A stretch of DNA of 64,000 nt from Thermaerobacter subterraneus DSM 13965 (lineage in GTDB: Bacteria > Bacillota > Sulfobacillia > Thermaerobacterales > Thermaerobacteraceae): contig NZ_JH976535.1 of the NCBI RefSeq assembly GCF_000183545.2, positions 448,840 to 512,839 on the forward strand, read 5' to 3'. Positions 1-64,000 of the stretch are shown here, one piece after another. The position numbers and the translations under genes were made by a program. Each line of letters starts with the position of its first letter. Positions within the stretch are counted from its first letter, which is position 1. The notes beneath the pieces were generated by a model that searched no databases, had not been told where the DNA came from, and worked only from the letters and a program-made list of their open reading frames with translations.

Positions 1-209
1 TCCAGGACCGGGATGATGTGTCCCCGCAGGTTGATGATCCCTTCCACGAAGGGCGGGGTGCGGGGCACCCGAGTGGGCTGCTGCCAGGTGATGATCTCCC
101 GGACGCAGCCCACATCGATGCCATAGTCCTCACCGGCCAGGCGGAAGAGGACCAGCACCCGCGGCTCCTGGGCGGTCGCCTCCGGCCTGCGGGGCCCGTC
201 AGCGGCCAT
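1..209 (-). CDS. cheW: CheW chemotaxis coupling protein, N-terminal part (cut by window start)
   Basis: CheW links methyl-accepting receptors to the histidine kinase CheA at the inner face of the membrane. The visible 69 residues start MAADGPRR and run through [31 protein letters not shown] and [12 protein letters not shown], the conserved order of the first half of a CheW domain. The ATG at 207-209 is chosen because it follows the receptor gene with an 11-base overlap, typical of translational coupling. The 3' end lies outside the window, so kinase-binding residues of the second half cannot be checked. It is the last gene seen of a minus-strand chemotaxis cluster. Confidence 0.9.
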
Positions 210-2184
210 GGCCCTCGCCTCCCGGACCGGCGGTCCCGGACGCCACCGCCGCCATGGCCCCGGCCAGGGCCGGGGCGGCCTCGACGCCCGCAGCGGGGAC
301 GCCGGCAGATCCTGACGCGCCGGCCGCCAGCTTGAAGCGGCTCACGTGCTGTTCCATGCGGGTTACCACCTGGTTGAGGTCGCCGGCCGACCGGGCGACC
401 CGCTCGGCGGCGGCCTTGAGCTGGTCCACGGCAGCCGAGACCTGCTCCGCCGCGGCGGCGTTTTCCTGGGCCACGGCGGCTACCCGTTCCACCGACTTGC
501 CCGCCTGGGTTGCGCCCGCCGCCATCTCTTCCGTGGCGGCGGTGTTCTCTTCCGTCACTGCGGCCACGGCGTCGAAGGCCCGGACCACCTGCTCGGTGCT
601 GGCCCGCAGGTCGGCGGCAGTGGAGGCGATGCCCCGGACATCGTCGACCACGGCTTGAACGGCCTCCAGCACCGCCTGCAGCGCCTCGCCCGTCTGGCCG
701 GCCATGACGCCGCCCCGTTCCACCTGGTCCGTGGCGGCCACCATGGCTTGGACCACGGCGGCGGTACCCGCCTGGATCCGGTCGATCAGGCCGGTGATCT
801 CCCGGGCCGAGACGGCGGACCGCTCCGCCAGCTTGCGCACCTCGTCGGCCACCACGGCGAAGCCGCGGCCGTGCTCGCCGGCCCGGGCGGCCTCGATGGC
901 GGCGTTGAGGGCCAGCAGGTTCGTCTGCTCGGCGATGCTGGAGATCACCTGGGTGATCTCGCCGATCTGGGAAGAAAGCTGCTCCAGGTTGCGCAGCCGG
1001 TCTGCCGACTCCCCCACCGCCCGGCGGATGGCGCCCATGACGTCCAGCGTCTGGCGCACGACCTCGGCCCGCTGGTCGGCGGTGCTGCCCGCCTGCTCGG
1101 CCCGCTCCCGGGCCCGGCCGGCGCTGGTGGCCACCGACTCCACGGCCCGGTTCATCTGGTCCAGCAGGTGGGACGTGGCCTGGATCTCGCCGGCGGTCTG
1201 CTGGGCGCCGGTCGCGATCTGCTCGGTGGTCTGGCGCAGTTGTTCGATCGCCTGGCGCATCTCGTCGGAGGCCTGGGCCTGCTCGGTGACCCCGGCCGCC
1301 ACCTGGCTGACGGCCTGGGCCGCCTCCGCGGCGCCCTGGGCCGACTGCTCGGCGGCCTCGCTCAGCTCGCGGGCCGAAACCAGCACGGCCCGGCTGGAAG
1401 CCTGGACGGCCTGCAGCAGCTCCTGCAACGCCCGCAGCATGTCGTTGAAGGCCTGGGCCATTTCCCCGATCTCGTCCTGGCTGCGGACCTTGAGGAGGGG
1501 CACGGTCAGGTCGCCGTCGGCCACCCGCCGGGCCGTCTGCACCACCTGACGCAGGGTGCGGGTCAGGGACCGGGTCAGGGTGGAGGCGATGAACAGGCCG
1601 ATGACCAGGGCCGCTGCCGCGGGCCCGAAGATCAGCAGGCGGGCCCGCGCCTCGGTGGCCTGCTGCTCCGCCACGATCTGCTGGTGGCGCTCTTCCCGGT
1701 TGGCCACCAGCTGCTCGACGGCGGCGTCCAGCTGCGCCTGGGGGTCGCGCACCCGGGTCAGGGCCTGCTGGACGTCGCTGGGGGTGGTGGGGCGCAGGGC
1801 CAGGACCGGTGAGACCGCCTGCTGGAAAGCGTTGGCGGCGGTGCCCACGGCGTCCACGGCCTGCTGGGTGCCGGCCTGGGTGGCCAGGTTGCGCAGCTCG
1901 GCCAGGGCCTGGGACATGGCCGTGGCCGCTTCCTGGGAGGCGTTGCGGTAGGCGGGGTCACCCGTCAGGAGGAACCCGCGGACGGCTGAGGCCTGTTCCG
2001 CCGCCAGGGCGCGCACCTGGGCGGCCAGGGTCAGGGTGCGGCCGATGCGGTCGACCTCGCCGGTGAGGGTGATCAACTGCTGGATGGCCGTGATGCCGGT
2101 GTAGGCGATGAACGCCAGGAGGACCAGCAGGGTCCCGAAGGCGAGCCATAGCTTGGCGCCCACGCCCAGATGGGGTCGTCGCAT
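199..2184 (-). CDS. Methyl-accepting chemotaxis protein
   Basis: Transmembrane chemoreceptor of 661 residues. Seen in order: an N-terminal membrane segment (about residues 10-32), a periplasmic/extracellular helical sensor of about 150 residues resembling four-helix-bundle sensors, a second membrane segment (about 185-207), a HAMP linker with DGDLTVPL and [13 protein letters not shown], then a long Ala/Gln/Glu-rich coiled coil. The signalling hairpin tip is seen as [20 protein letters not shown] followed by [19 protein letters not shown] at 2184 is used because AAAGGAGG lies just upstream; the open frame continues further 5' but without a good start. No C-terminal CheR-docking pentapeptide is evident; the tail is Gly/Ala-rich. 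The ligand cannot be told from sequence. Confidence 0.93.
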
Positions 2185-2285
2185 GATGGTGGCCTCCTTT
2201 TGTCTTCGCGGCGGGCGCCGCGGTCCCGCGCCACCGGCCGGTGGGCGGCGGGCCGGTGCATCCCGCGCCCGCCGCGCGGGCCGGT

Positions 2286-2645
2286 TCATCCCGCCAGGAC
2301 GCGGCTGACGGCGTCCAGCACCCGCTCGGGCTGAAAGGGCTTGACGATGAAATCCCGGGCTCCGCTCTGGATGGCCTTCAGCACGATGGCCTGCTGGCCC
2401 AGGGAGCTGCACACCACGATGCGCGCCTGGGGGTCGATGCCGCGGATCGCCTCGATGGCGGCCAGACCGTCCATGACGGGCATGGTGATGTCCAGCAGGA
2501 CCAGGTCGGGGCGCTCCTGGCGGTACTGCTCGACCGCCTCGGCGCCGTTGGTGGCCTCCAGCACGGTGTGGCCCGCTTCGGTCAGCAGGTTGGACAGGCG
2601 CATGCGCATGAAGGCCGCGTCGTCGGCAACCAGGATCTTGGCCAC
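2286..2645 (-). CDS. cheY: CheY-type single-domain response regulator
   Basis: Stand-alone receiver domain of 119 residues that carries the phosphoryl signal from CheA to the flagellar switch. The acidic pair appears in [11 protein letters not shown], the phospho-acceptor Asp in [13 protein letters not shown], the switch Ser in VVCSSLGQ and the Lys in [12 protein letters not shown]. These are all the expected catalytic positions, and no output domain follows. The GTG at 2645 is supported by GGAGGAGG six bases upstream. It lies between the CheX-like phosphatase and the receptor gene in one direction with short gaps, so an operon is likely. A CheY role rather than another single-domain regulator is inferred from context. 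Confidence 0.93.
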
Positions 2646-2661
2646 GGCATAGCCTCCTCCG

Positions 2662-3144
2662 TCAGGCGCGGGCCGGCTGGCCGGCGGGCCGCAGGGCCAC
2701 GGCCAGCTGGACCTCGCCCAGGGGGGTCTCCAGGGGAACGATCAGGCGCTGGATGCCGCCGTTGGAGATGATGGCGCCGCGCCCGATGATCACCGTGGGC
2801 GGCGAGATGGTGCACTGCCAGCCCTGCTGCTCGAACAGGATCGAGGCGCGGCCCGACACCACGTTGCCGAACTCGGCGAAGGCGCTCTCGGCCATCTCGT
2901 CGAACACGGGCGGCAGGACGCCGGTCACCGCTTCCACCATCCGGCGGGCCGTGGTCTTGGTGGTGCCGAACATGGCCGTTCCCTCGATCTCCCCGGTCAG
3001 GCCGATGATGGCGGTCACTTCCTGGGTGGTGTAGTAGCTGGTCTCGATGCGCAGCTCGCCCCGTTCTACCCGGTCGACGCCGAAGTCCACCTTGAGGACG
3101 TCGATGGCAGCCGCCAGGAAGGGGCGGATGTACTCGGCTCGCAC
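2662..3144 (-). CDS. cheX: CheX/CheC-family CheY-phosphate phosphatase
   Basis: 160-residue protein of the CheC/CheX/FliY phosphatase group, which removes phosphate from CheY and so terminates the signal. The N-terminus (YIRPFLAAAIDVLKVDFGVD) and the TGEIEGTAMFG strand match the CheX fold. The single E-x-x-N active-site pattern appears in MAESAFAEFGNVVSGRA; CheC would show two such helices. GTG at 3144 is chosen because GGGGAGGTGA precedes it at normal spacing, six bases after the stop of the upstream gene. Its position directly upstream of CheY supports a partner relation. CheC-like rather than CheX-like activity cannot be excluded. Confidence 0.87.
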   Translation of the reverse strand: MRAEYIRPFLAAAIDVLKVDFGVDRVERGELRIETSYYTTQEVTAIIGLTGEIEGTAMFGTTKTTARRMVEAVTGVLPPVFDEMAESAFAEFGNVVSGRASILFEQQGWQCTISPPTVIIGRGAIISNGGIQRLIVPLETPLGEVQLAVALRPAGQPARA

Positions 3145-3150
3145 GTTCTC

Positions 3151-4665
3151 TCACCTCCCCTTGCCGGCAGGTGCCGGAGCATCCGCCGCCGTTGCCGGCC
3201 AGGCCACCGCCCAGGCGGTGATCTGCCGCGTTCGCTGCTCGAGAAGGTCGATCACGCCCCCCCCTGCCGCCGCCTCCCGGGCGGCGGTCTCCGGCTGCCA
3301 GCGGGCGGGCAGCAGTCGTACCCGGGGGCGCAGCCGGCGGGCACCGGTACAGCCGGTCACCACGGCCCAGGGCCCGCCGTCCAGCTGGACCAGGGTGCCG
3401 GGCGGATAAGGGTACAGGATGGCAGCCAGCTCCTCCACCACGTCGGCTCCCCACAGGCGGGGCCCTTCGGCCAGCAGCCACTCGTACGCCTCATGGGGGA
3501 GCCAGCCGGAGCGGTGCGGGCAGCCCTGCACCGCCAGGGTGTAGGCGGTGACCGCGGCCATGCGCCGGGCCGCCGGGTGGAAGGCGTCATCGCGAAGGCC
3601 CTCCGGGTAGCCGCCTCCGTCCAGCTGCTCGTGGTGCTGGGCGATCAGGGCCCGAACCAGGCCGCCCAGTTCCACACCGGAGAGCCAGTTCAGGGTCAGG
3701 GCGACGTGACCGGCGGTGCCGGCGTGGGGAGCGGTGCCGCTCGGGTCGGGGGTGCGGCTGCCGGTGGCGGTGGAGCGGGGGGTGAAGGCACCGCCCTGCG
3801 GGATTGCGTCGTCGTGGCCGGGGGCTTGGCCGCGGCCGGTGAGGCGGCCAGGGCCACCCGGCCCGCCGCCGGGGCCGGCGGGGCCCGCCGTGTCGCCGCC
3901 GGGGGAGCCACCGTGACCGCCGGGCCGTGGACCCAGCGTTCCGTCCAGCGCCGCCACCGGGTCGCAGCGGTAGGGGGCGCCCGGCATGCGCCACAGGCCC
4001 GCATCCTGCAGCAGGGCGGCCAGGACGAAATCCCGCACCTGCCCCCGGTAGGGACCGGCCAGGGCGAGGCGCCCGGCCAGGATCGCACGGTTGAGGACGG
4101 TGACCGCCCACGCCTCGGGCCCGCTGCCCGCTACAGGGTAAGGCAAGGCGGCGCCGGGAGCCGGAGCGCCCGGGTCGACCGAGGTGACCGGCGAAGCGCC
4201 GTGCTCCCGCGGCATGGGGACCGCCCCGGTGCCGCCGGCACCGGAGGCGGCGTGCCAGTCCGGGCCGGGCGTGCGGGTGCCGGGCCGTTCCGTTCCAGAT
4301 TCCTTCCAGCCCGGCAGGCCGGGGGCCGCCTCCAGCTCGTCGGCGATCCGGGCCGCCACGTCCGCCAGCTGGCTGCGCAGGGTAGCCGGAAGCCGGGTCT
4401 CGCCGCCCGCCGCCGCTGTGGCCGTTTGCATCAGGACGCCGACGGCGAGCAGGAAGGTCACCTGGGACAGGGGTTCCTCGGGGGCAAGCCCGGCCAGGGC
4501 CGGTTCGTCCAGCCAGACGAACCGGATCCCGAAGGAGGGCAGGCGCCGGAGAACCGAATCATTCAAGGGAAAGCCTGCCCGCAGCACCGGCTGCCCCGTG
4601 GTGGTGTAAAGGGTGCGCGCCAGGATGGCTCCGGGGGCGACGGCGTCCACGGCAACGCGAAGCAT
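3151..4665 (-). CDS. HD-GYP-like protein with a degenerate HD motif
   Basis: 504 residues. The N-terminal 60 residues (VAPGAILARTLYTTTGQPVLRAGFPLN) resemble the small domain that often precedes HD-GYP modules. The C-terminal part carries the second half of an HD-GYP domain: ALIAQHHEQLDGGGYPEGL, including the GYP signature. The expected HD-x-GK segment, however, reads LLQDAGLWRMPG, so His and Lys of the catalytic site are missing. About 100 residues of Pro/Gly/Ala/His-rich sequence lie between the halves. Known active HD-GYP proteins hydrolyse cyclic di-GMP; this one may bind it without cleaving. ATG at 4665 follows GGGGAGGAAGAG. It heads the chemotaxis cluster. Confidence 0.8.
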   Translation of the reverse strand: MLRVAVDAVAPGAILARTLYTTTGQPVLRAGFPLNDSVLRRLPSFGIRFVWLDEPALAGLAPEEPLSQVTFLLAVGVLMQTATAAAGGETRLPATLRSQLADVAARIADELEAAPGLPGWKESGTERPGTRTPGPDWHAASGAGGTGAVPMPREHGASPVTSVDPGAPAPGAALPYPVAGSGPEAWAVTVLNRAILAGRLALAGPYRGQVRDFVLAALLQDAGLWRMPGAPYRCDPVAALDGTLGPRPGGHGGSPGGDTAGPAGPGGGPGGPGRLTGRGQAPGHDDAIPQGGAFTPRSTATGSRTPDPSGTAPHAGTAGHVALTLNWLSGVELGGLVRALIAQHHEQLDGGGYPEGLRDDAFHPAARRMAAVTAYTLAVQGCPHRSGWLPHEAYEWLLAEGPRLWGADVVEELAAILYPYPPGTLVQLDGGPWAVVTGCTGARRLRPRVRLLPARWQPETAAREAAAGGGVIDLLEQRTRQITAWAVAWPATAADAPAPAGKGR

Positions 4666-4998
4666 TCCTCTTCCTCCCCTGGCGTGGCGGGCCGGCGGTT
4701 CCAGGCCCGGCGCGGGTTACCGTAAAGCACCAGCCACCGGTGCTGCCCACGGTAAGCTGCTGCCGAAACTTGTCGAAGAACCCCAACCGACTCCTGGTTG
4801 CGTCCCTGGGCCGTGCCGCGCCTGGAACATGATGGAACCCTTGTAGGGTTTGTGTCCTCCTTATCGAGCGGGACCTGGGGCCCGTTTAGGCGGAGGGCTG
4901 CCGCGGGCGGCTGGCCGGGCCGCCCCCAGGGTGCCGGGACCGCGAGGGGGTCGCGGACGGAGCGGCGGGAGCCGCACGGAGTGGCGGGAGGGAGTGGG
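4666..4998. other. Divergent intergenic region, chemotaxis cluster / FAD oxidase
   Basis: About 330 bases between two divergent genes. It must hold the promoter of the minus-strand chemotaxis cluster and that of the plus-strand oxidase. A short inverted repeat AACCC / GGGTT is present near 4827-4842. I see no convincing sigma-A or flagellar-type promoter and no trustworthy small gene; a minus-strand frame beginning near 4786 has only a weak ribosome site and overlaps the next gene out of frame. Confidence 0.4.
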
Positions 4999-6645
4999 GT
5001 GGCGAGCCTGCACGGCGATCGTTTGGCCGCAGCGCTGCGCGCCCTGGTGGGCGCCGGGCGGGTACGGGCGGGAGCGTCGGAGCGGGAGCAGCACGGCCGG
5101 GACCTGACGGTCCACCCGCCCCACAATCCCGACGTGGTGGTCTACCCGGAGAACACGGAACAGGTGCAGGCCGTGCTGCGCTGGGCGGCGGCGGAGGGAG
5201 TGCCCGTCGTTCCCTTCGGAGCGGGCAGCAGCCTGGAAGGGCATGTGATTCCCGTGCGCGGCGGCATCAGCCTGGATCTAGGGCGCATGGACGCGGTGAT
5301 TGCCCTGGATCCCGAGGCAAGGGTGGTGCAGGTCGAACCCGGGCTCCGGCGCTCGCGCCTCAACGCGTACCTCGCCCGGGAGGGCCTGTTCTTCCCGGTG
5401 GACCCGGGTGCCGACGCCACCCTGGGCGGCATGGCGGCCACCAACGCCAGCGGGACCAACGCCCTGCGCTACGGCGCCATGAAGCACCAGGTGCTGGGGC
5501 TGGAGGTGGTGCTGGCGGGGGGCAGGGTGCTGCGCACGGGGCTCCTTGCCCGCTTGGCCCAGCGGCCGGCGGCTGCCCTGGGGGTGGACGCGACGTGGCC
5601 GGGCCAGGCGCGTCCTGCGGCCACGGGCGCCGGCCAGGAGCGGCCTGGGGCCGCGGGCGCCGGGGAGGGTGGCGGGGACCGGCTGGGGGCTTCCTTGGGT
5701 CCAGGCGGGCGGGTGACAGGCGGTTCGCCGGATGTCGCGGCGGGCGCTCGGAGTTTCAAGCCTTCCTGGTGCGTTGCCTTGCCCAACTGGGATCTGACGC
5801 CCCTGTTTGTCGGTTCCGAAGGTACCCTGGGGGTCATCACCGCCCTGGCCCTGCGGGTGTATCCGCTGCCCGAGGCGGTGGTGGCGGCGCGGGCGGTCTT
5901 CCCCAGCCTGGAGGCCGCCGCCCAGGCCGCCGTGGAGGTGACCCGGCGCTGCCCGGCAGCGACGCGCATCGAGCTCCTGGACGAGCGGACCCTGGCGGCG
6001 GTGAATACGTACCGCGGCACCACTTACCCGGAAAAGCCCACCCTGTTCCTCGAATGGTCCGGCGGGCCGGCGGCGGTGGAGGGTGACGCGCGGCGCGGCC
6101 GGGCGGCCTGCGCCCGGTGGGGCGCCACGGACTTTGCGGTGGAACGGGACGCGGCCGGGCGCGAGCGCCTGTGGGACGCGCGCCATCACGCCGGGCTGGC
6201 GGTGACCGCGGTGGCGCCGGGACGGAAGAAGCTCAGCACCGACGTCTGCGTGCCCCTGTCCCAGCTGCCGGCCGCCCTTCGTCACGCGCGGGCCACCGTA
6301 GATACTTTGGGCTTCGCGGCCGGCATCGTCGCCCATGCCGGCGACGGCAACTTCCACGTGCTCTTCGCCGTCGACCCGGCGGATCCCGAAGAGGTGCGGC
6401 GCGCCCGCCGGGCCGGCGAGGCCATCGTGCGCGATGCCCTGGCGCGCGGCGGCACCTGCACGGGCGAGCATGGCATCGGCCTGGGCAAGCGCCATTACTT
6501 ATTGGAAGAACACGGCCCCGCCGGCGTGGCGGTCATGGCCGCGCTGAAGGCCTTGCTGGATCCCTACGGGATCATGAACCCCGGCAAGGTTTTGCCCGCC
6601 GATCCCGGCGTCGCGCCGGGAGGTTCCCACATCCCTGGCGTTTGA
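4999..6645 (+). CDS. FAD-linked oxidase (glycolate oxidase GlcD / D-lactate dehydrogenase family)
   Basis: 548-residue flavoprotein of the vanillyl-alcohol-oxidase fold, oxidising a 2-hydroxy acid such as glycolate or D-lactate. Seen: FAD pyrophosphate-binding VVPFGAGSSLEGHV, the ADATLGGMAATNASGTNALRYG stretch, LFVGSEGTLGVITAL, and C-terminal HAGDGNFHVLF and CTGEHGIGLGKR. GTG at 4999 is preferred: GGGAGGGAG precedes it and the protein then starts just ahead of the conserved region, whereas the longer frame adds Arg/Gly-rich sequence. Where homologues go straight from the TG(R/K) loop to the VGSEGTLG motif, this one has roughly 70 extra Gly/Ala/Arg/Pro residues (about 180-250). Its stop codon overlaps the -35 box of the next tRNA promoter. 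Substrate is not determinable. Confidence 0.88.
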   Translation: MASLHGDRLAAALRALVGAGRVRAGASEREQHGRDLTVHPPHNPDVVVYPENTEQVQAVLRWAAAEGVPVVPFGAGSSLEGHVIPVRGGISLDLGRMDAVIALDPEARVVQVEPGLRRSRLNAYLAREGLFFPVDPGADATLGGMAATNASGTNALRYGAMKHQVLGLEVVLAGGRVLRTGLLARLAQRPAAALGVDATWPGQARPAATGAGQERPGAAGAGEGGGDRLGASLGPGGRVTGGSPDVAAGARSFKPSWCVALPNWDLTPLFVGSEGTLGVITALALRVYPLPEAVVAARAVFPSLEAAAQAAVEVTRRCPAATRIELLDERTLAAVNTYRGTTYPEKPTLFLEWSGGPAAVEGDARRGRAACARWGATDFAVERDAAGRERLWDARHHAGLAVTAVAPGRKKLSTDVCVPLSQLPAALRHARATVDTLGFAAGIVAHAGDGNFHVLFAVDPADPEEVRRARRAGEAIVRDALARGGTCTGEHGIGLGKRHYLLEEHGPAGVAVMAALKALLDPYGIMNPGKVLPADPGVAPGGSHIPGV

Positions 6646-6670
6646 CGATGACCGGCCGGCCCACTATAAT
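6642..6670 (+). promoter_or_regulatory. Sigma-A promoter of tRNA-Val
   Basis: TTGACG at 6642-6647, 17-base spacer, TATAAT at 6665-6670: near-consensus and correctly spaced, 27 bases before the mature tRNA 5' end. The oxidase stop TGA (6643-6645) lies within the -35 box. Confidence 0.88.
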
Positions 6671-6696
6671 GGCGTTGTGACGCCGCAGCATACGGC

Positions 6697-6769
6697 GGGC
6701 GCGTAGCTCAGCGGTTAGAGCGCTTGACTCACATTCAAGAGGTCGGAGGTTCGAGTCCTCCCGCGCCCA
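6697..6769 (+). tRNA. tRNA-Val (anticodon CAC)
   Basis: The 73 bases fold as a full cloverleaf. The acceptor arm GGGCGCG pairs with CGCGCCC, the D stem GCTC with GAGC, the anticodon stem CTTGA with TCAAG, and the T stem GGAGG with CCTCC around TTCGAGT. The loop CTCACAT places T33 before CAC, which reads GUG valine codons. The CCA end is not encoded. Confidence 0.93.
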
Positions 6770-7311
6770 CAGTGAAGAAAGCCGCACCACAGAAGGATTT
6801 CTTGAACGGGGGCCAGTACGGCCCGCTGGCGCGTAAGGGAATACTACGGGAACCAGGACCGGATGGTGAAGCCACCATGCGGTCCACAATTTTTGTCCTC
6901 GTCATTGTTGCCCTCGTCTTTGCCCTCGCCGACATTCTCCGGTCCTGGTCACTCGTCCTGCCCGCCATCGCCACCGCCCGGGCGGGGTTGGACCAAGCCC
7001 TCTTGCCCACACTAGACGCGAAGGTGGCCGCGGGCATCCGGCGACCCGGTGCACCACTGCCTCCCCTCCACGGTGGTGGTGCACCAAAGCTGGTTCGCCG
7101 AGCGATGCCGTGGGCCGGTTCGTCCGGCAGGGGTACCGGAGCGGGGTGCCGGAGGAGGCCCCGCGGCCCCACGCATTCCCGGCGACTTTCCGCGCGCCAC
7201 CGGAAGGAAGTCGGCCGCCGGTCGCCAAACAACATCTGGGTTTGGACGAGCCGGGTTGCCGGCACCCGGCTCGCCAGCCGACTAGGGCATCAATAAGGAG
7301 GCTTTCCGGAC
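6770..7311 (+). other. Long structured leader region upstream of phnD
   Basis: About 540 bases with no credible gene. It holds two strong inverted repeats: arms GGTGCACCAC (7048-7057) and GTGGTGCACC (7076-7085), and arms CGAGCCGGGT (7247-7256) and ACCCGGCTCG (7264-7273), the second only 22 bases before the phnD ribosome site. A frame starting at ATG 6877 (MRSTIFVLVIVALVFALAD) begins like a membrane segment but then dissolves into Arg/Gly-rich sequence, so it is not called. A regulatory or processed leader is possible. Confidence 0.4.
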
Positions 7312-8223
7312 GTGCCGAAGCGCAAAGCCGCCTCGATCCTGGTGGCCCTTTTACTGGTCGCGGCCTTCGTGCTGTCCGCTTGCGGCGGCGGCAACCAGCA
7401 AGCGGAGGGGCCCAAGGACCCCGACAAGCTGGTCATGGGCTTCGTCCCCTCGCAGAACGCGACCACCCTTCAGGAGACGGCCGAACCGCTGGGGAAGATG
7501 CTCTCCGACGAGCTGGGGATTCCTGTCGAGGTCTTCGTTTCCACCAACTTCATCGGCCTGGTTGAGGCCATGGCCAACGAGCAGGTCCACATCGGCTTCC
7601 TCAACCCCTTTGCCTACGTTATTGCCAAGGACCGCGGCGACCCGGTGGAGGTCATGTTCAAGAGCGTGCGCCACGGCAACGACAGCTACCGGGCGCAGAT
7701 CTTCGTCCGGGCGGATAGCGGGATCAATGACGTGCAGGGCCTGAAGGGCAAGAAGTTCGCCTTCGTGGACCCCGCCTCCACCTCCGGCTACCTGTTCGCG
7801 GCCCACTACCTGCTCAAGAACGGGATCGACCCGGAGAAGGACATCGAGGCCATCATGGCGGGCAGCCACGACGGGGCCGTGCTCAGCGTGTACAACGGCC
7901 AGACGGACGGTGGCGCCAGCTTTGAAGACGCTCGCACCCTGCTCAAGGACGACTACCCCGACGTGATGGACAAGGTCAAGGTCATCGCCTACACCGACCC
8001 CATCCCCAACGACACCATCTCGGTGGCCAGCTGGCTGAGCGACGATCTGAAGAAGCGCATCCACGACGCCTTTGCCAAGATTGCCCAGACGGAAGAGGGC
8101 AAGAAGGTCCTCTTCGACATCTACGAGATCGAGGGCCTGACCGACGCCAAGGACAGCGACTTTGACATCATCCGCAACGTGGCCAAGGACATGGGGATCA
8201 ACCTGGAAGAACTGGCCGACTGA
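7312..8223 (+). CDS. phnD: Phosphonate/phosphite ABC transporter substrate-binding lipoprotein
   Basis: 303-residue lipoprotein that captures phosphonate, phosphite or a related oxyanion outside the membrane and delivers it to the PhnE permease. A signal peptide ends in the lipobox LSAC with Cys24. The mature part shows the PhnD/PtxB family pattern: [59 protein letters not shown] and the [17 protein letters not shown] segment. GTG at 7312 is fixed by AAGGAGG at 7295-7301. Followed by the ATPase and the permease. A GC-rich hairpin (8245-8253 with 8267-8275) between phnD and phnC may lower expression of the membrane parts relative to the binding protein. The exact ligand is open. Confidence 0.92.
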
Positions 8224-8244
8224 GCACACCGGTGCCGGCGCGGT

Positions 8245-8275
8245 GGGACGGGGGGCACGGGAGGCTCCCCGTCCC
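8245..8275 (+). other. Hairpin between phnD and phnC
   Basis: Arms GGGACGGGG (8245-8253) and CCCCGTCCC (8267-8275) pair perfectly over nine bases with a 13-base loop and no T run. It probably acts as a 3'-end stabiliser or partial attenuator after the binding-protein cistron. Confidence 0.5.
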
Positions 8276-8311
8276 CTTGCGCCTGGATCCTACAACGGCA
8301 GGGTGACGCCA

Positions 8312-9139
8312 TTGATCGAGTTCCGCCACGTCAGCAAGGTCTACCCGGGCGGCGTGCGGGCCCTTCGGGACGTGTCGCTCAAGATCAACCCCGGCGAGTT
8401 CGTGGTCATCGTGGGCCTGAGCGGCGCCGGCAAGTCCACGCTGCTCCGGTGCATCAACCGCCTGATCGAGCCCACCGAGGGCGAGATCCTGGTGGACGGC
8501 GTGGACGTGCGCAAGCTGAAGGGGGCCGAGCTGCGCCGCCTGCGCTCGCAGATCGGCATGGTCTTCCAGACCTTCAACCTGGTCAAGCGGTCCTCGGTGA
8601 TCAAGAACGTGCTGGCCGGCCGCCTGGCCCATACCCCGGTCTGGCGCGGGCTGCTGGGTTGGTTCCCGCGGGAAGACGTGCGCCTCGCTCTGGAATGCCT
8701 GGACCGCGTGGGGATCGCGGACAAGGCCTGGGTGCGGGCCGACCAGCTTTCCGGCGGCCAGCAGCAGCGGGTGGCCATCGCCCGCGCCCTGGCGCAGCGG
8801 CCCAAGATCATCCTGGCGGACGAGCCGGTGGCCAGCCTGGACCCGCCCACGTCCCACGTGGTGATGAGCGACCTGCGCCGGATCAACCGCGAGGACGGGA
8901 TCACCACCATCGTCAACCTGCACTTCATCGACCTGGCCCTGGCCTACGCCGACCGCATCATCGGCATGCGCAACGGCCAGGTGGTGTTCGACGGGCCCGC
9001 CGCAGGGGTCACGGAAAAGACCTTCGAGGAGATCTACGGCCGGCCCGTGCGCGCCGAAGACTTTCGGGGAGGCGTGGAGGGCGCGGCGCCCCTGGCGCGG
9101 GAAGCCGCCCTGGCGCCTGGGGAGGGGAGCTCCCGGTGA
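8312..9139 (+). CDS. phnC: Phosphonate/phosphite ABC transporter ATP-binding protein
   Basis: 275-residue ATPase that drives uptake with the PhnE permease. Walker [10 protein letters not shown] at residues 35-43, Q-loop in [19 protein letters not shown], signature [15 protein letters not shown], Walker [14 protein letters not shown] and switch His in [15 protein letters not shown] are all present. The [16 protein letters not shown] stretch is characteristic of PhnC. TTG at 8312 gives the family N-terminus ([13 protein letters not shown]) and has AGGGTGA at 8300-8306; GTG at 8303 is an alternative three codons longer. The stop overlaps the start of the permease gene (GTGA). Confidence 0.92.
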
Positions 9140-11046
9140 GCCTGTCCGTTCGCGGCTGGCGGGATCCTGGAACCCGGGGAACAGGCGGCCCTGCCCGGGG
9201 TTCGGGCGCCGGCGGCAGGGAGGTGCCCGCGGGCCGGGAACGCCGTCCCCGGATGCCGGGACGGGCCCGGGTGGAGACCCTCTTCTGGCTCGTGGTGCTG
9301 GTGCTGCTCTACATCTGGAGTTCGGAGGGAACCCGGGTCAGCCTGGTCGACCTCTGGGAGGGCCTCGACACCGTGGGGCGCATGCTGGGCCGCATGTGGC
9401 CGGCGGACTGGGCCTACCTCCCCGAGACGGTGGGACCGCTTTTGGAGACCCTGCGCCTGGCCCTGCTGGGCACCACCCTGGGGGCCATCCTGGCCGTCCC
9501 CCTGAGCTTCCTCGCGGCCCGCAACGTGGCGGGCACGGGCTGGGCGTACCAGATCGCCCGCGCCATCATGAATCTCATCCGTTCGATCCCCGACCTGGTC
9601 TGGGCGGCGCTTCTGGTCCCGGCGGTGGGCATCGGTCCCACGGCGGGCGTTCTGGCCCTGACCCTGTTCTCCACGGGCATCGTGGCCAAGCTGGTCAGCG
9701 AGTCGGTGGAAGCCATCGACCCCGGGCCCCTGGAGGCGCTGGATGCCGTGGGCGCTTCCCGGCTGGCGCGCATCGTCTACGCGGTGGTGCCCCAGGTGTT
9801 GCCCCACTTCATCGCCTACACGCTCTTCATGTTCGAGATCAACCTGCGCACCTCCACCGTGCTGGGCCTGGTGGGGGCCGGCGGCATCGGCTCCACCATG
9901 ATGACCCAGCTGACCTTCTTCCGCTATGACCGCCTGATGGCCATCGTGGTCATGCTGTTCGTACTGGTGGTGGTGGTCGACTGGATCAGCACCCGCTGGC
10001 GCCAGCGCCTGGTGGAGGGCGCGCCCGCCCTGGCGGCGAGCGATCCGGTCCTCATGGCGGAAGAACCCGGCCTGGCCCGCTCGCCCGCGGGCACCACCGC
10101 AGCGGCGCCCGCGGGAGCCGCGGCGGGGGCCGGTGGCCAGGCTGCGGGGGCCGGCCCCCTCACCCCGGCCGGCGATCCCGGCGCGGGCCCGGGCGCAGGA
10201 GCCGGTTCGACCCGCGTCACCGGTACCGGCCCAGGCGAGGCCGGTGGGCGGCAGCCCGGGACGTCCCGGGGCTCGGGGGGCGCGGGCACCCGCGCGGGAC
10301 TCGAACCGCCGCGGCGGCCGTGGTGGCGGTGGGTCCTCGCCCTCGGCATCCTGGCCGCCCTCTACGCCTGGGCCTTCCAGGGCATTCGTTTCGCCCTGGT
10401 GGGCGATCCGGGGCCGGTGTTCCGCGGCCTCTTCTCGCCCAACTGGGACTATGCCGGCAAGGTCTTCGAGGGTGTGGCGGAAAGCCTGCAGATCGCCTTC
10501 CTGGGGACCTTGATCGCCTCGCTCGTGGCGGTGCCCTTCGGGTTCCTGGCGGCGCGGAACGTGGCGTCGACCCTGGCGGTGGTGGGCAAGGGGCTGCTGG
10601 ACGCCATCCGCACCTTTCCCGAGCTGGTGCTGGCCATCATCTTCATGGCGGCCGTCGGTCCCTCGCCCTTCGCCGGCGTGCTGGCCGTGGGCTTCCACTC
10701 CATCGGCACGGTGGGCAAGCTCTACTCGGAGGCGGTGGAAGCCGTCGACCGCGAGCCCATCGAGGCGCTGCAGGCGGTGGGGGCCTCGCCGCTGATGACC
10801 TTCTGGCACGGGGTGTTGCCCCAGGTGCTGCCGGAATTCCTCTCCTATGCCCTGTACCGCTTCGAGATCAACATCCGGGCCGCCACCGTGGTCGGGGTCA
10901 TCGGCGCCGGCGGCATCGGCACCTCCCTGATCTTCAACGTCCAGCTGCGCAACTGGGAGAACGTCGGCATGGTGCTGGTGGGGATCCTGGCCACCGTCCT
11001 GGTGGTGGATGCCGTCAGCTCCCGCCTGCGCGGCCGGCTGGTATAG
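9136..11046 (+). CDS. phnE: Fused phosphonate ABC transporter permease (PhnE-PhnE)
   Basis: 636-residue membrane protein containing two complete PhnE-type permease domains in one chain. Domain 1 (about residues 45-300) and domain 2 (about 395-636) each show the [22 protein letters not shown]-like segment, the EALDAVGAS / EALQAVGAS coupling loop, PQVLPHF / PQVLPEF and a final GAGGIG motif. About 90 residues of Ala/Gly/Pro-rich linker join them. PhnE normally works as a homo- or heterodimer, so one fused chain could form the whole pore. GTG at 9136 overlaps the phnC stop and has GGAGGGGAG upstream. An inverted repeat (11117-11125 with 11139-11148) follows the gene. Confidence 0.9.
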
Positions 11047-11624
11047 GGTGGGGGTCGGCCTGGACGGTCCCGCCCGCCGGCCAGGACGGTCGCCTGCGAC
11101 TGAAATCGTGTCCATCCAGGCGCCCGCCGGCCCAAGGTGGGCGCCCTGCTTATGGGGGGCTGCAGGGTTCCGGGACTAGGACCGGGGGCCGGCCCAGCAG
11201 AGGCGTGAGAGGCGTGGGCGCCGGGCACCGGGACCGCGGCCGCACCGCGAGGCGGCAGGCGCGGGCGCCTCCAGGGCGAAACAAGGAAAGAGGCAAGGAA
11301 CGGGTGGGATGGCCGGGCGAGGCGGCAGGCCGGCTGTCGAGGCGTCCAGGTGAGGCGGCAGGCCTGGGTGTCGAGGCGTCCTGCGGCCCGGCTGGGCGTC
11401 GAGGGGCCCAGGCGGAGCCGGCAGGAAGAGCGATCCGAACGGGTGGCTGCGCCGAACGCCAGGGCGAGCGGCCAGAAAGAGTGGCGAGGCCGGGCGGCCC
11501 CGGCGGGTGTCCTGAGCGAGCGTCCAGAGTAGCGTCCAGAGCAAGTCGCCAGAGCGACTGGCTGGAGCGGGTAGGCAAGACAAGAGGGCAAGGTGCAAGA
11601 GGGCAAGCGGGAGGGGGAAGGGCC
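11047..11624. repeat. Intergenic region with short degenerate direct repeats
   Basis: No credible gene in about 580 bases. GAGGCGGCAGGC recurs at 11249-11260, 11319-11330 and 11352-11363, and TGTCGAGGCGTCC at 11335-11347 and 11369-11381, giving an irregular array. AGCGTCCAGAG-like units recur near 11520-11545, and AGAGGGCAAG-like units just before moaD-moaE. The origin of the repeats is unclear; slippage in a GC-rich spacer is the simplest reading. Confidence 0.5.
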
Positions 11625-12410
11625 ATGGCCGATCCGGCGGCCTCTTCAACCCGGGCGGCGATCGCGGTGCGGGTGCGCCTCTTCGCGGTAGTGGCCGAGC
11701 GGCTGGGCGCGCGGCAGCTGGAACTGGAGTTGCCCGCAGGCGCCACGGCCGGGTCGGTACGGGACGCACTGGCCCGGCAGCATCCCCGGTGGCGGCCGCT
11801 GCTGGACCTCTGCCGCCTGGCGGTCAACGGCCGCTACTGCGAACCGTCCACGCCCATCGGCCCGGGCGACGAGATCGCCTTGATCCCGCCGGTCAGCGGG
11901 GGCTCGATGCCGGGTGAACCGGCCGCGCCGGCCGGCCCAGGCGGCAGGGTGGCGGCCGGGCCGGAGGGCCGGTTCTTCCTGACGGCGGAGCCCCTGTCCC
12001 TGGACGAGCTGTTTCGCCACGTCGCACGGCCCAGCCACGGGGCGGTGGTCCTCTTCGTGGGCATCACCCGCCGCTTCACCGGGGACCGGGAGACCGAGCA
12101 CCTGGAGTACGAGGCCTACCTGCCCATGGCCGCCGAGGAACTGGCCCGCATCGGCGCGGAGGCCGAGGCCCGCTGGCCCGGTGCGCGCCTGGCCATCGGG
12201 CACCGCACGGGCGCCGTGCCGATCGGTGAGGCCAGCGTGGTGGTGGCCGCCGCTGCGCCCCACCGCCCGGCCGCCTTTGCCGCGGCCCGCTACGCCATCG
12301 ACGAGCTCAAGGTCCGGGCGCCCATCTGGAAGCGGGAACACTATGCCGACGGGCAGGTCGAGTGGGTGGGGATTCCGGCGGCCGGCCCGGACCAGGGACA
12401 GCCGGCGTGA
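11625..12410 (+). CDS. MoaD-MoaE fusion, molybdopterin synthase
   Basis: 261 residues combining both subunits of molybdopterin synthase, which converts precursor Z (cPMP) to molybdopterin. Residues about 13-93 are a MoaD ubiquitin-like domain ending PPVSGG (Gly92-Gly93). Residues about 107-255 are MoaE, with VVLFVGITRRF, LEYEAYLPMAAEEL, IGHRTGAVPIGEASVVVAAAAPHR and the active-site Lys region in KVRAPIWKREHY. The MoaD Gly-Gly must become a thiocarboxylate at a free C-terminus, so an internal Gly-Gly implies cleavage after Gly93, as reported for the fused MoaX of mycobacteria. ATG at 11625 follows GGGAGGGGG. No other molybdenum-cofactor genes are in the window. Confidence 0.88.
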   Translation: MADPAASSTRAAIAVRVRLFAVVAERLGARQLELELPAGATAGSVRDALARQHPRWRPLLDLCRLAVNGRYCEPSTPIGPGDEIALIPPVSGGSMPGEPAAPAGPGGRVAAGPEGRFFLTAEPLSLDELFRHVARPSHGAVVLFVGITRRFTGDRETEHLEYEAYLPMAAEELARIGAEAEARWPGARLAIGHRTGAVPIGEASVVVAAAAPHRPAAFAAARYAIDELKVRAPIWKREHYADGQVEWVGIPAAGPDQGQPA

Positions 12411-12440
12411 CGCCTCGCCGCCCCGGTGGTAAGTGCTACC

Positions 12441-12577
12441 GGCGTGAAACGCTGCCGCCCGCGGGAAGCATCACGTCCGGCGCCGAGAGCTGCCGCCGGC
12501 GTGACGCCCTGCCGCCGGCGGGAAGCACCGGCGCGCGGCGCAGCGTCAGCGGAACGCGCGGCGCAGCGTCAGCGGAA
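12441..12577. repeat. Direct and tandem repeats before the HD phosphohydrolase gene
   Basis: A 30-base unit beginning GGCGTGA and ending GGGAAGCA occurs at 12441-12470 and, with a few changes, at 12498-12527. It is followed by a perfect 23-base tandem duplication at 12532-12554 and 12555-12577. The array ends 13 bases before the AAGGAGGAG ribosome site of the next gene. Confidence 0.75.
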
Positions 12578-12606
12578 AGCGGCAGCGGAAAAGGAGGAGA
12601 GCCTGT

Positions 12607-14013
12607 TTGACCCCATCGGCAACCACCGCCACCTGGGATCCGGCGGAGGTGCCCGAGCTTCTGGCCTGGGATCGGGAGCTGCCGCCGGTGCGGATCCCGG
12701 TGACAGGCAACATCCCCACCACCCGCCGCCTGCGGGCGTTGATCGACAGCGCGGCCTTCCAGCGCCTGCGCCGGGTCCGCCAGACCGGACCGGCCTTTCT
12801 GGTCTACCCGGGTGCCGTCCACACCCGCTTCGAGCATTCCCTGGGGACCTATGAAATGGCCCGCCGGCTCGTCCTGGCCCTGTTGGCCCGGCCGGGCCGC
12901 CAGCCGGGTGGGGCGGCGATGGACGGCACGTTCCTCACGCCCGGCGACGTGGCCACCTTCCTGGTGGCGGCCCTGTTGCACGACGTGGGCCACTATCCCT
13001 TCTCCCACACGATCGAAGAGATCCCCGGCGACGACCCGTTCCTGGCAGGGCGCCTGCCGCGCCACGAAGAGCGGGGGGCCGCCATCATCCGGCAGAACCC
13101 CGAAATCCGTCAGATCCTGGCGGATCTCTGGGGCGTGGATGCGGACCGCCTTTGTCGCATCATCCGGGAAGAACCGGCACCGGACGACCCGGGGGCCCAG
13201 CGGCTGGCCAACCTGCTGGCGGGCCCCATCAACCCCGACCGGCTGGATTACCTGGCCCGGGACAGCGAGCACATCGGCGTGCCCTACGGGCGGGGCATCG
13301 ACTACCAGCGGCTGCTGGACGCCGTCTGCTGGACCCCCGACGGCCTGGGCGTCGGGGTGACGCCCAAGGGCGTCTCGGCGGTGGAGACCCTGATCTTTGC
13401 CTCCTACATCATGTACCGGGACGTGTACTGGCATCACACGGGGCGGATCGCCGCCGCCATGCTCCGGCGGGCCCTGACCGAGGCCCTGCGGGCGGGAGCC
13501 TTTGCCATCGACGACTTCGTCGACCTGGACGACGAGCAGGCCCTGGGACTGTTGCGGGCCGTTCCCCATCCTGCGACCCGCGACCTGGTGGAGCGCCTGA
13601 CGGGCGCCGGGCGCCGCCTGTACAAGCGGGTGGCGCGCCTCAGTTACCCGCGGGCCCTGGCAGGCGAATACGGGGCGGAGATCCGCGACCTGGTGCGGGC
13701 GGGGTACTGGGAGCGGGAAGCCTGGGCCCGGGATGCCTGCCGCGCCCTGGCGCGGCGACTGAACCGGCCGGTGGAAGACCATCACCTGCTGGTGGATATC
13801 GTCGGCGGCGGCAAGGAGCTGTTCTTCGAGGTGCCCGTGGTGGCGGGGGACCGGGTCTACTCCACCGCGGATCCGGAGGTGTCGGTCCTGGCGCCCAACA
13901 TCGCCCGCAACTTCCGGGAGCAGGCCAAGTACGTGCTGCTGGCGGCGCCGGCGGAGCTGGTGGAACCGTTCCGGCTCATGCTGGGGATGCCCCAGGGGTG
14001 GCAGCCGTCGTGA
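12607..14013 (+). CDS. HD-domain phosphohydrolase (dGTPase/SamHD1-like)
   Basis: 468-residue metal-dependent phosphohydrolase. The HD metal site is clear: HTRFEHSLGTYEMARRL (first His), LLHDVGHYPFSHTIE (HD pair plus the following His) and INPDRLDYLARDSEHIGV (last Asp). This arrangement is that of the YdhJ/SamHD1-like branch, whose members hydrolyse (d)NTPs or related phosphates; the substrate here is inferred only. The family is usually 400-450 residues, so the length is normal. TTG at 12607 is chosen because AAGGAGGAG ends eight bases upstream. The flanking genes give no pathway hint. Confidence 0.85.
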   Translation: MTPSATTATWDPAEVPELLAWDRELPPVRIPVTGNIPTTRRLRALIDSAAFQRLRRVRQTGPAFLVYPGAVHTRFEHSLGTYEMARRLVLALLARPGRQPGGAAMDGTFLTPGDVATFLVAALLHDVGHYPFSHTIEEIPGDDPFLAGRLPRHEERGAAIIRQNPEIRQILADLWGVDADRLCRIIREEPAPDDPGAQRLANLLAGPINPDRLDYLARDSEHIGVPYGRGIDYQRLLDAVCWTPDGLGVGVTPKGVSAVETLIFASYIMYRDVYWHHTGRIAAAMLRRALTEALRAGAFAIDDFVDLDDEQALGLLRAVPHPATRDLVERLTGAGRRLYKRVARLSYPRALAGEYGAEIRDLVRAGYWEREAWARDACRALARRLNRPVEDHHLLVDIVGGGKELFFEVPVVAGDRVYSTADPEVSVLAPNIARNFREQAKYVLLAAPAELVEPFRLMLGMPQGWQPS

Positions 14014-14142
14014 CCGGCCGGGCCGTCGCCCCGGCCTCCCTGTCCCGGGCGGGCGCCGTGTCAAGTGGCAAGATGCTTCGCCAGGGGCTTGGCGTGGCTT
14101 GGGGCCGTGGCCCGGGGATGTAAAATTTCCGACACGGACCTC

Positions 14143-14171
14143 TTGCATTTTTGTTACATACCGGTTACTAT
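14143..14171 (+). promoter_or_regulatory. Sigma-A-like promoter of the cell-wall hydrolase gene
   Basis: TTGCAT at 14143-14148, 17-base spacer, TACTAT at 14166-14171. The start of transcription would fall near 14178, only a few bases before the ATG at 14181, so the transcript may be leaderless. Confidence 0.6.
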
Positions 14172-14180
14172 GGCCTCACT

Positions 14181-15038
14181 ATGACACGTCCCCATGTACG
14201 GCCCCAGGTGCGACCCAGGGCATGCCCGGCGACCCGGCAGGTCCTCCCTGCCGGGATCATGGCGGGCGTCCTGCTCTGGTCCTTCTCCGCACTGGCTTCC
14301 GTCCACGACGTGCAGGCCCGCTCGTCCCCGCCGCTGGTGCCCCGCCCGGCGCTCCGGGCGGAGGTGGAGCGGCAGAAGCTGCTGGAGCGCGAGGCGCAGG
14401 AGGCCGCCCGGATCGAGCAGCGACACAAGTTCGCGCTGGGCCGGGCCATGTGGCAGGCCCGGTGGGAAGAACGGGCCCGCCAGGAGCGGCTGGCCCGCCT
14501 GCGCCAGCAGGAAGAGGCGCGCCGGAAGGAAGAAGCCCGCCGCAGGGAAGAGGCCAAGCGTCGCGAGCAGGCCCGCCGGGAGGCCGTGGCCAAGGCGGAA
14601 AAGGCCGGGTCCCAGCCGGCGTCCCGGACGGGTGCCCGGGCGGCTTCGGCCGGCGGTGAGATCCTGCTGGACGAGCTGGAGCTGCTGGCCCGCATGGTGG
14701 AGATCGAGGCGGGTAGCGAGCCCTACGAGGGCAAAGTGGCGGTGGCGGCCGTCATCCTCAATCGGGTACGCAGCCCGCGGTTCCCCGACTCCGTCCGGGC
14801 CGTGATCTTCCAGCCGGGCCAGTTCCCCACGGCGGCGGAGAAGCTGCCCCGGGTGCGGCCGGGTTCGTCCGAGCGGCGGGCGGCCCGGGAAGCCCTGGCG
14901 GGTCAGGATCCTTCCAAGGGGGCCCTCTACTTCTACAACCCCGCGCGGCACCCGTGCGAGGGGGATGGGGCGCGGGGCGACTTCTTCTGCTCCCTCAAGG
15001 TGACCGCCCGGATCGGCAACCACGTCTTTGCCCGCTGA
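14181..15038 (+). CDS. Secreted cell-wall hydrolase, SleB/hydrolase_2 family
   Basis: 285 residues. An Arg-rich N-terminus and hydrophobic segment (MAGVLLWSFSALASVHDVQA) form a signal peptide or anchor. Residues about 55-150 are a highly charged Arg/Glu/Ala coiled coil. The C-terminal 120 residues are the hydrolase_2 domain: LLARMVEIEAGSEPYEGKVAVAAVILNRV, FPDSVRAVIFQPGQF and GALYFYNPARHPCEGDGARGDFF, as in spore-cortex lytic enzymes and CwlJ/SleB. A role in spore cortex or peptidoglycan cleavage follows from the family. ATG at 14181 lacks a ribosome site but sits right after a promoter; ATG near 14259 is an alternative. Confidence 0.82.
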   Translation: MTRPHVRPQVRPRACPATRQVLPAGIMAGVLLWSFSALASVHDVQARSSPPLVPRPALRAEVERQKLLEREAQEAARIEQRHKFALGRAMWQARWEERARQERLARLRQQEEARRKEEARRREEAKRREQARREAVAKAEKAGSQPASRTGARAASAGGEILLDELELLARMVEIEAGSEPYEGKVAVAAVILNRVRSPRFPDSVRAVIFQPGQFPTAAEKLPRVRPGSSERRAAREALAGQDPSKGALYFYNPARHPCEGDGARGDFFCSLKVTARIGNHVFAR

Positions 15039-15136
15039 GCCGGCCCGAGATCCTGCCCGGGTTTCCCGAGCCTAGCCACGGGGCTCGCTACGGCTCGCCG
15101 CCTTCGCGCCCTTCCACGCCACGGTCACAACGGCCT

Positions 15137-15805
15137 TCAACGGCCACCGTTCCCGCCGCCGCGGTCCCCGGCCGGCGAGGGAGCGCCCGTCGCGGCGCCG
15201 GCGGCCGCTCCAGCGGCCGCGCGGTAGACGGCAGTGGCGGCCAGCAGGGTGAGCAGCGGCGCGCTGGCCGCGGCCAGGGTTCGCACCTCCGGTCCCGGCA
15301 GGGTGGGATGGAGCCCGGCCAGATAGTCCACCCCGTCGTTGAAAAGGCTCCAGGCCACCACCGCGGCCAGCCCCCGCAGCGAGCCCGGATACACCCGCTG
15401 GTAGATCACGGCTTCCACGGCCATGCCGGCGTGGGAGGCGATGAGCAGGGCGGCCTCCGCCCCCAGGGAGCCGGACCGGAGGGCGTAAGCTCCCAGGACC
15501 ACCACCGTCCAGAGCCCGTACTTGATCATCACCGCGTACGCCCAGGCTTCCAGGGCGGGCAGCCGCCGGCCCGCGAGCTGCAGGAGCAGTGCCACGGTAA
15601 ACAGGGTCGACGCCGTGGGCGAGTCGGGCACCACGGGCCACTTCCAGGCGGGGGTGGCGGCCAGCTGGTCGTGGTACCACCAGAAGCCCCACACCGAGCC
15701 CACCGCGTTGACCCCCACCAGCAGCCAGGTGGCCTTGCGGTTGAGGGGGAGCCGGAGCAGCGGGCCGGCCCAGTGCTTAAGCCGCCTAAGGAGCGTTCGC
15801 GCCAT
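15137..15805 (-). CDS. DUF1405-family integral membrane protein
   Basis: 222 residues with about six membrane segments, starting MARTLLRRLKHWAGPLLRLPLN. It matches the DUF1405 pattern by its short first helix with WLLVGVNAVGSVWGFWWYHDQL, the VVPDSPTAST loop and the acidic SLFNDGVDYLAG motif. Function unknown; the family is common in Bacilli and related spore formers. ATG at 15805 is preceded by GGAGGAGA. It is divergent from ccmH and convergent with the cell-wall hydrolase. The C-terminus is an Ala/Gly-rich tail of about 35 residues. Confidence 0.82.
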   Translation of the reverse strand: MARTLLRRLKHWAGPLLRLPLNRKATWLLVGVNAVGSVWGFWWYHDQLAATPAWKWPVVPDSPTASTLFTVALLLQLAGRRLPALEAWAYAVMIKYGLWTVVVLGAYALRSGSLGAEAALLIASHAGMAVEAVIYQRVYPGSLRGLAAVVAWSLFNDGVDYLAGLHPTLPGPEVRTLAAASAPLLTLLAATAVYRAAAGAAAGAATGAPSPAGDRGGGNGGR

Positions 15806-15913
15806 GGGTCGGGTGTCTCCTCCGGAACGGGTCCTTCTTCGACCCGATACTCGGGCGGCGGCCCGTGGCATGGCCCAGCCGCCTAGGTTACATTGGTGGA
15901 CGGGGTGAGCGCC

Positions 15914-16522
15914 GTGACCCGCCCGTCCTGGCTGTGGATCGCCGTTCTGGCCGCCACCCTGGTGCTGGCCCCGCTCCTGGCCTGGCAGCTGGGCTCTGCC
16001 GATCCGGGCGACCGGGAAGCGCGGGCGCTGGAGAGGGCCCTGCGCTGTCCGGTCTGCGAGGGCCAGTCGGTGGCCGATTCCAACTCCGCCGTCGCCCTGG
16101 AGATGCGCCAGGAGATCCGCCGGATGCTGGCCGAAGGCCGCACCCGGGACGAGATCCTGCAGTCCTTTGCCGACCGGTACGGGGCCTGGGTGGTGTACAT
16201 GCCGCCCCGGCACGGCTGGTATGTTCTCGGCTGGGCGGCTCCGTTCCTGGCGGTAGCCGCCGGGGCGGGCCTGCTGGCCTGGTGGTGGCGGCAGGGCCGC
16301 AGGGGGCACCACCCCGGCCCGCTGGTTGCGGGTGAGGCCGTACCCGCGGGCGAACCGGCCGGGGACGAACCGGCGCCCGGCTCCGCTGGCTTCGCCGCTT
16401 CCGGGACGGCTCCACCGGTTCCCGTGCAATCGCCGGAAGGTGTCGCCGGCCCGGCCGGCCCCGCCGGCGACCGCTCCTCCTCTGCCGGCCCCCTGGAAGA
16501 GGCGGTGCGCCGGTGGATGTGA
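15914..16522 (+). CDS. ccmH: CcmH-type cytochrome c maturation thiol protein
   Basis: About 202 residues. CcmH reduces the haem-binding CXXC of apocytochrome c before haem attachment. Signal-anchor WLWIAVLAATLVLAPLLAW, then ALERALRCPVCEGQSVADSNSAVALEMRQEIRRML with the catalytic LRCPVC motif, DEILQSFADRYGAWVVYMPP, and a C-terminal membrane helix followed by a Pro/Ala-rich tail of about 65 residues. GTG at 15914 has GGGGTGA five bases upstream; GTG at 15905 or TTG at 15893 are possible longer starts. Immediately upstream of ccmF with a 16-base gap. Confidence 0.87.
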   Translation: MTRPSWLWIAVLAATLVLAPLLAWQLGSADPGDREARALERALRCPVCEGQSVADSNSAVALEMRQEIRRMLAEGRTRDEILQSFADRYGAWVVYMPPRHGWYVLGWAAPFLAVAAGAGLLAWWWRQGRRGHHPGPLVAGEAVPAGEPAGDEPAPGSAGFAASGTAPPVPVQSPEGVAGPAGPAGDRSSSAGPLEEAVRRWM

Positions 16523-16538
16523 AGAAGGGAGGACTTCC

Positions 16539-18881
16539 ATGGCCAACGTGGGACATGCCCTGACCATCCTGGCCCTGGCGCTGGCCGTGGCGCTGGCCGT
16601 GTGGGCGCCGCTGGAAGGGCGATGGCGGTGGCGGCTGCGCTGGATGCCCCCGGCCCGCTGGCTGGCGGCGGGCCTGTTCGTCACCGTCAGCGCGGCCGTG
16701 TTCATCCTTGTCTACGCCCTGTTCACCGACGACTTCTCCTTCCGCTACGTGGCCAGCCAGTCCAGCCGCTACATGCCGGCCCCGTACAAGATCAGCGCCC
16801 TGTGGTCGGGCCAGGAGGGGTCCCTGCTCTTCTGGCTCTGGCTGCTCAGCGGGTACACGGCGGCGGTGGCCTTCAGCGCGCGCCGCGCGGTGCCGGCGCT
16901 GCTGCCCTACGCCCTGGCAACCCTGGGCTTCGTGGCCGCCTTCTTCGCCCTTCAGGTGGCGGTGGTGTCGGGGCCCTTCGACGTGTTGCCCAACCCTCCC
17001 GCCGACGGCCGGGGGATGAACCCGCTGCTGCAGAACCCGTGGATGGTCTCCCACCCGCTGGCGCTCTATCTGGGTTACGTGGGGATGGCGGTGCCCTTCG
17101 CCTTTGCCATGGCGGCCCTCTGGACACGGAACGCGGGGGATGCCTGGATCCGGGTGACCCGGCGCTGGACCCTGCTGGCCTGGCTGTTTCTGTCCGTGGG
17201 GATCCTCATCGGCTCCCGCTGGGCGTACACGGAGCTGGGCTGGGGCGGCGTCTGGGCTTGGGACCCCGTGGAGAACGCCGCCCTGATGCCGTGGCTTCTG
17301 GCGACGGCCTTCATCCACTCGTCCCTGGTCCAGGAAAAGCGCGGCATGCTGAAGCGGTGGAACGCCGGGCTGGTGATCTTCGTCTTCCTCCTGACCATCT
17401 TCGGCACCTTCATCACCCGCAGCGGCATCCTGTCGTCGGTGCATGCTTTCGTCACATCGCCCACCAGCCCGTGGTTTGTCGGCTTTCTGGGTCTGGTGCT
17501 GGTGGTCGCGTCCTACCTGTTCATCGACCGGGCGCCCCTGCTGGCCGACGAGCGGCGGCCGGAATCGCCTTTTTCCAAGGAGACCGGGTTCCTCCTCAAC
17601 AACCTGCTGCTGGCCGGCCTGACCTTTGCGGTGTTCTGGGGAACGGTTCTGCCGCTGGTCACGCCGCTGTTCGGAGCACAGGTCTCGGTGGGGCCGCCCT
17701 TCTTCAACTGGGTGGGGGTCCCCCTGTTCCTGGCCATGATGATCCTCATGGGCGTGGCACCGGTACTGGCCTGGCGCAAGGCCTCGTGGCCGCGGGTGCG
17801 GCGCCTCTTGGCCCTGCCGGCGGTGGGGGCTGTGGCCCTGGGCGTGGCCCTGGCGGTCCTGGGCCTGCGGGAGCTTCCCATCGTGCTGGGGTTTGCCATC
17901 GCCTTTTTTGTCGGTACGGCCACCGTGGCCGACGTCATCGCCGCCTACGCGGCGCGGGTCGAGAGCACCGGCGATCGCTCCCTGCGCGGCCTGTGGCAGA
18001 TGCTGAACCGTAACCCGCGCCGGTACGGCGGCTACGTGGTGCACCTGGGCGTGGTCCTGATCATGATCGGCCTCACCGGCATGTACGGCTACCAGCAGGT
18101 GGAGGCGGTGGGGCTTTCGCCCGGCGAGAGCTACACCTTTGGCGGGTTCACCATCACATACCACGGCCTGGGCCAGCGGGTGGCCGAAGGGGTTCCGGCC
18201 GTGTACGCCGACCTCTCCGTCAGCCGGGAGGGGCGGGAGATCGGCCGGCTGCAGCCTGAACGCCGGTTCTACCCCGGTTTTGTCGAGACCCTGGGGGCCA
18301 CACCGGAGGTGGCCATGCTGACCTCCTTCAGCCGCGACCTGTACGTGGTGCTGGGCGGCTGGGAAGGGGACGCGGCCGGTTTCGAGTTCTACCTGAACCC
18401 CTTGGTGGCCTGGATCTGGATCGGCGGCTACCTGGTGGTGGGCGGCACCCTCTTCTCCCTCTGGCCCCGGCCGGCGCTGGCCACGGGGAGAGCTCGGATC
18501 CTGGCGGAACTGGCCGAACTCGAGTACGACTACCGCAGCGGCAAGATTGCCGCCGCCGACTATGCCCGCTTGCGCCAGGGACTGGTGGCCGCGGCGGAGG
18601 CGGTGCTGGCGGGATTGTCCGAGGACGAGGCCCGGGTGGCGGCGGAGATCGACGCCCTGGCCGCCGGTGACGGCGGGCGCGGTGACGGCGTCACCGGGCG
18701 GCGGCCGGGTGGCGGCACGCCGGCCGGTGGCCCGTGGGGGGACGGCGCGCGGGCGGCCGCTGGGCAGGTTGGCGGGGCGCTTGGAGGCGGCTCGCAGGTG
18801 AGCGGGTGGCCGGTGGATGCCGCGGCCAGCCCGCCCTCGCCTGGCAGGGAGGGGACCCGTGCCCCCGCACCAGCCCCCTGA
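16539..18881 (+). CDS. ccmF: CcmF haem lyase subunit of cytochrome c maturation
   Basis: 780-residue polytopic protein that, with CcmH, ligates haem to apocytochrome c. The tryptophan-rich haem-handling motif is clear in LGWGGVWAWDPVENAALMPWL, preceded by MVSHPLALYLGYVG and LWSGQEGSLLFW, and followed by TFGTFITRSGILSSVHAF and the conserved C-terminal extracytoplasmic region. About 15 membrane segments are expected. ATG at 16539 follows AAGGGAGGA. After the normal end (about residue 650) there is a charged helical segment (ILAELAELEYDYRSGKI) and a Gly/Arg-rich tail of about 75 residues not usual for CcmF. CcmABCDE are not in the window. Confidence 0.92.
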   Translation: MANVGHALTILALALAVALAVWAPLEGRWRWRLRWMPPARWLAAGLFVTVSAAVFILVYALFTDDFSFRYVASQSSRYMPAPYKISALWSGQEGSLLFWLWLLSGYTAAVAFSARRAVPALLPYALATLGFVAAFFALQVAVVSGPFDVLPNPPADGRGMNPLLQNPWMVSHPLALYLGYVGMAVPFAFAMAALWTRNAGDAWIRVTRRWTLLAWLFLSVGILIGSRWAYTELGWGGVWAWDPVENAALMPWLLATAFIHSSLVQEKRGMLKRWNAGLVIFVFLLTIFGTFITRSGILSSVHAFVTSPTSPWFVGFLGLVLVVASYLFIDRAPLLADERRPESPFSKETGFLLNNLLLAGLTFAVFWGTVLPLVTPLFGAQVSVGPPFFNWVGVPLFLAMMILMGVAPVLAWRKASWPRVRRLLALPAVGAVALGVALAVLGLRELPIVLGFAIAFFVGTATVADVIAAYAARVESTGDRSLRGLWQMLNRNPRRYGGYVVHLGVVLIMIGLTGMYGYQQVEAVGLSPGESYTFGGFTITYHGLGQRVAEGVPAVYADLSVSREGREIGRLQPERRFYPGFVETLGATPEVAMLTSFSRDLYVVLGGWEGDAAGFEFYLNPLVAWIWIGGYLVVGGTLFSLWPRPALATGRARILAELAELEYDYRSGKIAAADYARLRQGLVAAAEAVLAGLSEDEARVAAEIDALAAGDGGRGDGVTGRRPGGGTPAGGPWGDGARAAAGQVGGALGGGSQVSGWPVDAAASPPSPGREGTRAPAPAP

Positions 18882-18972
18882 GATCCGGGGGCGGTAGTCT
18901 GGACCCAGGGTCTGGACGAAGCAGGCCAGCTGGATCCAAAGCAGGCCCGGAAGGCAAAGGAGGCGCGAGCCC

Positions 18973-19872
18973 TTGGACATGCCCTTCGATCCATCCCAGG
19001 CGGGGTCGCTGGTGGTGGGGTGCCACCTCTCGGTAGCCAAGGGGTTTCCTGCAGCGGCCGGGGTCGCGGTCCAGGTGGGTGCCAACGCCCTGCAGTTCTT
19101 CCCCCGCAACCCCCGCGGCGGTGCCCAGCGGCAGGTGAGCGAGGCGGAGCGCGCCCAGTGGCTTGAGCGCCGGGAGGAGGCCGGCCTGCGCTACACCATC
19201 GCCCACATCCCCTACACGGTGAACCTGGCCTCCCCCAAGCCTGCGGCCTACGAGTTCGCCCGGCGCGTGCTGCGCGAAGATCTTGAGCGCTGCCGCTGGG
19301 TCGGGGCGGACGCCGCCGTCACCCACCCGGGCAGCTATGTGGAGGGTGACCCTGCCGATGGGACCCGGCGCATCATTGCGGCCATCGAGCCGGTTCTTCC
19401 CCTTCTGGAAGAACCCGGCGCGCCGTGGCTTCTGCTGGAAACCATGTCGGGGCAGGGCAGCGAGATCGGAGGCCGGCTGGAGGAGCTACGCGCCATTCTG
19501 GAGGGGTTGGGCTGGCCCCCGCGGGTCGGCGTGTGCCTCGACACGTGCCACCTGTTTGCAGCGGGTTACGACTGGCGCGATCCCGCCCAGGTGGACCGCC
19601 TGGTGGAAGACCTGGACCGCGCCGTGGGCTGGGAACGGGTTCAGGCCTTGCACGTCAACGACAGCAAGTTCCCCTGCGGTTCCCGCCGCGACCGCCACGA
19701 GAAGATGGGCCAGGGTGAGATCGGGCGCCGGGGCTTCGCCAACCTGCTGCGCCATCCCCGGCTGCGCGCCCTGCCCATGTTGCTGGAGACCCCCATCGAC
19801 GGCGAGCTGGACTACGCCGCGGAAATCCGCTGGCTCCGGGATCTGGATCGGGAACTGGCGGCAGGCGCTTGA
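18973..19872 (+). CDS. nfo: Deoxyribonuclease IV (AP endonuclease)
   Basis: 299-residue zinc-dependent endonuclease IV that cleaves DNA 5' of abasic sites in base-excision repair. Metal-ligand regions are present: GCHLSVAKGF, HIPYTVNLASP, THPGSYVEGD, LLETMSGQGSEIGG, VGVCLDTCHLFAAGYD, LHVNDSKFPCGSRRDRHEKMG and MLLETPI. Family length is about 280-300. TTG at 18973 is favoured over ATG at 18979 because AAAGGAGG at 18956-18963 gives nine-base spacing. It follows ccmF by 91 bases and may be co-transcribed, with no functional link apparent. Confidence 0.94.
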   Translation: MDMPFDPSQAGSLVVGCHLSVAKGFPAAAGVAVQVGANALQFFPRNPRGGAQRQVSEAERAQWLERREEAGLRYTIAHIPYTVNLASPKPAAYEFARRVLREDLERCRWVGADAAVTHPGSYVEGDPADGTRRIIAAIEPVLPLLEEPGAPWLLLETMSGQGSEIGGRLEELRAILEGLGWPPRVGVCLDTCHLFAAGYDWRDPAQVDRLVEDLDRAVGWERVQALHVNDSKFPCGSRRDRHEKMGQGEIGRRGFANLLRHPRLRALPMLLETPIDGELDYAAEIRWLRDLDRELAAGA

Positions 19873-20049
19873 CGGGGCGTGCGAAGGGCATGGCCGCGGC
19901 CGCATTGCAAGAGCCTGGCCGGACCGCAGGGCCGGGCCGTTTCGCCAGGGCTACGGGCCGTGGCCGCACCGGAGGCACCCGTCGCGCCCCGTGGTGCCGC
20001 CCGCCGGACCATGTCCCCCGCCGCGGGAGCGAGTGGCCGCGGAACCCTC

Positions 20050-20844
20050 TCAAAGCGACGGCCGTCGATTTCCCGGGAAATGCGTCGGGACGAACCAGCC
20101 ACCACCCGCAGGTTCCGGCAACTCCTCCACCGGCTGCCAGGTGATGGCGAAATCTGCGGTGTCCGTGCGGGCGGCAAAGGCCACATCGGCGGCGAAACCC
20201 TGGCGGACCAGCTGGCGCCCGTGGTCGCAGGAGGCCAGGGTGCGCTCCACCTGGGGCCGGTGATGCTGCCACAGGGCGAGGGCTGCCTGGGCGGCATCGG
20301 TCAGCTCCCACCGGGTGCCGTCCTCCCGGAGGAGCGCCTCCAGCACGGCGCCCGCGCCCAGCACGTCATCCAGGGAGAAGCGTCCCTGGGTCCCCGCGCA
20401 GATCAGGGTGATCCGGTCCGGCCGGGCCCACGCCAGGTACCTGGCGGTGGCGCTGCGGTTGAGCAGGGACGCCGCCAGCAGCTGCCGGCATCCGGCCGCC
20501 AGCGCGGCCGCTGCGGCCCGGGTGCCGTTGGTGGTGCAGAGGACCAGGACCCGCCCTGCTATAGCGCCGGGGGTCATCTCCAGCGGCGAGTTGCCCAGGT
20601 CGAACCCCGGCTGGCGCTGCATGTTTTCCTCGCCGGCCAGGAGGGGCGGAGGCTGCAGCCCGTCGCGGAGGGCGAGGGCCGAGGACCGGTCGGCCACGGG
20701 ACAGAGGGCCCGGGCGCCGGCGGCCAGGGCGGCGGTGATGGTGGTGGTGGCGCGCAGGATGTCGAAGACCACGGCGGCGTCGCCGGGTTCGAAGGCGTGC
20801 TGGCGGGCGTCGCCGGCGGTCCAGAGGACGTGCAGGGTGGGCAT
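20050..20844 (-). CDS. comB: 2-phosphosulfolactate phosphatase (ComB family)
   Basis: 264-residue Mg-dependent phosphatase family protein. ComB hydrolyses 2-phosphosulfolactate to sulfolactate, first known from coenzyme M synthesis and from sporulating bacilli. Family features: VVFDILRATTTITAAL near the N-terminus, LAGEENMQRQPGFDLGNSPLEM, VLCTTNGTRAAAAA, LICAGTQGRFSLDDVLGAGAVL and the closing DFAITWQPVEELP. ATG at 20844 is preceded by GAGGGAGG. Sulfolactate as a spore component is a plausible role here, inferred from the spore-forming context. Transcribed alone. Confidence 0.88.
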   Translation of the reverse strand: MPTLHVLWTAGDARQHAFEPGDAAVVFDILRATTTITAALAAGARALCPVADRSSALALRDGLQPPPLLAGEENMQRQPGFDLGNSPLEMTPGAIAGRVLVLCTTNGTRAAAAALAAGCRQLLAASLLNRSATARYLAWARPDRITLICAGTQGRFSLDDVLGAGAVLEALLREDGTRWELTDAAQAALALWQHHRPQVERTLASCDHGRQLVRQGFAADVAFAARTDTADFAITWQPVEELPEPAGGGWFVPTHFPGNRRPSL

Positions 20845-20999
20845 GGGTCAGACCTCCCTCGAACCAGGGGCCCATCTTGGGTAAGGTGCGGCCGGTTTGC
20901 GATCATAAACCCCGTGGAAGCCAGCGGGCAGGAAGCCAGCGGGCACCCGAGCCCGGCACGGCCCGGCGGAACGCGGCCCGCGCCGGGGCCGAAGGCGGC

Positions 21000-21028
21000 T
21001 TGCCACCGGCCCGGCACTGCGCTATTAT
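21000..21028 (+). promoter_or_regulatory. Sigma-A promoter of tRNA-Gly
   Basis: TTGCCA at 21000-21005, 17-base spacer, TATTAT at 21023-21028. The tRNA 5' end is about 75 bases downstream, leaving a short leader to be removed by RNase P. Confidence 0.8.
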
Positions 21029-21104
21029 AAAGCTTGCGTGCGGCCGGGTGGCACGGCCGGCAGCAAGCCGGCGGGTGTCACCAAGCCTTACAAGCCTTCG
21101 TTGT

Positions 21105-21176
21105 GCGGGAGTAGCTCAGTGGTAGAGCGTCACCCTCCCAAGGTGAAGGCCGCGGGTTCGATTCCCGTCTCCCGCT
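21105..21176 (+). tRNA. tRNA-Gly (anticodon CCC)
   Basis: 72 bases forming a cloverleaf: acceptor GCGGGAG/CTCCCGC, D stem GCTC/GAGC, anticodon stem TCACC/GGTGA with loop CTCCCAA giving anticodon CCC, T arm closed by GCGGG/CCCGT around TTCGATT. CCA is not encoded. Confidence 0.93.
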
Positions 21177-21196
21177 CAAACCAGCCAGCAAAGACG

Positions 21197-21245
21197 GAGG
21201 CCGGCAGCTGGTGCCGGCCTCTTCGCTTTTCTTTTGCTTTCAGTT
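21197..21245 (+). terminator. Rho-independent terminator of tRNA-Gly
   Basis: Arms GAGGCCGGC (21197-21205) and GCCGGCCTC (21213-21221) form a nine-pair stem with a seven-base loop, followed by a T-rich stretch to about 21245. Confidence 0.88.
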
Positions 21246-21281
21246 GCTTCTGCTTTCGTCACTTGCTTCCGCCGGCCTCCG

Positions 21282-21488
21282 TCATCGCCTGTTCCGGCCG
21301 CCCTGTTCGGGCTCGATCCGCGCGCTGACCCCCGTTGCCGCGGGATCCGTCACCGCGCGGGTGAATTCGGTGTTGCGGCAGTCAGGACACGGCGGCAGCC
21401 GGTCGCCCGGGTCGTCCAGGCGCACCGTCTGCCCGCAGCGGGTGCACGTGTAGATGCCGGGGCCGGGTTCTTCCCCGGTGCGGGGCAT
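21282..21488 (-). CDS. Small zinc-ribbon protein
   Basis: 68 residues, starting MPRTGEEPGPGIYTC. Two CxxC knuckles (CTRCG and CPDC) 17 residues apart give a classical zinc-ribbon/rubredoxin-like fold (GIYTCTRCGQTVRL...LPPCPDCRNTEF). Similar small proteins occur beside many metal- or sulfur-related genes; function unknown. ATG at 21488 is chosen since GGAGGTGA lies four bases upstream. Directly downstream of ttuA on the same strand, so it may share its transcript. Confidence 0.75.
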   Translation of the reverse strand: MPRTGEEPGPGIYTCTRCGQTVRLDDPGDRLPPCPDCRNTEFTRAVTDPAATGVSARIEPEQGGRNRR

Positions 21489-21593
21489 GGATCTCACCTC
21501 CGGTGATAACCTGCCCCGCCACCAGGACGGCCACCCGGCCCGGCATCACCCGCCCGGCTCGCCTGAGGATCGCCCGCCCCGGGCCCGCTCGCC

Positions 21594-22508
21594 TCAGGCT
21601 CCGGCCACGGCCACCCCGGCGCGCTGCAGCATGCGGCAGTGGGCGCAGATCTCGGTGGTGGTGGGCTGTCCGCAGACGGTGCAGGGGCGGATCTCCACCT
21701 GCTCTCGCTCTTCCTCGAAGTGCTGGCGGCCGCGCTCGAGGAAGCCGAAGAAGAAGGCCGCCTTGGTGCCGGGCGAGAGCTCTTCCAGCTGGTTGAGGAT
21801 GTGCTTGTACTGGATCGACTTGGCCCCCTTGGCCATGGGGCACTCCTCCACGATGTAGTCGATCCCCCGCAGCACGCAGTAGGACGCGATCTCGCGCTCG
21901 GTCAGCCGGAAGAGGGGCTTGACCTTCTTCACCAGGTTGGGAGCCGTCGCCTCCAGCACGGGCGCCTGCCGGGCCAGGTAACCGGTGTTCCAGTGCAGCA
22001 CGTTGCTCAGGAGCGTGGCCGCCTCATCGTCCAGGTTGTGACCGGTGACGATGACGTCATAGCCGCCTTCCAGCGCCACCTTGTTGAACAGGTACCGCTT
22101 GTTCAGGCCGCAGGCGGAGCAGGCCGGCCGCCGGACCTTGCGGGCCAGCTCCTGGGTGCCGAGGCCGTACTCCTCCTCCACGGAGACGATGCGCAGGGTG
22201 GCGCCGCGCTCGGCGGCGAAGTTCCGAACCTTCTCCGTGGAGCGCTTGGAGTACTCGCCGATGCCCAGATCGATATAGAAGCCGTGGGCCTCATAGCCCA
22301 GGCGCAAGAGCACGTCCCAGACGGCCAGGCTGTCCTTGCCACCCGATACGGCGACCAGGATGCGGTCGTTCTTCGTGAACATGCGGTGTTCCTTGATGGC
22401 GCGCTGGACCTGGTTGTCGAAGTACTCGAAGAAGTGCTCGGTGCAAAAAGCCGCGTTGTGCCGCCGGATGGGCACCACGGCCGGTTCGCCGCACTTGGTG
22501 CACTTCAC
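21594..22508 (-). CDS. ttuA: tRNA-5-methyluridine(54) 2-sulfurtransferase TtuA
   Basis: 304-residue PP-loop enzyme that activates tRNA U54 with ATP and inserts sulfur from the TtuB carrier to make 5-methyl-2-thiouridine, a stabilising modification of thermophiles. PP-loop SGGKDS at residues 55-60. Cys130, Cys133 (RPACSACG) and Cys223 (EECPMAKG) match the three-cysteine iron-sulfur site of this family. Zinc-finger cysteines occur at both ends (KCTKCGEP near the N-terminus; CTVCGQPTTTEICAHC near the C-terminus). GTG at 22508 is preferred: AAAGGAG lies nine bases upstream, whereas the GTG at 22517 abuts it. Downstream of the sulfur carrier gene. Confidence 0.92.
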   Translation of the reverse strand: MKCTKCGEPAVVPIRRHNAAFCTEHFFEYFDNQVQRAIKEHRMFTKNDRILVAVSGGKDSLAVWDVLLRLGYEAHGFYIDLGIGEYSKRSTEKVRNFAAERGATLRIVSVEEEYGLGTQELARKVRRPACSACGLNKRYLFNKVALEGGYDVIVTGHNLDDEAATLLSNVLHWNTGYLARQAPVLEATAPNLVKKVKPLFRLTEREIASYCVLRGIDYIVEECPMAKGAKSIQYKHILNQLEELSPGTKAAFFFGFLERGRQHFEEEREQVEIRPCTVCGQPTTTEICAHCRMLQRAGVAVAGA

Positions 22509-22564
22509 CGGCGCCACCTCCTTTCTACGAACCCTTCTACAAGCCGCCTCTTCTACAAGCCTCC

Positions 22565-22590
22565 GGGCCTACGCACCGGGTCTACGCACC
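22565..22590. repeat. 13-base tandem repeat across the end of the sulfur-carrier gene
   Basis: GGGCCTACGCACC at 22565-22577 and GGGTCTACGCACC at 22578-22590. The second copy contains the stop codon and last Gly-Ala codons of the minus-strand sulfur carrier. Further TTGTAGAAG-like units continue on the minus strand towards ttuA. Confidence 0.7.
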
Positions 22591-22782
22591 GCCGGAAATG
22601 GCCGGCCGCACCTCGATCTCGGCGTCGTCGGGGACCCGGGCATCGGGGGTCAGCAGCCGCTTTTCGTGGATCACGATGACCGACTCGTATGGCAGGCCCA
22701 GCTCGTCCAGGATCTCCTGCACGCGCTTGGGACCCTTGATCTCATAGACCTTGCGCACGGGAATGGGAACGGTGACTTTCAT
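22582..22782 (-). CDS. ttuB: TtuB/ThiS-like sulfur carrier ending Gly-Gly-Ala
   Basis: 66-residue ubiquitin-fold protein placed directly upstream of ttuA. Family features: short beta-grasp strands (KVTVPIPVRKVYEI), ILDELGLPYESVIVIHEKRLLTPDARVPDDAEIEVRPAISGG. Sulfur carriers must end in Gly-Gly for adenylation and thiocarboxylation. Here one more residue, Ala66, follows Gly64-Gly65 before TAG, read directly from the sequence. ATG at 22782 is supported by AAAGGGGG eight bases upstream. The pairing with ttuA makes TtuB the best assignment; MoaD- or CysO-like carriers are alternatives. Confidence 0.85.
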   Translation of the reverse strand: MKVTVPIPVRKVYEIKGPKRVQEILDELGLPYESVIVIHEKRLLTPDARVPDDAEIEVRPAISGGA

Positions 22783-22865
22783 CGGGAAGCCCCCTTTGCG
22801 GGATCGTCCCTTGCGTGCCCATGATAGCAGCGGCGGAATGGAAGCGGCAAGGAAGGGGTTTGCCT

Positions 22866-24380
22866 ATGACGGCGCGCCGCCTGGGACCCCGGCTGGAGGC
22901 CCTTCTGGACATGCTGGGCCGGGTCGAGGTGCTGGCCGACATCGGCACCGACCACGGCCTGCTGCCCGTCACCGCCGTGCTGCGCGGCCGCGCCCGGCGG
23001 GCCATCGCCACCGACCTGCGGGCCGCGCCCCTGGCCGCGGCGCGGCGGCTGGTGGAGGAAACGGGCACCCAGGACCGGGTCGAACTCCGCCAGGGGCCGG
23101 GGCTACTGCCCCTGAGGCCGGGCGAGGCCGGGGCCGTGGTCATCAGCGGCCTTCACGGGGAGACCATCGCGGCCATCCTGCGCGCAGGGGCTGGCCGGCT
23201 GGAGCCGGGGACCCGGCTCCTGTTGCAGCCCACCCGCGGCGCCGCCGCCCTGCACCTTCCTGCCCTGGACCGGCGCACCGGAAGGCTGTGGCCGGAACGG
23301 TTGTCGCTGCGCGTTGATCAGCGCTGCTTGTGCCTGGCCCTGGAAGAGGAGCGGGTGGTGGTGGAAGGTCGCCATGCCTACGTGATCATCGCCGGGCGCG
23401 TGGTTGAACCTCCGTCCCACCTGCCCGTGGGCTGTCCGGCGTTCGCCATAGCGAACCCTGCGGGTCCGGAGGGCGCCGCTCCGGACGAACGGCCGTTCAT
23501 CTGGCTCTGGGACGCCCCGGTGGTCGAGGCCGCCCACCGGCTGGCCGGGCTGGCGCTCCGGTGGGGCGTCGACCCCGGAGAGGCCGTGGGTCGGGTTGGG
23601 CCTGCCCTGCTGGCGCACCCCGCCCGCAGCCTTGGGACAAGGGGTGCCGGTCCGGGTGCCGGGCCGGCCCAGGATGTCACCGGGCCACCTGCCGCAGGGC
23701 GCGCCGGCCCGTGGCTCGCCTCTTGGCTCCATGAGCTCGCCCGGCCCTGGCGGAAAGCGCTGCGGGCGAACACTGGTTCAACCCCGCGGGCGGTGCGGCG
23801 GCGGAGCGAGGCGGCGGCATGGCTGGGGTTTCTCGGGGAGGTGCTGGCCCTGGAAGCGGGGAATAGGGCTCCTGATCTGGACGCGAGCTCACCGGCGGGC
23901 ACGCCGGCAGGAGGGAAAGGTTTGGACAGGACAGAGGCGGCGGCCGTTGCCCCGTGGCGCCTGCACACCGACGGTGCAGCCCGCGGCAATCCGGGCCCGG
24001 CGGGGATCGGGGTGGTGCTGATCGGGCCGGACGGGGCGGTGGCTGAACGCATCGCGCGGTTCATCGGCGCGGCGACCAACAACGTCGCGGAATATACGGC
24101 GCTCATCACGGGCCTGCAGCGCGCCCTGGATCGGGGTGCCCGGCGCCTGGACGTCTATTCCGACAGCGAGCTCATGGTGCGCCAGCTCAACGGCCAGTAC
24201 CGGGTGAAGAACGAGGGGCTGAAACCGCTGTTCGAGCAAGCGGCGCGCTTGGCAGCGCAGTTCGAACGGGTGCGGTTCATTCACGTGCCCCGCGAGCGGA
24301 ACCGGGAAGCCGACCGGCTGGCCAACCAGGGCATCGACCAGGGCATGGCTGGCGCCCAGGGGACGCCGGGACCGGCTTGA
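22866..24380 (+). CDS. TrmK tRNA m1A22 methyltransferase fused to RNase HI
   Basis: 504 residues. Residues 1 to about 300 are TrmK, which methylates adenine 22 N1 of tRNA: LADIGTDHGLLPVTAVLRGRARRAIATDLRAAPL (SAM-binding start), VELRQGPGLLPL and AVVISGLHGETI. Residues about 365-504 are an RNase HI of the reverse-transcriptase-like branch with all four catalytic acids (LHTDGAARGNPG, NNVAEYTALI, DVYSDSELM, READRLANQ). The linker is Ala/Pro/Gly-rich. ATG at 22866 follows AAGGAAGGGG. An internal TTG at 23922 in the same frame has GGAGGGAAAGG just upstream, so a separate 152-residue RNase HI may also be made. Confidence 0.85.
   Translation: MTARRLGPRLEALLDMLGRVEVLADIGTDHGLLPVTAVLRGRARRAIATDLRAAPLAAARRLVEETGTQDRVELRQGPGLLPLRPGEAGAVVISGLHGETIAAILRAGAGRLEPGTRLLLQPTRGAAALHLPALDRRTGRLWPERLSLRVDQRCLCLALEEERVVVEGRHAYVIIAGRVVEPPSHLPVGCPAFAIANPAGPEGAAPDERPFIWLWDAPVVEAAHRLAGLALRWGVDPGEAVGRVGPALLAHPARSLGTRGAGPGAGPAQDVTGPPAAGRAGPWLASWLHELARPWRKALRANTGSTPRAVRRRSEAAAWLGFLGEVLALEAGNRAPDLDASSPAGTPAGGKGLDRTEAAAVAPWRLHTDGAARGNPGPAGIGVVLIGPDGAVAERIARFIGAATNNVAEYTALITGLQRALDRGARRLDVYSDSELMVRQLNGQYRVKNEGLKPLFEQAARLAAQFERVRFIHVPRERNREADRLANQGIDQGMAGAQGTPGPA
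23911..23924 (+). promoter_or_regulatory. Internal ribosome binding site and TTG start for RNase HI
   Basis: GGAGGGAAAGG ends next to TTG 23922-23924 in the frame of the fusion, right at the start of the RNase HI region. It decides whether the enzyme is also made as a separate chain. Confidence 0.5.
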
Positions 24381-24625
24381 CGCCGCGAAGGTGCTGGGGT
24401 GGCACCGGGGACCGCTGACGGTACTGGTTCGCGTCAAGGCATGGCGGCCGGTGCCGCGCCCCCGGGCCGCGTGGCGGCCGTGCCGGTCTCCAACCCTCGG
24501 GTGCAGCCGGCAGATTCCGGCGCGGGCGCGGCACGTCCCGGCGTGCAGGCGGAAGGTCCCGCCATGGGGCGGGCATGGCCCGGCGCACGGGCGGCAGGTT
24601 CCGGCGGGGCTGGTTCGCCCCGACC
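24381..24625. repeat. Spacer with degenerate GC-rich repeats before rnpB
   Basis: No gene is apparent. Units like GGCAGATTCCGGCG, GGAAGGTCCCGCCA and GGCAGGTTCCGGCG recur from about 24508 to 24607 at roughly 45-base intervals, forming a weak array. Confidence 0.4.
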
Positions 24626-24654
24626 TTGTGAGGCCGCACCGTGGCCCGTAAAAT
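24626..24654 (+). promoter_or_regulatory. Candidate promoter for rnpB
   Basis: TTGTGA at 24626-24631, 17-base spacer, TAAAAT at 24649-24654. It is about 300 bases upstream of the mature RNase P RNA, so a long 5' leader would need trimming; a nearer promoter was not seen. Confidence 0.45.
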
Positions 24655-24953
24655 GGCCATGGAGTCCCCCACGCGGGGACCGCAGGTTTGTCCCGCCTTT
24701 TGTGCCGCGTCCCAGGCCGGGCCCCGGGTCGCGTTCCAGGCCGCGCAGGGCGGCCGCGGGCAGGCCCGGGTCGCGGCCCCATGTACCGCTCCCGGGATCC
24801 GCCGCGACTGCGCTTGCAGCACGCCCACCAGGCCCGCTGCGCGATTCCGGGCGCGGCCTGGAACGCCCCGTCGCCAATCCGCCGGCGCTGCCGCCGGAGG
24901 AGGCGGGCGCAGGCGAGCCGGGCGTGCGGTCGGCGCGGCAGGCATGGCGGGTC

Positions 24954-25334
24954 GAGTCAGCCGGGTGATCGCGGGCGCAGGGCCGCAAGGCCGCGTCCGA
25001 GGAAAGTCCGGGCTGCACAGGGCACGGTGCTGGGTAACGCCCAGCGGGGGCGACCCCCGGGAAAGTGCCACAGAAACATACCGCCGGTGGAACCGGCCCG
25101 GCGCGCGGCCCGCACCGCGCGCCGCCGGTCACCGGTAAGGGTGAAAAGGTGCGGTAAGAGCGCACCAGCGGCCAGGCGACTGGCCGGCTAGGCAAACCCC
25201 ACCGGCAGCAAGGCCGAGTAGGAGGGCGATGAGGTGGCCCGCCGAGCCCTCGGGTTGGCCGCTTGAGGCCCCGGGTGACCGGGTGCCCTAGATAGATGAT
25301 CACCCTCGACAGAACCCGGCTTACAGGCTGGCTC
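24954..25334 (+). ncRNA. rnpB: RNase P RNA (bacterial type A-like)
   Basis: Catalytic RNA that matures tRNA 5' ends. Hallmarks in order: GAGGAAAGTCCGGGC near the 5' side, ACAGAAA, GGTAAGAGCGCACC, GAGTAGGAGGGCGATGAGG, AGATAGATGATCACC and ACAGAACCCGGCTTA at the 3' side. The ends are set by helix P1: 24954-24962 (GAGTCAGCC) pairs with 25326-25334 (GGCTGGCTC) through one G-U pair. About 381 nucleotides, the usual size. A terminator follows within 30 bases. Confidence 0.95.
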
Positions 25335-25358
25335 GGCCCCAAGGTTTATAGATGTGGA

Positions 25359-25397
25359 GGCCGCACTTGCCGGAGCAAGGGCGGCCTTTTCTTTTTT
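25359..25397 (+). terminator. Terminator of rnpB
   Basis: Stem GGCCGCACTTGC (25359-25370) with GCAAGGGCGGCC (25375-25386), four-base loop and one mismatch, followed by TTTTCTTTTTT. Clear rho-independent form. Confidence 0.92.
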
Positions 25398-25508
25398 GCC
25401 TGCAGGGGCCGTGGGGAGTGCGGGGAACTCTTTGGCAAGAAAGCCTACGGGAAGAAACCGGCAGAGGATGCGAGGAGACTGCGCGAGGAAAAGGGAGGAG
25501 TAGGTCCC

Positions 25509-26474
25509 GTGGCGGAACCGCCATCGACCCCACCGGAGCCCGCTCCGCCGGCCCCGGTTCCGCCGGCGGCGGGCCGGCCCCGCAGCCCGCACCCGCTTCT
25601 GGCCCTGCCCTGCCGCTCCCTCTGGCGAAGCCGTCATCGACCCGAGGACCCGGACCGCTTCCTGGCCGCCTTGCGGGACGAGGCCCGCCGGCTGCGCCGG
25701 CAAGGGGCGGGGGCCGTGGAGTTTCATGCCGACGCCTGCGTGCTGGACGCGCGCTATGCGGCTTCAGGCCCGTGGCGCGAGGCCGGTGCCGTTCTGGCCG
25801 CCGAGGGCCTGGCGGCCACCGTCCACCTGCCGTACGTGTGGCCTGACCTCACCGCCCTGGACCAGCCCGTCTGGGAGGGCAGCATCGCCTCCATCGTCAC
25901 GGCCCTGCGTGCCACATCCCCCCTGGCCCCCCTCCTGGCGGCGGTCCACCCGGCCAACTACGCCACCCAGGCACTGGTGCTGGCTACACCGGCCGACCAG
26001 CGGCCCGGCCTGCTGGACGAACTGGCCAACCGCCTGGTGGCCGCCCTGCGCCGCCTCCAGGCCGAGGTCCCCCCGGCAACGGCAACGGCTCTGGCGCTGG
26101 AGAACCTGGAGGGGATGCCCTGGGCTCTTTTCGACGCGGTGGCCCGCGCCGCCGGGGTCGCGGTCTGCCTGGACGTAGGCCACGCCGTCAGCAACGGTGA
26201 TGATCCGGTGCAACTGGCGCGCACCCTGGGCGGCCGCATCCGCGGCCTGCACCTGCACGATGCCGTGCCGCCAGCGGGCCAGGGGACCGGCGGCGCAGCC
26301 GCCGGCAGGGCCCACCTGCCCCTGGGACAAGGAAGCCTGCGCCTGCCGGAGCTGGCCGCAGCCTTGGCCGAAACGGGGTTTGCAGGGCCGGTGGTGCTGG
26401 AGCTGGAGGCGGGCGACGCCCTGGAGGCGGCGGTCGAAAAGGTCCGGGCGGCGTGGTCCACGGCACACCGGTGA
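25509..26474 (+). CDS. Sugar phosphate isomerase/epimerase-like TIM-barrel protein
   Basis: 321 residues of the xylose-isomerase-like barrel superfamily, as in endonuclease IV and hexulose isomerases. Signs: AGAVEFHADACVLD, LAATVHLPYVWPDL, LLAAVHPANYA, ALALENLEGMPW, AVCLDVGHAVSNGDDPV, RIRGLHLHDAVPP and PVVLELEAGDAL, giving Glu/His/Asp candidates for a metal site. The first 35 residues are Pro-rich. GTG at 25509 follows AAAGGGAGGAG; the frame extends upstream into rnpB but without a gene-like N-terminus. Reaction unknown; it might act on a sugar or on DNA like its nfo relative in this window. Confidence 0.78.
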   Translation: MAEPPSTPPEPAPPAPVPPAAGRPRSPHPLLALPCRSLWRSRHRPEDPDRFLAALRDEARRLRRQGAGAVEFHADACVLDARYAASGPWREAGAVLAAEGLAATVHLPYVWPDLTALDQPVWEGSIASIVTALRATSPLAPLLAAVHPANYATQALVLATPADQRPGLLDELANRLVAALRRLQAEVPPATATALALENLEGMPWALFDAVARAAGVAVCLDVGHAVSNGDDPVQLARTLGGRIRGLHLHDAVPPAGQGTGGAAAGRAHLPLGQGSLRLPELAAALAETGFAGPVVLELEAGDALEAAVEKVRAAWSTAHR

Positions 26475-26508
26475 CGACTCCGGCGGGGCGGCACCGCCCG
26501 GACAACCG

Positions 26509-28155
26509 TCAGTCGGCCGCGCCGTGCCAACGGGTCTGGGGGTGATGGCCGGGCTGGGCGCGACCTGCGGGCCGTCCGGGATGGCCGGACTTGCGGTCCC
26601 GGGCAGCGCGCGCCGGCGCAGGCCGGCCCGCTGTCGGCGCACGCTGCTCAGGCCGCCGGGGCCACAGCGATCCGGCCCGCTGCGGCATGGCGCCCTCGAG
26701 CGCCAGGGTCAGGCGGGGGAAGGGCTGTACAAGTCGCGCCAGGGCCGCCGTGAAGCCAAGCCCCCACAACCAGTACAGGCCCCATGCATCCAGCAGCGGA
26801 TCGCCCGCCAGCGCGGCCAGCAGCCACGCCAGGACGGGGAATGCCAGGCCCACGTGGAAGACCAGCACCACCATGGAGTGCTGCCCCAGGTAGGCCAGGG
26901 TGCGGCAGGCCAGGGGCAGGCGCGCCAGCGCCGTGGCCAGGTGCAGGGCCAGCACGCACGCCGCGATGCCGCCGCTGTAGAACCAGAAGGGATGGCCGTA
27001 CTGGCGGGTGTTGATGGCCACGGCGCCGTTCTCCACCAGGGCCACCAGCCAGAGCCCCAACCCGAGCAAAACCGCCCCCGGTCGCCCGAGCCGGCCAGGC
27101 AGGAGGGACGGGCCCGCAGCCTGGGCCCGGGCCCTGCCTCCGGTGAGGGCCGGCATGGCGGGAGCCACGGTCGTCCAACCGGTTTCCGGCCCTGCGTCGT
27201 GATCTGTTCCGCAGCGGCCCGGCGCAGCCGTCGCATCCCCCGGCAGGAGGCCGCCGGCGCCGCCGGCTGCACCCTCGGCCTCGGCGGCCTCCGCTGCCCG
27301 CGGCCAGGGCCTGGGGCCGGGGCGGCCGGGCCGGGTTCGTCCGGCCTGGCGCGCAAACCAGCCGGCCCAGAAAAAGGGCTGGGCCGCCAAGGCGACGTCC
27401 AGCGACCACGGCAGCGGGGCGTGCCGGCCCAGGGCGATCCCGGCCAGGCCCGCCGCCAGAGCGGCGGCGGCCTGCAGCAGCGGCGGCCGGCGGGCAACAA
27501 GCCGCAGGAGCCCCCAGAACAGCACCTGGCCGCAAAAGGCGGCCGGCAGGTACCAGAGGGGCAGGTTGAAGACGAGCCAGCCGGCGCTGGCGCTGCCGTA
27601 GAGCCAGCCGGCCAGGGGCCACCACCAGGGGACGGCCTGGGCCTCCGGGCTCGCCGCGCGGCGCGCCAGGAGCCAGAAAAGGTAGGTCATGAGGCCGCCC
27701 GCCAGATAGGGCAGGAGCAGGCGGCGGGCCCGCTGGCGCACAAGCTGTCCGGGCCGGGTGCCGTACCGGTCCCAGTTGAAGAGATAGCCCGAAACGAAGA
27801 ACAGCAGCGGCAGGCGCAGGGTGCTCAGCGGCCCGTTGATCCAGGCGGGCAGGGGCGTGTGGCCGAGGACCACCAGGCTGATGCTGAGACCGCGGGCCAC
27901 GTCCAGAGCCGCCACGCGGGCCGGGCACGGTGACAGGGGTTGCCGGCCTGCCCTTGCCACGCCCCGCTGCGGGCGCCGGAGCACGGCCGCGTCACCACTG
28001 CCCGGGTTGCCGCCGGTCAAGTGGGCGCCACCCGGTGCGCCGCCGCCTGGGCGGCCGGCGCCGGGCCTCCCTCCCGCGGCGGCACCGCCGCGGAGCCCCG
28101 CGGCCTCGCCGCCGGAGACGATCCGATTGTCACCGCCGGTTCGCCGGTTCTTCAT
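26509..28155 (-). CDS. Acyltransferase-3 family integral membrane protein
   Basis: About 548 residues. A family of O-acyltransferases that modify surface sugars or lipids. Seen: AALDVARGLSISLVVLGHTPLP with the catalytic-type His, RLPLLFFVSGYLFNWDRYG, RARRLLLPYLAGGLMTYLFW and about ten membrane helices, with LAYLGQHSMVVLVFHVGLAFP near the end. A Pro/Gly/Arg-rich loop of about 80 residues interrupts the middle. The N-terminal 85 residues before AALDVARG are low complexity. ATG at 28155 abuts its purine-rich site, so the true start is uncertain and may lie nearer 27920. Neighbouring genes do not reveal the acceptor. Confidence 0.72.
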   Translation of the reverse strand: MKNRRTGGDNRIVSGGEAAGLRGGAAAGGRPGAGRPGGGAPGGAHLTGGNPGSGDAAVLRRPQRGVARAGRQPLSPCPARVAALDVARGLSISLVVLGHTPLPAWINGPLSTLRLPLLFFVSGYLFNWDRYGTRPGQLVRQRARRLLLPYLAGGLMTYLFWLLARRAASPEAQAVPWWWPLAGWLYGSASAGWLVFNLPLWYLPAAFCGQVLFWGLLRLVARRPPLLQAAAALAAGLAGIALGRHAPLPWSLDVALAAQPFFWAGWFARQAGRTRPGRPGPRPWPRAAEAAEAEGAAGGAGGLLPGDATAAPGRCGTDHDAGPETGWTTVAPAMPALTGGRARAQAAGPSLLPGRLGRPGAVLLGLGLWLVALVENGAVAINTRQYGHPFWFYSGGIAACVLALHLATALARLPLACRTLAYLGQHSMVVLVFHVGLAFPVLAWLLAALAGDPLLDAWGLYWLWGLGFTAALARLVQPFPRLTLALEGAMPQRAGSLWPRRPEQRAPTAGRPAPARAARDRKSGHPGRPAGRAQPGHHPQTRWHGAAD

Positions 28156-28709
28156 CCTTCTCACATGGTTCGAGGGGCCGGGGGGCCGAACAGGGCGTTG
28201 CTGGCGGACGGACCGGCCGTCGCCGCCCGGTGGGCAGGCCGTCGCCGCCGGGGTGGCCCGCCCGGCCACCCCGGGCGGCCCGTCCCGCAAGCCGGTCCGG
28301 CAAGCCGGCCGGGAGAGTGGGTACGCCGCCCACGCCCTCCCTCCGGGGCCGCGCCCGCCCGCGTCCTACCGGGGCCGCCCGCGCCTTACCGGGGCCCTGC
28401 TTGCTGCGGGTGAAGGTCCAACGCCGGCCGGCCTGCTGAGGCGAGCAAGCGGGGCGTGGCACCTATCCCGGTGTCCACGCCCCGCGCTCGGTTCATCCCT
28501 TGCCCCGGCATGGCGAGCGAGACTGCCCCGCCGTGCCGCGCGGGCCGGGTCGTTCCTTTGCGGGCGCCGGAGGCGTCCCCGTCCCTGACGGGCTCCCGGG
28601 TTCCCGGGCCTGGCGGGTTCCCCAGCCGGGCGCCGATCGGGCCTCCCGCGCGCCCGGCCTGCCGCCTGCAGGCCGGAACTGGAACCGCACGGCCAAGGCG
28701 GGGTTGGCG
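28156..28709. other. Intergenic region with a strong palindrome
   Basis: About 550 bases without a credible gene on either strand. The main structure is an inverted repeat at 28442-28490: arms include GCGGGGCGTGG and CCACGCCCCGC, extended outward by CGAGC/GCTCG past a two-base bulge. It lies 3' of the protease gene on the minus strand and lacks a T run; a terminator or mRNA 3'-end element is the likely role. Confidence 0.55.
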
Positions 28710-30926
28710 TCAGCGCTCCCGCCGCTGCACGTCCAACTGATAGTGTACCGTGGTGCCCGCATCGCCGGGAGCCAAGTGGGTCACCAGGATCAGCTGGCGA
28801 TCGGCGTTGCTGCGCCCGAGGGTCGCCTGCAGGGCGTTCAAGTCCTCCTGTCGCGGCTTGTTGTGGAAGCGGAAGTCCCGGACCTGGACCTTGCCGTTCC
28901 GCTCCAGCTGCACCACGGTCACCAGGTACGTGATGGGCTGGCCCGTCGCTTCGCCCAGGCTCTTGAACCCGTCCAGGCTGCTGCCGTCGAAGGGCCCCGC
29001 CACCACCCCGCCGCTGGCCCGGACCACCACGTTGTCGATGAACCAGCCGTCGTTGGCGGGGTCGCCGTCGTTGCCGGCCGCGGCCCAGTCCGTCACGTAG
29101 CGGAAGGCCAGCAGGAGGGACCGGCCGTCGTAGGCCGAGAGGTCGAAGGATTCGTGGCGCCATCCGCCGGACGAGCCGGTGAAGCCCGGCACGTTTTCCT
29201 GGATCCGCGGGTGGGCATGGGGGTCCAGCACGTCCGTGGTGTTCTCGTTGGCCAGGCTGGTCCAGGTCTTTCCGCCATCGGCCGAGACCTGGACGAACCC
29301 GTAGTCCCATGCCGCCTCGATGTCGTAGAAGTGGTCGAATTCCAGCACCGTGCCGCTGGCTCCCCGCAGGTCGAGGGACAGCACGAGCCACTGGTCCAGC
29401 AGGTCGCCGGTGCCGCTCCACAGGGCCAGCCCTTCGCCGCCGGCCGGAGCCGCGACCACCGACCAGGGGATGGGCAGGTAGTCGTCGCCGTTGAACTGCA
29501 CCCGGGTCGCCCGGGCTTGATCGCGGGTCCAGGTGGCCGCCACGTCGGTCGCCCAGCCCGCCACCTGCCCGTCCCCGTAGGTGGCGGCGTCCAGGTTGAT
29601 GCCGCCGCGGCTGCCGAACCGGGTCAGGTCGATGCTGTCGAACGCGTACTCCCGCGGCAGGCGGGACTGGCCGGCCGCCATGAGCGCCACCTGGAAGTCG
29701 CGGTACACATCGGTGAAGCGCTGGGGATGGCCCAGTTCGGCCAGCACGGCGTCCACGCCCTGGGAGCCGTTGGCCGGGTTGGCCACCAGCCGGCGGATCA
29801 CCTCACCGCCGCCGAAGTGGTCGTGCAGGTAGAGCTGGAACAGGTACGCGATCCCGTAGTCGGCCAGGATCTGCCGATCGCCCTGGTCCCCCCAGGCGGT
29901 CAGGGAGTTCTCCGGATTGTCCAGGTACCAGTCCACGTGGCTGTCGGGATGGCCGTATCCCACCAGGAACTCGGCGAAATCGGAGATCCCCTCGTTGATC
30001 CAGCTCTCCTCGTCGCTGTCGTAGTCGTCATGGATCAGGTGCTGGAACTCGTGGGCCAGGGTCCCGTCGTACAGGTGGGCGCGGCCCGTGCCGGGCACCC
30101 GGCGCCAGGGGGCGTCGTTGGGTCCCAGCCGCTGGGCCCAGTCGAAGGCGTCGATGGTGACGATGTTGCGGTCCATGTAGGCCTCGTAGGCCGACGCGTA
30201 GAACCCGGCCACGTAGGAGGGATAGCTCGGGTCATAGTAGTTCTCGTCCTTGACGTTCTCTACCAGGATGATGTCCCGCGCCTTGCCGTCGGCGGCGGTG
30301 TAATAGCCGTCGGGCACGTAGCCCCACACATCTAGAAGGGCCTCGGACCCGTCGTGCTGATCCCAGGGACCGAAGAACGCTTCTTCCTTGGGGCGGATGT
30401 TGCCCTCGAACTCATTGAGCAGGTAGGCCACCTGCTCGTCGGTGATGGCGACCATCTCGTTGCGCGGATCACCTGCGGGGAACGCCAGATTTTCCGCCAC
30501 CCAGACTTCGGCGTGCTCGCTGATGCCCCGAAGCACGAAGGTCGTCGGCACCAGCCTGCCCCGCGCATAGTCCAGGGTGAAGAAAGTCCGCCGCGTTCCT
30601 GGGAGGGGGTCATAAGCCGCGCTGGCATACCGGATGCCCGGCTGGTCGACTGGGTCGGCTCCGATCACCTGGCCCTTGCGCATCACGGGGAATTGCTTGT
30701 GCCGGACGGCGGGTCCGATGTCGATGGGTTCCGGCTCGGTGAAACCGGCAGAACCGGCGGCAGCTGTGCCGCCGGCCGCAGCGGGTGATGCCTTCGGTGC
30801 GCCTGCCGCCAGCGCCTGGCTGCCGGAGCCGGTTCCGGGCCATGCCGCCAGGGCGGTCCCCATGACGGCAGCGGCCAGTGCCGTTGCCAGCAGCCGGCGG
30901 GCACGGCGACGACGGGAACGATGCAT
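28710..30926 (-). CDS. Secreted zinc metalloprotease, immune-inhibitor-A (M6)-like
   Basis: 738 residues. A Sec signal peptide (RRRRARRLLATALAAAVMGTALAAW, ending around QALAAG) sends it out of the cell. The zinc motif HEFQH is at residues 292-296, followed by WINEGISDFAEFLVG whose Glu is the likely third ligand. Downstream are beta-sandwich/MAM-like features seen in M6 peptidases (LDQWLVLSLDLRGASGTVLEFDHFYDIE, YGFVQVSADGGKTW, WFIDNVVV). ATG at 30926 is used; GTG at 30929 is adjacent and GAGGAGGG lies about 14 bases upstream. Single gene with a hairpin behind it. Substrates unknown; nutrient-acquiring protease is likely. Confidence 0.82.
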   Translation of the reverse strand: MHRSRRRRARRLLATALAAAVMGTALAAWPGTGSGSQALAAGAPKASPAAAGGTAAAGSAGFTEPEPIDIGPAVRHKQFPVMRKGQVIGADPVDQPGIRYASAAYDPLPGTRRTFFTLDYARGRLVPTTFVLRGISEHAEVWVAENLAFPAGDPRNEMVAITDEQVAYLLNEFEGNIRPKEEAFFGPWDQHDGSEALLDVWGYVPDGYYTAADGKARDIILVENVKDENYYDPSYPSYVAGFYASAYEAYMDRNIVTIDAFDWAQRLGPNDAPWRRVPGTGRAHLYDGTLAHEFQHLIHDDYDSDEESWINEGISDFAEFLVGYGHPDSHVDWYLDNPENSLTAWGDQGDRQILADYGIAYLFQLYLHDHFGGGEVIRRLVANPANGSQGVDAVLAELGHPQRFTDVYRDFQVALMAAGQSRLPREYAFDSIDLTRFGSRGGINLDAATYGDGQVAGWATDVAATWTRDQARATRVQFNGDDYLPIPWSVVAAPAGGEGLALWSGTGDLLDQWLVLSLDLRGASGTVLEFDHFYDIEAAWDYGFVQVSADGGKTWTSLANENTTDVLDPHAHPRIQENVPGFTGSSGGWRHESFDLSAYDGRSLLLAFRYVTDWAAAGNDGDPANDGWFIDNVVVRASGGVVAGPFDGSSLDGFKSLGEATGQPITYLVTVVQLERNGKVQVRDFRFHNKPRQEDLNALQATLGRSNADRQLILVTHLAPGDAGTTVHYQLDVQRRER

Positions 30927-31204
30927 CACGCCACATCCCTCCTCTGGAACAGCCTGTCTGGGGGAATGGTTTCGCCTTCCAGATGAGAGCTCCTTTCGCG
31001 AGACATGGCACGCATTGTCAATTCGGGTGCACAGCCACGCGGCGGGCGCCGGAACAGGGGGCTTCCCTGCGTCGAGATTCGGCGCTACGCCCCCGCCGCC
31101 AGGATCGGAGCCCAGGATCGAAGCCCGACGGGCTCCCGGGCCATCGCGGTAGCCCGGAAGCCCGTCAGCGGTGCGCTGTGCCGGCGGCCCAGGGGAGCAG
31201 GGCG

Positions 31205-34200
31205 TCAGCGGTTGGGCAGGCTGCCGCCGCGGGCAGCGGGCCTGCGCAAGGGGAGCACCGGCCTGCCAAGGGGGGGCCGGCCGCCCGGGCCGGTGGGGGA
31301 GCCGGGCGTGGGGGATCCGGGCGGGCCCGAGGGCTGTGGGGCAGGCGAGCTGCTGCCTGCCGCCGCTCGCCAGCCCGCCCACGCCGGCATGACCACTCGC
31401 CCCAGGCTGGGACCGGGGGCATCGGAACGGGCCGGAGGTCTCCCCCGGTCCTCGGGCTGCAGGCCCGCCGGTGCAGGCGGGCGTCCCCCGGGCACGGGCG
31501 GTCCTTGCGCGGCTGCCGGAGAGCACCCCGCCGGAGTCCGGGAGGGGCGGCCCGATGACCGTAACACCCGCCGCCGGATCCTCCGGATCGCTCCGCTCCG
31601 GCCCGAGGTAGCCTGGCGGGCGGTCCCCCCGGGGCCGGGCGGTTGATGGGCCGCGTCCGGGTCAGCAGCAGCCGGCGGTGTCATGGGCCGTGGCATGCTC
31701 GTCGGCATGGCAGCGGGAACCTGCTGCGGTCCACCCGCCCCATGGTCCGGAGCCGGGAGGGTTCCGTCCGGTGCTGCGGCACCGGCTCTCGCCCCCGCAG
31801 CCACCGGTCCACCGCAGGCGCCGGGTGCGGCAGGCGCAGGGGGCGCCGCCGGGGAGGGCCTGGCCCCTGGGGACGCCGGCGCCCCAATGCCGGGCGGTGG
31901 GTTGTGCCCGGACGGGATCTGGAGCTGGCTAGGGGGGCGGCCGGAGGCATGCTGGGGTACCGGCAGGGAGTCTTCCTCCCCCCTGGTGGTCGTGGACGGT
32001 GGCTGCCCACCCCCACCAAGACCTTTCTCGAGGCGTTCCTGCGGCGGGTGGGCAGGGAGCGGGGCCTCGGCCGGCGAGCCGGCCGGGCCGGGGGCAGCGT
32101 GGGCGACCTCCCCCGGGGTGGTGGCCGGGCCGGGGAAGGCGCGAGAGCCATCTCCCGGTACGGCCGCCGGGCTCGCCGAACCCTGGGTGGCCTTCCCCAG
32201 CGTCGCCGCCTGGCTAGAGACACCCTGGATGACCTGCCCCACCGTAGCGGCATGGCTGGAGGCACCCTGGGGGATCTCCCCCAGCACGCCGGCCTGGCCG
32301 GGGGCACCTTGGGGGACCTCCCCCGGTGCCGCCGCCGGCCGGGTCGAACCCTGCCCGGCTTCCCCCCTTCCTTCCGCGGACAGGCCGCCGGGCACGGTGC
32401 CGGGTGGGGTGCCGGGACGCGCAGCGGCGCCAGCAGGGCCGGGTGCCGGCAGCGGCGGGCGGGGCTGCCAGGGCGGCAAGAGGGGCCGGGCGACCGCCGG
32501 GAGGAAGACCTGCGCGACTTCCAGGCCCGCCGCCTGGCGTGCCGGTGGGGCGTCCAGGGCATGACCAGCATCCGCTGCGGGACCTGCGGGATTGGCCTCG
32601 GTGCCAGGGTCCGGGGCGGCTCCCGGCGCCGAAGCGCCTGCCATGCCTCCGGGCCCCGGGGCCTCGGCCAGGCCGGAGCCGGGCAAGGACCGGGCCCGTG
32701 CCGCGACCGGGACCGGGAGCCGGGCGGTGTCCAGACACCACCGGCTGGCCGCCGCCGTCGCTGAGCCCAGGACGAACCCGGCCAGGCCGGCCAGGGCGGC
32801 CAGAAAGGCGTACCCGGCGGGACCGGGGGGAAGGAAGCTGGGCCACCCCGGGCCGCCCGCCGTTCCTGGGGCCAAGATGCCGGTGGCGGCCGTCCCCACA
32901 GGCCCTGAGACAGGCCCCGAGATGGCCGGCCCGCCGGCGGGAGGGTTGTTGCCGAGACCGGGGCCCGCCTCCCAGGCGCCCGTGATCCAGAGCAGCCCGG
33001 TGTGCGCGAGACCAAAGAGGACGGCAGCGACCATGCCCAGGGCCACGGAGCGGGCCACCCGCCAGCGTGGGGACGGGTATCCGTCGCCGGTGCCCGGGGG
33101 AGCGGGCAGGGGTGACAAGGATCCCCGTTCGCCGGCGGGTGCGGGGGAGCGGCGTGGTGGGGCGGCGGGCGGGCTGCCGTGACCGGCTCCGGCATGGCGG
33201 GCAACAGGCCGCCGGAGGGGCTTCCGGGGCCGGCGTCCCTCCGCCGCCGGCCCGGGGTCGCCGGCCCCTGAGGTCTCCGTTCCGCGGCCGGCTCGCATGC
33301 GGGCAGGGCGCCTGCCGCCGCGGGCCGGCAAGAGCCAGAGCAGGCCCGAGAGGATGACCGGCTGGGCCGGGGCGGGCACCTCGGCCCTGCCGGCCAGGGC
33401 CAGCATGATCCCGGTCCGCAGCATCGTATAGGAAGCCGCCGCCGCGGGGGCGTCTTCCGGCCGCCGGGCCGACCCGGCGGCGTGGGCCAGCACCCAGGCT
33501 GCCAGGGTCACGGAAGCGGCGGCGTAAAGCCCAGAGGGCAGCCGGCGGGCAGGATGGTCCGCCGGCAGGGCGGCAAACTCCCAAGGTGCGAGGGCGGCGA
33601 GAGCCAGGGCCAGGGCACCACCGTGCAGGATCCAGCGGAGCACCAGGGGCCGGGCGTCATCCTTCAGAACCTCCGTCCCGGCATCCTTCCCGGCCGGGGT
33701 GGGGCGCTGGCGTCCGGCCAGATCGCCGGCGGCCAGGGCGGCCAGCACGGCCGCGGCCAGGACGGCCAGGTCCCGGGCCGGCCACAGGGCCTGCCCCAGG
33801 GCCGGCAGGGCCACGTCCGCGCCCCAGCCCGCCCAGCCGGCTGCGGCTGCCAAATAGCCGCCCAGGGCCACCAGGTGCGGCAACCCGCCCAACCCGCGGC
33901 GGGCGGCCGCCCGCAGCCACCGGAGCCGTCCCTGCGCTTCGGGTTGGGCCACGGTGTGGTGCCGTCCCCGGACCTGGGCCGGCGGCCGGGGGCGGGGCCG
34001 GGCCGGCTCCTGCTCTGGAGGCCGGGTGAGGGGAACGACATGGCGCAGGGTCTGGGGCGAAACCGGGTAGGGAACCTGCGAGCAGGGGTTGACCCCTGCC
34101 GCCGGGGGGCTTTGGCGGGGGTCGCCGTTGTCCTTGAGGGCGTCGTCGCCCCGCGCCCCGGCGTTCCTGCGCAGGGCCCCGACGTTGCCGCCCGGTGCCC

Positions 34201-34774
34201 GGGAGTGGAGGCGCCCCCTGCGGCGGAGCCCGCGCACCGCTGCGGCCAGGCCCGAGGCGGCCATCCCCGCCGCCGGTGCGGCAAGGCCCAGGAGCAGCAG
34301 CGGGTGCGGCACGGGTTCGCCCGCGGGGTGGCGGACGGAGGCCGCCAGCGTGGCATACAGGCCGGCCACCGCCAGGACGGTGCCCACGGCGGCCCCCCAG
34401 GCCCACGGCTGCGGCCCGCTGCCGCGCGCCCCGCGGGGCGCCGGGTCCCCGGCCGGGCCGGCCAAGCGCCCCGCACCGGGCCGCTCCTGTCCGGTATCCC
34501 GCGTGGGCCTGTCCGGCCCTGGCGGAATGGGCCCCGCAGCCACCGGGACGGGGCCCGGGAGGGCCGCCGGGACGGCGGCCTGGCGCCGGGCCATGGCTGC
34601 GGTCGCCTGGGGGGCCGGCAGGGGCGGTACCACCATCAGGGGCGGCCCTTCCCCTGCGCTGCGGGCGTGCTCCCCTGGGGAGGGATCCGCCGCGGCGCCG
34701 GGCCGGCGAGGGCCGCCGTCACCTGCCGGGCCGCGGACCGGCCGGCGGAAGGGGAGGGATCGACGGGACGCCAT
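31205..34774 (-). CDS. Very large low-complexity membrane protein with a 14-residue repeat array
   Basis: 1189 residues, no family recognised. Residues about 1-120 are Pro/Ala/Arg-rich. Residues about 120-710 contain roughly nine hydrophobic segments (for example WAWGAAVGTVLAVAGLYATL, LVLRWILHGGALALALAALA, SVALGMVAAVLFGLAHTGLL, FLAALAGLAGFVLG) separated by long disordered loops. The last 450 residues are Ala/Pro/Gly-rich. Residues 818-901 are six 14-residue repeats with the pattern G-E-x-x-Q-G-x-x-x-x-A-x-x-x. ATG at 34774 follows AAGGAGG at normal spacing, and codon use is as in neighbours, so it looks like a real gene. A membrane scaffold or surface protein is conceivable; no function is assigned. 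Confidence 0.65.
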   Translation of the reverse strand: MASRRSLPFRRPVRGPAGDGGPRRPGAAADPSPGEHARSAGEGPPLMVVPPLPAPQATAAMARRQAAVPAALPGPVPVAAGPIPPGPDRPTRDTGQERPGAGRLAGPAGDPAPRGARGSGPQPWAWGAAVGTVLAVAGLYATLAASVRHPAGEPVPHPLLLLGLAAPAAGMAASGLAAAVRGLRRRGRLHSRAPGGNVGALRRNAGARGDDALKDNGDPRQSPPAAGVNPCSQVPYPVSPQTLRHVVPLTRPPEQEPARPRPRPPAQVRGRHHTVAQPEAQGRLRWLRAAARRGLGGLPHLVALGGYLAAAAGWAGWGADVALPALGQALWPARDLAVLAAAVLAALAAGDLAGRQRPTPAGKDAGTEVLKDDARPLVLRWILHGGALALALAALAPWEFAALPADHPARRLPSGLYAAASVTLAAWVLAHAAGSARRPEDAPAAAASYTMLRTGIMLALAGRAEVPAPAQPVILSGLLWLLPARGGRRPARMRAGRGTETSGAGDPGPAAEGRRPRKPLRRPVARHAGAGHGSPPAAPPRRSPAPAGERGSLSPLPAPPGTGDGYPSPRWRVARSVALGMVAAVLFGLAHTGLLWITGAWEAGPGLGNNPPAGGPAISGPVSGPVGTAATGILAPGTAGGPGWPSFLPPGPAGYAFLAALAGLAGFVLGSATAAASRWCLDTARLPVPVAARARSLPGSGLAEAPGPGGMAGASAPGAAPDPGTEANPAGPAADAGHALDAPPARQAAGLEVAQVFLPAVARPLLPPWQPRPPLPAPGPAGAAARPGTPPGTVPGGLSAEGRGEAGQGSTRPAAAPGEVPQGAPGQAGVLGEIPQGASSHAATVGQVIQGVSSQAATLGKATQGSASPAAVPGDGSRAFPGPATTPGEVAHAAPGPAGSPAEAPLPAHPPQERLEKGLGGGGQPPSTTTRGEEDSLPVPQHASGRPPSQLQIPSGHNPPPGIGAPASPGARPSPAAPPAPAAPGACGGPVAAGARAGAAAPDGTLPAPDHGAGGPQQVPAAMPTSMPRPMTPPAAADPDAAHQPPGPGGTARQATSGRSGAIRRIRRRVLRSSGRPSRTPAGCSPAAAQGPPVPGGRPPAPAGLQPEDRGRPPARSDAPGPSLGRVVMPAWAGWRAAAGSSSPAPQPSGPPGSPTPGSPTGPGGRPPLGRPVLPLRRPAARGGSLPNR
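32072..32323 (-). repeat. Six 42-base tandem repeats inside the large membrane protein
   Basis: On the minus strand each unit starts GGG/GGA and encodes 14 residues, read in order as GEVPQGAPGQAGVL, GEIPQGASSHAATV, GQVIQGVSSQAATL, GKATQGSASPAAVP, GDGSRAFPGPATTP, GEVAHAAPGPAGSP. Similarity decays along the array, as in an old expansion. Confidence 0.85.
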
Positions 34775-35110
34775 GACCAAGCCTCCTTCGTGGTGACCGG
34801 AGCTGGCGGGAACCGGCGGGACCGGTGCGCGCAAACCCATGCGGTGCTGCATGATGCCGCGTGCGGTGCTGCGTGATGCCGCGGGGGCCACGGGGCCTCA
34901 AGCCAGCCTATGCGGCAGCCGGGCAGGATATGGCAGGCCCCCGGTCCGGCCGGCACCAATTTTTGCGAGCCGCAGCGGGGCGGGAGGAAAAGGCGCGGCC
35001 GTCGGAAAGAAAGGACTCGACAAGGAAGGACTCGATCAGCCAGCACACGGCAGAAGAACTCGCTGCCGCAAGCGGCCGTGAACGGCAGGCGAAAGGGTGT
35101 GAGCTTCGTC
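34775..35110. repeat. Divergent intergenic region with a 22-base tandem repeat
   Basis: 34840-34861 and 34862-34883 are tandem 22-base copies (TGCGGTGCTGC..GATGCCGCG) differing at one base; each can fold on itself through GCGG/CCGC. AAGGACTCGA also occurs twice near 35012-35035. No clear promoter was found. Confidence 0.7.
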
Positions 35111-35575
35111 GTGGCGGTCATCCTCCGCCTTGTTGCGTGGGTCGTGCTGTGGCTCGGCGGGCTGGCGGCCACCCGGGCGGTGGTCGAACCGGCTGCCCGG
35201 CAGGGGGCTGAGGCCTTCCCCCAGCTGGCCTGGCCCGCCCTGGCCCTGGCCCTGCTGGGTGCGGCGGGAGCCTACGGCATCGTAGCGGCCGGCTGGGGCC
35301 GGTGGATGGACGGGCGCAGCGTCTGGCTGCGCCTGCCTCTGGCGCTGCTGTGGGCCGGGGGAGCGGCACTCCTGGTCCTGGCGGCCGCCAGCGCCCTGGC
35401 CCGGGTCGAACCCCTCACCGCCGGCCGGGTGACGCCGCCGGTGCTGCTGCTGGCCGTGCTCGGCTCCCGGCCGCTCTGGGTGGCAGGGCTGCTGGCGGCG
35501 CTGGCCGGTTCGACCCTGGGCGCCCGTCCCGCCGAGCGGCGGCGCCGGCTGGGCCCCGGCCGTCTTGGACTGTGA
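35111..35575 (+). CDS. Small integral membrane protein of unknown function
   Basis: About 154 residues with four hydrophobic segments: VILRLVAWVVLWLGGLAATRAV, LAWPALALALLGAAGAYGIVAAG, LPLALLWAGGAALLVLAAASAL and VLLLAVLGSRPLWVAGLLAALAGSTLG, ending in a basic tail. GTG at 35111 is favoured by AAGGGTGTGA eight bases upstream and begins exactly before the first helix; GTG at 35099 or 35078 would lengthen it. Convergent with signal peptidase I. No family recognised. Confidence 0.55.
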   Translation: MAVILRLVAWVVLWLGGLAATRAVVEPAARQGAEAFPQLAWPALALALLGAAGAYGIVAAGWGRWMDGRSVWLRLPLALLWAGGAALLVLAAASALARVEPLTAGRVTPPVLLLAVLGSRPLWVAGLLAALAGSTLGARPAERRRRLGPGRLGL

Positions 35576-35624
35576 GCGGGCGGGGCCCGGTCCCGGGGCC
35601 GGGCTCGGCCACCGGGCGGGGACT

Positions 35625-36149
35625 TCAGTGGAGCCAGCGCACCCGCCACAGGGGCCAGAAGACCAGGACCGCCCGCCCGTCCAGCCGGTCCAGGGGCACC
35701 GGCCCGAAGGAGCGGCTGTCGTAGCTGCTCGGCCGGTTGTCCCCCAGGACGAACACCGTTCCCGGCGGTACCTCCACCGGGGGCAGGTCCGAGCGGTCAC
35801 CGTACACCACGTACGGCTCGTCGATGACGGTGCCGTCGCGGATCACCCGGCCGTCCTCCATGGCCACGGTGGAACCGGGTCCGGCCACCACGCGCTTGAT
35901 GTACTCGCCGCCCGGCTGCTGAAGCGGGCGGAACACCACGATTTCCCCCGGGCGGGGCTGCCGCCAGCGGGCGCCCAGCTTCAGGACCAGGACCCGCTCG
36001 CCGTGGTGGAGGGTGGGCTCCATGGAGTGGCCCTGCACCACGAAGGATTCGGCCACGAAGGCGCGGATCACCAGGGCCAGCAGCAGGGACAGGACCAGCG
36101 TTTGCAGGAGTTCCATGAGCACGCTTCCCAGTGCGCGAAATCGGACCAT
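35625..36149 (-). CDS. lepB: Signal peptidase I
   Basis: 174-residue membrane-anchored serine protease that removes Sec/Tat signal peptides. N-terminal anchor LLQTLVLSLLLALVIRAFV, then catalytic Ser42 in VVQGHSMEPTL and Lys85 in EYIKRVVAGPGSTV, followed by PPGTVFVLGDNRPSSYDSRSFGPV, all in Gram-positive arrangement with a single membrane segment. ATG at 36149 has GGAG eight bases upstream; ATG at 36116 (starting MELLQTL) with GGGAAG is a shorter alternative. With the longer start, its ATG shares the bases CATG with the divergent mutY start. Confidence 0.92.
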   Translation of the reverse strand: MVRFRALGSVLMELLQTLVLSLLLALVIRAFVAESFVVQGHSMEPTLHHGERVLVLKLGARWRQPRPGEIVVFRPLQQPGGEYIKRVVAGPGSTVAMEDGRVIRDGTVIDEPYVVYGDRSDLPPVEVPPGTVFVLGDNRPSSYDSRSFGPVPLDRLDGRAVLVFWPLWRVRWLH

Positions 36150-37494
36150 GAACAACGCTCCGTCAGAGGGACCGGACCCCGCGGAGATCCGGTCCCGGTT
36201 AATCCATTGGTATGACGCTCACTGCCGGGATCTTCCCTGGCGCCGCACCCGGGACCCGTACGCGGTGCTGGTGTCGGAGATCATGCTCCAGCAGACCCGG
36301 GTGGACACGGCCCTGCCGTATTACCTTCGCTTTCTCCAGCGATTCCCGTCGGCCTGCCACCTGGCGGCCGCGCCGGAGGAAGAGGTCCTCAGGCTCTGGC
36401 AGGGCCTGGGCTATTACCGGCGGGCCCGCCAGCTGCACCAGGCGGCCCGGGTGCTGGTGGAGCGCTACGGGGGCCGGGTTCCTCCGGACTTCGAGGCGGT
36501 CCGGTCCCTGCCCGGCGTGGGCGACTATACCGCCGGGGCGGTCTGCAGCATCGCCTTCGACCTCCCGGTGCCGGCCGTGGACGGCAACGCCCAGCGAGTC
36601 CTGGCCCGCCTGTTCGGTGTGGACGAACCGGCCGACCGGGCGGCGGGGCGCCGCCGGCTGGACGAGCTGGCGCGCCGGCTGGTCCAGGGACCGCGCCCCG
36701 GAGCCCTCAACCAGGCGGTCATGGAGCTGGGTTCCACCGTCTGCACGCCGCGCAGGCCGCGCTGCGACCGTTGCCCGCTGGCCGGCCTGTGCGTGGCCGG
36801 ACGGTCGGGGCAGCCCGAGGCCTGGCCGGTGCGCCAGCGGGCTGTGCGCTGGGCTGAAGAGGACGTGGTGGTGGTGGGGTGCCTGCGGGGGGACCAGGTG
36901 GCGGTGATCCGCCGGCCGGAAGGGGGGCTGCTGGGCGGGCTCTGGGCCTTGCCCTACGCCCTGCGGCAGGAAGGGGAGACCTGGGTGCAGGCCCGGGACC
37001 GGCTGGGGGCGGTGCTGGCCGCCGAACTCGGGGGGTCCCTGCGCTGGTACCCTGACACCCTGCAGGGGCGGTGGGATTTCAGCCACCGGCGCTGGCACTG
37101 GCGCCTTTACCTGGCCTGGTCCGGCGGGGATCGGACTCCGGCCGGGGGCGCGGGGTCGGGCGCTGCGGCGCCCCCGCACGGCGCGGGCCTGCCCGGCCCT
37201 GCCGGTCGGGTGGCCGAAACGCCTGGGCCCTGGGATTCCGGAGCGGTCCGGTGGGTCGGCCTCGGCCACCTGGACGGCCTGCCCATGGCTTCCCTGGACC
37301 GGAGGCTTCTGGAGCAAGCCATGCAGGTTCTGGCAAAGCTGCCCCAGAGGCAGGTGCCGGGGCTGCGGGGGCAGGTGCCGCGGGTGCCGGAGCAGGTGCC
37401 GGGGCAACGGTCCCGGCCGGAACCGCTGCCGGGCCGGGGCCGGACGGGGCCGGGCGGGGCCAGGGAGGGGGCGGGGGCGGCGGGGCAGGAATGA
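36148..37494 (+). CDS. mutY: A/G-specific adenine glycosylase
   Basis: 448-residue DNA repair enzyme that removes adenine mispaired with 8-oxoguanine. Catalytic Glu44 in SEIMLQQTRV, helix-hairpin-helix LPGVGDYTAGAV (residues 121-132), catalytic Asp145 in VPAVDGNAQRV, and the 4Fe-4S ligands Cys199, Cys206, Cys209, Cys215. The C-terminal NUDIX-like 8-oxoG domain follows (GLLGGLWALPYALR), interrupted by a Gly/Ala/Pro insertion of about 40 residues. The last 50 residues contain repeated QVPG/QVPR units. ATG at 36148 has only a weak ribosome site. A perfect hairpin terminates the gene. Confidence 0.93.
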   Translation: MNNAPSEGPDPAEIRSRLIHWYDAHCRDLPWRRTRDPYAVLVSEIMLQQTRVDTALPYYLRFLQRFPSACHLAAAPEEEVLRLWQGLGYYRRARQLHQAARVLVERYGGRVPPDFEAVRSLPGVGDYTAGAVCSIAFDLPVPAVDGNAQRVLARLFGVDEPADRAAGRRRLDELARRLVQGPRPGALNQAVMELGSTVCTPRRPRCDRCPLAGLCVAGRSGQPEAWPVRQRAVRWAEEDVVVVGCLRGDQVAVIRRPEGGLLGGLWALPYALRQEGETWVQARDRLGAVLAAELGGSLRWYPDTLQGRWDFSHRRWHWRLYLAWSGGDRTPAGGAGSGAAAPPHGAGLPGPAGRVAETPGPWDSGAVRWVGLGHLDGLPMASLDRRLLEQAMQVLAKLPQRQVPGLRGQVPRVPEQVPGQRSRPEPLPGRGRTGPGGAREGAGAAGQE

Positions 37495-37498
37495 CAAA

Positions 37499-37533
37499 GC
37501 GGCAAGGCGGGGCGTGATGCCCCGCCTTGCCGC
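37499..37533. terminator. Bidirectional terminator between mutY and the selenoprotein gene
   Basis: Perfect 15-base arms, 37499-37513 (GCGGCAAGGCGGGGC) and 37519-37533, with a five-base loop. On the minus strand it is followed by TTTGTC. It serves two convergent genes. Confidence 0.85.
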
Positions 37534-37585
37534 ACCGGGCTGCGTTCGTCCGGCAGCCGGGCAGCCGGGAACCGGCGCCCGTGGC

Positions 37586-37831
37586 TTACCAGAGCTCGCC
37601 GATGCGCCTGCGGACCTCGCCCTCTTCGGGGAACCGGCCCGTTTCCGCCTTGTTGTAGACCTCGCGGCCTCCGGCGGTGACGATGAACCGGCCACCCGAA
37701 GAGGGGACCAGGGTCAAGGAGGCGACCCGGTCCGGGTATGCTTCCAGGATCTCTTCCGCCACACGGGCGGCTCGCGGCAGGTACCCTCAAGAGGTGCAGT
37801 ACTCGATGCGGACTTCGATGCGGTCGCTCAT
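37586..37831 (-). CDS. SelW/Rdx-family selenoprotein (TGA codon 15 read as selenocysteine)
   Basis: 81-residue thioredoxin-like redox protein of the Rdx (SelW/SelT/SelH) family. Reading the minus strand from ATG 37831 (ribosome site GGGGAGG just upstream) gives IEVRIEYCTS, then in-frame TGA at 37787-37789, then GYLPRAARVAEEILEAY. The TGA is exactly the fourth position of the family's C-x-x-C/U motif (Cys12, Sec15). The frame then continues through VPSSGGRFIVTAGGREVYN and KAETGRFPEEGEV, the family's conserved C-terminal half, to TAA at 37586. Length and spacing match the family. A hairpin right after the TGA fits a bacterial SECIS. Needs selenocysteine machinery encoded elsewhere; a nonsense mutation is the less likely alternative. 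Confidence 0.85.
37756..37770 (-). promoter_or_regulatory. Candidate bacterial SECIS hairpin
   Basis: On the minus strand, CCGCC (37766-37770) and GGCGG (37756-37760) close a five-base loop CGTGT, 21 bases after the TGA. Bacterial SECIS elements place the apical loop some 16-37 bases after UGA with G among the first two loop bases; both hold. An alternative, longer pairing (CTGCCGC with GTGGCGG) starts 7 bases after the TGA. Confidence 0.6.
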
Positions 37832-38066
37832 CCCGAACCTCCCCTTCACCCGGTTGCCGCATCCGGCTCGCGGTGGTCCCCGGCCACCGGCCGGGCGGCG
37901 CCACCGGACCTCGGCGGGCAGGCACCGGCGGCTGGCCGGCCGGTGCCCGTCCACCTTATGAATACATTACCACTTGCCCCTCCGGCGGTCCCGGCCCCGG
38001 GCCACAAGCCACCGGGTGACAAGCCACCGGTGGAAGGTTCCGGGCCGGCCCGTTACACGACCCCGG

Positions 38067-38969
38067 TCACAGGATGCGCTTGCCGAAGGCGGAGGCGATG
38101 AGCGCCACCGCCACCTCGGCCGTGCGGTTGTGCACATCCCGGATGGGGTTGACCTCCACCACCTCCATGCCCGCCAGCAGGCGGGATTCGGCCACGATCT
38201 CCATGGCCAGGTGGGATTCCCGGTAGGTCAGCCCGCCTACCACCGGGGTGCCCACCCCCGGCGCCACGTCGGGGTCGACCACGTCCACATCGAAGCTGAC
38301 GTACAGCCGCCTCACGCCGCGGCCCTGCAGGTGCTGCAGCGCGCGCCGGGTCACCTCCGCGATGCCCAGCTCGTCGATCTGTTGCATGGTGTAGGTGACC
38401 ATGCCCGTCTGCCGCAGCTTCTCCCGTTCCCCGGGGTCCACGTCCCGCAGGCCGATCATCACCAGGCGGTCCGGGGGCAGGTAACGCGGGAGCCAGCGGG
38501 TGTGGGCCAGCAACTCCGGATCGCCCTTGCCGACGATGCACGCCACCGGCATGCCGTGCACGTTGCCGGAGGGCGTGGTGGCGGCGTCATTGAAGTCGGC
38601 GTGGGCGTCGAACCAGAGGACCCCCAGGTCGCCGGCCCCCGCGCTGAGGAAGCCGCCCACCGAACCGACGGCCAGGCTGTGGTCGCCACCCAGGACCAGA
38701 GGCACCCGGCCTTCGGTCACCATGCGCGCAACCCGCTGGGCCAGCAGCCGCCATACCGGCTCGATGGCCTCGATGTGCTTGAGGCGCGGGTTGGCCGCAT
38801 CCAGGCTTTCGGCCACGGGCACCTCCAGGTTGCCCAGGTCCCGCACCTGCCACCCCACCTGCCTCAGCGCCTCGGTCAGGCGGGCGTAGCGGATGGCGCT
38901 CGGACCCATGTCGGTACCGCGGCGGCTGCTGCCCAGGTCCATGGGAACCCCAACGATGCCGACCTCCAA
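38067..38969 (-). CDS. Arginase/agmatinase-family ureohydrolase
   Basis: About 300 residues, binuclear manganese enzyme splitting urea from arginine or a related guanidino compound. Metal-binding motifs: [39 protein letters not shown] and [21 protein letters not shown]. The N-terminus [27 protein letters not shown] and the SGNVHGMP loop are arginase-like rather than agmatinase-like. The AAAGGAG site abuts ATG 38978, so the TTG at 38969, nine bases on, is a better start. Its mRNA leader can form two competing hairpins. Monocistronic. Confidence 0.88.
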
Positions 38970-39503
38970 GACGTCCATCTCCTTTCCCCGCAACCGTTCC
39001 CCCCAAGGGCCGGAGGTCCCTTGGGACCTTAGGCATGAGCGGCTCGCGCACCCTGCCACCCCTGCCCGGCACCGCGCAGTCACCGCGACCGCCCGCCGCC
39101 CGGCAGGCGCCCTGCGCGCCGCGCCGTGCCCCGGGCACGGTACGCCGGCGCCCGGCGGCCCCCGCGACGGGCCCCGCCGCCCACGACTGGCCCGGTGCAG
39201 CGGACCGGCTCGCCTGCACCCGAGACCCCCGCCGCATGACCCGCGGCTCCGCGCACCAGCCCGTCCGGGGCGCAGTCCCTCGGTTCCGCCGGGGCCATCG
39301 GACCCGGCCGCGGCGTTCCCGGTGCGCCCCGCCCCCTGCGGCCATTATGGCATGTCCGGCCCGGGCATCCCTCGTGCCCGCAGCCGCTTCCGCAACGGCC
39401 GGGCCGGCGGGGCATCCTTTGCTTGACGGGACGGGCCGTTCCGGCCCAGGCACGCTGGCCGCGTTGCGGCGCCATCACCATCCCGGCGGAGGAGGTCGTG
39501 GCC
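38970..39503. other. Intergenic region with alternative hairpins before the ureohydrolase
   Basis: Roughly 530 bases between divergent genes. Near 39002-39029 AGGTCCC (39014-39020) pairs with GGGACCT (39023-39029), while CCCAAGGG (39003-39010) can instead pair with CCCTTGGG (39018-39025); the two folds exclude each other. The remainder is very GC-rich with no convincing gene or promoter. Confidence 0.4.
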
Positions 39504-39821
39504 ATGGAGAACACGGGCGTCATGATCGTTCTGGGGCTTCTGGTGGTGGGGGGCCTGGCCTTCTGGGTGGTGAACCGGGCGGGCATCCGGGCCGGCCTGC
39601 CCGGCGACATCCCCTCCCGGCCCCGCCCGGTGGAGGGCCGGCCGGTCAACCCCCGGAAGCCCACGGTGGGCGGCGATACCTTCACGGCGGCGGACAACGT
39701 CCTGACCGGAGGGGACGAACCCGGCGAGCCCGGCGAGCCGGGTGAAGGGCGCCAGCAGGAGGCTCGTACGGGGAGCAGGGAGAACGGCCCGGCCGCCGAG
39801 GGGTCGCGCCCGGGTGACTGA
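39504..39821 (+). CDS. Small single-pass membrane protein
   Basis: 105 residues. One N-terminal helix (GVMIVLGLLVVGGLAFWVVN) and a soluble disordered tail rich in Gly, Glu and Pro with a GEPGEPGEG repeat. ATG at 39504 is supported by GGAGGAGG about eight bases upstream; GTG at 39498 is too close to it. No family recognised. It is divergent from the ureohydrolase gene and upstream of the spore protein gene in the same direction. Confidence 0.6.
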   Translation: MENTGVMIVLGLLVVGGLAFWVVNRAGIRAGLPGDIPSRPRPVEGRPVNPRKPTVGGDTFTAADNVLTGGDEPGEPGEPGEGRQQEARTGSRENGPAAEGSRPGD

Positions 39822-40190
39822 ACGGTGCGATGCGCAGGGTGACTCGCCGGCCCGATACGGGGTCCCCCGCCTGGGCGCGGGGCCGCAGCAGCTGCCTGCG
39901 GCTACGACGGGGATTGGGCCGCCAGCGGGTGCGACCGTCCACCGTGGCCGGGCGGCCGCCTCCCCAGGGCCGGCAGCCGCCGGCTCTGCCCGGGCCCTGT
40001 GGCCCACCGGCGGCCGCGTCCCCGGGACTTCCCGCGGGGGCAGGCCTCCACCGGCCGCTCCGGTCCTGGCCGCCAGGTGCGCCGGGGGGCCCCTGCCATG
40101 ACTTGCCGGCGTGAGGCGAAGGGCGACGGATCATATTACGACTGCCAGCCTCGGCAAAAAGGCACGGGCCTCGGGAGGAGGTGACAGGCC
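39822..40190 (+). other. Intergenic region with a sigma-G-like -10 before the SASP gene
   Basis: About 370 GC-rich bases without a gene. CATATTA at 40132-40138 resembles the -10 element of forespore sigma-G promoters, but the -35 (around GTGAGG, 40111-40116) is poor. This is suggestive only because the downstream gene encodes a forespore protein. Confidence 0.35.
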
Positions 40191-40511
40191 TTGGCTCGTG
40201 GTCAGCAGAGCAACCGGCATCTGGTCCCGGGTGCTTCACGGGCCCTGGATCAGTTCAAGTATGAGGTGGCGCGGGAGCTGGGCATCCAGATTCCTCCCGA
40301 CGGGTACTGGGGTGACATGCCCACCCGGTTGACGGGTGCCGTCGGCGGCCACATGGTGCGCCGCATGATCGCCCTGGCGGAGCAGCAGCTGGCGCAGCGG
40401 GGCACTCTGCCGCCGGCCGACGCGACCCGCGGCGCCGCAGCGCCGGCCTTCGGGACGGCGAACTGGGCGGCCGGCCGGGCCGACGCCTTCCAGCCGGCCC
40501 CCCGGGTTTGA
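40191..40511 (+). CDS. Alpha/beta-type small acid-soluble spore protein
   Basis: 106-residue DNA-binding protein that saturates and protects the spore chromosome. The family core is clear: ALDQFKYEVARELGIQIPPDGYWGDMPTRLTGAVGGHMVRRMIALAEQQL, containing the GPR protease site region (FKYEVARELGI) and the GYWGDM/GGxMV motifs. It has about 30 extra residues at the C-terminus (Ala/Pro-rich), longer than usual. TTG at 40191 has a near-perfect GGAGGAGGTGA six bases upstream. This gene is direct evidence that the organism makes endospores. Confidence 0.92.
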   Translation: MARGQQSNRHLVPGASRALDQFKYEVARELGIQIPPDGYWGDMPTRLTGAVGGHMVRRMIALAEQQLAQRGTLPPADATRGAAAPAFGTANWAAGRADAFQPAPRV

Positions 40512-40894
40512 CCGGCCGGCGGGTTCTCCGGCCCGGTGATCCTGCCTGCCGAGCCGGCCATCCGTCGCCGGCGGGGTCCTGCGGGCGGTAGAGCCCGTCA
40601 CGGCTTCCGCCGGGCGGGATCCCGGCCGCTGCCCGGACGGGCGGCCCTGCAGCCCGAGGCGACGGCCGCACCGGGCGAGGCAGGGGCCGGGGGCCGGTTC
40701 CACCGGCAACACGGCGATACCGGGAAGACCGGCGGTACGTGGGATCGGAAACAGGCTGCGGGCCTTGGCGACCATCCACCCGGCCTGGGCGGACGATCCG
40801 GCCTGCGGGCGGGGCGGCGGCAAGGCCCGTTTCCCCTTTCCAGCCTGTGGCCTTCAAGCCCGGGGTGCCCGGGGTCTTGAGGTTGCGCCCGGGC
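40512..40894. other. Convergent intergenic region, SASP / ccdA
   Basis: About 380 bases with no gene seen. Near 40876-40899 CTTGAG and CTCAAG form a small inverted repeat that may end the minus-strand ccdA transcript. Nothing else is recognisable. Confidence 0.35.
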
Positions 40895-41662
40895 TCAAGG
40901 TTGCACGGTGTACCAGAGCCAGGAGGCGATGTAGGCCAGCTGGCCCGTCAGCACCAGCACGCCCAGCAGGACCAGCGCCACGCCGCTGGCCTGTTCCACC
41001 CGGCGGAGCAGGGGGCCGCCCCGGCGCAGCCGGTCCGGCTGGAGGCGGTCGATCAGCACCGCCAGGGTGAAGAACGGGACGGCAAACCCCGCGGTGAAAG
41101 CGGCCAGCAGGAGCATGCCCTGGGCAACGGTCCCCGTGGACGAAGCCAGCAGCAGGATGGATCCCAGCACCGGGCCCACGCAGGGTGTCCAGCCCACGCC
41201 GAAGGCCGCACCCATCAGGGTCCCGGGCCAGAATCCGCCCGCGCCGGCGGTCGGCGCCTGTGCCCACGCCGGGCGCCACTCGCGCTGGAGCCACCGGAGC
41301 CGGATGACCCCTAGCATCTGCAGGCCAAAGAAGACGATCAGGACCCCCGCCACCTTCTCCAGCACGCTTTTGTACGCGATGAGCAGGGCTCCCGCCGCCG
41401 ACAGGCTGGCCCCCGTGGCCATGAACACCAGTCCCAGCCCCAGGACGAACCCGGCCGCCCCGGCCAGGCGCCGGGAAGAAGGGTGTCGCAGGCCACCCGG
41501 CGCCGTTGCAGGCCCCGGCCGAGCAGTCCCTTGCGCCGGCCCCGCCGTGCCGCCCAGCAGGGCCAGATAGGCCGGGTAGAGCGGCCAGACGCACGGCGAG
41601 AAGAAGTAGGCCATCCCGGCCAGCAGGGCGATGCCCGCCGTCACCTGGGTTTCCGGACCCAT
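40895..41662 (-). CDS. ccdA: CcdA-type thiol-disulfide transmembrane transporter
   Basis: 255-residue integral membrane protein that moves reducing equivalents across the membrane to apocytochrome c maturation proteins such as CcmH. The two conserved cysteines lie in YFFSPCVWPLYPAYL (helix 1) and GWTPCVGPVLGSILL (helix 4), in the DsbD/CcdA pattern; six or seven hydrophobic segments are visible. ATG at 41662 is preceded by GGAGGAGG. It is 22 kb from ccmH/ccmF but the functional link is strong. Other thiol pathways such as spore cortex maturation are possible uses. Confidence 0.9.
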   Translation of the reverse strand: MGPETQVTAGIALLAGMAYFFSPCVWPLYPAYLALLGGTAGPAQGTARPGPATAPGGLRHPSSRRLAGAAGFVLGLGLVFMATGASLSAAGALLIAYKSVLEKVAGVLIVFFGLQMLGVIRLRWLQREWRPAWAQAPTAGAGGFWPGTLMGAAFGVGWTPCVGPVLGSILLLASSTGTVAQGMLLLAAFTAGFAVPFFTLAVLIDRLQPDRLRRGGPLLRRVEQASGVALVLLGVLVLTGQLAYIASWLWYTVQP

Positions 41663-41834
41663 GTTGCATCAGAGCCTCCTCCGCCCGGGGGGCGCAGGTC
41701 CCCCGCGGGCTTGGTGTGGCGCTAGACCTGGTCCGGGTCGGGCGGGCCCGGCCGGGCCAGGGCCGGCCGGACCGGCCTGCCGGGGGGACCGGCGCAGCAG
41801 GACCCGTCCGCCGCGGGTCCAGCCCGCCGCCGCA

Positions 41835-42275
41835 TCACGCCGCCGGCCGGTCCAGGGCCCCCGCCTCCATGGCGATCCGCTTCAGCTCGGCGATGGCGTC
41901 CTGGACATAGGCCGGCAGCCACAGGGCCCGGCAGGTCTCCTTGCTGGGCGTGACGGACCGCATGAAGAGGTACGTGCTCAGGAAGTCCACGTAGACGCGG
42001 CGACCGTCGGTGGTGCCCACCTCAAGGTACGACGTGTTGGGCGAAAGCTCGAAAAGGAAGCGGAAGTTGGGCTGCTCCGCCTCGGGATCCACCCGGGGCG
42101 CGCCGAAGCGGGCCGCCAGGGCCTCCCGCAAGCGGGCCACCCGCGGGCCCAGCTGCCCGGCGGGCGCCTCGTCCACCAGCCGGTCGAAGGCCGTACCCGT
42201 CACCCGCCGCCGTTCCAGTTCCTCGATGGTCTGGCGGAACAGGGGCTGGTCCAGCCGGCCGACCACGTTCTCCAT
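41835..42275 (-). CDS. Hypothetical protein
   Basis: 146 residues, start MENVVGRLDQPLFRQTIEELERRRVTG. No family recognised. It is a soluble, mixed-charge protein with RFLFELSPNTSYLEVGTTDGRRVYVDFLSTYLFMRSVTPSKETCRALWLP as its most distinctive stretch and a helical C-terminus (VQDAIAELKRIAMEAG). ATG at 42275 is strongly supported by GGAGGGAGGAAAGG. Codon usage and spacing look like a real gene. Upstream of ccdA on the same strand at 170 bases. Confidence 0.7.
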   Translation of the reverse strand: MENVVGRLDQPLFRQTIEELERRRVTGTAFDRLVDEAPAGQLGPRVARLREALAARFGAPRVDPEAEQPNFRFLFELSPNTSYLEVGTTDGRRVYVDFLSTYLFMRSVTPSKETCRALWLPAYVQDAIAELKRIAMEAGALDRPAA

Positions 42276-42449
42276 GCCCTTTCCTCCCTCCGGAAGCGGA
42301 TTCGTCCCCTCCACCGCGAATTCTACCGCCCCGCAGGGCAGGGGGAAACCGCCGCGGGCCCGCCGGCAGCCGGCCCGCAGGCCGTCCCAGGAATCGTGTC
42401 CCAGCCGGCCCCTCAAGTGGTAACATGTTTTGCTGTGGCGCTGGAGGCG

Positions 42450-43289
42450 ATGTCGCTGGTGATCCGGATTCCGGTGACGGCCTGGTGGTTCCCGCTGGCC
42501 GGCCTGGGGTGGGGGCTGGTACTTTATGGCCTCCCTCTGGTGCTGGGCCTTGCCCTTTCCCGGCTCCCAGGTCGCGGGGGAGGGCAGCCCGGGCCCCGCG
42601 GCAGGCCCCGCAGCTGGCCTGGCGGCACCACGGGCGGGCGCGGGCTGGCGGCCGGGTTTTTCACCTATCTTTTGCTGTCGAACTGGCTGGCGACGTTGGG
42701 GCTCGGCCTGGAGGGCCCCGGGTGGGGCCGGGGCCTGTGGCTCCAGGCCGCCTTTCTTGCCGCCTTCCTGATCCCGGCCTACGCCGGCTGGCTCCGGCCC
42801 GGCGGGCAGATGGGCCGGCGGGTCGGCTGGACCTGGGCCGCCGCCCTCGGCCTGGACGGAGCCGCGGGGGCCTGGGTAGTGCGCGCGGCCCTGGAGGCGG
42901 GCGGGCTCGCCGCCGCGCCGGCTGCCGCTCTGGCGGCGGCCCGGCTGCTGCTGGCGTGGGGGCTGGGCCTTTTGCTGGCGGACGGCCGGCGGCCGCCGCG
43001 CCGCCAGCTCCTGGCGGGGGGCGTGGTGGCCGGCCTGCCCCCTCTGTTGACGGCAGTCCTCCCCGCCGGTGCGGGGCTGGTCGCCTGGAGCCTGGTGCTG
43101 CGGGCCGCGGCGGCCGGCCTGGTGCTCTCGGGGCTGGCCGGCGGGCGGCTGGTGCCGGGGGCGCGCCGCCTCCGTGGCGAAGCCCAGTGGGCCTTTGCCC
43201 TGGCCATGGCCGCGGCCATGGCGGCGATGTTCCTCCTGGCCCAGTGGATGGCGCTTCCGCTGGGTCCCGGGGGTGCGGTCCTGCCCTGA
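42450..43289 (+). CDS. Hypothetical polytopic membrane protein
   Basis: About 279 residues with seven or eight hydrophobic segments (WWFPLAGLGWGLVLYGLPLVLGLAL, FFTYLLLSNWLATLGLGLE, LWLQAAFLAAFLIPAYAGWL, LLAWGLGLLLADG, FALAMAAAMAAMFLLAQW). Loops are Arg/Gly/Pro-rich. GGAGG lies only two bases before ATG 42450, so GTG 42459 is an equally good start. No family recognised. Ended by repeats and a strong hairpin at 43368-43401. Confidence 0.6.
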   Translation: MSLVIRIPVTAWWFPLAGLGWGLVLYGLPLVLGLALSRLPGRGGGQPGPRGRPRSWPGGTTGGRGLAAGFFTYLLLSNWLATLGLGLEGPGWGRGLWLQAAFLAAFLIPAYAGWLRPGGQMGRRVGWTWAAALGLDGAAGAWVVRAALEAGGLAAAPAAALAAARLLLAWGLGLLLADGRRPPRRQLLAGGVVAGLPPLLTAVLPAGAGLVAWSLVLRAAAAGLVLSGLAGGRLVPGARRLRGEAQWAFALAMAAAMAAMFLLAQWMALPLGPGGAVLP

Positions 43290-43295
43290 CCCTGG

Positions 43296-43343
43296 ACTTC
43301 CCGGATTGAAGCTCCCGGATGGCAAATCCCGGATTGCAAGTCC
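43296..43343. repeat. Short tandem repeats of a TCCCGGATTG unit
   Basis: TTCCCGGATTGAAGC, TCCCGGATGGCAAA and TCCCGGATTGCAAG follow one another. GATTGCAAGTC recurs once more 170 bases downstream at 43503-43513. Confidence 0.7.
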
Positions 43344-43367
43344 AGGCCTTGTGAAATCCATCACGAA

Positions 43368-43401
43368 ACACAACAAGCCTCCGCAAGGAGGCTTGTTGTG
43401 T
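43368..43401. terminator. Perfect hairpin, probable terminator
   Basis: 15-base arms (43368-43382 ACACAACAAGCCTCC; 43387-43401) with loop GCAA. It lies 79 bases behind the upstream gene. No long T run on the plus strand; TTT follows on the minus strand. Confidence 0.7.
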
Positions 43402-43694
43402 CTGGGGGATGCGTCACGGGGCGGTGCGGCCGCCCGCGAGAGGGGTGTACCGACAGCGGTGTTGCCCGCTTATCGGTTGCAACCGGGCCGGGTGTTGGGC
43501 CCGATTGCAAGTCTAAAATAGCAGCCTTGCAGAAAGCGGCCCAATCGGGCGCAGGTGGTATCTCTGCGTCGGGTGATGACCTGAGTGGCGGAGTTGCACC
43601 GGTGAAGCAGAGCTGCAAGTTCGGCGACCCCCCCCCGGAAGACCCGCTCAAGCCAAGCGCCCCGCTCAAGCCGAGCGGTGGGTGGAGGCATCCT
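43402..43694 (+). other. Unusual leader before the DUF1614-SpoIIP gene
   Basis: About 290 bases, visibly less GC-rich than the surroundings in its middle (43500-43620). It holds TTGCAA-type words, the repeated GATTGCAAGTC, a run of nine C bases near 43629-43637 and CCGCTCAAGCC-like repeats (43652-43678). The frame of the downstream gene is open through it, but without a start that has a ribosome site. No known riboswitch is recognised. Confidence 0.4.
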
Positions 43695-45620
43695 ATGGGG
43701 GCGCGCCCAACGGGAACGCCCTGGCGGGCTGCATGCGCAGCGACATGGACGGCATGGACCATGATCCCAGGATCCCAGGGGGTGGGGCGGGCCTTGCTGG
43801 CGGGATCGACGGCGCTGCTCATCGGACTGGCCCTTCTGGTGCTGCTGGGCGTGACCCACCAGGTGCTGGACCGGATGCGGCTCAGCAAGACGGCGGCCCT
43901 GGTCCTTCTCGGCCTGATGATCGCGGGCACCTTCCTGCCGGAGGTGTCCCTGGAACCCCGGGTCAGCGTCGACCTGGGCGGGGCCCTGGTCCCGGCGGCC
44001 GTCGCCATCTATCTCCTGGTCACGGCCGACCATGCCTTCGAGCGCCGCCGGGCCCTGGTGGCATCCCTGTGGACGGCCGCGGCCGTCTACGCCAGCGACT
44101 GGTTCCTCCCCAGCGACCCGGGCGGCGGCCGCTGGTGGCTCATGGACCCCCTGTGGGCTCCCGTGGTGGTGGCGGCCGTCTTCGGATACCTGGCCGGGCG
44201 CTCGCGCCGGTCGGCCTTCATCGCCGCGACCCTGGGCGTGATGCTGGTCGACCTGATCGGCGCGGTCACCGGCAGCCTCCGCGGGATCCCCGGCGCCTGG
44301 GCCAACCTGGGGGGCGGCGGGGTGCTGGACGCGGTGGTCCTGGCGGGGGTGGGTGCGGTCGCCCTGGCGGAACTGGTCGGGGAGGCGCGGGAGTGGCTGG
44401 CCCGTCGCGCGCCCTGGCGTCGCGGCGCGGCCCGGCCGGTGGCGCGCCCGCCGGTGGCGGAGGCGGAGCAGCCGGCGGCGCCCTCGGCCGCGGCCTCGTG
44501 GCTCCTGGCAGGGCTGGCGGTAGCGGTGGTGGCCACCACCGCCTGGCTGGGGCCGCGGTTCCAGAACCCTGCCGGCGACGAGCTCTTCGATACCCACATG
44601 GAACTGCGCGAGATCGGGACGGAGCGGCTGCTTTTGGCTTCGGCCCGCATCATGATGGCCGGGGACATCTGGATCGACGCGGCCGACCGCTGGTACCGCA
44701 TCGTCCGGGTGGACGGCCACACGGCCTACGCCCGCGCCCTGCTCCCCCCCGCCGACGGGACCCTGGCCGGGGAGCCCGGTCGTCCCAACCTGGACAGCCT
44801 TGCCGCGCCGCCGCCCGCCCTCTTCTCCCCCTGGCGGCTCGCCCCGCCGGGAATGGTGCCCGATCCCTGGGGAGCCGTGCCGGGCGGGTCCGAACCAGTC
44901 CCGGCCGGCGCTGCGGCAGGCCTGGGCGGGTGGGGGCCCGGCCCCCGGCCGGGACCGGCCTCCCTGGCAGCGGCCCTGCCGCTGGGGGCCCTGTTCCAGA
45001 AGGTGGTCGACCCGGCCCCTGTGCGGCCCACTCCCCGGGGCGAGGGGCTCATCGGCATCTACCACACCCATAACGACGAGTCGTACATCCCGACCGACGG
45101 GACCCACAGCGTGGAGGGCCGCGGGGGCATCCACAAGGTGGGCGACGTTCTCGGGCGCGAGCTGGCCCAGCACGGCTTCCGGGTGGTGAAGTCCGAGGCG
45201 CTGCACCTGCCCCACGACCGGGGAGCCTACCGCCGCTCGCGGCGCACGGCCCTCAAGATGATGCCGAAGAACCCGCTGGTGCTTCTCGACGTGCACCGGG
45301 ACGCCACGCCACCCGAGTTCTACCGGGAGGTGGTGAAGGGCCAGCCGGTCACCCAGATCCGGCTGGTGGTCGGGCGGGAGAATCCCTTCCGCCGCACGAA
45401 CCTGGCCTTTGCACGCCGGCTCAAGGCCGAGGCCGACCGCAGCTTTCCCGGGCTGGTGAAGGGAATCTACTACGGCCGCGGCAACTATAACCAGGATCTG
45501 GGCCCGAGGACCCTGTTGCTGGAGGTCGGCGCCCATACCAACAGCCGCATCCGGGCGGAGCGGGGCGCCGCCATGTTCGCCACGGTGCTCGACCGGACCC
45601 TGGCCCGGCGCTCGCGCTAG
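43695..45620 (+). CDS. DUF1614 membrane domain fused to stage II sporulation protein P
   Basis: 641 residues. Residues about 35-245 form a polytopic domain like DUF1614 (LVLLGVTHQVLDRMRLSKTAALVLLGLMIAGTFLPEV and following helices). After an Ala/Pro/Arg linker comes another membrane helix (ASWLLAGLAVAVVATTAWLG) and the SpoIIP hydrolase region with IGIYHTHNDESYIPTDG, GGIHKVGDVLG, LVLLDVHRDATP and LLLEVGAHTNSR, carrying the expected His/Glu zinc ligands. SpoIIP cleaves peptidoglycan crosslinks during engulfment of the forespore. ATG at 43695 has GGTGGAGG six bases upstream. Normal SpoIIP has only the last part. Confidence 0.82.
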   Translation: MGARPTGTPWRAACAATWTAWTMIPGSQGVGRALLAGSTALLIGLALLVLLGVTHQVLDRMRLSKTAALVLLGLMIAGTFLPEVSLEPRVSVDLGGALVPAAVAIYLLVTADHAFERRRALVASLWTAAAVYASDWFLPSDPGGGRWWLMDPLWAPVVVAAVFGYLAGRSRRSAFIAATLGVMLVDLIGAVTGSLRGIPGAWANLGGGGVLDAVVLAGVGAVALAELVGEAREWLARRAPWRRGAARPVARPPVAEAEQPAAPSAAASWLLAGLAVAVVATTAWLGPRFQNPAGDELFDTHMELREIGTERLLLASARIMMAGDIWIDAADRWYRIVRVDGHTAYARALLPPADGTLAGEPGRPNLDSLAAPPPALFSPWRLAPPGMVPDPWGAVPGGSEPVPAGAAAGLGGWGPGPRPGPASLAAALPLGALFQKVVDPAPVRPTPRGEGLIGIYHTHNDESYIPTDGTHSVEGRGGIHKVGDVLGRELAQHGFRVVKSEALHLPHDRGAYRRSRRTALKMMPKNPLVLLDVHRDATPPEFYREVVKGQPVTQIRLVVGRENPFRRTNLAFARRLKAEADRSFPGLVKGIYYGRGNYNQDLGPRTLLLEVGAHTNSRIRAERGAAMFATVLDRTLARRSR

Positions 45621-45678
45621 CGTCCGGCCCCCGGCACCCGGCGCTCGCGTGCCAAGGCGCTTCAACACCCTCCGCTCC

Positions 45679-45706
45679 AGCGCCCGGCGCTCCAGCGCCG
45701 GGCGCT
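45679..45706. terminator. GC-rich perfect hairpin after spoIIP
   Basis: AGCGCCCGGCGCT (45679-45691) and its exact complement (45694-45706) with a two-base spacer. There is no T run. Several CCGGCGCTC-like words repeat around it. Confidence 0.55.
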
Positions 45707-45774
45707 CGGGCCGGCTTGCAAGCACCATAATAGGCATAGGAACGGGTGCCGGGCCGGCGAGGAGGTGGCGGCGG

Positions 45775-46716
45775 ATGAACAGGCGGCACGGATCCGTCCT
45801 GCTGGGTGTCGCCCTGGGCGGGGGCGGCCTGCGGGGCCTGGCCCACGTCGGGGTGCTGCGGGCCCTCCAGGAAGCCGGCTACTCGCCGGGCATCGTCACC
45901 GGCACCTCCAGCGGCGCCATCCTGGCCGCCCTCTGGGCCTGCGGCTGGAGCCCCGCCCAGATGGAAGACGTGGCCCGGCGCCTGCGGTCGGCCGAGCTCT
46001 ACGATTCCAACCTCACCTGGGGTTCGGCGCTGGCCGTGCTGGCTCAGGTGCTGGGCTTGCGCTGGCGGCCCCGGCGGCCGGTTCCTCAGGGCATGCTGCA
46101 GGGCCAGAAGCTGGAGCGCCTCATCGGCCTCTGGACCCGCGGCATCCGGCTGGAGCAGCTGGAGCGGCCGGTGGCGATCATGGCGGCCGACGTGCGCTCG
46201 GGCCGGGCCGCGGTCTTCTGCCCGCCCGCCTACCGGGAACGGGTCGAGCGGGCCATGCCCGGCGCCATCGTGCTGGACAAGGGGAGCCTGGCCGCGGCCG
46301 TCCGGGCCAGCATCGCCATTCCGGGGATCTTCGAGCCCAAGCGCCTGGGACCGTACCTGCTGGTGGACGGTGCCGTCAAGGACAAGGTGCCGGCCGAGGC
46401 GGCCCGAGCCCTGGGTGCCCAGGTGGTCCTGGCGGTCGACGTGTCGGTGCGGCAGCGCCGCGAACCCGCGGGCCTGCTGGACTTTCTCGGGCAGGCCTTC
46501 GACCTCATGGCCCGGGACCTGGCAGCCTTCAAGCTGGAGCGGTTCGCCGACCTGGTGGTCCAGCCCGATCTGCCCGATGTGGAACTGACCGACCTGCACC
46601 GGGTGCCCGAGTGCATTGAGGCCGGTGCCCGGGCCCTCCGGGAGGCCCTCGAGGACCTGCAGCGGCTGCTGCACCCCGCCCCCGCCGACGCGGCGTCGGG
46701 GGAAGCGCTGACCTGA
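45775..46716 (+). CDS. Patatin-like phospholipase
   Basis: 313-residue lipid acyl hydrolase with a Ser-Asp dyad. Oxyanion loop GVALGGGGLRGLAHVGVL, nucleophile elbow IVTGTSSGAILAAL (G-x-S-x-G), and Asp in LLVDGAVKDKVPAEAARALG (DG-A/G). The family is RssA/YchK-like and cytoplasmic. ATG at 45775 follows GAGGAGGTGG. The C-terminus ends in a short Ala/Pro tail. Probably monocistronic. Substrate unknown. Confidence 0.9.
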   Translation: MNRRHGSVLLGVALGGGGLRGLAHVGVLRALQEAGYSPGIVTGTSSGAILAALWACGWSPAQMEDVARRLRSAELYDSNLTWGSALAVLAQVLGLRWRPRRPVPQGMLQGQKLERLIGLWTRGIRLEQLERPVAIMAADVRSGRAAVFCPPAYRERVERAMPGAIVLDKGSLAAAVRASIAIPGIFEPKRLGPYLLVDGAVKDKVPAEAARALGAQVVLAVDVSVRQRREPAGLLDFLGQAFDLMARDLAAFKLERFADLVVQPDLPDVELTDLHRVPECIEAGARALREALEDLQRLLHPAPADAASGEALT

Positions 46717-47069
46717 TGTTCCGCCGCCGGTCCCCTCATCATGAGCAGGATTCGCCCCAGACGGCACACTGAAAGCCGCCCGGCTTGGCCCCCAGGTGAC
46801 CCTGCACCGGCAGACCCTGCACCGGCATGCGGTCCCTTGTCCCTTCCAGGTAACGCCCTGTCCCGGCGCCGCCCGCGGCCTGTTTTGCCTGGCCCCTGGG
46901 TCGGGTCTCTCCCGTGCCCGCGTCCCCTGTTTCTTCTACCCCGCCTGCAGCGCGCATAGCCTAGCCTGGGCCGGTCCCTGGTGCCCGGGCCGGTGGGGAC
47001 CCGGCTGGGTCCGGGCGGGGGTCCGGCCCGGCATCCCTGGTTCCACCGGGACCGGGTGGGGGTGGACCT
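46717..47069. repeat. Intergenic region with a 15-base tandem duplication
   Basis: GACCCTGCACCGGCA is repeated exactly at 46798-46812 and 46813-46827. The rest is pyrimidine-rich spacer; no promoter or gene recognised. Confidence 0.6.
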
Positions 47070-48086
47070 ATGGCTGGACCAGGCCGCACTTCCGGGCGCG
47101 GGCCGTTCCGGCCCGGCGCTGGTCACCGGCCCGCGGGGCGGTGGCCCTTCGGGGCCCGTTCGTCCGGCGCCGGCGATGCGGTCCGGGCCCTTCGGGGCAA
47201 GCTGGCCCGGGTGCGGGGCGGCCCGGGCGGCCCTGGAGCCCCCACCCCCCCGACAGCCCCAGGAGCGGTCCGGGCGGAGCCACGCCGGCCGGCGCCACGA
47301 CCGGGACGGCGGCTGCCGCGGGGGATGCTGGCGGGCCTGGTGCTGGCCGGCGCCCTCCTCTGGGTGGGCGGGCACCAGGCCGGAGGGGGCCTGGCGGGGG
47401 CCGGTCCCGTCTGCGGCGAGCAGGAAGGGGCCCGCAGCGCCTACTGGCGGTTTGCCCGCTGGTGGCGGTCGGTGGCGGGACTTGCCCTGCAGGGCGGGCA
47501 GGCGGTGGCGGCCTCCGGCGACGTGCTGATCGTGATCGATATCGACCGGCGGCAGCTGACGGTTTACCGCGACGGGGTGCCGGTCAAGACCTTCCCGGTG
47601 GCCGCGGGCCGGCCCGGCGAGCCGTCGCCCGTGGGCGAGTGGCGGGTGACGGACATCGCCCACTGGCCCGGCGGCCCCTTTGGCGCCCGCTGGTTCGGCC
47701 TCAGCGCCCCCTGGGGGTCGTACGGGATCCACGGGACCAACAACCCCGGCTCCATCGGCACCTACGCCAGCCTCGGCTGCATCCGCATGTTCAACGAAGA
47801 CGTGATGACCCTGGACCACCTGGTCCAGGTGGGGACCCCGGTCAAGATCACCGGCACCACCGAGGTCTACTACCGCCTGCCCGTCTACCGGCGCGGGGAC
47901 GTGGGCCAGGATGTGGTGCTGCTGCAGCTGGCGCTGCGGGCCACGGGGTTCGACCCCGGGGTGGCCGACGGCGTCTACGGCGGTGTCACGGAGAAGACCG
48001 TGGCCGAAGCGGAGTGGTGGTTCGGCCTCCATCCCGACGGCACGGCGGACATGGCCCTGCAGCGACTGGTGGGTTTCCGGCCCTGA
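47070..48086 (+). CDS. L,D-transpeptidase with C-terminal peptidoglycan-binding repeat
   Basis: 338 residues. YkuD-type enzymes crosslink peptidoglycan stem peptides. After an Arg/Pro/Gly-rich N-terminus and one hydrophobic anchor (MLAGLVLAGALLWVGG), the catalytic domain reads LIVIDIDRRQLTVYRDG, VKTFPVAAGRPGEPSPVGEW and HGTNNPGSIGTYASLGCIRM, with the nucleophilic Cys in SLGCIRM. A peptidoglycan-binding-1-like repeat follows (GDVGQDVVLLQLALRATGFDPGVADGVYG). ATG 47070 is taken by ribosome-like GGGGGTGG; ATG 47325, just before the anchor, is a realistic shorter start. A role in cell wall or spore wall is possible. Confidence 0.86.
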   Translation: MAGPGRTSGRGPFRPGAGHRPAGRWPFGARSSGAGDAVRALRGKLARVRGGPGGPGAPTPPTAPGAVRAEPRRPAPRPGRRLPRGMLAGLVLAGALLWVGGHQAGGGLAGAGPVCGEQEGARSAYWRFARWWRSVAGLALQGGQAVAASGDVLIVIDIDRRQLTVYRDGVPVKTFPVAAGRPGEPSPVGEWRVTDIAHWPGGPFGARWFGLSAPWGSYGIHGTNNPGSIGTYASLGCIRMFNEDVMTLDHLVQVGTPVKITGTTEVYYRLPVYRRGDVGQDVVLLQLALRATGFDPGVADGVYGGVTEKTVAEAEWWFGLHPDGTADMALQRLVGFRP

Positions 48087-48322
48087 CGACTCCGGGCCGT
48101 TGCGGCGGCCTGCCTTGAACGGCCGCCCAAGGCGCGGCCGGGCCGGGGGCCGGGGGATCGCTGCGGCCATCCGGTGGCCGGCGGGACCGGTGCCGCGGGG
48201 GATCGCCGCCCCCATCCTTCCGGGCAGCGGGGCGGAGTCCTGGGGCATCGCCGCCGCCCTCCTGGTGGCGCGCCAGGCCGGGGCCGACGGGAACGAGAGG
48301 ACCATGCGCGGGGGGAGAGACC

Positions 48323-50458
48323 ATGCCACCGCGGACGAACCGGCGCCGGGGGACGCCTGGAGGGCCACCCGCCGGGCGGCAACGCTGGCAGCGCCTGGCC
48401 CTGGTGATCGGGGTGGCGGCCCTGCTGGTGGTGGCCGCCGGGGCCCTCGCCCTCTGGCGGCAGCGCCAGGGTGATCCCTGGGCCCGGTACCGTCCCGTCC
48501 CCCTGGACCCCGGCAAGACCTATGAGCTCGTGCTCTGGGAGACGGAGATGCCCGTGGCCGTCCTGCCCGATCCCCTGCGGCTGCCCGGAGGACCCAGCCC
48601 CGAGCCCCGGGCCCCAGGCGCCGCAGGACCGGGGGGCGGCCGCAGCGCAGCCGGCGGCCCCGGAACCCGTTCCTCGGAACCGGCCCGGGCCGAGATTCCC
48701 TCCGGACAAGAACCCTCCGGCGCGGCCGGTTCCCCCGGTCCGTCCGACTTGGCGGGACAGCCCGGTCCCACGGCGCCACCGGAAGCGGGCAAGTCCGGCG
48801 CTCCTTCTTCCTCCGAAACCGGCCCCGGGGCGGGAACCGAACCCGGCCGTCGGGGCGGCCCGCCGCCGGTTCCACCTCTTGCGGAACCGGGTCCTTTCAC
48901 CCACCGCGAGTACCTCCAGCAGGCCCTGGCGGCCTTCGCCCGCCAGTTCCCCAACATCCGGGTGCGGGTGGAGTGGATCCCGGCCTCCGAGGCGCAGGAC
49001 CGCCTGCAGCGGGCCCTGGCCGACGGCAAGCCGCCCGACGTCTTCGGCGGGTGGGGCAGCGCCCTGCTGGTGCGCCACCCCCTCCAGGTGCCGCTGGACC
49101 CCTACCTCGGCCGGTCCGAGCGCCGCTGGTACAACCCCACGGCGCTGCTGCTCTACCAGGCGGACCGGCGGAGCTGGGTCTGGCCCCGCTGGGTGGCGCC
49201 CCACACCTGGTGGGTGGCGGCGGCCCGGCTGCGGGCCGTGGGGCTCGACCCCAACGCGCTCTTGCTGGCGGGCTGGACGTATGCCGATGTGGAGCGCCTG
49301 GTGGGGCTGGCGGGCCAGTCCTCGGGCGGTGAGCCGGGCTCGGCTGGAGCGGGCGAGGCTCCGGCGGGCCGGGCGCAGGGATCCCAGCCACCGGCATCCC
49401 AGCCGCCGGAACCCCTACCGCCGGGAGACCAGCCTGTTCTGACCCTGTGGGCGGCCCGGCCGGACCTGCCCCTGGAGCAGCTCCTGCGGGTGCGTGGCCT
49501 GGCGGCGCCTCTGGCGCCCTCGGGCGCCGTGACCTGGGCCGGGCCGGAGGGCCGGGCGGCGCTGGCGTGGCTGGAGCGGCTCCGGTCCCAGCAGCGGCTG
49601 CATGCCGTGACCGGCGAGGGGGTGGTGGAGTGGCTGGCCGAGGGCGACCTGGAGGGACCCGCCGGCGGGTTCACCCCGGCCCTGGGCCGGTGGCTGCTGG
49701 AGCGTTATGCCGGCCTGGTGCCGCGCCGGCCGGAGGAACCGGCCCCCCGGCCCGGGGTGGTGGCGGTGCCGCCCCTGGTGGCGGACCGCGGCGGCGGTAC
49801 CCCTGCCGTCCCCGAGCGCTGGCCCGTTCCTCCGGCTCCGCGGGTCGATGCCGGCGGCCGCCTGGCGGGCGGCATCCCGGACCCGGCGGATCCCCGGCGC
49901 CTGGACCCGCTGGTTCCACCCGGCTTCGACGGGCTGGTGCTCTTGCCGCCGCCCGTTCCCGCAGGAGCGCCGCGGCCGGCCTTGCTGGAGACCGGGGGAC
50001 TCATGGTCTTCCGGCAGAACCGGTACCGGGGCGACGACCACACCCAAGCGGCCGTCGAGCTGGCCCGGTTCCTCAGCCGCTGGCGCACCGACGTGCTCAC
50101 CCGCCGGCTGCTGGCGGTACCGGCCGATGTCACGTCCCTGGCCGCCTGGCGGGCGACCAGCCCCCTGCCGGCGGTCTACCGGCAGCAGCTGGAGCACCTG
50201 GTGCTGGGCGTGTGGAACCAGAACGCTCGGGGCCGCTGGCAGCGCCTGGCCGTCACCTATCCCACGGCCCCCGGCGCGCCGGGGCCTGAGCACCGGGATG
50301 TGGCGCGGCAGGTTCGCCCGCCGCTGGCCGCCTTCTGGGAGGGCAAGGCCGGAGCGGCCCAGGTGATCCAGTCCTGGGGCGGGGCGGAGGCGCCCCAGGG
50401 GAACGGCAGCGGGGAGGAGGATGGCGGGGAGCCTGGCGAACCATCTTCCCGGCGCTGA
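48323..50458 (+). CDS. Membrane-anchored extracellular solute-binding-like protein
   Basis: 711 residues. One N-terminal membrane anchor (RLALVIGVAALLVVAAGALALW) rather than a lipobox. The C-terminal two thirds resemble family-1 sugar-binding proteins of ABC transporters: YLQQALAAFARQFPNIRVRVEWIPASEAQDRLQRALADGKPPDVFGGWG, GLDPNALLLAGWTYADVERLVGLA, and a late segment with LETGGLMVFRQNRYRGDDHTQAAVELARFL. Two long Pro/Gly/Ser-rich stretches (about 85-185 and 335-375) interrupt it. ATG at 48323 has GGGGGAGAG upstream. No permease or ATPase adjoins, so transport is uncertain; a sensor role is possible. Confidence 0.7.
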   Translation: MPPRTNRRRGTPGGPPAGRQRWQRLALVIGVAALLVVAAGALALWRQRQGDPWARYRPVPLDPGKTYELVLWETEMPVAVLPDPLRLPGGPSPEPRAPGAAGPGGGRSAAGGPGTRSSEPARAEIPSGQEPSGAAGSPGPSDLAGQPGPTAPPEAGKSGAPSSSETGPGAGTEPGRRGGPPPVPPLAEPGPFTHREYLQQALAAFARQFPNIRVRVEWIPASEAQDRLQRALADGKPPDVFGGWGSALLVRHPLQVPLDPYLGRSERRWYNPTALLLYQADRRSWVWPRWVAPHTWWVAAARLRAVGLDPNALLLAGWTYADVERLVGLAGQSSGGEPGSAGAGEAPAGRAQGSQPPASQPPEPLPPGDQPVLTLWAARPDLPLEQLLRVRGLAAPLAPSGAVTWAGPEGRAALAWLERLRSQQRLHAVTGEGVVEWLAEGDLEGPAGGFTPALGRWLLERYAGLVPRRPEEPAPRPGVVAVPPLVADRGGGTPAVPERWPVPPAPRVDAGGRLAGGIPDPADPRRLDPLVPPGFDGLVLLPPPVPAGAPRPALLETGGLMVFRQNRYRGDDHTQAAVELARFLSRWRTDVLTRRLLAVPADVTSLAAWRATSPLPAVYRQQLEHLVLGVWNQNARGRWQRLAVTYPTAPGAPGPEHRDVARQVRPPLAAFWEGKAGAAQVIQSWGGAEAPQGNGSGEEDGGEPGEPSSRR

Positions 50459-50485
50459 CGGGCCGGCGAAAGGGGGACGCTCGGG

Positions 50486-50821
50486 ATGACATGGGCAGCC
50501 CTTGGCTCGCTGCTGGCGGGAACCCTGCTGGGGATTCCGGCCTGGATCGTGTCCATTGGCTCAGCCATCGCCGGCTGGGTTACCCGGCGGGCTGGCTGGG
50601 TCTACGCGGCAGCGTTGTTTGCCATTGGCCCCCTCTGCTACTTCGCCCTCACACCGCGGTTCCAGTATGTCGCTCCAGTCGGGATCTTGCTCGCCATCGC
50701 CGCCATTGTCGTTCTCCGGAGGAAAGGCGACATTCGCGTCGCTGCTGCGCTGGCAGCGTTGCCGCTGGCATTGATCCTTCTGACGATGGGCGCGAACGGC
50801 GTGGTCACACTGGTGCGGTGA
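50486..50821 (+). CDS. Small hypothetical membrane protein
   Basis: 111 residues with three or four helices (LLAGTLLGIPAWIVSIGSAIAGWV, AGWVYAAALFAIGPLCYFAL, VAPVGILLAIAAIVVL, VAAALAALPLALILLTMGANGVV). ATG at 50486 is preceded by AAAGGGGGA. It has less GC-skewed codons than its neighbours. No family recognised. It begins 27 bases after the solute-binding-like gene and may share its transcript. Confidence 0.65.
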   Translation: MTWAALGSLLAGTLLGIPAWIVSIGSAIAGWVTRRAGWVYAAALFAIGPLCYFALTPRFQYVAPVGILLAIAAIVVLRRKGDIRVAAALAALPLALILLTMGANGVVTLVR

Positions 50822-51209
50822 GCCCGGGCGAAGGTGCGTCGAAGAATGGGCGCTTCTTGAACCATTTCCGCGATGTGAGCCGTTGTCACTGGGTGCCGGG
50901 ACGCGCGGATCCCGGCGCTGCTCGAGCCCCGCGCCGGCCCCGAGCGGGTCCCGGCGCCCCGCCGCCGGGCGAACCATTCCCTGGGACGGCCAGACTCTGG
51001 GCCGGGGACGCCTGCCGAAGCTTGCTGCCGTCGCATCCAGAGGCCGGGTACATGCCGGGGGCCTGGGTGGTTTACAATGGGAAGGCGGCCGGGTTGATCC
51101 AGCCGGCGGCGGTGTTCGGCCCTCCGGGACTTACCCCCCGGCGAAAGCGCCTGGCTCGGCCACCTGGAGCGAGGTCCCGCCCAGGCCCCCTCCGGCCGCA
51201 GGTGATGCC
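50822..51209. other. Intergenic region
   Basis: About 390 bases. A small inverted repeat near 50838-50859 (AAGAA / TTCTT, loop TGGGCGC) may end the upstream transcript. TACAAT at 51073-51078 resembles a -10 box but has no -35. No gene recognised. Confidence 0.35.
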
Positions 51210-51719
51210 TTGGACGCCCATCCTGCCGGTGCTCCCGGCGGCCGGCCCGAGCCGGCCGAGCTGGAACAGCAGCTCCGCATCGCCCGCGCCAACCTGAGGG
51301 GGTATCTCATGCTGCTCTTGCGCTACGCCCGGGAGCGGGGCGATTCGCCGGACTCCCTGGCCCGCTACCTGGCTGACCAGGTGGCTCCGACCTGGGGGCC
51401 CCTGCGCCAGTGCTCGGGCATCGAGTTTGCCCAGGCGCTGGCCCAGATGGTCACCGCCGGTGGCGACCGGGTGGTGGCCGTCCGGGAGGAGGGCGGCATC
51501 GCCTGCCTGGAGCTGGTGCCGCCGCCCGAAGACGGCGACCTTCTGGCGGCCTTCGGGATCGACCGCGACCAGTGGCATGCCTTCTATTACGGACAGTTCG
51601 AGCGCATCGCCACCCGCCTGGGCCTGCGCTGCGCCCACCAGCGGGAAGGCGACCTGCACCGCTTCTATTTCGCCCGCATCGCCCGCAACCCGGGCGGCCA
51701 CCGGCCGCTCAGGGTGTGA
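51210..51719 (+). CDS. Hypothetical protein
   Basis: About 169 residues. It starts with a helical region (ELEQQLRIARANLRGYLMLLLRYARERG), then SPDSLARYLADQVAPTW, and a mixed domain with VVAVREEGGIACLELVPPPEDGDLLAAFGIDRDQWHAFYYGQFERIATRLGL and HRFYFARI. TTG at 51210 is taken because AGGTGA lies a few bases upstream and conserved-looking sequence starts there. No family recognised; the C-terminal half has the look of a small ligand-binding or regulatory domain. Upstream of the metal-sensor gene in the same direction. Confidence 0.6.
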   Translation: MDAHPAGAPGGRPEPAELEQQLRIARANLRGYLMLLLRYARERGDSPDSLARYLADQVAPTWGPLRQCSGIEFAQALAQMVTAGGDRVVAVREEGGIACLELVPPPEDGDLLAAFGIDRDQWHAFYYGQFERIATRLGLRCAHQREGDLHRFYFARIARNPGGHRPLRV

Positions 51720-51794
51720 GGGGCAGAGCTCCCACCGGGCCCGCCCGTTCTTCCTCCCCACGGTAACCGTTGAATTCACCGGGCGCGGTGACCC

Positions 51795-51851
51795 TTGACG
51801 CCGGCCGGCGCCGCGGCATACCCTTACCGTGAACAACGATTAAACAGTTGT
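51795..51851 (+). promoter_or_regulatory. Promoter and putative operator of the arsR-zntA operon
   Basis: TTGACG at 51795-51800 with TACCCT at 51819-51824 (18-base spacing) is a weak sigma-A promoter. Just downstream, ACAAC (51833-51837) and GTTGT (51847-51851) form an inverted repeat within TGAACA-like sequence, the usual place and style of an ArsR/SmtB operator. Confidence 0.5.
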
Positions 51852-51956
51852 GGAATCGTGATACCGTTTTTTGATCTCGATCCTTGTGCTCTCGATTCCG
51901 GCCGCGCCCCGGCCATGACCCGGGTGCGGGCCGGGATCCCCGCGGGAGGTGGCGGG

Positions 51957-52352
51957 ATGGACGCCCTCAGGGAATCCACCTGGGCGGGAACCGGCGAGCC
52001 GGCCGGCGCGGAAGCGACCTGCGCCCGCTTCGAACCCCATGGAGACCAGGTGGCGGTCCTGCGCGCCCGCGTGACCGAGGTGGCCGGCCTGGCCGGCCTG
52101 TTTCAGGCGCTGGCCGACGAGACCCGCACCCGCATCCTGTACCTCTTGTCCCTGAGCGAGCTGTGCGTCTGCGACCTGGCGGCCGTCCTGGACCTGTCCC
52201 TGCCCGCCGTCTCCCACCACCTGCGGCTGCTCAAGGCCATGCGCCTGGTCACCAGCCGCCGGGAGGGGCGCAACGTCTACTACTCCCTGGCCGACGGCCA
52301 CGTGCTGCGCCTCATCCAGGTAGCCCAGGAACACTACGCCGAGGAGCGGTGA
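51957..52352 (+). CDS. ArsR/SmtB-family metal-responsive repressor (CadC/CzrA-like)
   Basis: 131-residue winged-helix repressor that leaves DNA when a metal binds. DNA-binding helix: LDLSLPAVSHHLRLLKAMRLV. Two metal sites can be read: Cys70-x-Cys72 in SELCVCDL (with Cys22) as in CadC, and Asp113-x-His115...His126-xx-Glu129 as in the alpha-5 zinc site of SmtB/CzrA. Both kinds of site together suggest sensing of Cd/Pb and Zn. ATG at 51957 follows GGGAGGTGG. It ends two bases before the ATPase gene, so both are one operon and probably self-regulated. Confidence 0.92.
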   Translation: MDALRESTWAGTGEPAGAEATCARFEPHGDQVAVLRARVTEVAGLAGLFQALADETRTRILYLLSLSELCVCDLAAVLDLSLPAVSHHLRLLKAMRLVTSRREGRNVYYSLADGHVLRLIQVAQEHYAEER

Positions 52353-52354
52353 GG

Positions 52355-54649
52355 ATGGCGACCCCGGTACGGCCGGCCCGGATGGAGGCCTATACCCTGG
52401 AAGGCGTGGACTGCGCCCGCTGCGCCCAGCGCATCGAAGAGGCGCTGCGGCGCGAAGCGGGACTGGAAGGAGCCGCCGTCAGCTACGCCACGGGCACCGT
52501 CCTGCTCCCGCCCGGCCAGCTGGACCGGGCCCGGGCCATCATTGCCCGGGTCGAACCCGGCGCCCGCCTGCGGGTTCAGGGGGCCGGCGCCGCAGCGCCC
52601 GGCCACCCGGCGGAGGAAGCGCCCGCACTGAGGGATCCCCACCGGCGAGCGCGGCAGGAACCGCGGGACACCGGGGCCGCGCGACGCCTGGCCGGCCTTG
52701 CCGGGGCGGCCCTGGTCTTCCTGGTGGCGCTGGGGCTCGAGGCCACGGAGCCGGCCGGCATCCCCTCCTGGCTGCCCGGCGCCATGCTGCTGGCGGTCTA
52801 CGCCGCCACGGGCTACGGCGTCATCGGGCAGGCGCTCCGCAACCTGCGGCACGGCCGGCTGTTCGATGAGAACTTCCTCATGACCCTGGCCACGGCCGGC
52901 GCCATCGCCATGGGCGAGCTGGCCGAAGCGGCCGCCGTCATGCTGTTTTACACCGCCGGCGAGTTCGTTCAGGACCTGGCCGTCCGGCGGTCGCGCCGGT
53001 CCATCCGGGCGCTGCTGGACCTGCGGCCCCAGCAGGCTCGGGTGCGGCGGGGTGGCCGGGTGGAGGTGGTGGACCCCGCCCAGGTGTCGGTGGGCGAAAC
53101 CATCGTGGTGCGGCCGGGCGACCGCATCCCCCTGGACGGCCGCGTGGTGGAGGGGGAATCCTTCGTCGACACCTCCGCCCTGACGGGCGAGCCGGTGCCG
53201 CGGCGGGTCGAACCCGGCGCCACCGTGCTGGCGGGCATGGTGAACGGTGACGGGGCGCTGGCCGTCCAGGTCAGCCGGCCCTACGCCGATTCCCAGGTAG
53301 CCCGCATCCTCTCGCTGGTCGAGGAGGCGGCGGCCCGCAAGGCCCCCACGGAGCGGTTCATCACCACCTTCGCCCGCTACTACACGCCGGCGGTGGTGGC
53401 GGCGGCTGCGCTGCTGGCCGTGGTGCCGCCGCTGGTTCTGCCCGGCGCCGCCTGGGACCTCTGGCTCCGCCGCGCCCTGGTGCTGCTGGTCATCGCCTGC
53501 CCGTGCGCCCTGGTGCTCTCGGTGCCGCTGGGGTACTTCGCCGGCCTGGGCGCGGCCTCGCGCCGGGGCATCCTGGTCAAGGGCGCCCACTTCCTGGACG
53601 CCCTGGCCCGGCTCGACACCATGGTGTGGGACAAGACCGGCACCCTCACCCGGGGCGAGTTCGAGGTGGTCGAGGTGGCCGGGGTTGCCGGCGCGCCGGT
53701 CCCGCCCGGCCGGATGCTGGAGCTGGCGGCCCACGCCGAGCTCCACTCCGGCCATCCCATCGCCCGAGCCCTGGCCCGGGCGTACGGCCAGCCCCTGGAC
53801 GGGAGGCGGGTAAGGGAGGCTTGGGAGCGGGCCGGTGGCGGCGTCCGGGCCCGGGTCGACGGGCATCTGGTGGTGGCGGGCAGCCCTCGCTTCCTGCGGG
53901 AGGAGGGGATCGCTGCGGACTTGGGTGCCGGCTCGGTGCCGGAGGCCGGGGAGACGGCCGGCCTGCCCTCCACCCGGGGGACCGCGGTGCTGGTGGCGGT
54001 GGACGGCCGCCTGGCGGGCCGGATCGTCATCGCCGACCGCCTCAAGCCGGGGACGCTCGAGGCGGTGCGCAGCCTGCGCCGGCTGGGCGTCCGGCGCCAG
54101 GTCATGCTGACGGGGGACGCCCCGGCGGCCGCCCGGGCCGTGGCGGCCCAGCTGGGCCTCGATGAGGTCCGCGCCGGGCTCTTGCCGGAAGACAAGGTCG
54201 CGGCGCTGGCCGCCCTGGAAGAGGGGCCGGAGCGGCCGGGCCGGGCCCCGGCAGGCGGCTGGCGGAGGCCCCGGCACGGCGAGCCGGGCGGACCGAGGCG
54301 CCGCGCCCGCCCGGTGATCGCCTTCGCCGGTGACGGCATCAACGACGCGCCCGTGCTGACCCGGGCGACGGTGGGCGTGGCCATGGGCGGTTTGGGGTCG
54401 GATGCCGCCATCGAGGCCGCCGACGTGGTGATCATGGACGACGACCCCTCCCGCCTGGCGGAGGCGGTGAAGGTGGCGCGGGCCACCCGGCGGGTGGTGC
54501 AGCAGAACATCGTCCTGGCGCTGGCGGTCAAGGCGATCGTCGCCGGCCTGGGCGCCGGGGGTGTGGCCACCCTGTGGGAAGCCGTCTTCGCCGACGTGGG
54601 CGTGGCGCTGCTGGCCGTGCTCAACGCCACCCGGATCCTGCGGCGGTAG
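52355..54649 (+). CDS. zntA: Zinc/cadmium/lead-transporting P1B-type ATPase
   Basis: 764-residue efflux pump. N-terminal metal-binding domain with GVDCARCAQRI (Cys20, Cys23), then P-type machinery: TSALTGEPVP, membrane CPC in IACPCALVLS, phosphorylation DKTGT, HP locus SGHPIARAL, and AGDGINDAPVL hinge. The LAVKAIVAGLG and VFADVGVALLAVLNA ending is the ZntA/CadA type. ATG 52355 lies directly after the repressor stop. About 25 Gly/Arg/Pro residues (EEGPERPGRAPAGGWRRPRH) are inserted just before the GDGINDAP motif. The metal specificity is inferred from the CPC type and the neighbouring sensor. Confidence 0.93.
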   Translation: MATPVRPARMEAYTLEGVDCARCAQRIEEALRREAGLEGAAVSYATGTVLLPPGQLDRARAIIARVEPGARLRVQGAGAAAPGHPAEEAPALRDPHRRARQEPRDTGAARRLAGLAGAALVFLVALGLEATEPAGIPSWLPGAMLLAVYAATGYGVIGQALRNLRHGRLFDENFLMTLATAGAIAMGELAEAAAVMLFYTAGEFVQDLAVRRSRRSIRALLDLRPQQARVRRGGRVEVVDPAQVSVGETIVVRPGDRIPLDGRVVEGESFVDTSALTGEPVPRRVEPGATVLAGMVNGDGALAVQVSRPYADSQVARILSLVEEAAARKAPTERFITTFARYYTPAVVAAAALLAVVPPLVLPGAAWDLWLRRALVLLVIACPCALVLSVPLGYFAGLGAASRRGILVKGAHFLDALARLDTMVWDKTGTLTRGEFEVVEVAGVAGAPVPPGRMLELAAHAELHSGHPIARALARAYGQPLDGRRVREAWERAGGGVRARVDGHLVVAGSPRFLREEGIAADLGAGSVPEAGETAGLPSTRGTAVLVAVDGRLAGRIVIADRLKPGTLEAVRSLRRLGVRRQVMLTGDAPAAARAVAAQLGLDEVRAGLLPEDKVAALAALEEGPERPGRAPAGGWRRPRHGEPGGPRRRARPVIAFAGDGINDAPVLTRATVGVAMGGLGSDAAIEAADVVIMDDDPSRLAEAVKVARATRRVVQQNIVLALAVKAIVAGLGAGGVATLWEAVFADVGVALLAVLNATRILRR

Positions 54650-54677
54650 GCCCAGGGCGTTCGGGCAAAAATGGTCG

Positions 54678-54706
54678 TTGACACGGGTCAGGTCCCGTGA
54701 TAGCAT
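54678..54706 (+). promoter_or_regulatory. Promoter of the pyr operon
   Basis: TTGACA at 54678-54683, 17-base spacer, TAGCAT at 54701-54706. Transcription would start near 54713, just ahead of the PyrR-binding element. Confidence 0.8.
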
Positions 54707-54712
54707 CCGCCA

Positions 54713-54893
54713 GGAGCAAAAAACGCCCCTTTAAACTGGTCCCGTGAGGCCGGTAAGGAGCCATCCAGGGTGCGGTCGAACCGGCCGCCCGGCCGGGAGC
54801 CGCCCTGGCGGGCGCAAGCCCGCAGCCGGGTCCGGTGTCGAGCCGGCCGCGCCAGCTGCCACGACTTCTTGCCGGCAGGCAAGAAGTTTTTTT
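54713..54893 (+). promoter_or_regulatory. PyrR-dependent attenuator leader of the pyr operon
   Basis: 54727-54760 contains the PyrR-binding anti-antiterminator: CCTTTAAACTGGTCC, GTGAGGCCGG and TAAGG in the order known from Bacillus pyr leaders. A terminator follows at 54864-54893. With UMP-bound PyrR the anti-antiterminator is held and the terminator forms; without it an antiterminator competes. PyrR itself is not in the window. Confidence 0.85.
54864..54893 (+). terminator. Attenuator terminator upstream of pyrB
   Basis: Arms ACTTCTTGCC (54864-54873) and GGCAAGAAGT (54878-54887), loop GGCA, followed by a run of seven T. Ends 36 bases before the pyrB start. Confidence 0.92.
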
Positions 54894-54928
54894 GTGCCTG
54901 CGGGACGGGGCGATCTGGAGGCGAGACC

Positions 54929-56335
54929 GTGAGGACCGGGACGACGCCCCACCCCGTGAGCCCCGTAGACCGGCTGCCGTACTCCGGGAACGGCGGTGCC
55001 GCGGCCGCCAGGATCCGCACCCTGCCCCCTTCGGAGCCCCTGGCGCGGCCTCCAGCCGATCCGCCCGGCTCGCGGCCGGCCCCGCCGCAGGCTCCGCGCC
55101 GGCCGGAGCGGGCCGAACCGGCCGGGTCGCCGGTCCTTCCCCTTCCGCCGGCAGCCAGGGGGGCCGGGCCCCACGACCCGCCCCTTCCCCTTGAGCCTGC
55201 CCTGCCTGCCCGGCGCTCCCGCCGTTCCCTGACCGGCATCGCGCAGCTTTCCACCCCGGACCTGCTTCACCTGCTGTCCCGCGCCCTCGAGCATCACGCC
55301 GCCCTCGTGAGCACCACCGGGGATACGGGGGATGACCCGGCCGCCGCCGGCGCGGCGACCGGCTCCGCCACCGGGGACCGCAACGGCGGTGGCGGGGACC
55401 GGGCCGGCACCGGCCGCCGGCCGGCGACCCTCCGGGGCCGCCGGGTGGTGACGGTGTTCTACGAGAACAGCACGCGCACAGCCCAGTCCTTCCACCTGGC
55501 CGCCCACAGGCTGGGCGCGGCGGCCTTCGACCTGCCGGTGAGCCGCAGCAGCGTCCAGAAGGGGGAGAGCCTGCGGGATACCCTGCGCACCTGCCAGGCG
55601 CTGGGCTTTGACGCCGTGATCCTGCGCCACCCCGTGACGGGCGCGGCCGCCTACGCGGCCTCGGTCCTGGACGTGCCCGTGATCAACGCCGGGGACGGCA
55701 CCGGGGAGCACCCCACCCAGGCCCTGCTGGATGCCGTCACCATCCTCACCCGCAAGGGATGGCCCGCGGGGTTCAAGGTGGCCATCGTGGGCGACGTGCG
55801 CCACAGCCGGGTCGCGCGGTCGGCGGCGCTGCTCCTGTCCCGGCTGGGGGCCGAGGTGTGGCTCTGCGGGCCGCCGGGGCTGTTGCCTGCGGCCCCGCCC
55901 TGCCCGGGCGTGAAGCTCACGCCGAGCCGGGATGCGGCGCTGGACGGGGCGGATGTGGTCATGGCCCTGCGCATCCAGCGGGAGCGGCTGGCCGGGGTGG
56001 TGCCCGACCTGGGCGAGTACCGGCGCGGCTGGGGCATCGGCCCGCGGGAGCTGGAGCGCGCCCGGCCCGATGCCATCCTGATGCATCCCGGCCCGGTGAA
56101 CCGCGGGGTCGAGCTGGATCCCGCCGTGATGGACGATCCCCGCTGCGTCATCGAGGACCAGGTCCTTGGCGGCGTGGCGGCGCGCATGGCCGTCCTGGAG
56201 TGGGCCCTGGCTCCGGCCCTTCCGGATGCCGGCGCCGGCGTGGCGCCCGAACCGGCGGGCGCGGCACACCCGGCCGGTGTCGGGCTCGTTTCCGTTCCCG
56301 GGGACGAGGCCAGGACCGGGGAGGGGGGCCGCTGA
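54929..56335 (+). CDS. pyrB: Aspartate carbamoyltransferase catalytic subunit
   Basis: 468 residues; catalyses carbamoyl phosphate plus aspartate to carbamoyl aspartate. Carbamoyl-phosphate site in FYENSTRTAQSFHLAAHRLGA, SSSVQKGES-like SRSSVQKGES, ILRHPVTGAAAYAA, NAGDGTGEHPTQALLD, GDVRHSRVARSAALLL and the closing LMHPGPVNRGVELDPAVMDDP. GTG at 54929 follows GGAGG. The family needs about 310 residues: this one carries about 95 extra Pro/Arg-rich residues at the N-terminus, a Gly/Asp/Thr-rich insert of about 45 before the STRT loop, and a 45-residue tail. Expressed under the pyr attenuator; its stop overlaps the pyrC start. Confidence 0.93.
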   Translation: MRTGTTPHPVSPVDRLPYSGNGGAAAARIRTLPPSEPLARPPADPPGSRPAPPQAPRRPERAEPAGSPVLPLPPAARGAGPHDPPLPLEPALPARRSRRSLTGIAQLSTPDLLHLLSRALEHHAALVSTTGDTGDDPAAAGAATGSATGDRNGGGGDRAGTGRRPATLRGRRVVTVFYENSTRTAQSFHLAAHRLGAAAFDLPVSRSSVQKGESLRDTLRTCQALGFDAVILRHPVTGAAAYAASVLDVPVINAGDGTGEHPTQALLDAVTILTRKGWPAGFKVAIVGDVRHSRVARSAALLLSRLGAEVWLCGPPGLLPAAPPCPGVKLTPSRDAALDGADVVMALRIQRERLAGVVPDLGEYRRGWGIGPRELERARPDAILMHPGPVNRGVELDPAVMDDPRCVIEDQVLGGVAARMAVLEWALAPALPDAGAGVAPEPAGAAHPAGVGLVSVPGDEARTGEGGR

Positions 56336-57792
56336 TGCGCCTCTGGATCCGCGGCGGCCGGTTGATCGACCCCAGCCAGGGGCTGGACGGGCCCGGCGAC
56401 CTGGTGATCGCCGGGGGGCGCATCGTCTATGCCGGCCCCCCCTTGCCCGGCGCCCCCGCGGCGGCCCAGGCCGGCAGCAGGCTTCCCGACGCGGGCGCTT
56501 TGGGCGATGGCGCGGCAGCCGGCGGTGGTACCGGGCCAAATCCCGCCGGTGCAGGACTGCAGGTTCTCGATGCCCGGGGGCTCTGGGTGGTGCCCGGGCT
56601 GATCGACCCCCATGTCCACCTGCGCACCCCCGGGGAGACCCACAAGGAGACGCTGGCCACGGGGGGAGCGGCCGCGGCGGCAGGCGGTTTCACCGCGGTG
56701 GCCTGCATGCCCAACACCCGCCCGCCCCTGGACGATGCCATCCGGGTGGAGTGGCTGGCCATGAAGGCGGCGGCCGAGGCTGCCGTGCGGGTCTACGTGG
56801 TCGCCGCCGCCACCCGCGGCCTGGCCGGGGACGAACCCGCCCCCTACGCCGCCCTCAAGGCCGCGGGGGCCGTGGCGGTCAGCGACGACGGCCGGCCCAT
56901 CGCCCGGGCGGGCGTGATGGTCCGGGTGCTGGAAGGGGCCGCGGCCGCCGGGCTGCCCGTGCTGGTCCACGCGGAAGAACCCGAACTCAGCGCCGGCGGC
57001 GCCATGCATGCGGGCGCCGTGGCGGCGGCCGCCGGGATGCCCGGCAGCCCCGCCACCGCCGAAGCGGTGATGGTGGCCCGGGATCTCCTCCTGGCCGAAC
57101 AGGCCGGGGCGCGGCTGCACGTGCTGCACGCCAGCGCGGCCGTCACCCTGGACCTGGTGCGGTGGGGCAAGGCGCGGGGCATCCCCGTGACCGTGGAGGT
57201 CACGCCCCACCACCTGCTGCTCTGCGACGAGGACGTGGCCGCGGCCGGGTTCCACCCCCACTGGAAGATGAACCCGCCCCTGCGCTCCCGCCGGGACCGG
57301 GAAGCCCTCCTGGAGGCGGTGGCCGACGGCACGGTGGACGCCGTCGCCACGGACCACGCGCCGCACCACGGGATGGACAAGGACTGCCCCTTTCCCGAGG
57401 CCGCCTTTGGCGTGGTGGGCCTGGAGACGGCCCTGGGCCTTCTGCTCACCCACCTGGTGCCCCGCCCCCTGTCGCCCGCCCGGCTGGTGGAGCTCATGGC
57501 CGCGGGACCGGCCCGCATCCTGGGCCTTCCGGGCGGCACCTTGCGGCCCGGAGCCCCCGCCGACGTCACCCTGATCGACCCCCAGCGGCGGTGGGTGGTC
57601 GAACCCGAGCGGTTCGCCAGCCTGGGCCGCAACACCCCCTTTGCCGGCTGGACCCTGCGGGGCCGGGCCGTGGGCACCCTGGTCGGGGGGCGGATGGTGT
57701 TCCGCCTGGACGGCGGGCCGGTGCCGGTGCCAGCCGGCGAGACCGCGGCTCAGGAGGCGGCGGGGACCCAGGAGACGGCCGGGATTGTATAA
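56335..57792 (+). CDS. pyrC: Dihydroorotase
   Basis: 485-residue zinc amidohydrolase closing carbamoyl aspartate to dihydroorotate. Metal-site motifs: GLIDPHVHLRTPG, ACMPNTRPPLD, VLVHAEEPEL, LHVLHASA and ATDHAPHHGMDKDCPFPEAAFG, typical of the Gram-positive type-I enzyme. ATG at 56335 overlaps the pyrB stop by one base. About 45 Ala/Gly/Pro residues are inserted near residues 35-75, just before the DARGLWVVPGLID strand. The stop codon lies inside the -10 box of a downstream promoter. Confidence 0.94.
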   Translation: MRLWIRGGRLIDPSQGLDGPGDLVIAGGRIVYAGPPLPGAPAAAQAGSRLPDAGALGDGAAAGGGTGPNPAGAGLQVLDARGLWVVPGLIDPHVHLRTPGETHKETLATGGAAAAAGGFTAVACMPNTRPPLDDAIRVEWLAMKAAAEAAVRVYVVAAATRGLAGDEPAPYAALKAAGAVAVSDDGRPIARAGVMVRVLEGAAAAGLPVLVHAEEPELSAGGAMHAGAVAAAAGMPGSPATAEAVMVARDLLLAEQAGARLHVLHASAAVTLDLVRWGKARGIPVTVEVTPHHLLLCDEDVAAAGFHPHWKMNPPLRSRRDREALLEAVADGTVDAVATDHAPHHGMDKDCPFPEAAFGVVGLETALGLLLTHLVPRPLSPARLVELMAAGPARILGLPGGTLRPGAPADVTLIDPQRRWVVEPERFASLGRNTPFAGWTLRGRAVGTLVGGRMVFRLDGGPVPVPAGETAAQEAAGTQETAGIV

Positions 57793-57822
57793 TGTTAAGG
57801 GCTATGTGTATATTTATGCAGT
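57788..57822 (+). promoter_or_regulatory. Internal promoter and ArgR/AhrC-like box upstream of carA
   Basis: TATAAT at 57788-57793 overlaps the pyrC stop codon; a -35 is not clear. TGTATATTTATGCA at 57807-57820 matches the ARG-box pattern (TG-AT-AT rich core-AT-CA) recognised by ArgR/AhrC, placed around the expected transcription start. It would let arginine regulate carAB separately from pyrBC. Confidence 0.55.
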
Positions 57823-57941
57823 CTGCAACGGGCAGCAGGGCTTGCCTTGCCCGGATGCATCGCACGGAGGAAAGGTTGTTCGGCCACGGTGACCGTTCCA
57901 GGCGGATGCCTGGGGTGCCGTTGGCGAAGGAGGGCGCACGC

Positions 57942-59279
57942 ATGGAGCCTGGAAGCCTGGGGCCACAGGAGGCAGGATCGGCGGAGCCGGCGGGTGAGCC
58001 CGGTGCTCCCACCTCCACCGCCAAAGTGGTGGTGCCGGCCCGGCTGGTGCTGGAAGACGGCACCCAGTGGTTCGGCCGGGTGGTGGTCGCCCCCGGCGGC
58101 GCGGCCGCCGGTCCGTCTGGCCCGGAGTCCGGAGGGAGCGCCTGGGCCGTCACCGGCGAGGTGGTCTTCAACACCAGCATGACGGGTTACCAGGAGCTCT
58201 TGTCCGACCCCTCCTACGACGGCCAGATCGTCGTCCTCACCTACCCCCTGGTCGGAAATTACGGCGTCCACGAGGACGAAGACGAGTCGGCCGGCCCGCG
58301 GGTCACGGCGCTCATTGCCCGGGAGCTCTTCGATGCCGGCGCCATCGGCTTGCATCCCCTGACGGCTCACCTGGCCCGGTCCGGCGTGCCGGCCGCCGAC
58401 GGCTTCGATACCCGGACCCTCACCCTGCACCTGCGGCGCAGGGGGACGCTGCGGGGTGTGCTGACCACGGACCTGCGTGCCGCCACGGCCGAGCTGGCGG
58501 CCCGGGCGGCGGCCTGGACCCCGCCCACGGCCCTGGCGGCGGGCACGCAGCAGGTCTACCGGGTCGAACCGGCGGGCGCGGCGGCCGCCCCGCCCGCCCG
58601 CCGCGCCGGGTTCCTCCCGCCCCACGCCGTGCTGGTGGACTTCGGCGTCAAGCGCAACATCCTGCGCGCCCTGGTGGCCCAGGGGTGGCGGGTGACGGTG
58701 GTCCCCGCCCTGACCCCCGCGGGCGAGATCCTGGACCTGCGGCCCGATGCGGTGATCCTGTCCAACGGGCCGGGGGACCCGCGGGACCTGGGCGCGGTGC
58801 TGGGCACGGTCCGGCGGCTGGCGGAGGCGGTTCCCACCTTCGGCATCTGCCTGGGCCACCAGCTGCTGGGACTGGCCTTCGGCGCCCGGGCTTACAAGCT
58901 GCCCTTCGGCCACCGCGGCGCCAACCACCCGGTCAAGGAGATCGCCGCGGCGGCCTGGCCGGGTTCCGGGCAGGGCGACGGGCGGGTGTTCATGACCTCC
59001 CAGAACCACGGCTATGCCCTGGACGCCGAATCCCTGGAGGCGGCGGGGCTGGTGGTGACCCACATCAACGTCAACGACGGCACGGTGGAGGGCCTCTGCC
59101 ACCCCCACCTGCGGGTGCGGGGCCTGCAGTTCCACCCCGAGGCGGCTCCCGGCCCGCGGGACGCGGCGCCGCTGCTGGCCGAGTTCCTCCGCCTGCTGGC
59201 GCCCGGGACGGCGCGGGCGGCGGCCGGGCGGGGCGAGCCCGCCCTGGTGGCGGGGGAAGGAGGGCTGGCCGGTGACTGA
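57942..59279 (+). CDS. carA: Carbamoyl-phosphate synthase small (glutaminase) subunit
   Basis: 445 residues; hydrolyses glutamine and feeds ammonia to CarB. Family N-terminal domain: [35 protein letters not shown]. Class-I glutaminase with [15 protein letters not shown] (nucleophile Cys) and the His-Glu pair in [14 protein letters not shown] at 57942 follows GAAGGAGGGC; the frame runs further upstream through pyrC but has no better start. Some 35 extra residues precede the usual N-terminus and a Ser/Gly/Pro loop of about 20 follows the first strands. Stop overlaps the carB start. Confidence 0.94.
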
Positions 59280-62200
59280 CCCCCTACCGACCCGCTCCCT
59301 GCCGGCAGCCCCCGTGCGGAGCGCCCGGGCCGGCGCGGGCCGGGACCCGGGCCGGGCACCCGCCGGGGTGCGCAAGGTGCTGGTGATCGGCTCGGGGCCC
59401 ATCATCATCGGCCAGGCGGCCGAGTTCGACTACTCGGGCACCCAGGCCTGCCGGGCCCTCAAGGAAGAGGGCCTGGAGGTGGTGCTGCTCAACTCCAACC
59501 CCGCCACGGTGATGACCGACCCCGGCACCGCCGACCGCATCTACGTGGAGCCCCTGACCGCCGAGTTCGCCGAGGCGGTGATCCGGCGCGAGCGGCCCGA
59601 CGCCCTGCTGCCCACCCTGGGCGGGCAGGTGGGCCTCAATCTGGCCATGGAGCTGGTGCGGGCAGGGGTGCTGGAGCGCTACGGGGTCCAGCTGCTCGGC
59701 ACGCCGCCCGAGGCGATCCAGCGGGCCGAAGACCGGGAGGCCTTCAAGGAGCTGATGCTGGCCATCGGCGAGCCGGTGCCCCAGAGCACCATCGTCCGCT
59801 CCTACGAGGAGGCCCTGGCCTTCGCCCGGCGGGTGGGCTTCCCCGTCATCGCCCGGCCCGGCTACACCCTGGGCGGCACCGGCGGCGGCATCGCCCGCAA
59901 CGAGGTCGAGCTGGCGGCCCTGGTCGACCGCGGCCTGGCGGCCAGCCCCATCGGCCAGGTGCTCCTGGAAGAGAGCCTGCTGGGCTGGAAGGAGATCGAG
60001 TTCGAGGTCATCCGCGACGGGGCGGGCAACGCCATCGCCATCTGCAGCATGGAGAACGTGGACCCCGTGGGCGTCCACACCGGCGACAGCATCGTGGTGG
60101 CGCCGGCGCTCACCCTGACCGACCGGCAGTTGCAGCGGCTGCGCTCCGCCTCCCTGCGCATCGTCGGCGCCATCGGCGTGGAGGGGGGCTGCAACGTCCA
60201 GCTGGCCCTGCGGCCCGACGGGGCGGAGTACCGGGTCATCGAGGTGAACCCGCGGGTCAGCCGCTCCAGCGCCCTGGCGTCCAAGGCGACGGGCTACCCC
60301 ATCGCCAAGGTGGCGGCCCGGGTGGCCCTGGGCCGGCGCCTGGACGAGATCCGCAACCCCATCACCGGCACCTCGGCCCTCTTCGAGCCGGCCCTGGACT
60401 ACGTGGTGGTCAAGATCCCCCGCTGGCCCTTCGACAAGTTCGCCACCGCCGACCGGCGCCTGGGGACCCAGATGAAGGCCACGGGCGAGGTCATGGCCAT
60501 CGACCGCAGCTTCGAGGGCGCCCTGCTCAAGGCGGTGCGCTCCCTGGAGATCGGGGTCGACGCCCTGGAGTGGCCCGAGGCGCGCCAGCTGGACGAACAA
60601 GCCCTTGAGGCGGCCATCCGGGAGGGCGACGACCGGCGCCTCTTCCTCCTGGCGGAGGCGCTGCGCCGCGGCCGCAGCGTGGAGGAGCTCCATGCCTGGA
60701 CAGGCATCGACCGGTTTTTCCTGCACCGCATCGCCCGGGTGGTGGCGCTGGAGGAGCGGCTGCGGGACGCGGGGCGGCGGGCAGGTCCCGCCGCCGCCCC
60801 GGGCACCGGCGACGCGCCGGTCCCCCCGGACCTGCTCCTTGAGGCCAAGCGCCTTGGCCTGACGGACCGGCGCATCGCCGAGCTCACCGGTTCGACGGAA
60901 GAAGCGGTGCGGCAGGCGCGGCGGGCTGCCGGCCTGCGCCCCGGGTACAAGATGGTCGACACCTGTGCCGCCGAGTTCGAGGCCCTGACCCCCTACTTCT
61001 ACTCCACCCACGGGGAGGCCGACGAAGCCGGCGAGCGCCGGGCGGCCGACGGCGACCGGCCGGTGGTGGTGGTGCTGGGCGCGGGGCCCATCCGTATCAG
61101 CCAGGGCATCGAGTTCGACTACAGCGCCGTCCACGCCGTGCGGACCCTGCGGGCCCTGGGCTACCGGGCGGTGATCGTCAACAACAACCCGGAGACGGTG
61201 AGCACCGACTTCGACACCGCGGACCGGCTCTACTTCGAGCCCCTGACCCCCGAAGACGTGCGCAACGTGCTGGACCTGGAGCAGCCCGTGGGGGTCCTGG
61301 CCCAGTTCGGCGGCCAGACGGCCGTCAACCTGGTGGCCCCCCTGGCGGCAGCGGGCGTGCCCATCCTGGGGACCGCCCCCGAGTCGGTGGACGTGGCGGA
61401 AAGCCGGGAGCGGTTCGACCAGCTGCTGGCGCGGCTGGGCCTCCAGCGGCCGCCGGGGGCGGCGGCCCGCTCGGTGGCGGAGGCCATGGCCGCGGCGGAG
61501 CGCATCGGCTACCCGGTGATCGTCCGGCCCTCCTACGTCCTGGGCGGGCGGGCCATGCAGGTGGCCTCCTCGCCGGAGGAACTGGCCGCCTACCTGGAGA
61601 CGGCCGCCCGGGTGGCGGGCGACCGGCCCGTCTGGATCGACCGCTACATCGCCGGCATGGAGCTGGAGGTCGACGCGGTGGCCGACGGGGAGACGGTGGT
61701 GATCCCCGCGGTGATGCGCCACATCGAGCGGGCGGGGGTCCACTCCGGCGACTCCATCGCCGTGGTGCCCGCCCCCGGGGTGCCGGCGGCGGTGCTGGCC
61801 CAGGTGGAGGCCGCCACGGTGGCCCTGGCCCGGGCCCTCGAGGTGCGCGGGGTGATCAACCTGCAGTTCGTCTGGGACGGCCGGACGCTCTACGTGCTCG
61901 AGGTCAACCCCCGGGCCAGCCGCACGGTGCCCTTCATCACCAAGGCGACGGGCGTGCCCCTGGCGGAGCTGGCCACCCGGGCCGCCCTGGGCCAGCGCCT
62001 GGCCGGCCTGGGCTGGCGGACGGGCCTCCTGCCGCCGCCCGAGCACGTGGCGGTCAAGCTGCCGGTCTTCTCCTGGAACAAGCTGCCCGGGGTCGACCCC
62101 TCCCTGGGCCCGGAGATGCAGTCCACGGGCGAGGTGATGGGGATCGACGTGACCCTGGAAGGCGCCCTGGCCCGCGGCTTGCTGGCGGCGGGGATGAAGC

Positions 62201-62817
62201 TGCCCGAGCCGGGGCAGGGGGTGCTGCTGACCGTGGCGGACCCGGACAAGCCGGCGGCGGTGGAACTGGCCCGGCGCCTGGCGGCGGCCGGCTACCGGCT
62301 CTACGCCACCCCCGGGACCGCGGCCGCCCTGGCGGCGGCGGGCCTGGAGGCCACGGTTTTACCCAAGCTCTCTGCCGCCGCGCCGGACGAACCGGCCCCC
62401 GGCCCGTCCCGGACGCCGCTGCTGGATGCCCTGCGGGACGGCCGGGTGCGCCTGGTGATCAACACCCTGACCCAGGGCCGCGATCCCCAGCGGGACGGGT
62501 TCCGCATCCGGCGGGCGGCGGTGGAGCGGGGCATCCCCTGCCTGACCTCCCTGGATACCGCCGCGGCCCTGGTGGAGGTGCTGATGCACCGGCCCGACCG
62601 GCGGGCCCTGGCGGCCCAGGTCCGCGCCCTGCAGGACCTCAAGCCGGTGGCGGCCGGCGGGAGCCGGCCCGGCGCCGGGGCGCCGGGGGCCACGGCGGGG
62701 CACGGCCCGGCGGTGGCCGGCGGCGGGGCGGGTGGCGGAGCGCACCGCGACGGGCGGTCGGGCCACCAGGTCCCCGGGACGGTTCAGGCCTTCCCGGCGG
62801 GGAGGGAGCGGCGGTGA
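59272..62817 (+). CDS. carB: Carbamoyl-phosphate synthase large subunit
   Basis: 1181 residues with two ATP-grasp halves that make carbamoyl phosphate from bicarbonate, ammonia and two ATP. First half starts [28 protein letters not shown], second [46 protein letters not shown] and [26 protein letters not shown] are conserved. The C-terminal allosteric MGS-like domain is present ([32 protein letters not shown]). GTG at 59272 overlaps carA by eight bases. About 40 extra N-terminal and 60 C-terminal Gly/Ala-rich residues exceed the usual length (about 1075). Stop overlaps the next start (GTGA). Confidence 0.96.
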
Positions 62818-64000
62818 ACCGGGCTGCGGAACCATACCCAGGCCTCCAGGGCGGCGGGTTTTCTCCCTCCCGCGTCCTGGCCCGGGTGGTGGAGACCCGG
62901 TGGGTGGCGCCGGGCGTCGCCATGACCACGCTGGCCGAGCCGGCCCTGGCCCGGCGGGTCGAGCCGCTGCAGTTCGTCCAGGTGCTGGTGCCCGCAGCCG
63001 GCTGGCCGCTCCCGGCCGGCAGCCCGCTGCCGCCGGTGCCGGAGGCGGAGCCGGCGGGCGGGACCAGCGGCTTCGCTGGCGACACGGGGAGCTCCGGCGG
63101 CACCGCCGGGGACCCCGGCGGCTTGAGGGTGCCGGGGCCCTCGGGGCACGCCGGGGAGACCGGCGGCCCCGGGCCGGGGATGCGGCCGCCCGTGGCGACA
63201 GGCGGAACCGTGGGGCGCCCCTTCCTGGGTCGCCCCTTTTCCGTGGCTGGGACCGACGCGGAAGGGGGCCGCATCACCCTGGTCTACCGGGTCATCGGGC
63301 CGGCCACCGCGGCCCTGGCCTCCCTGCCGCTGGGCGCCGGGCTGGTGGTGCTGGGGCCCCTGGGCCGGCCGGCGCCGGCGGGCTGGACGGCGGGCAGCCG
63401 GACGGCGGGGTCCTCAGCGGCAGCGGCTGCAACGGCAGCAGGACGGGAGCCCGGATGCGGGCCGGGCGCCGCGGCACCGTCCGAGTCCCGGTGCACGCCA
63501 GATATCGGTGCGCCGGCCGGTCCGCGGCGCAGGCCGGGTGTGGTCGAGCCGGCCGAGCCACGGTGCGAGCCGGCCGCTCCACAGCCGGCGGACCCGCAGC
63601 CGGCGGGCCCCGGGCGCACACCGGGCACGGGAGCGCCTTCGGATCCCCGGTGCGGGCCGGGCGCCGCGGCGCCGCGGCCCCTGCTGCTGGTGGCGCCCGG
63701 CTGGCAGGTGCTGGCCCTGCGGCTCCTTGCCGCCCGGGCTCAGGCGGCTGGTGTGCCGGTGACGGTGGCCAGCGTGATCGAGCCCCGGCCCCCCCAGCCG
63801 CCGGTGCCTTCCCCGAGCCCGGAGCGCCCGGCACCGGTCCCCGCCAGTGACGGGAGCGACCCCGCAGCGGCACTGGAGGCGGTGTGGAACGGGCTTTCGC
63901 CGGCGGCGCCGCCCCTCGCCTTCTGGGCCGGTTCCTCCAGCTGCTGGCCGGGTGCCTCCGGCGGGGAGCAGGCGGGGGGCGGCCGGACCTCGGCAAGTGG
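62814..64000 (+). CDS. pyrK: PyrK-like dihydroorotate dehydrogenase electron transfer subunit (cut by window end)
   Basis: At least 395 residues, open to the window edge. PyrK carries FAD and a 2Fe-2S cluster and passes electrons from dihydroorotate dehydrogenase to NAD. Seen: [30 protein letters not shown], then [50 protein letters not shown] with the RPFS flavin motif, and [25 protein letters not shown] as the nucleotide-domain start. Two very long Gly/Pro/Ala/Arg insertions (about residues 65-140 and 190-285) separate these blocks. GTG at 62814 overlaps the carB stop. Cys residues for the iron-sulfur cluster would lie beyond the window. Confidence 0.8.

Follow-up and report, generated by a model that had tools for sequence, protein, structure and literature searches.

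The selW locus

The window, by which we mean the whole 64,000-nucleotide stretch of Thermaerobacter DNA that was analyzed, carries on its minus strand a gene of the SelW/Rdx family whose reading frame meets a TGA at codon 15. The gene, its internal signals and the elements flanking it are listed here:

37586..37831, minus strand: selW, SelW/Rdx-family gene of 81 codons from ATG to TAA with predicted selenocysteine (Sec) at codon 15; identified by translation and a Pfam Rdx match across the TGA
37787..37789, minus strand: UGA codon, putative Sec, residue 15 (C12-T-S-U15); kept in 5/5 family genomes and aligned with Cys in solved homologues
37756..37770, minus strand: predicted bSECIS hairpin CCGCC-CGUGU-GGCGG, 5 bp with a 5-nt loop, whose stem begins 16 nt past the UGA; identified by covariation
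37765-37761, minus strand: loop of the bSECIS hairpin; its second position (37764) is the conserved G, which is followed by U
37838..37846, minus strand: AAGGGGAGG, ribosome-binding site separated from the ATG by 6 nt; relatives also have a G-rich purine site here
37499..37533, minus strand: perfect 15-bp GC-rich hairpin followed by the T-containing tail TTTGTCATTC; possible terminator shared with the convergent mutY gene

The frame from 37831 to 37586 contains a single stop codon before its TAA, namely the TGA at 37789-37787, and the product, with CTSU at residues 12 to 15, reads MSDRIEVRIEYCTSUGYLPRAARVAEEILEAYPDRVASLTLVPSSGGRFIVTAGGREVYNKAETGRFPEEGEVRRRIGELW. When Cys was substituted for Sec, the product scored 84.7 bits against the Pfam Rdx profile (PF10262, cut-off 22.6), 99.9 bits against NCBIfam NF041051 (SelTWH_Campy, cut-off 88) and 67.5 bits against TIGR02174 (CXXU_selWTH, cut-off 34.2). 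The matches cover residues 6/7 to 77/78 and have the TGA site inside them, which agrees with the original prediction that an 81-residue Rdx protein results if the TGA is read as Sec; family membership is thus obtained above the curated cut-offs, and the frame does continue past the TGA to a normal stop at the coordinates and with the motif that had been given. The TGA was further said to replace the second cysteine of a C-x-x-C/U motif, and this holds, since the solved homologues 2fa8, 2obk and 3dex have Cys (CTQC) aligned with U15. No other Rdx gene was found in the Thermaerobacter genome. Because NF041051, a model named “(seleno)protein”, scores above its cut-off, current NCBI annotation may well call the gene.

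selW stands alone, with the arginase gene rocF upstream on the same strand and mutY convergent on the other side. When the neighbours were sought by motif in short flanking stretches of the relatives, both were seen in genome G003, only arginase in G001 and only mutY in G002. The ribosome site expected ahead of selW is real and lies at 37846-37838, although by itself the 9-mer pattern of AAGGGGAGG is no rarer than chance within the window. The downstream terminator that had also been proposed fared less well. The 15-bp hairpin followed by TTTGTCATTC is there, but G003, the nearest relative, preserves the stem and not the T-run, and therefore the assignment of 37533-37499 as a terminator shared with mutY is only moderately supported. 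A search for a sigma-70-type promoter upstream of selW found none. Elsewhere in the window, an ordinary RNase P RNA of bacterial class A lies at 24953-25339 on the plus strand.

A conserved hairpin downstream of the UGA codon

The original prediction did not report a SECIS element, and the hairpin described here is an addition to it. A scan of the selW gene region with Rfam gave no SECIS match, and the hairpin was therefore tested by covariation. Among 45 distinct TGA-containing sequences, 97% of the stem cells pair in register; sliding the register by up to six columns leaves no more than 68% paired. All 45 have a G as the second loop nucleotide. In an alignment of 30 sequences, 96.7% of the stem cells pair and compensatory double changes are found in four of the five stem pairs. 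The covariation score is 0.462, whereas shuffles gave 0.156 (sd 0.025) and no slid version exceeded 0.117. The outermost pair (columns 20-34) shows no compensatory changes and fails to pair in 3 of the 30 sequences; the four inner pairs are recovered by RNAalifold unaided. When 57-nt stretches were folded one by one by minimum free energy, the structures disagreed beyond the 5-bp core, and for this reason we restrict our claim to the core.

Two of the five stem pairs join third codon positions, so that a change such as GCC...GCG to GCG...GCC leaves both codons specifying Ala. These compensatory changes are synonymous and therefore cannot be explained by conservation of the amino acids, making the selW hairpin a clear case of an RNA signal preserved within a coding sequence. 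In the six Cys homologues only two to four of the five positions pair, and none has a G at loop position 2. According to a published rule, bacterial SECIS elements have an apical loop of 3-9 nt, a G as its first or second nucleotide and a distance of 16-37 nt from the UGA (PMC13188914); here the loop is 5 nt, the G is at position 2 and the distance is 21 nt. It is also similar to a common hairpin of 5/6 bp that has been described in Epsilonproteobacteria (PMC4607533).

Conservation of the TGA codon and the selenocysteine machinery

At first sight, a single stop codon within the frame, when only one genome is considered, suggests a decaying pseudogene, in which the TGA would be a nonsense mutation in an ancestral Cys-type Rdx gene. 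The relatives speak against this. The TGA and the frame are kept in 5/5 family genomes, four from the genus and one other, so that the codon is universal in the close relatives rather than a scattered mutation, and in a survey of the class a selW match was found in 51 of 154 genomes, 50 of which have a match carrying the TGA. For the 66 codons that follow the TGA, comparisons between distinct species of the family gave dN values of 0.04-0.13 and dS values of 0.44-1.07, that is dN/dS ratios of about 0.06-0.23. With dN this low relative to dS, the part after the stop must be taken as translated and selected. The conservation of the same-codon TGA, together with the dN/dS ratios, led us to reject the pseudogene, and the purifying selection on both protein and hairpin and the presence of one stop codon only in the frame point in the same direction; we consider such decay to be extremely improbable, and the gene in our view is almost certainly a functional SelW/Rdx-family selenoprotein gene in which UGA codon 15 is decoded as Sec.

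A wider scan of bacterial genomes yielded 31 loci, of which a motif search resolved 29, with the site being TGA in 23 and TGC or TGT in 6. Some individual loci deserve mention. Two related genomes of the class each have two tandem Rdx genes with one in-frame TGA apiece (G132:C23:6775-7295 and G133:C36:19239-19775). A SelW-like match in another genome (G076:C166:8197-8403) contains two in-frame TGA codons, and this could reflect two Sec residues or a decaying gene.

The original prediction also required SelA, SelB, SelC and SelD elsewhere in the genome, and all four are present. Searching the Thermaerobacter genome (2.89 Mb in two contigs, 99.96% complete) gave SelA at 577 bits, SelB at 313 bits (350 with its C-terminal piece) and SelD at 401 bits, as well as a tRNA-Sec at 82.8 bits (Rfam), which ARAGORN independently called as tRNA-SeC with anticodon tca (UCA). 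The other high scorers of the tRNA-Sec model that were checked (L014-L016) are tRNA-Ser genes. One of these, L015, is a tRNA-Ser(gga), and ARAGORN called another tRNA-Ser(gga), of 101 nt, at positions 57671-57771 (plus strand) of the window, where Rfam does not call one; this is probably a spurious hit in GC-rich sequence. The selD gene (G000:C1:1627908-1628843, minus strand) has an in-frame TGA of its own in the motif GKAG-U-GCKLGP, which we take to be the enzyme’s known Sec/Cys site, and one TGA is found inside selD in each of the four genomes of the genus. selD itself is thus a second selenoprotein gene of the Thermaerobacter genome.

Across the class, selA is present in 46 of the 50 genomes with a TGA-carrying match compared with 59 of the 104 others (Fisher p 5.6e-6, kinship being ignored). 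The four TGA-match genomes where a full selA is absent are all multi-contig assemblies, one having a piece of selA at a contig end and three having none. In G093 and G097, which are 96-97% complete and carry a TGA-type SelW, no selA was detected, and this may be due either to an assembly gap or to a TGA gene without machinery of its own.

The TGA might also be translated as an amino acid other than Sec, either as Trp through reassignment of the code or as Cys through a tRNA-Sec charged with sulphur. The inserted residue cannot be told from sequence alone, and thiophosphate-dependent insertion of Cys at UGA occurs in other organisms, which gives this reading a precedent. It is opposed by the complete Sec pathway of the genome, and for Trp in particular by the non-TGA homologues seen, where the site is Cys and not Trp. 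Moreover, the selW copy of a close relative (L025) ends in TGA, and TGA therefore still serves as a stop codon there; on this ground and that of the full Sec pathway, code reassignment was rejected. Taken as a whole, translation of the TGA as another amino acid appears highly improbable.

Predicted function and relatives of SelW

The gene, its conserved TGA, the machinery, the SECIS covariation, the selection and the fold model were computed directly, and on these data insertion of Sec at the UGA is strongly supported as the predicted decoding event. When the ribosome meets the UGA at codon 15 of the selW mRNA, the SECIS hairpin 16 nt downstream would bind SelB carrying GTP and Sec-tRNA-Sec(UCA), and this complex would insert selenocysteine to give the 81-residue full-length protein instead of a fragment of 14 residues. 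SelA would form Sec on the tRNA, using selenophosphate provided by SelD, here presumably itself a selenoprotein. Decoding of UGA as Sec in bacteria generally competes with release factor 2, and one could imagine that the full-length frame exists while selW acts chiefly as a switch that depends on selenium, with termination at the UGA as the usual outcome. No result of our analysis speaks for such a switch, and there is neither a leader-peptide arrangement nor a controlled downstream gene in the same transcript, the next gene mutY being convergent; we regard the switch as very unlikely and continue with the full-length selenoprotein.

A single-sequence AlphaFold2 model of the product, again with Cys for Sec, has a pLDDT of 94.6 and shows the thioredoxin-like fold of the SelW type. 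In the PDB, crystal structures related to SelW rank first with TM scores of about 0.9, followed by mouse SelW and MIEN1 and then by thioredoxins. The C12-T-S-U15 motif comes after strand 1 (strand 5-12 and helix 18-31 in the model). The predicted order of elements is beta-alpha-beta-beta-beta-alpha, in which C12 and U15 sit where strand 1 ends, ahead of helix 1. By analogy with the family, the product is most likely a small thiol/selenol oxidoreductase using C12-U15, which may cycle through a Cys-Sec selenenylsulfide and be reduced by cellular thiols or thioredoxin; its redox chemistry, partner and substrate are suggested by what the family does.

Bacterial SelW-like selenoproteins were described in 2005-2006 from the Sargasso Sea set and from complete genomes, including that of Symbiobacterium thermophilum, a distant relative of Thermaerobacter (PMC1088965, PMC1794560). 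The Thermaerobacter protein shares with them the CxxU motif, the UGA at the second Cys position, a bacterial SECIS element immediately downstream and a similar length, and differs only in organism and exact sequence. A homologue from a Symbiobacterium MAG has both the TGA and the hairpin and is about 54% identical to Thermaerobacter SelW. For Campylobacter jejuni SelW (CJnc60), ribosome profiling and peptides have demonstrated full-length translation past the UGA (PMC11955535). That protein likewise has 80-81 residues and a UGA decoded by tRNA-Sec, and the SelTWH_Campy model matches the Thermaerobacter protein; the two come from different phyla, and read-through is experimental in C. jejuni, whereas Thermaerobacter SelW is known from its sequence. 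The Cys-type Rdx structures 2fa8, 2obk, 2oka, 3dex and 2p0g share family and fold with the Thermaerobacter protein, at 27-41% identity and a TM of about 0.9, and in the alignments read, those of 2fa8, 2obk and 3dex, Cys replaces Sec. Mammalian selenoprotein W (2npb) has the Rdx family and CxxU in common with the Thermaerobacter protein but is distant (24% identity, TM 0.66), and its SECIS element is of the eukaryotic kind, located in the 3' UTR (PMC1088965), whereas the hairpin described here lies inside the coding sequence. The collection of papers that we searched contained none on Thermaerobacter selenoproteins, its only hit being a study of AMPylation that names Thermaerobacter once, and the text of a 2026 review mentions neither SelW by that name nor Thermaerobacter. 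It is well supported that Thermaerobacter SelW is a new example of an already known class of selenoproteins, and it leaves ideas about selenoproteins unchanged.

The most widespread selenoprotein in Sec-using bacteria is FdhA (PMC1794560). The only Fdh-alpha-like gene found in the Thermaerobacter genome does not reach the family cut-off and lacks an in-frame TGA. It is a tentative and rather doubtful idea that this strictly aerobic thermophile keeps the whole Sec pathway for a minimal selenoproteome of SelD and SelW, which would set it apart from most Sec-using bacteria with their FdhA (PMC1794560). With selW read in this way, a gene that standard callers would truncate at codon 14 is put right, and Thermaerobacter is seen to be an aerobic thermophile that uses Sec and has at least two selenoproteins, SelD and SelW. 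The actual role of SelW is still poorly understood, and the small protein of this thermophile could be a convenient one in which to study it.
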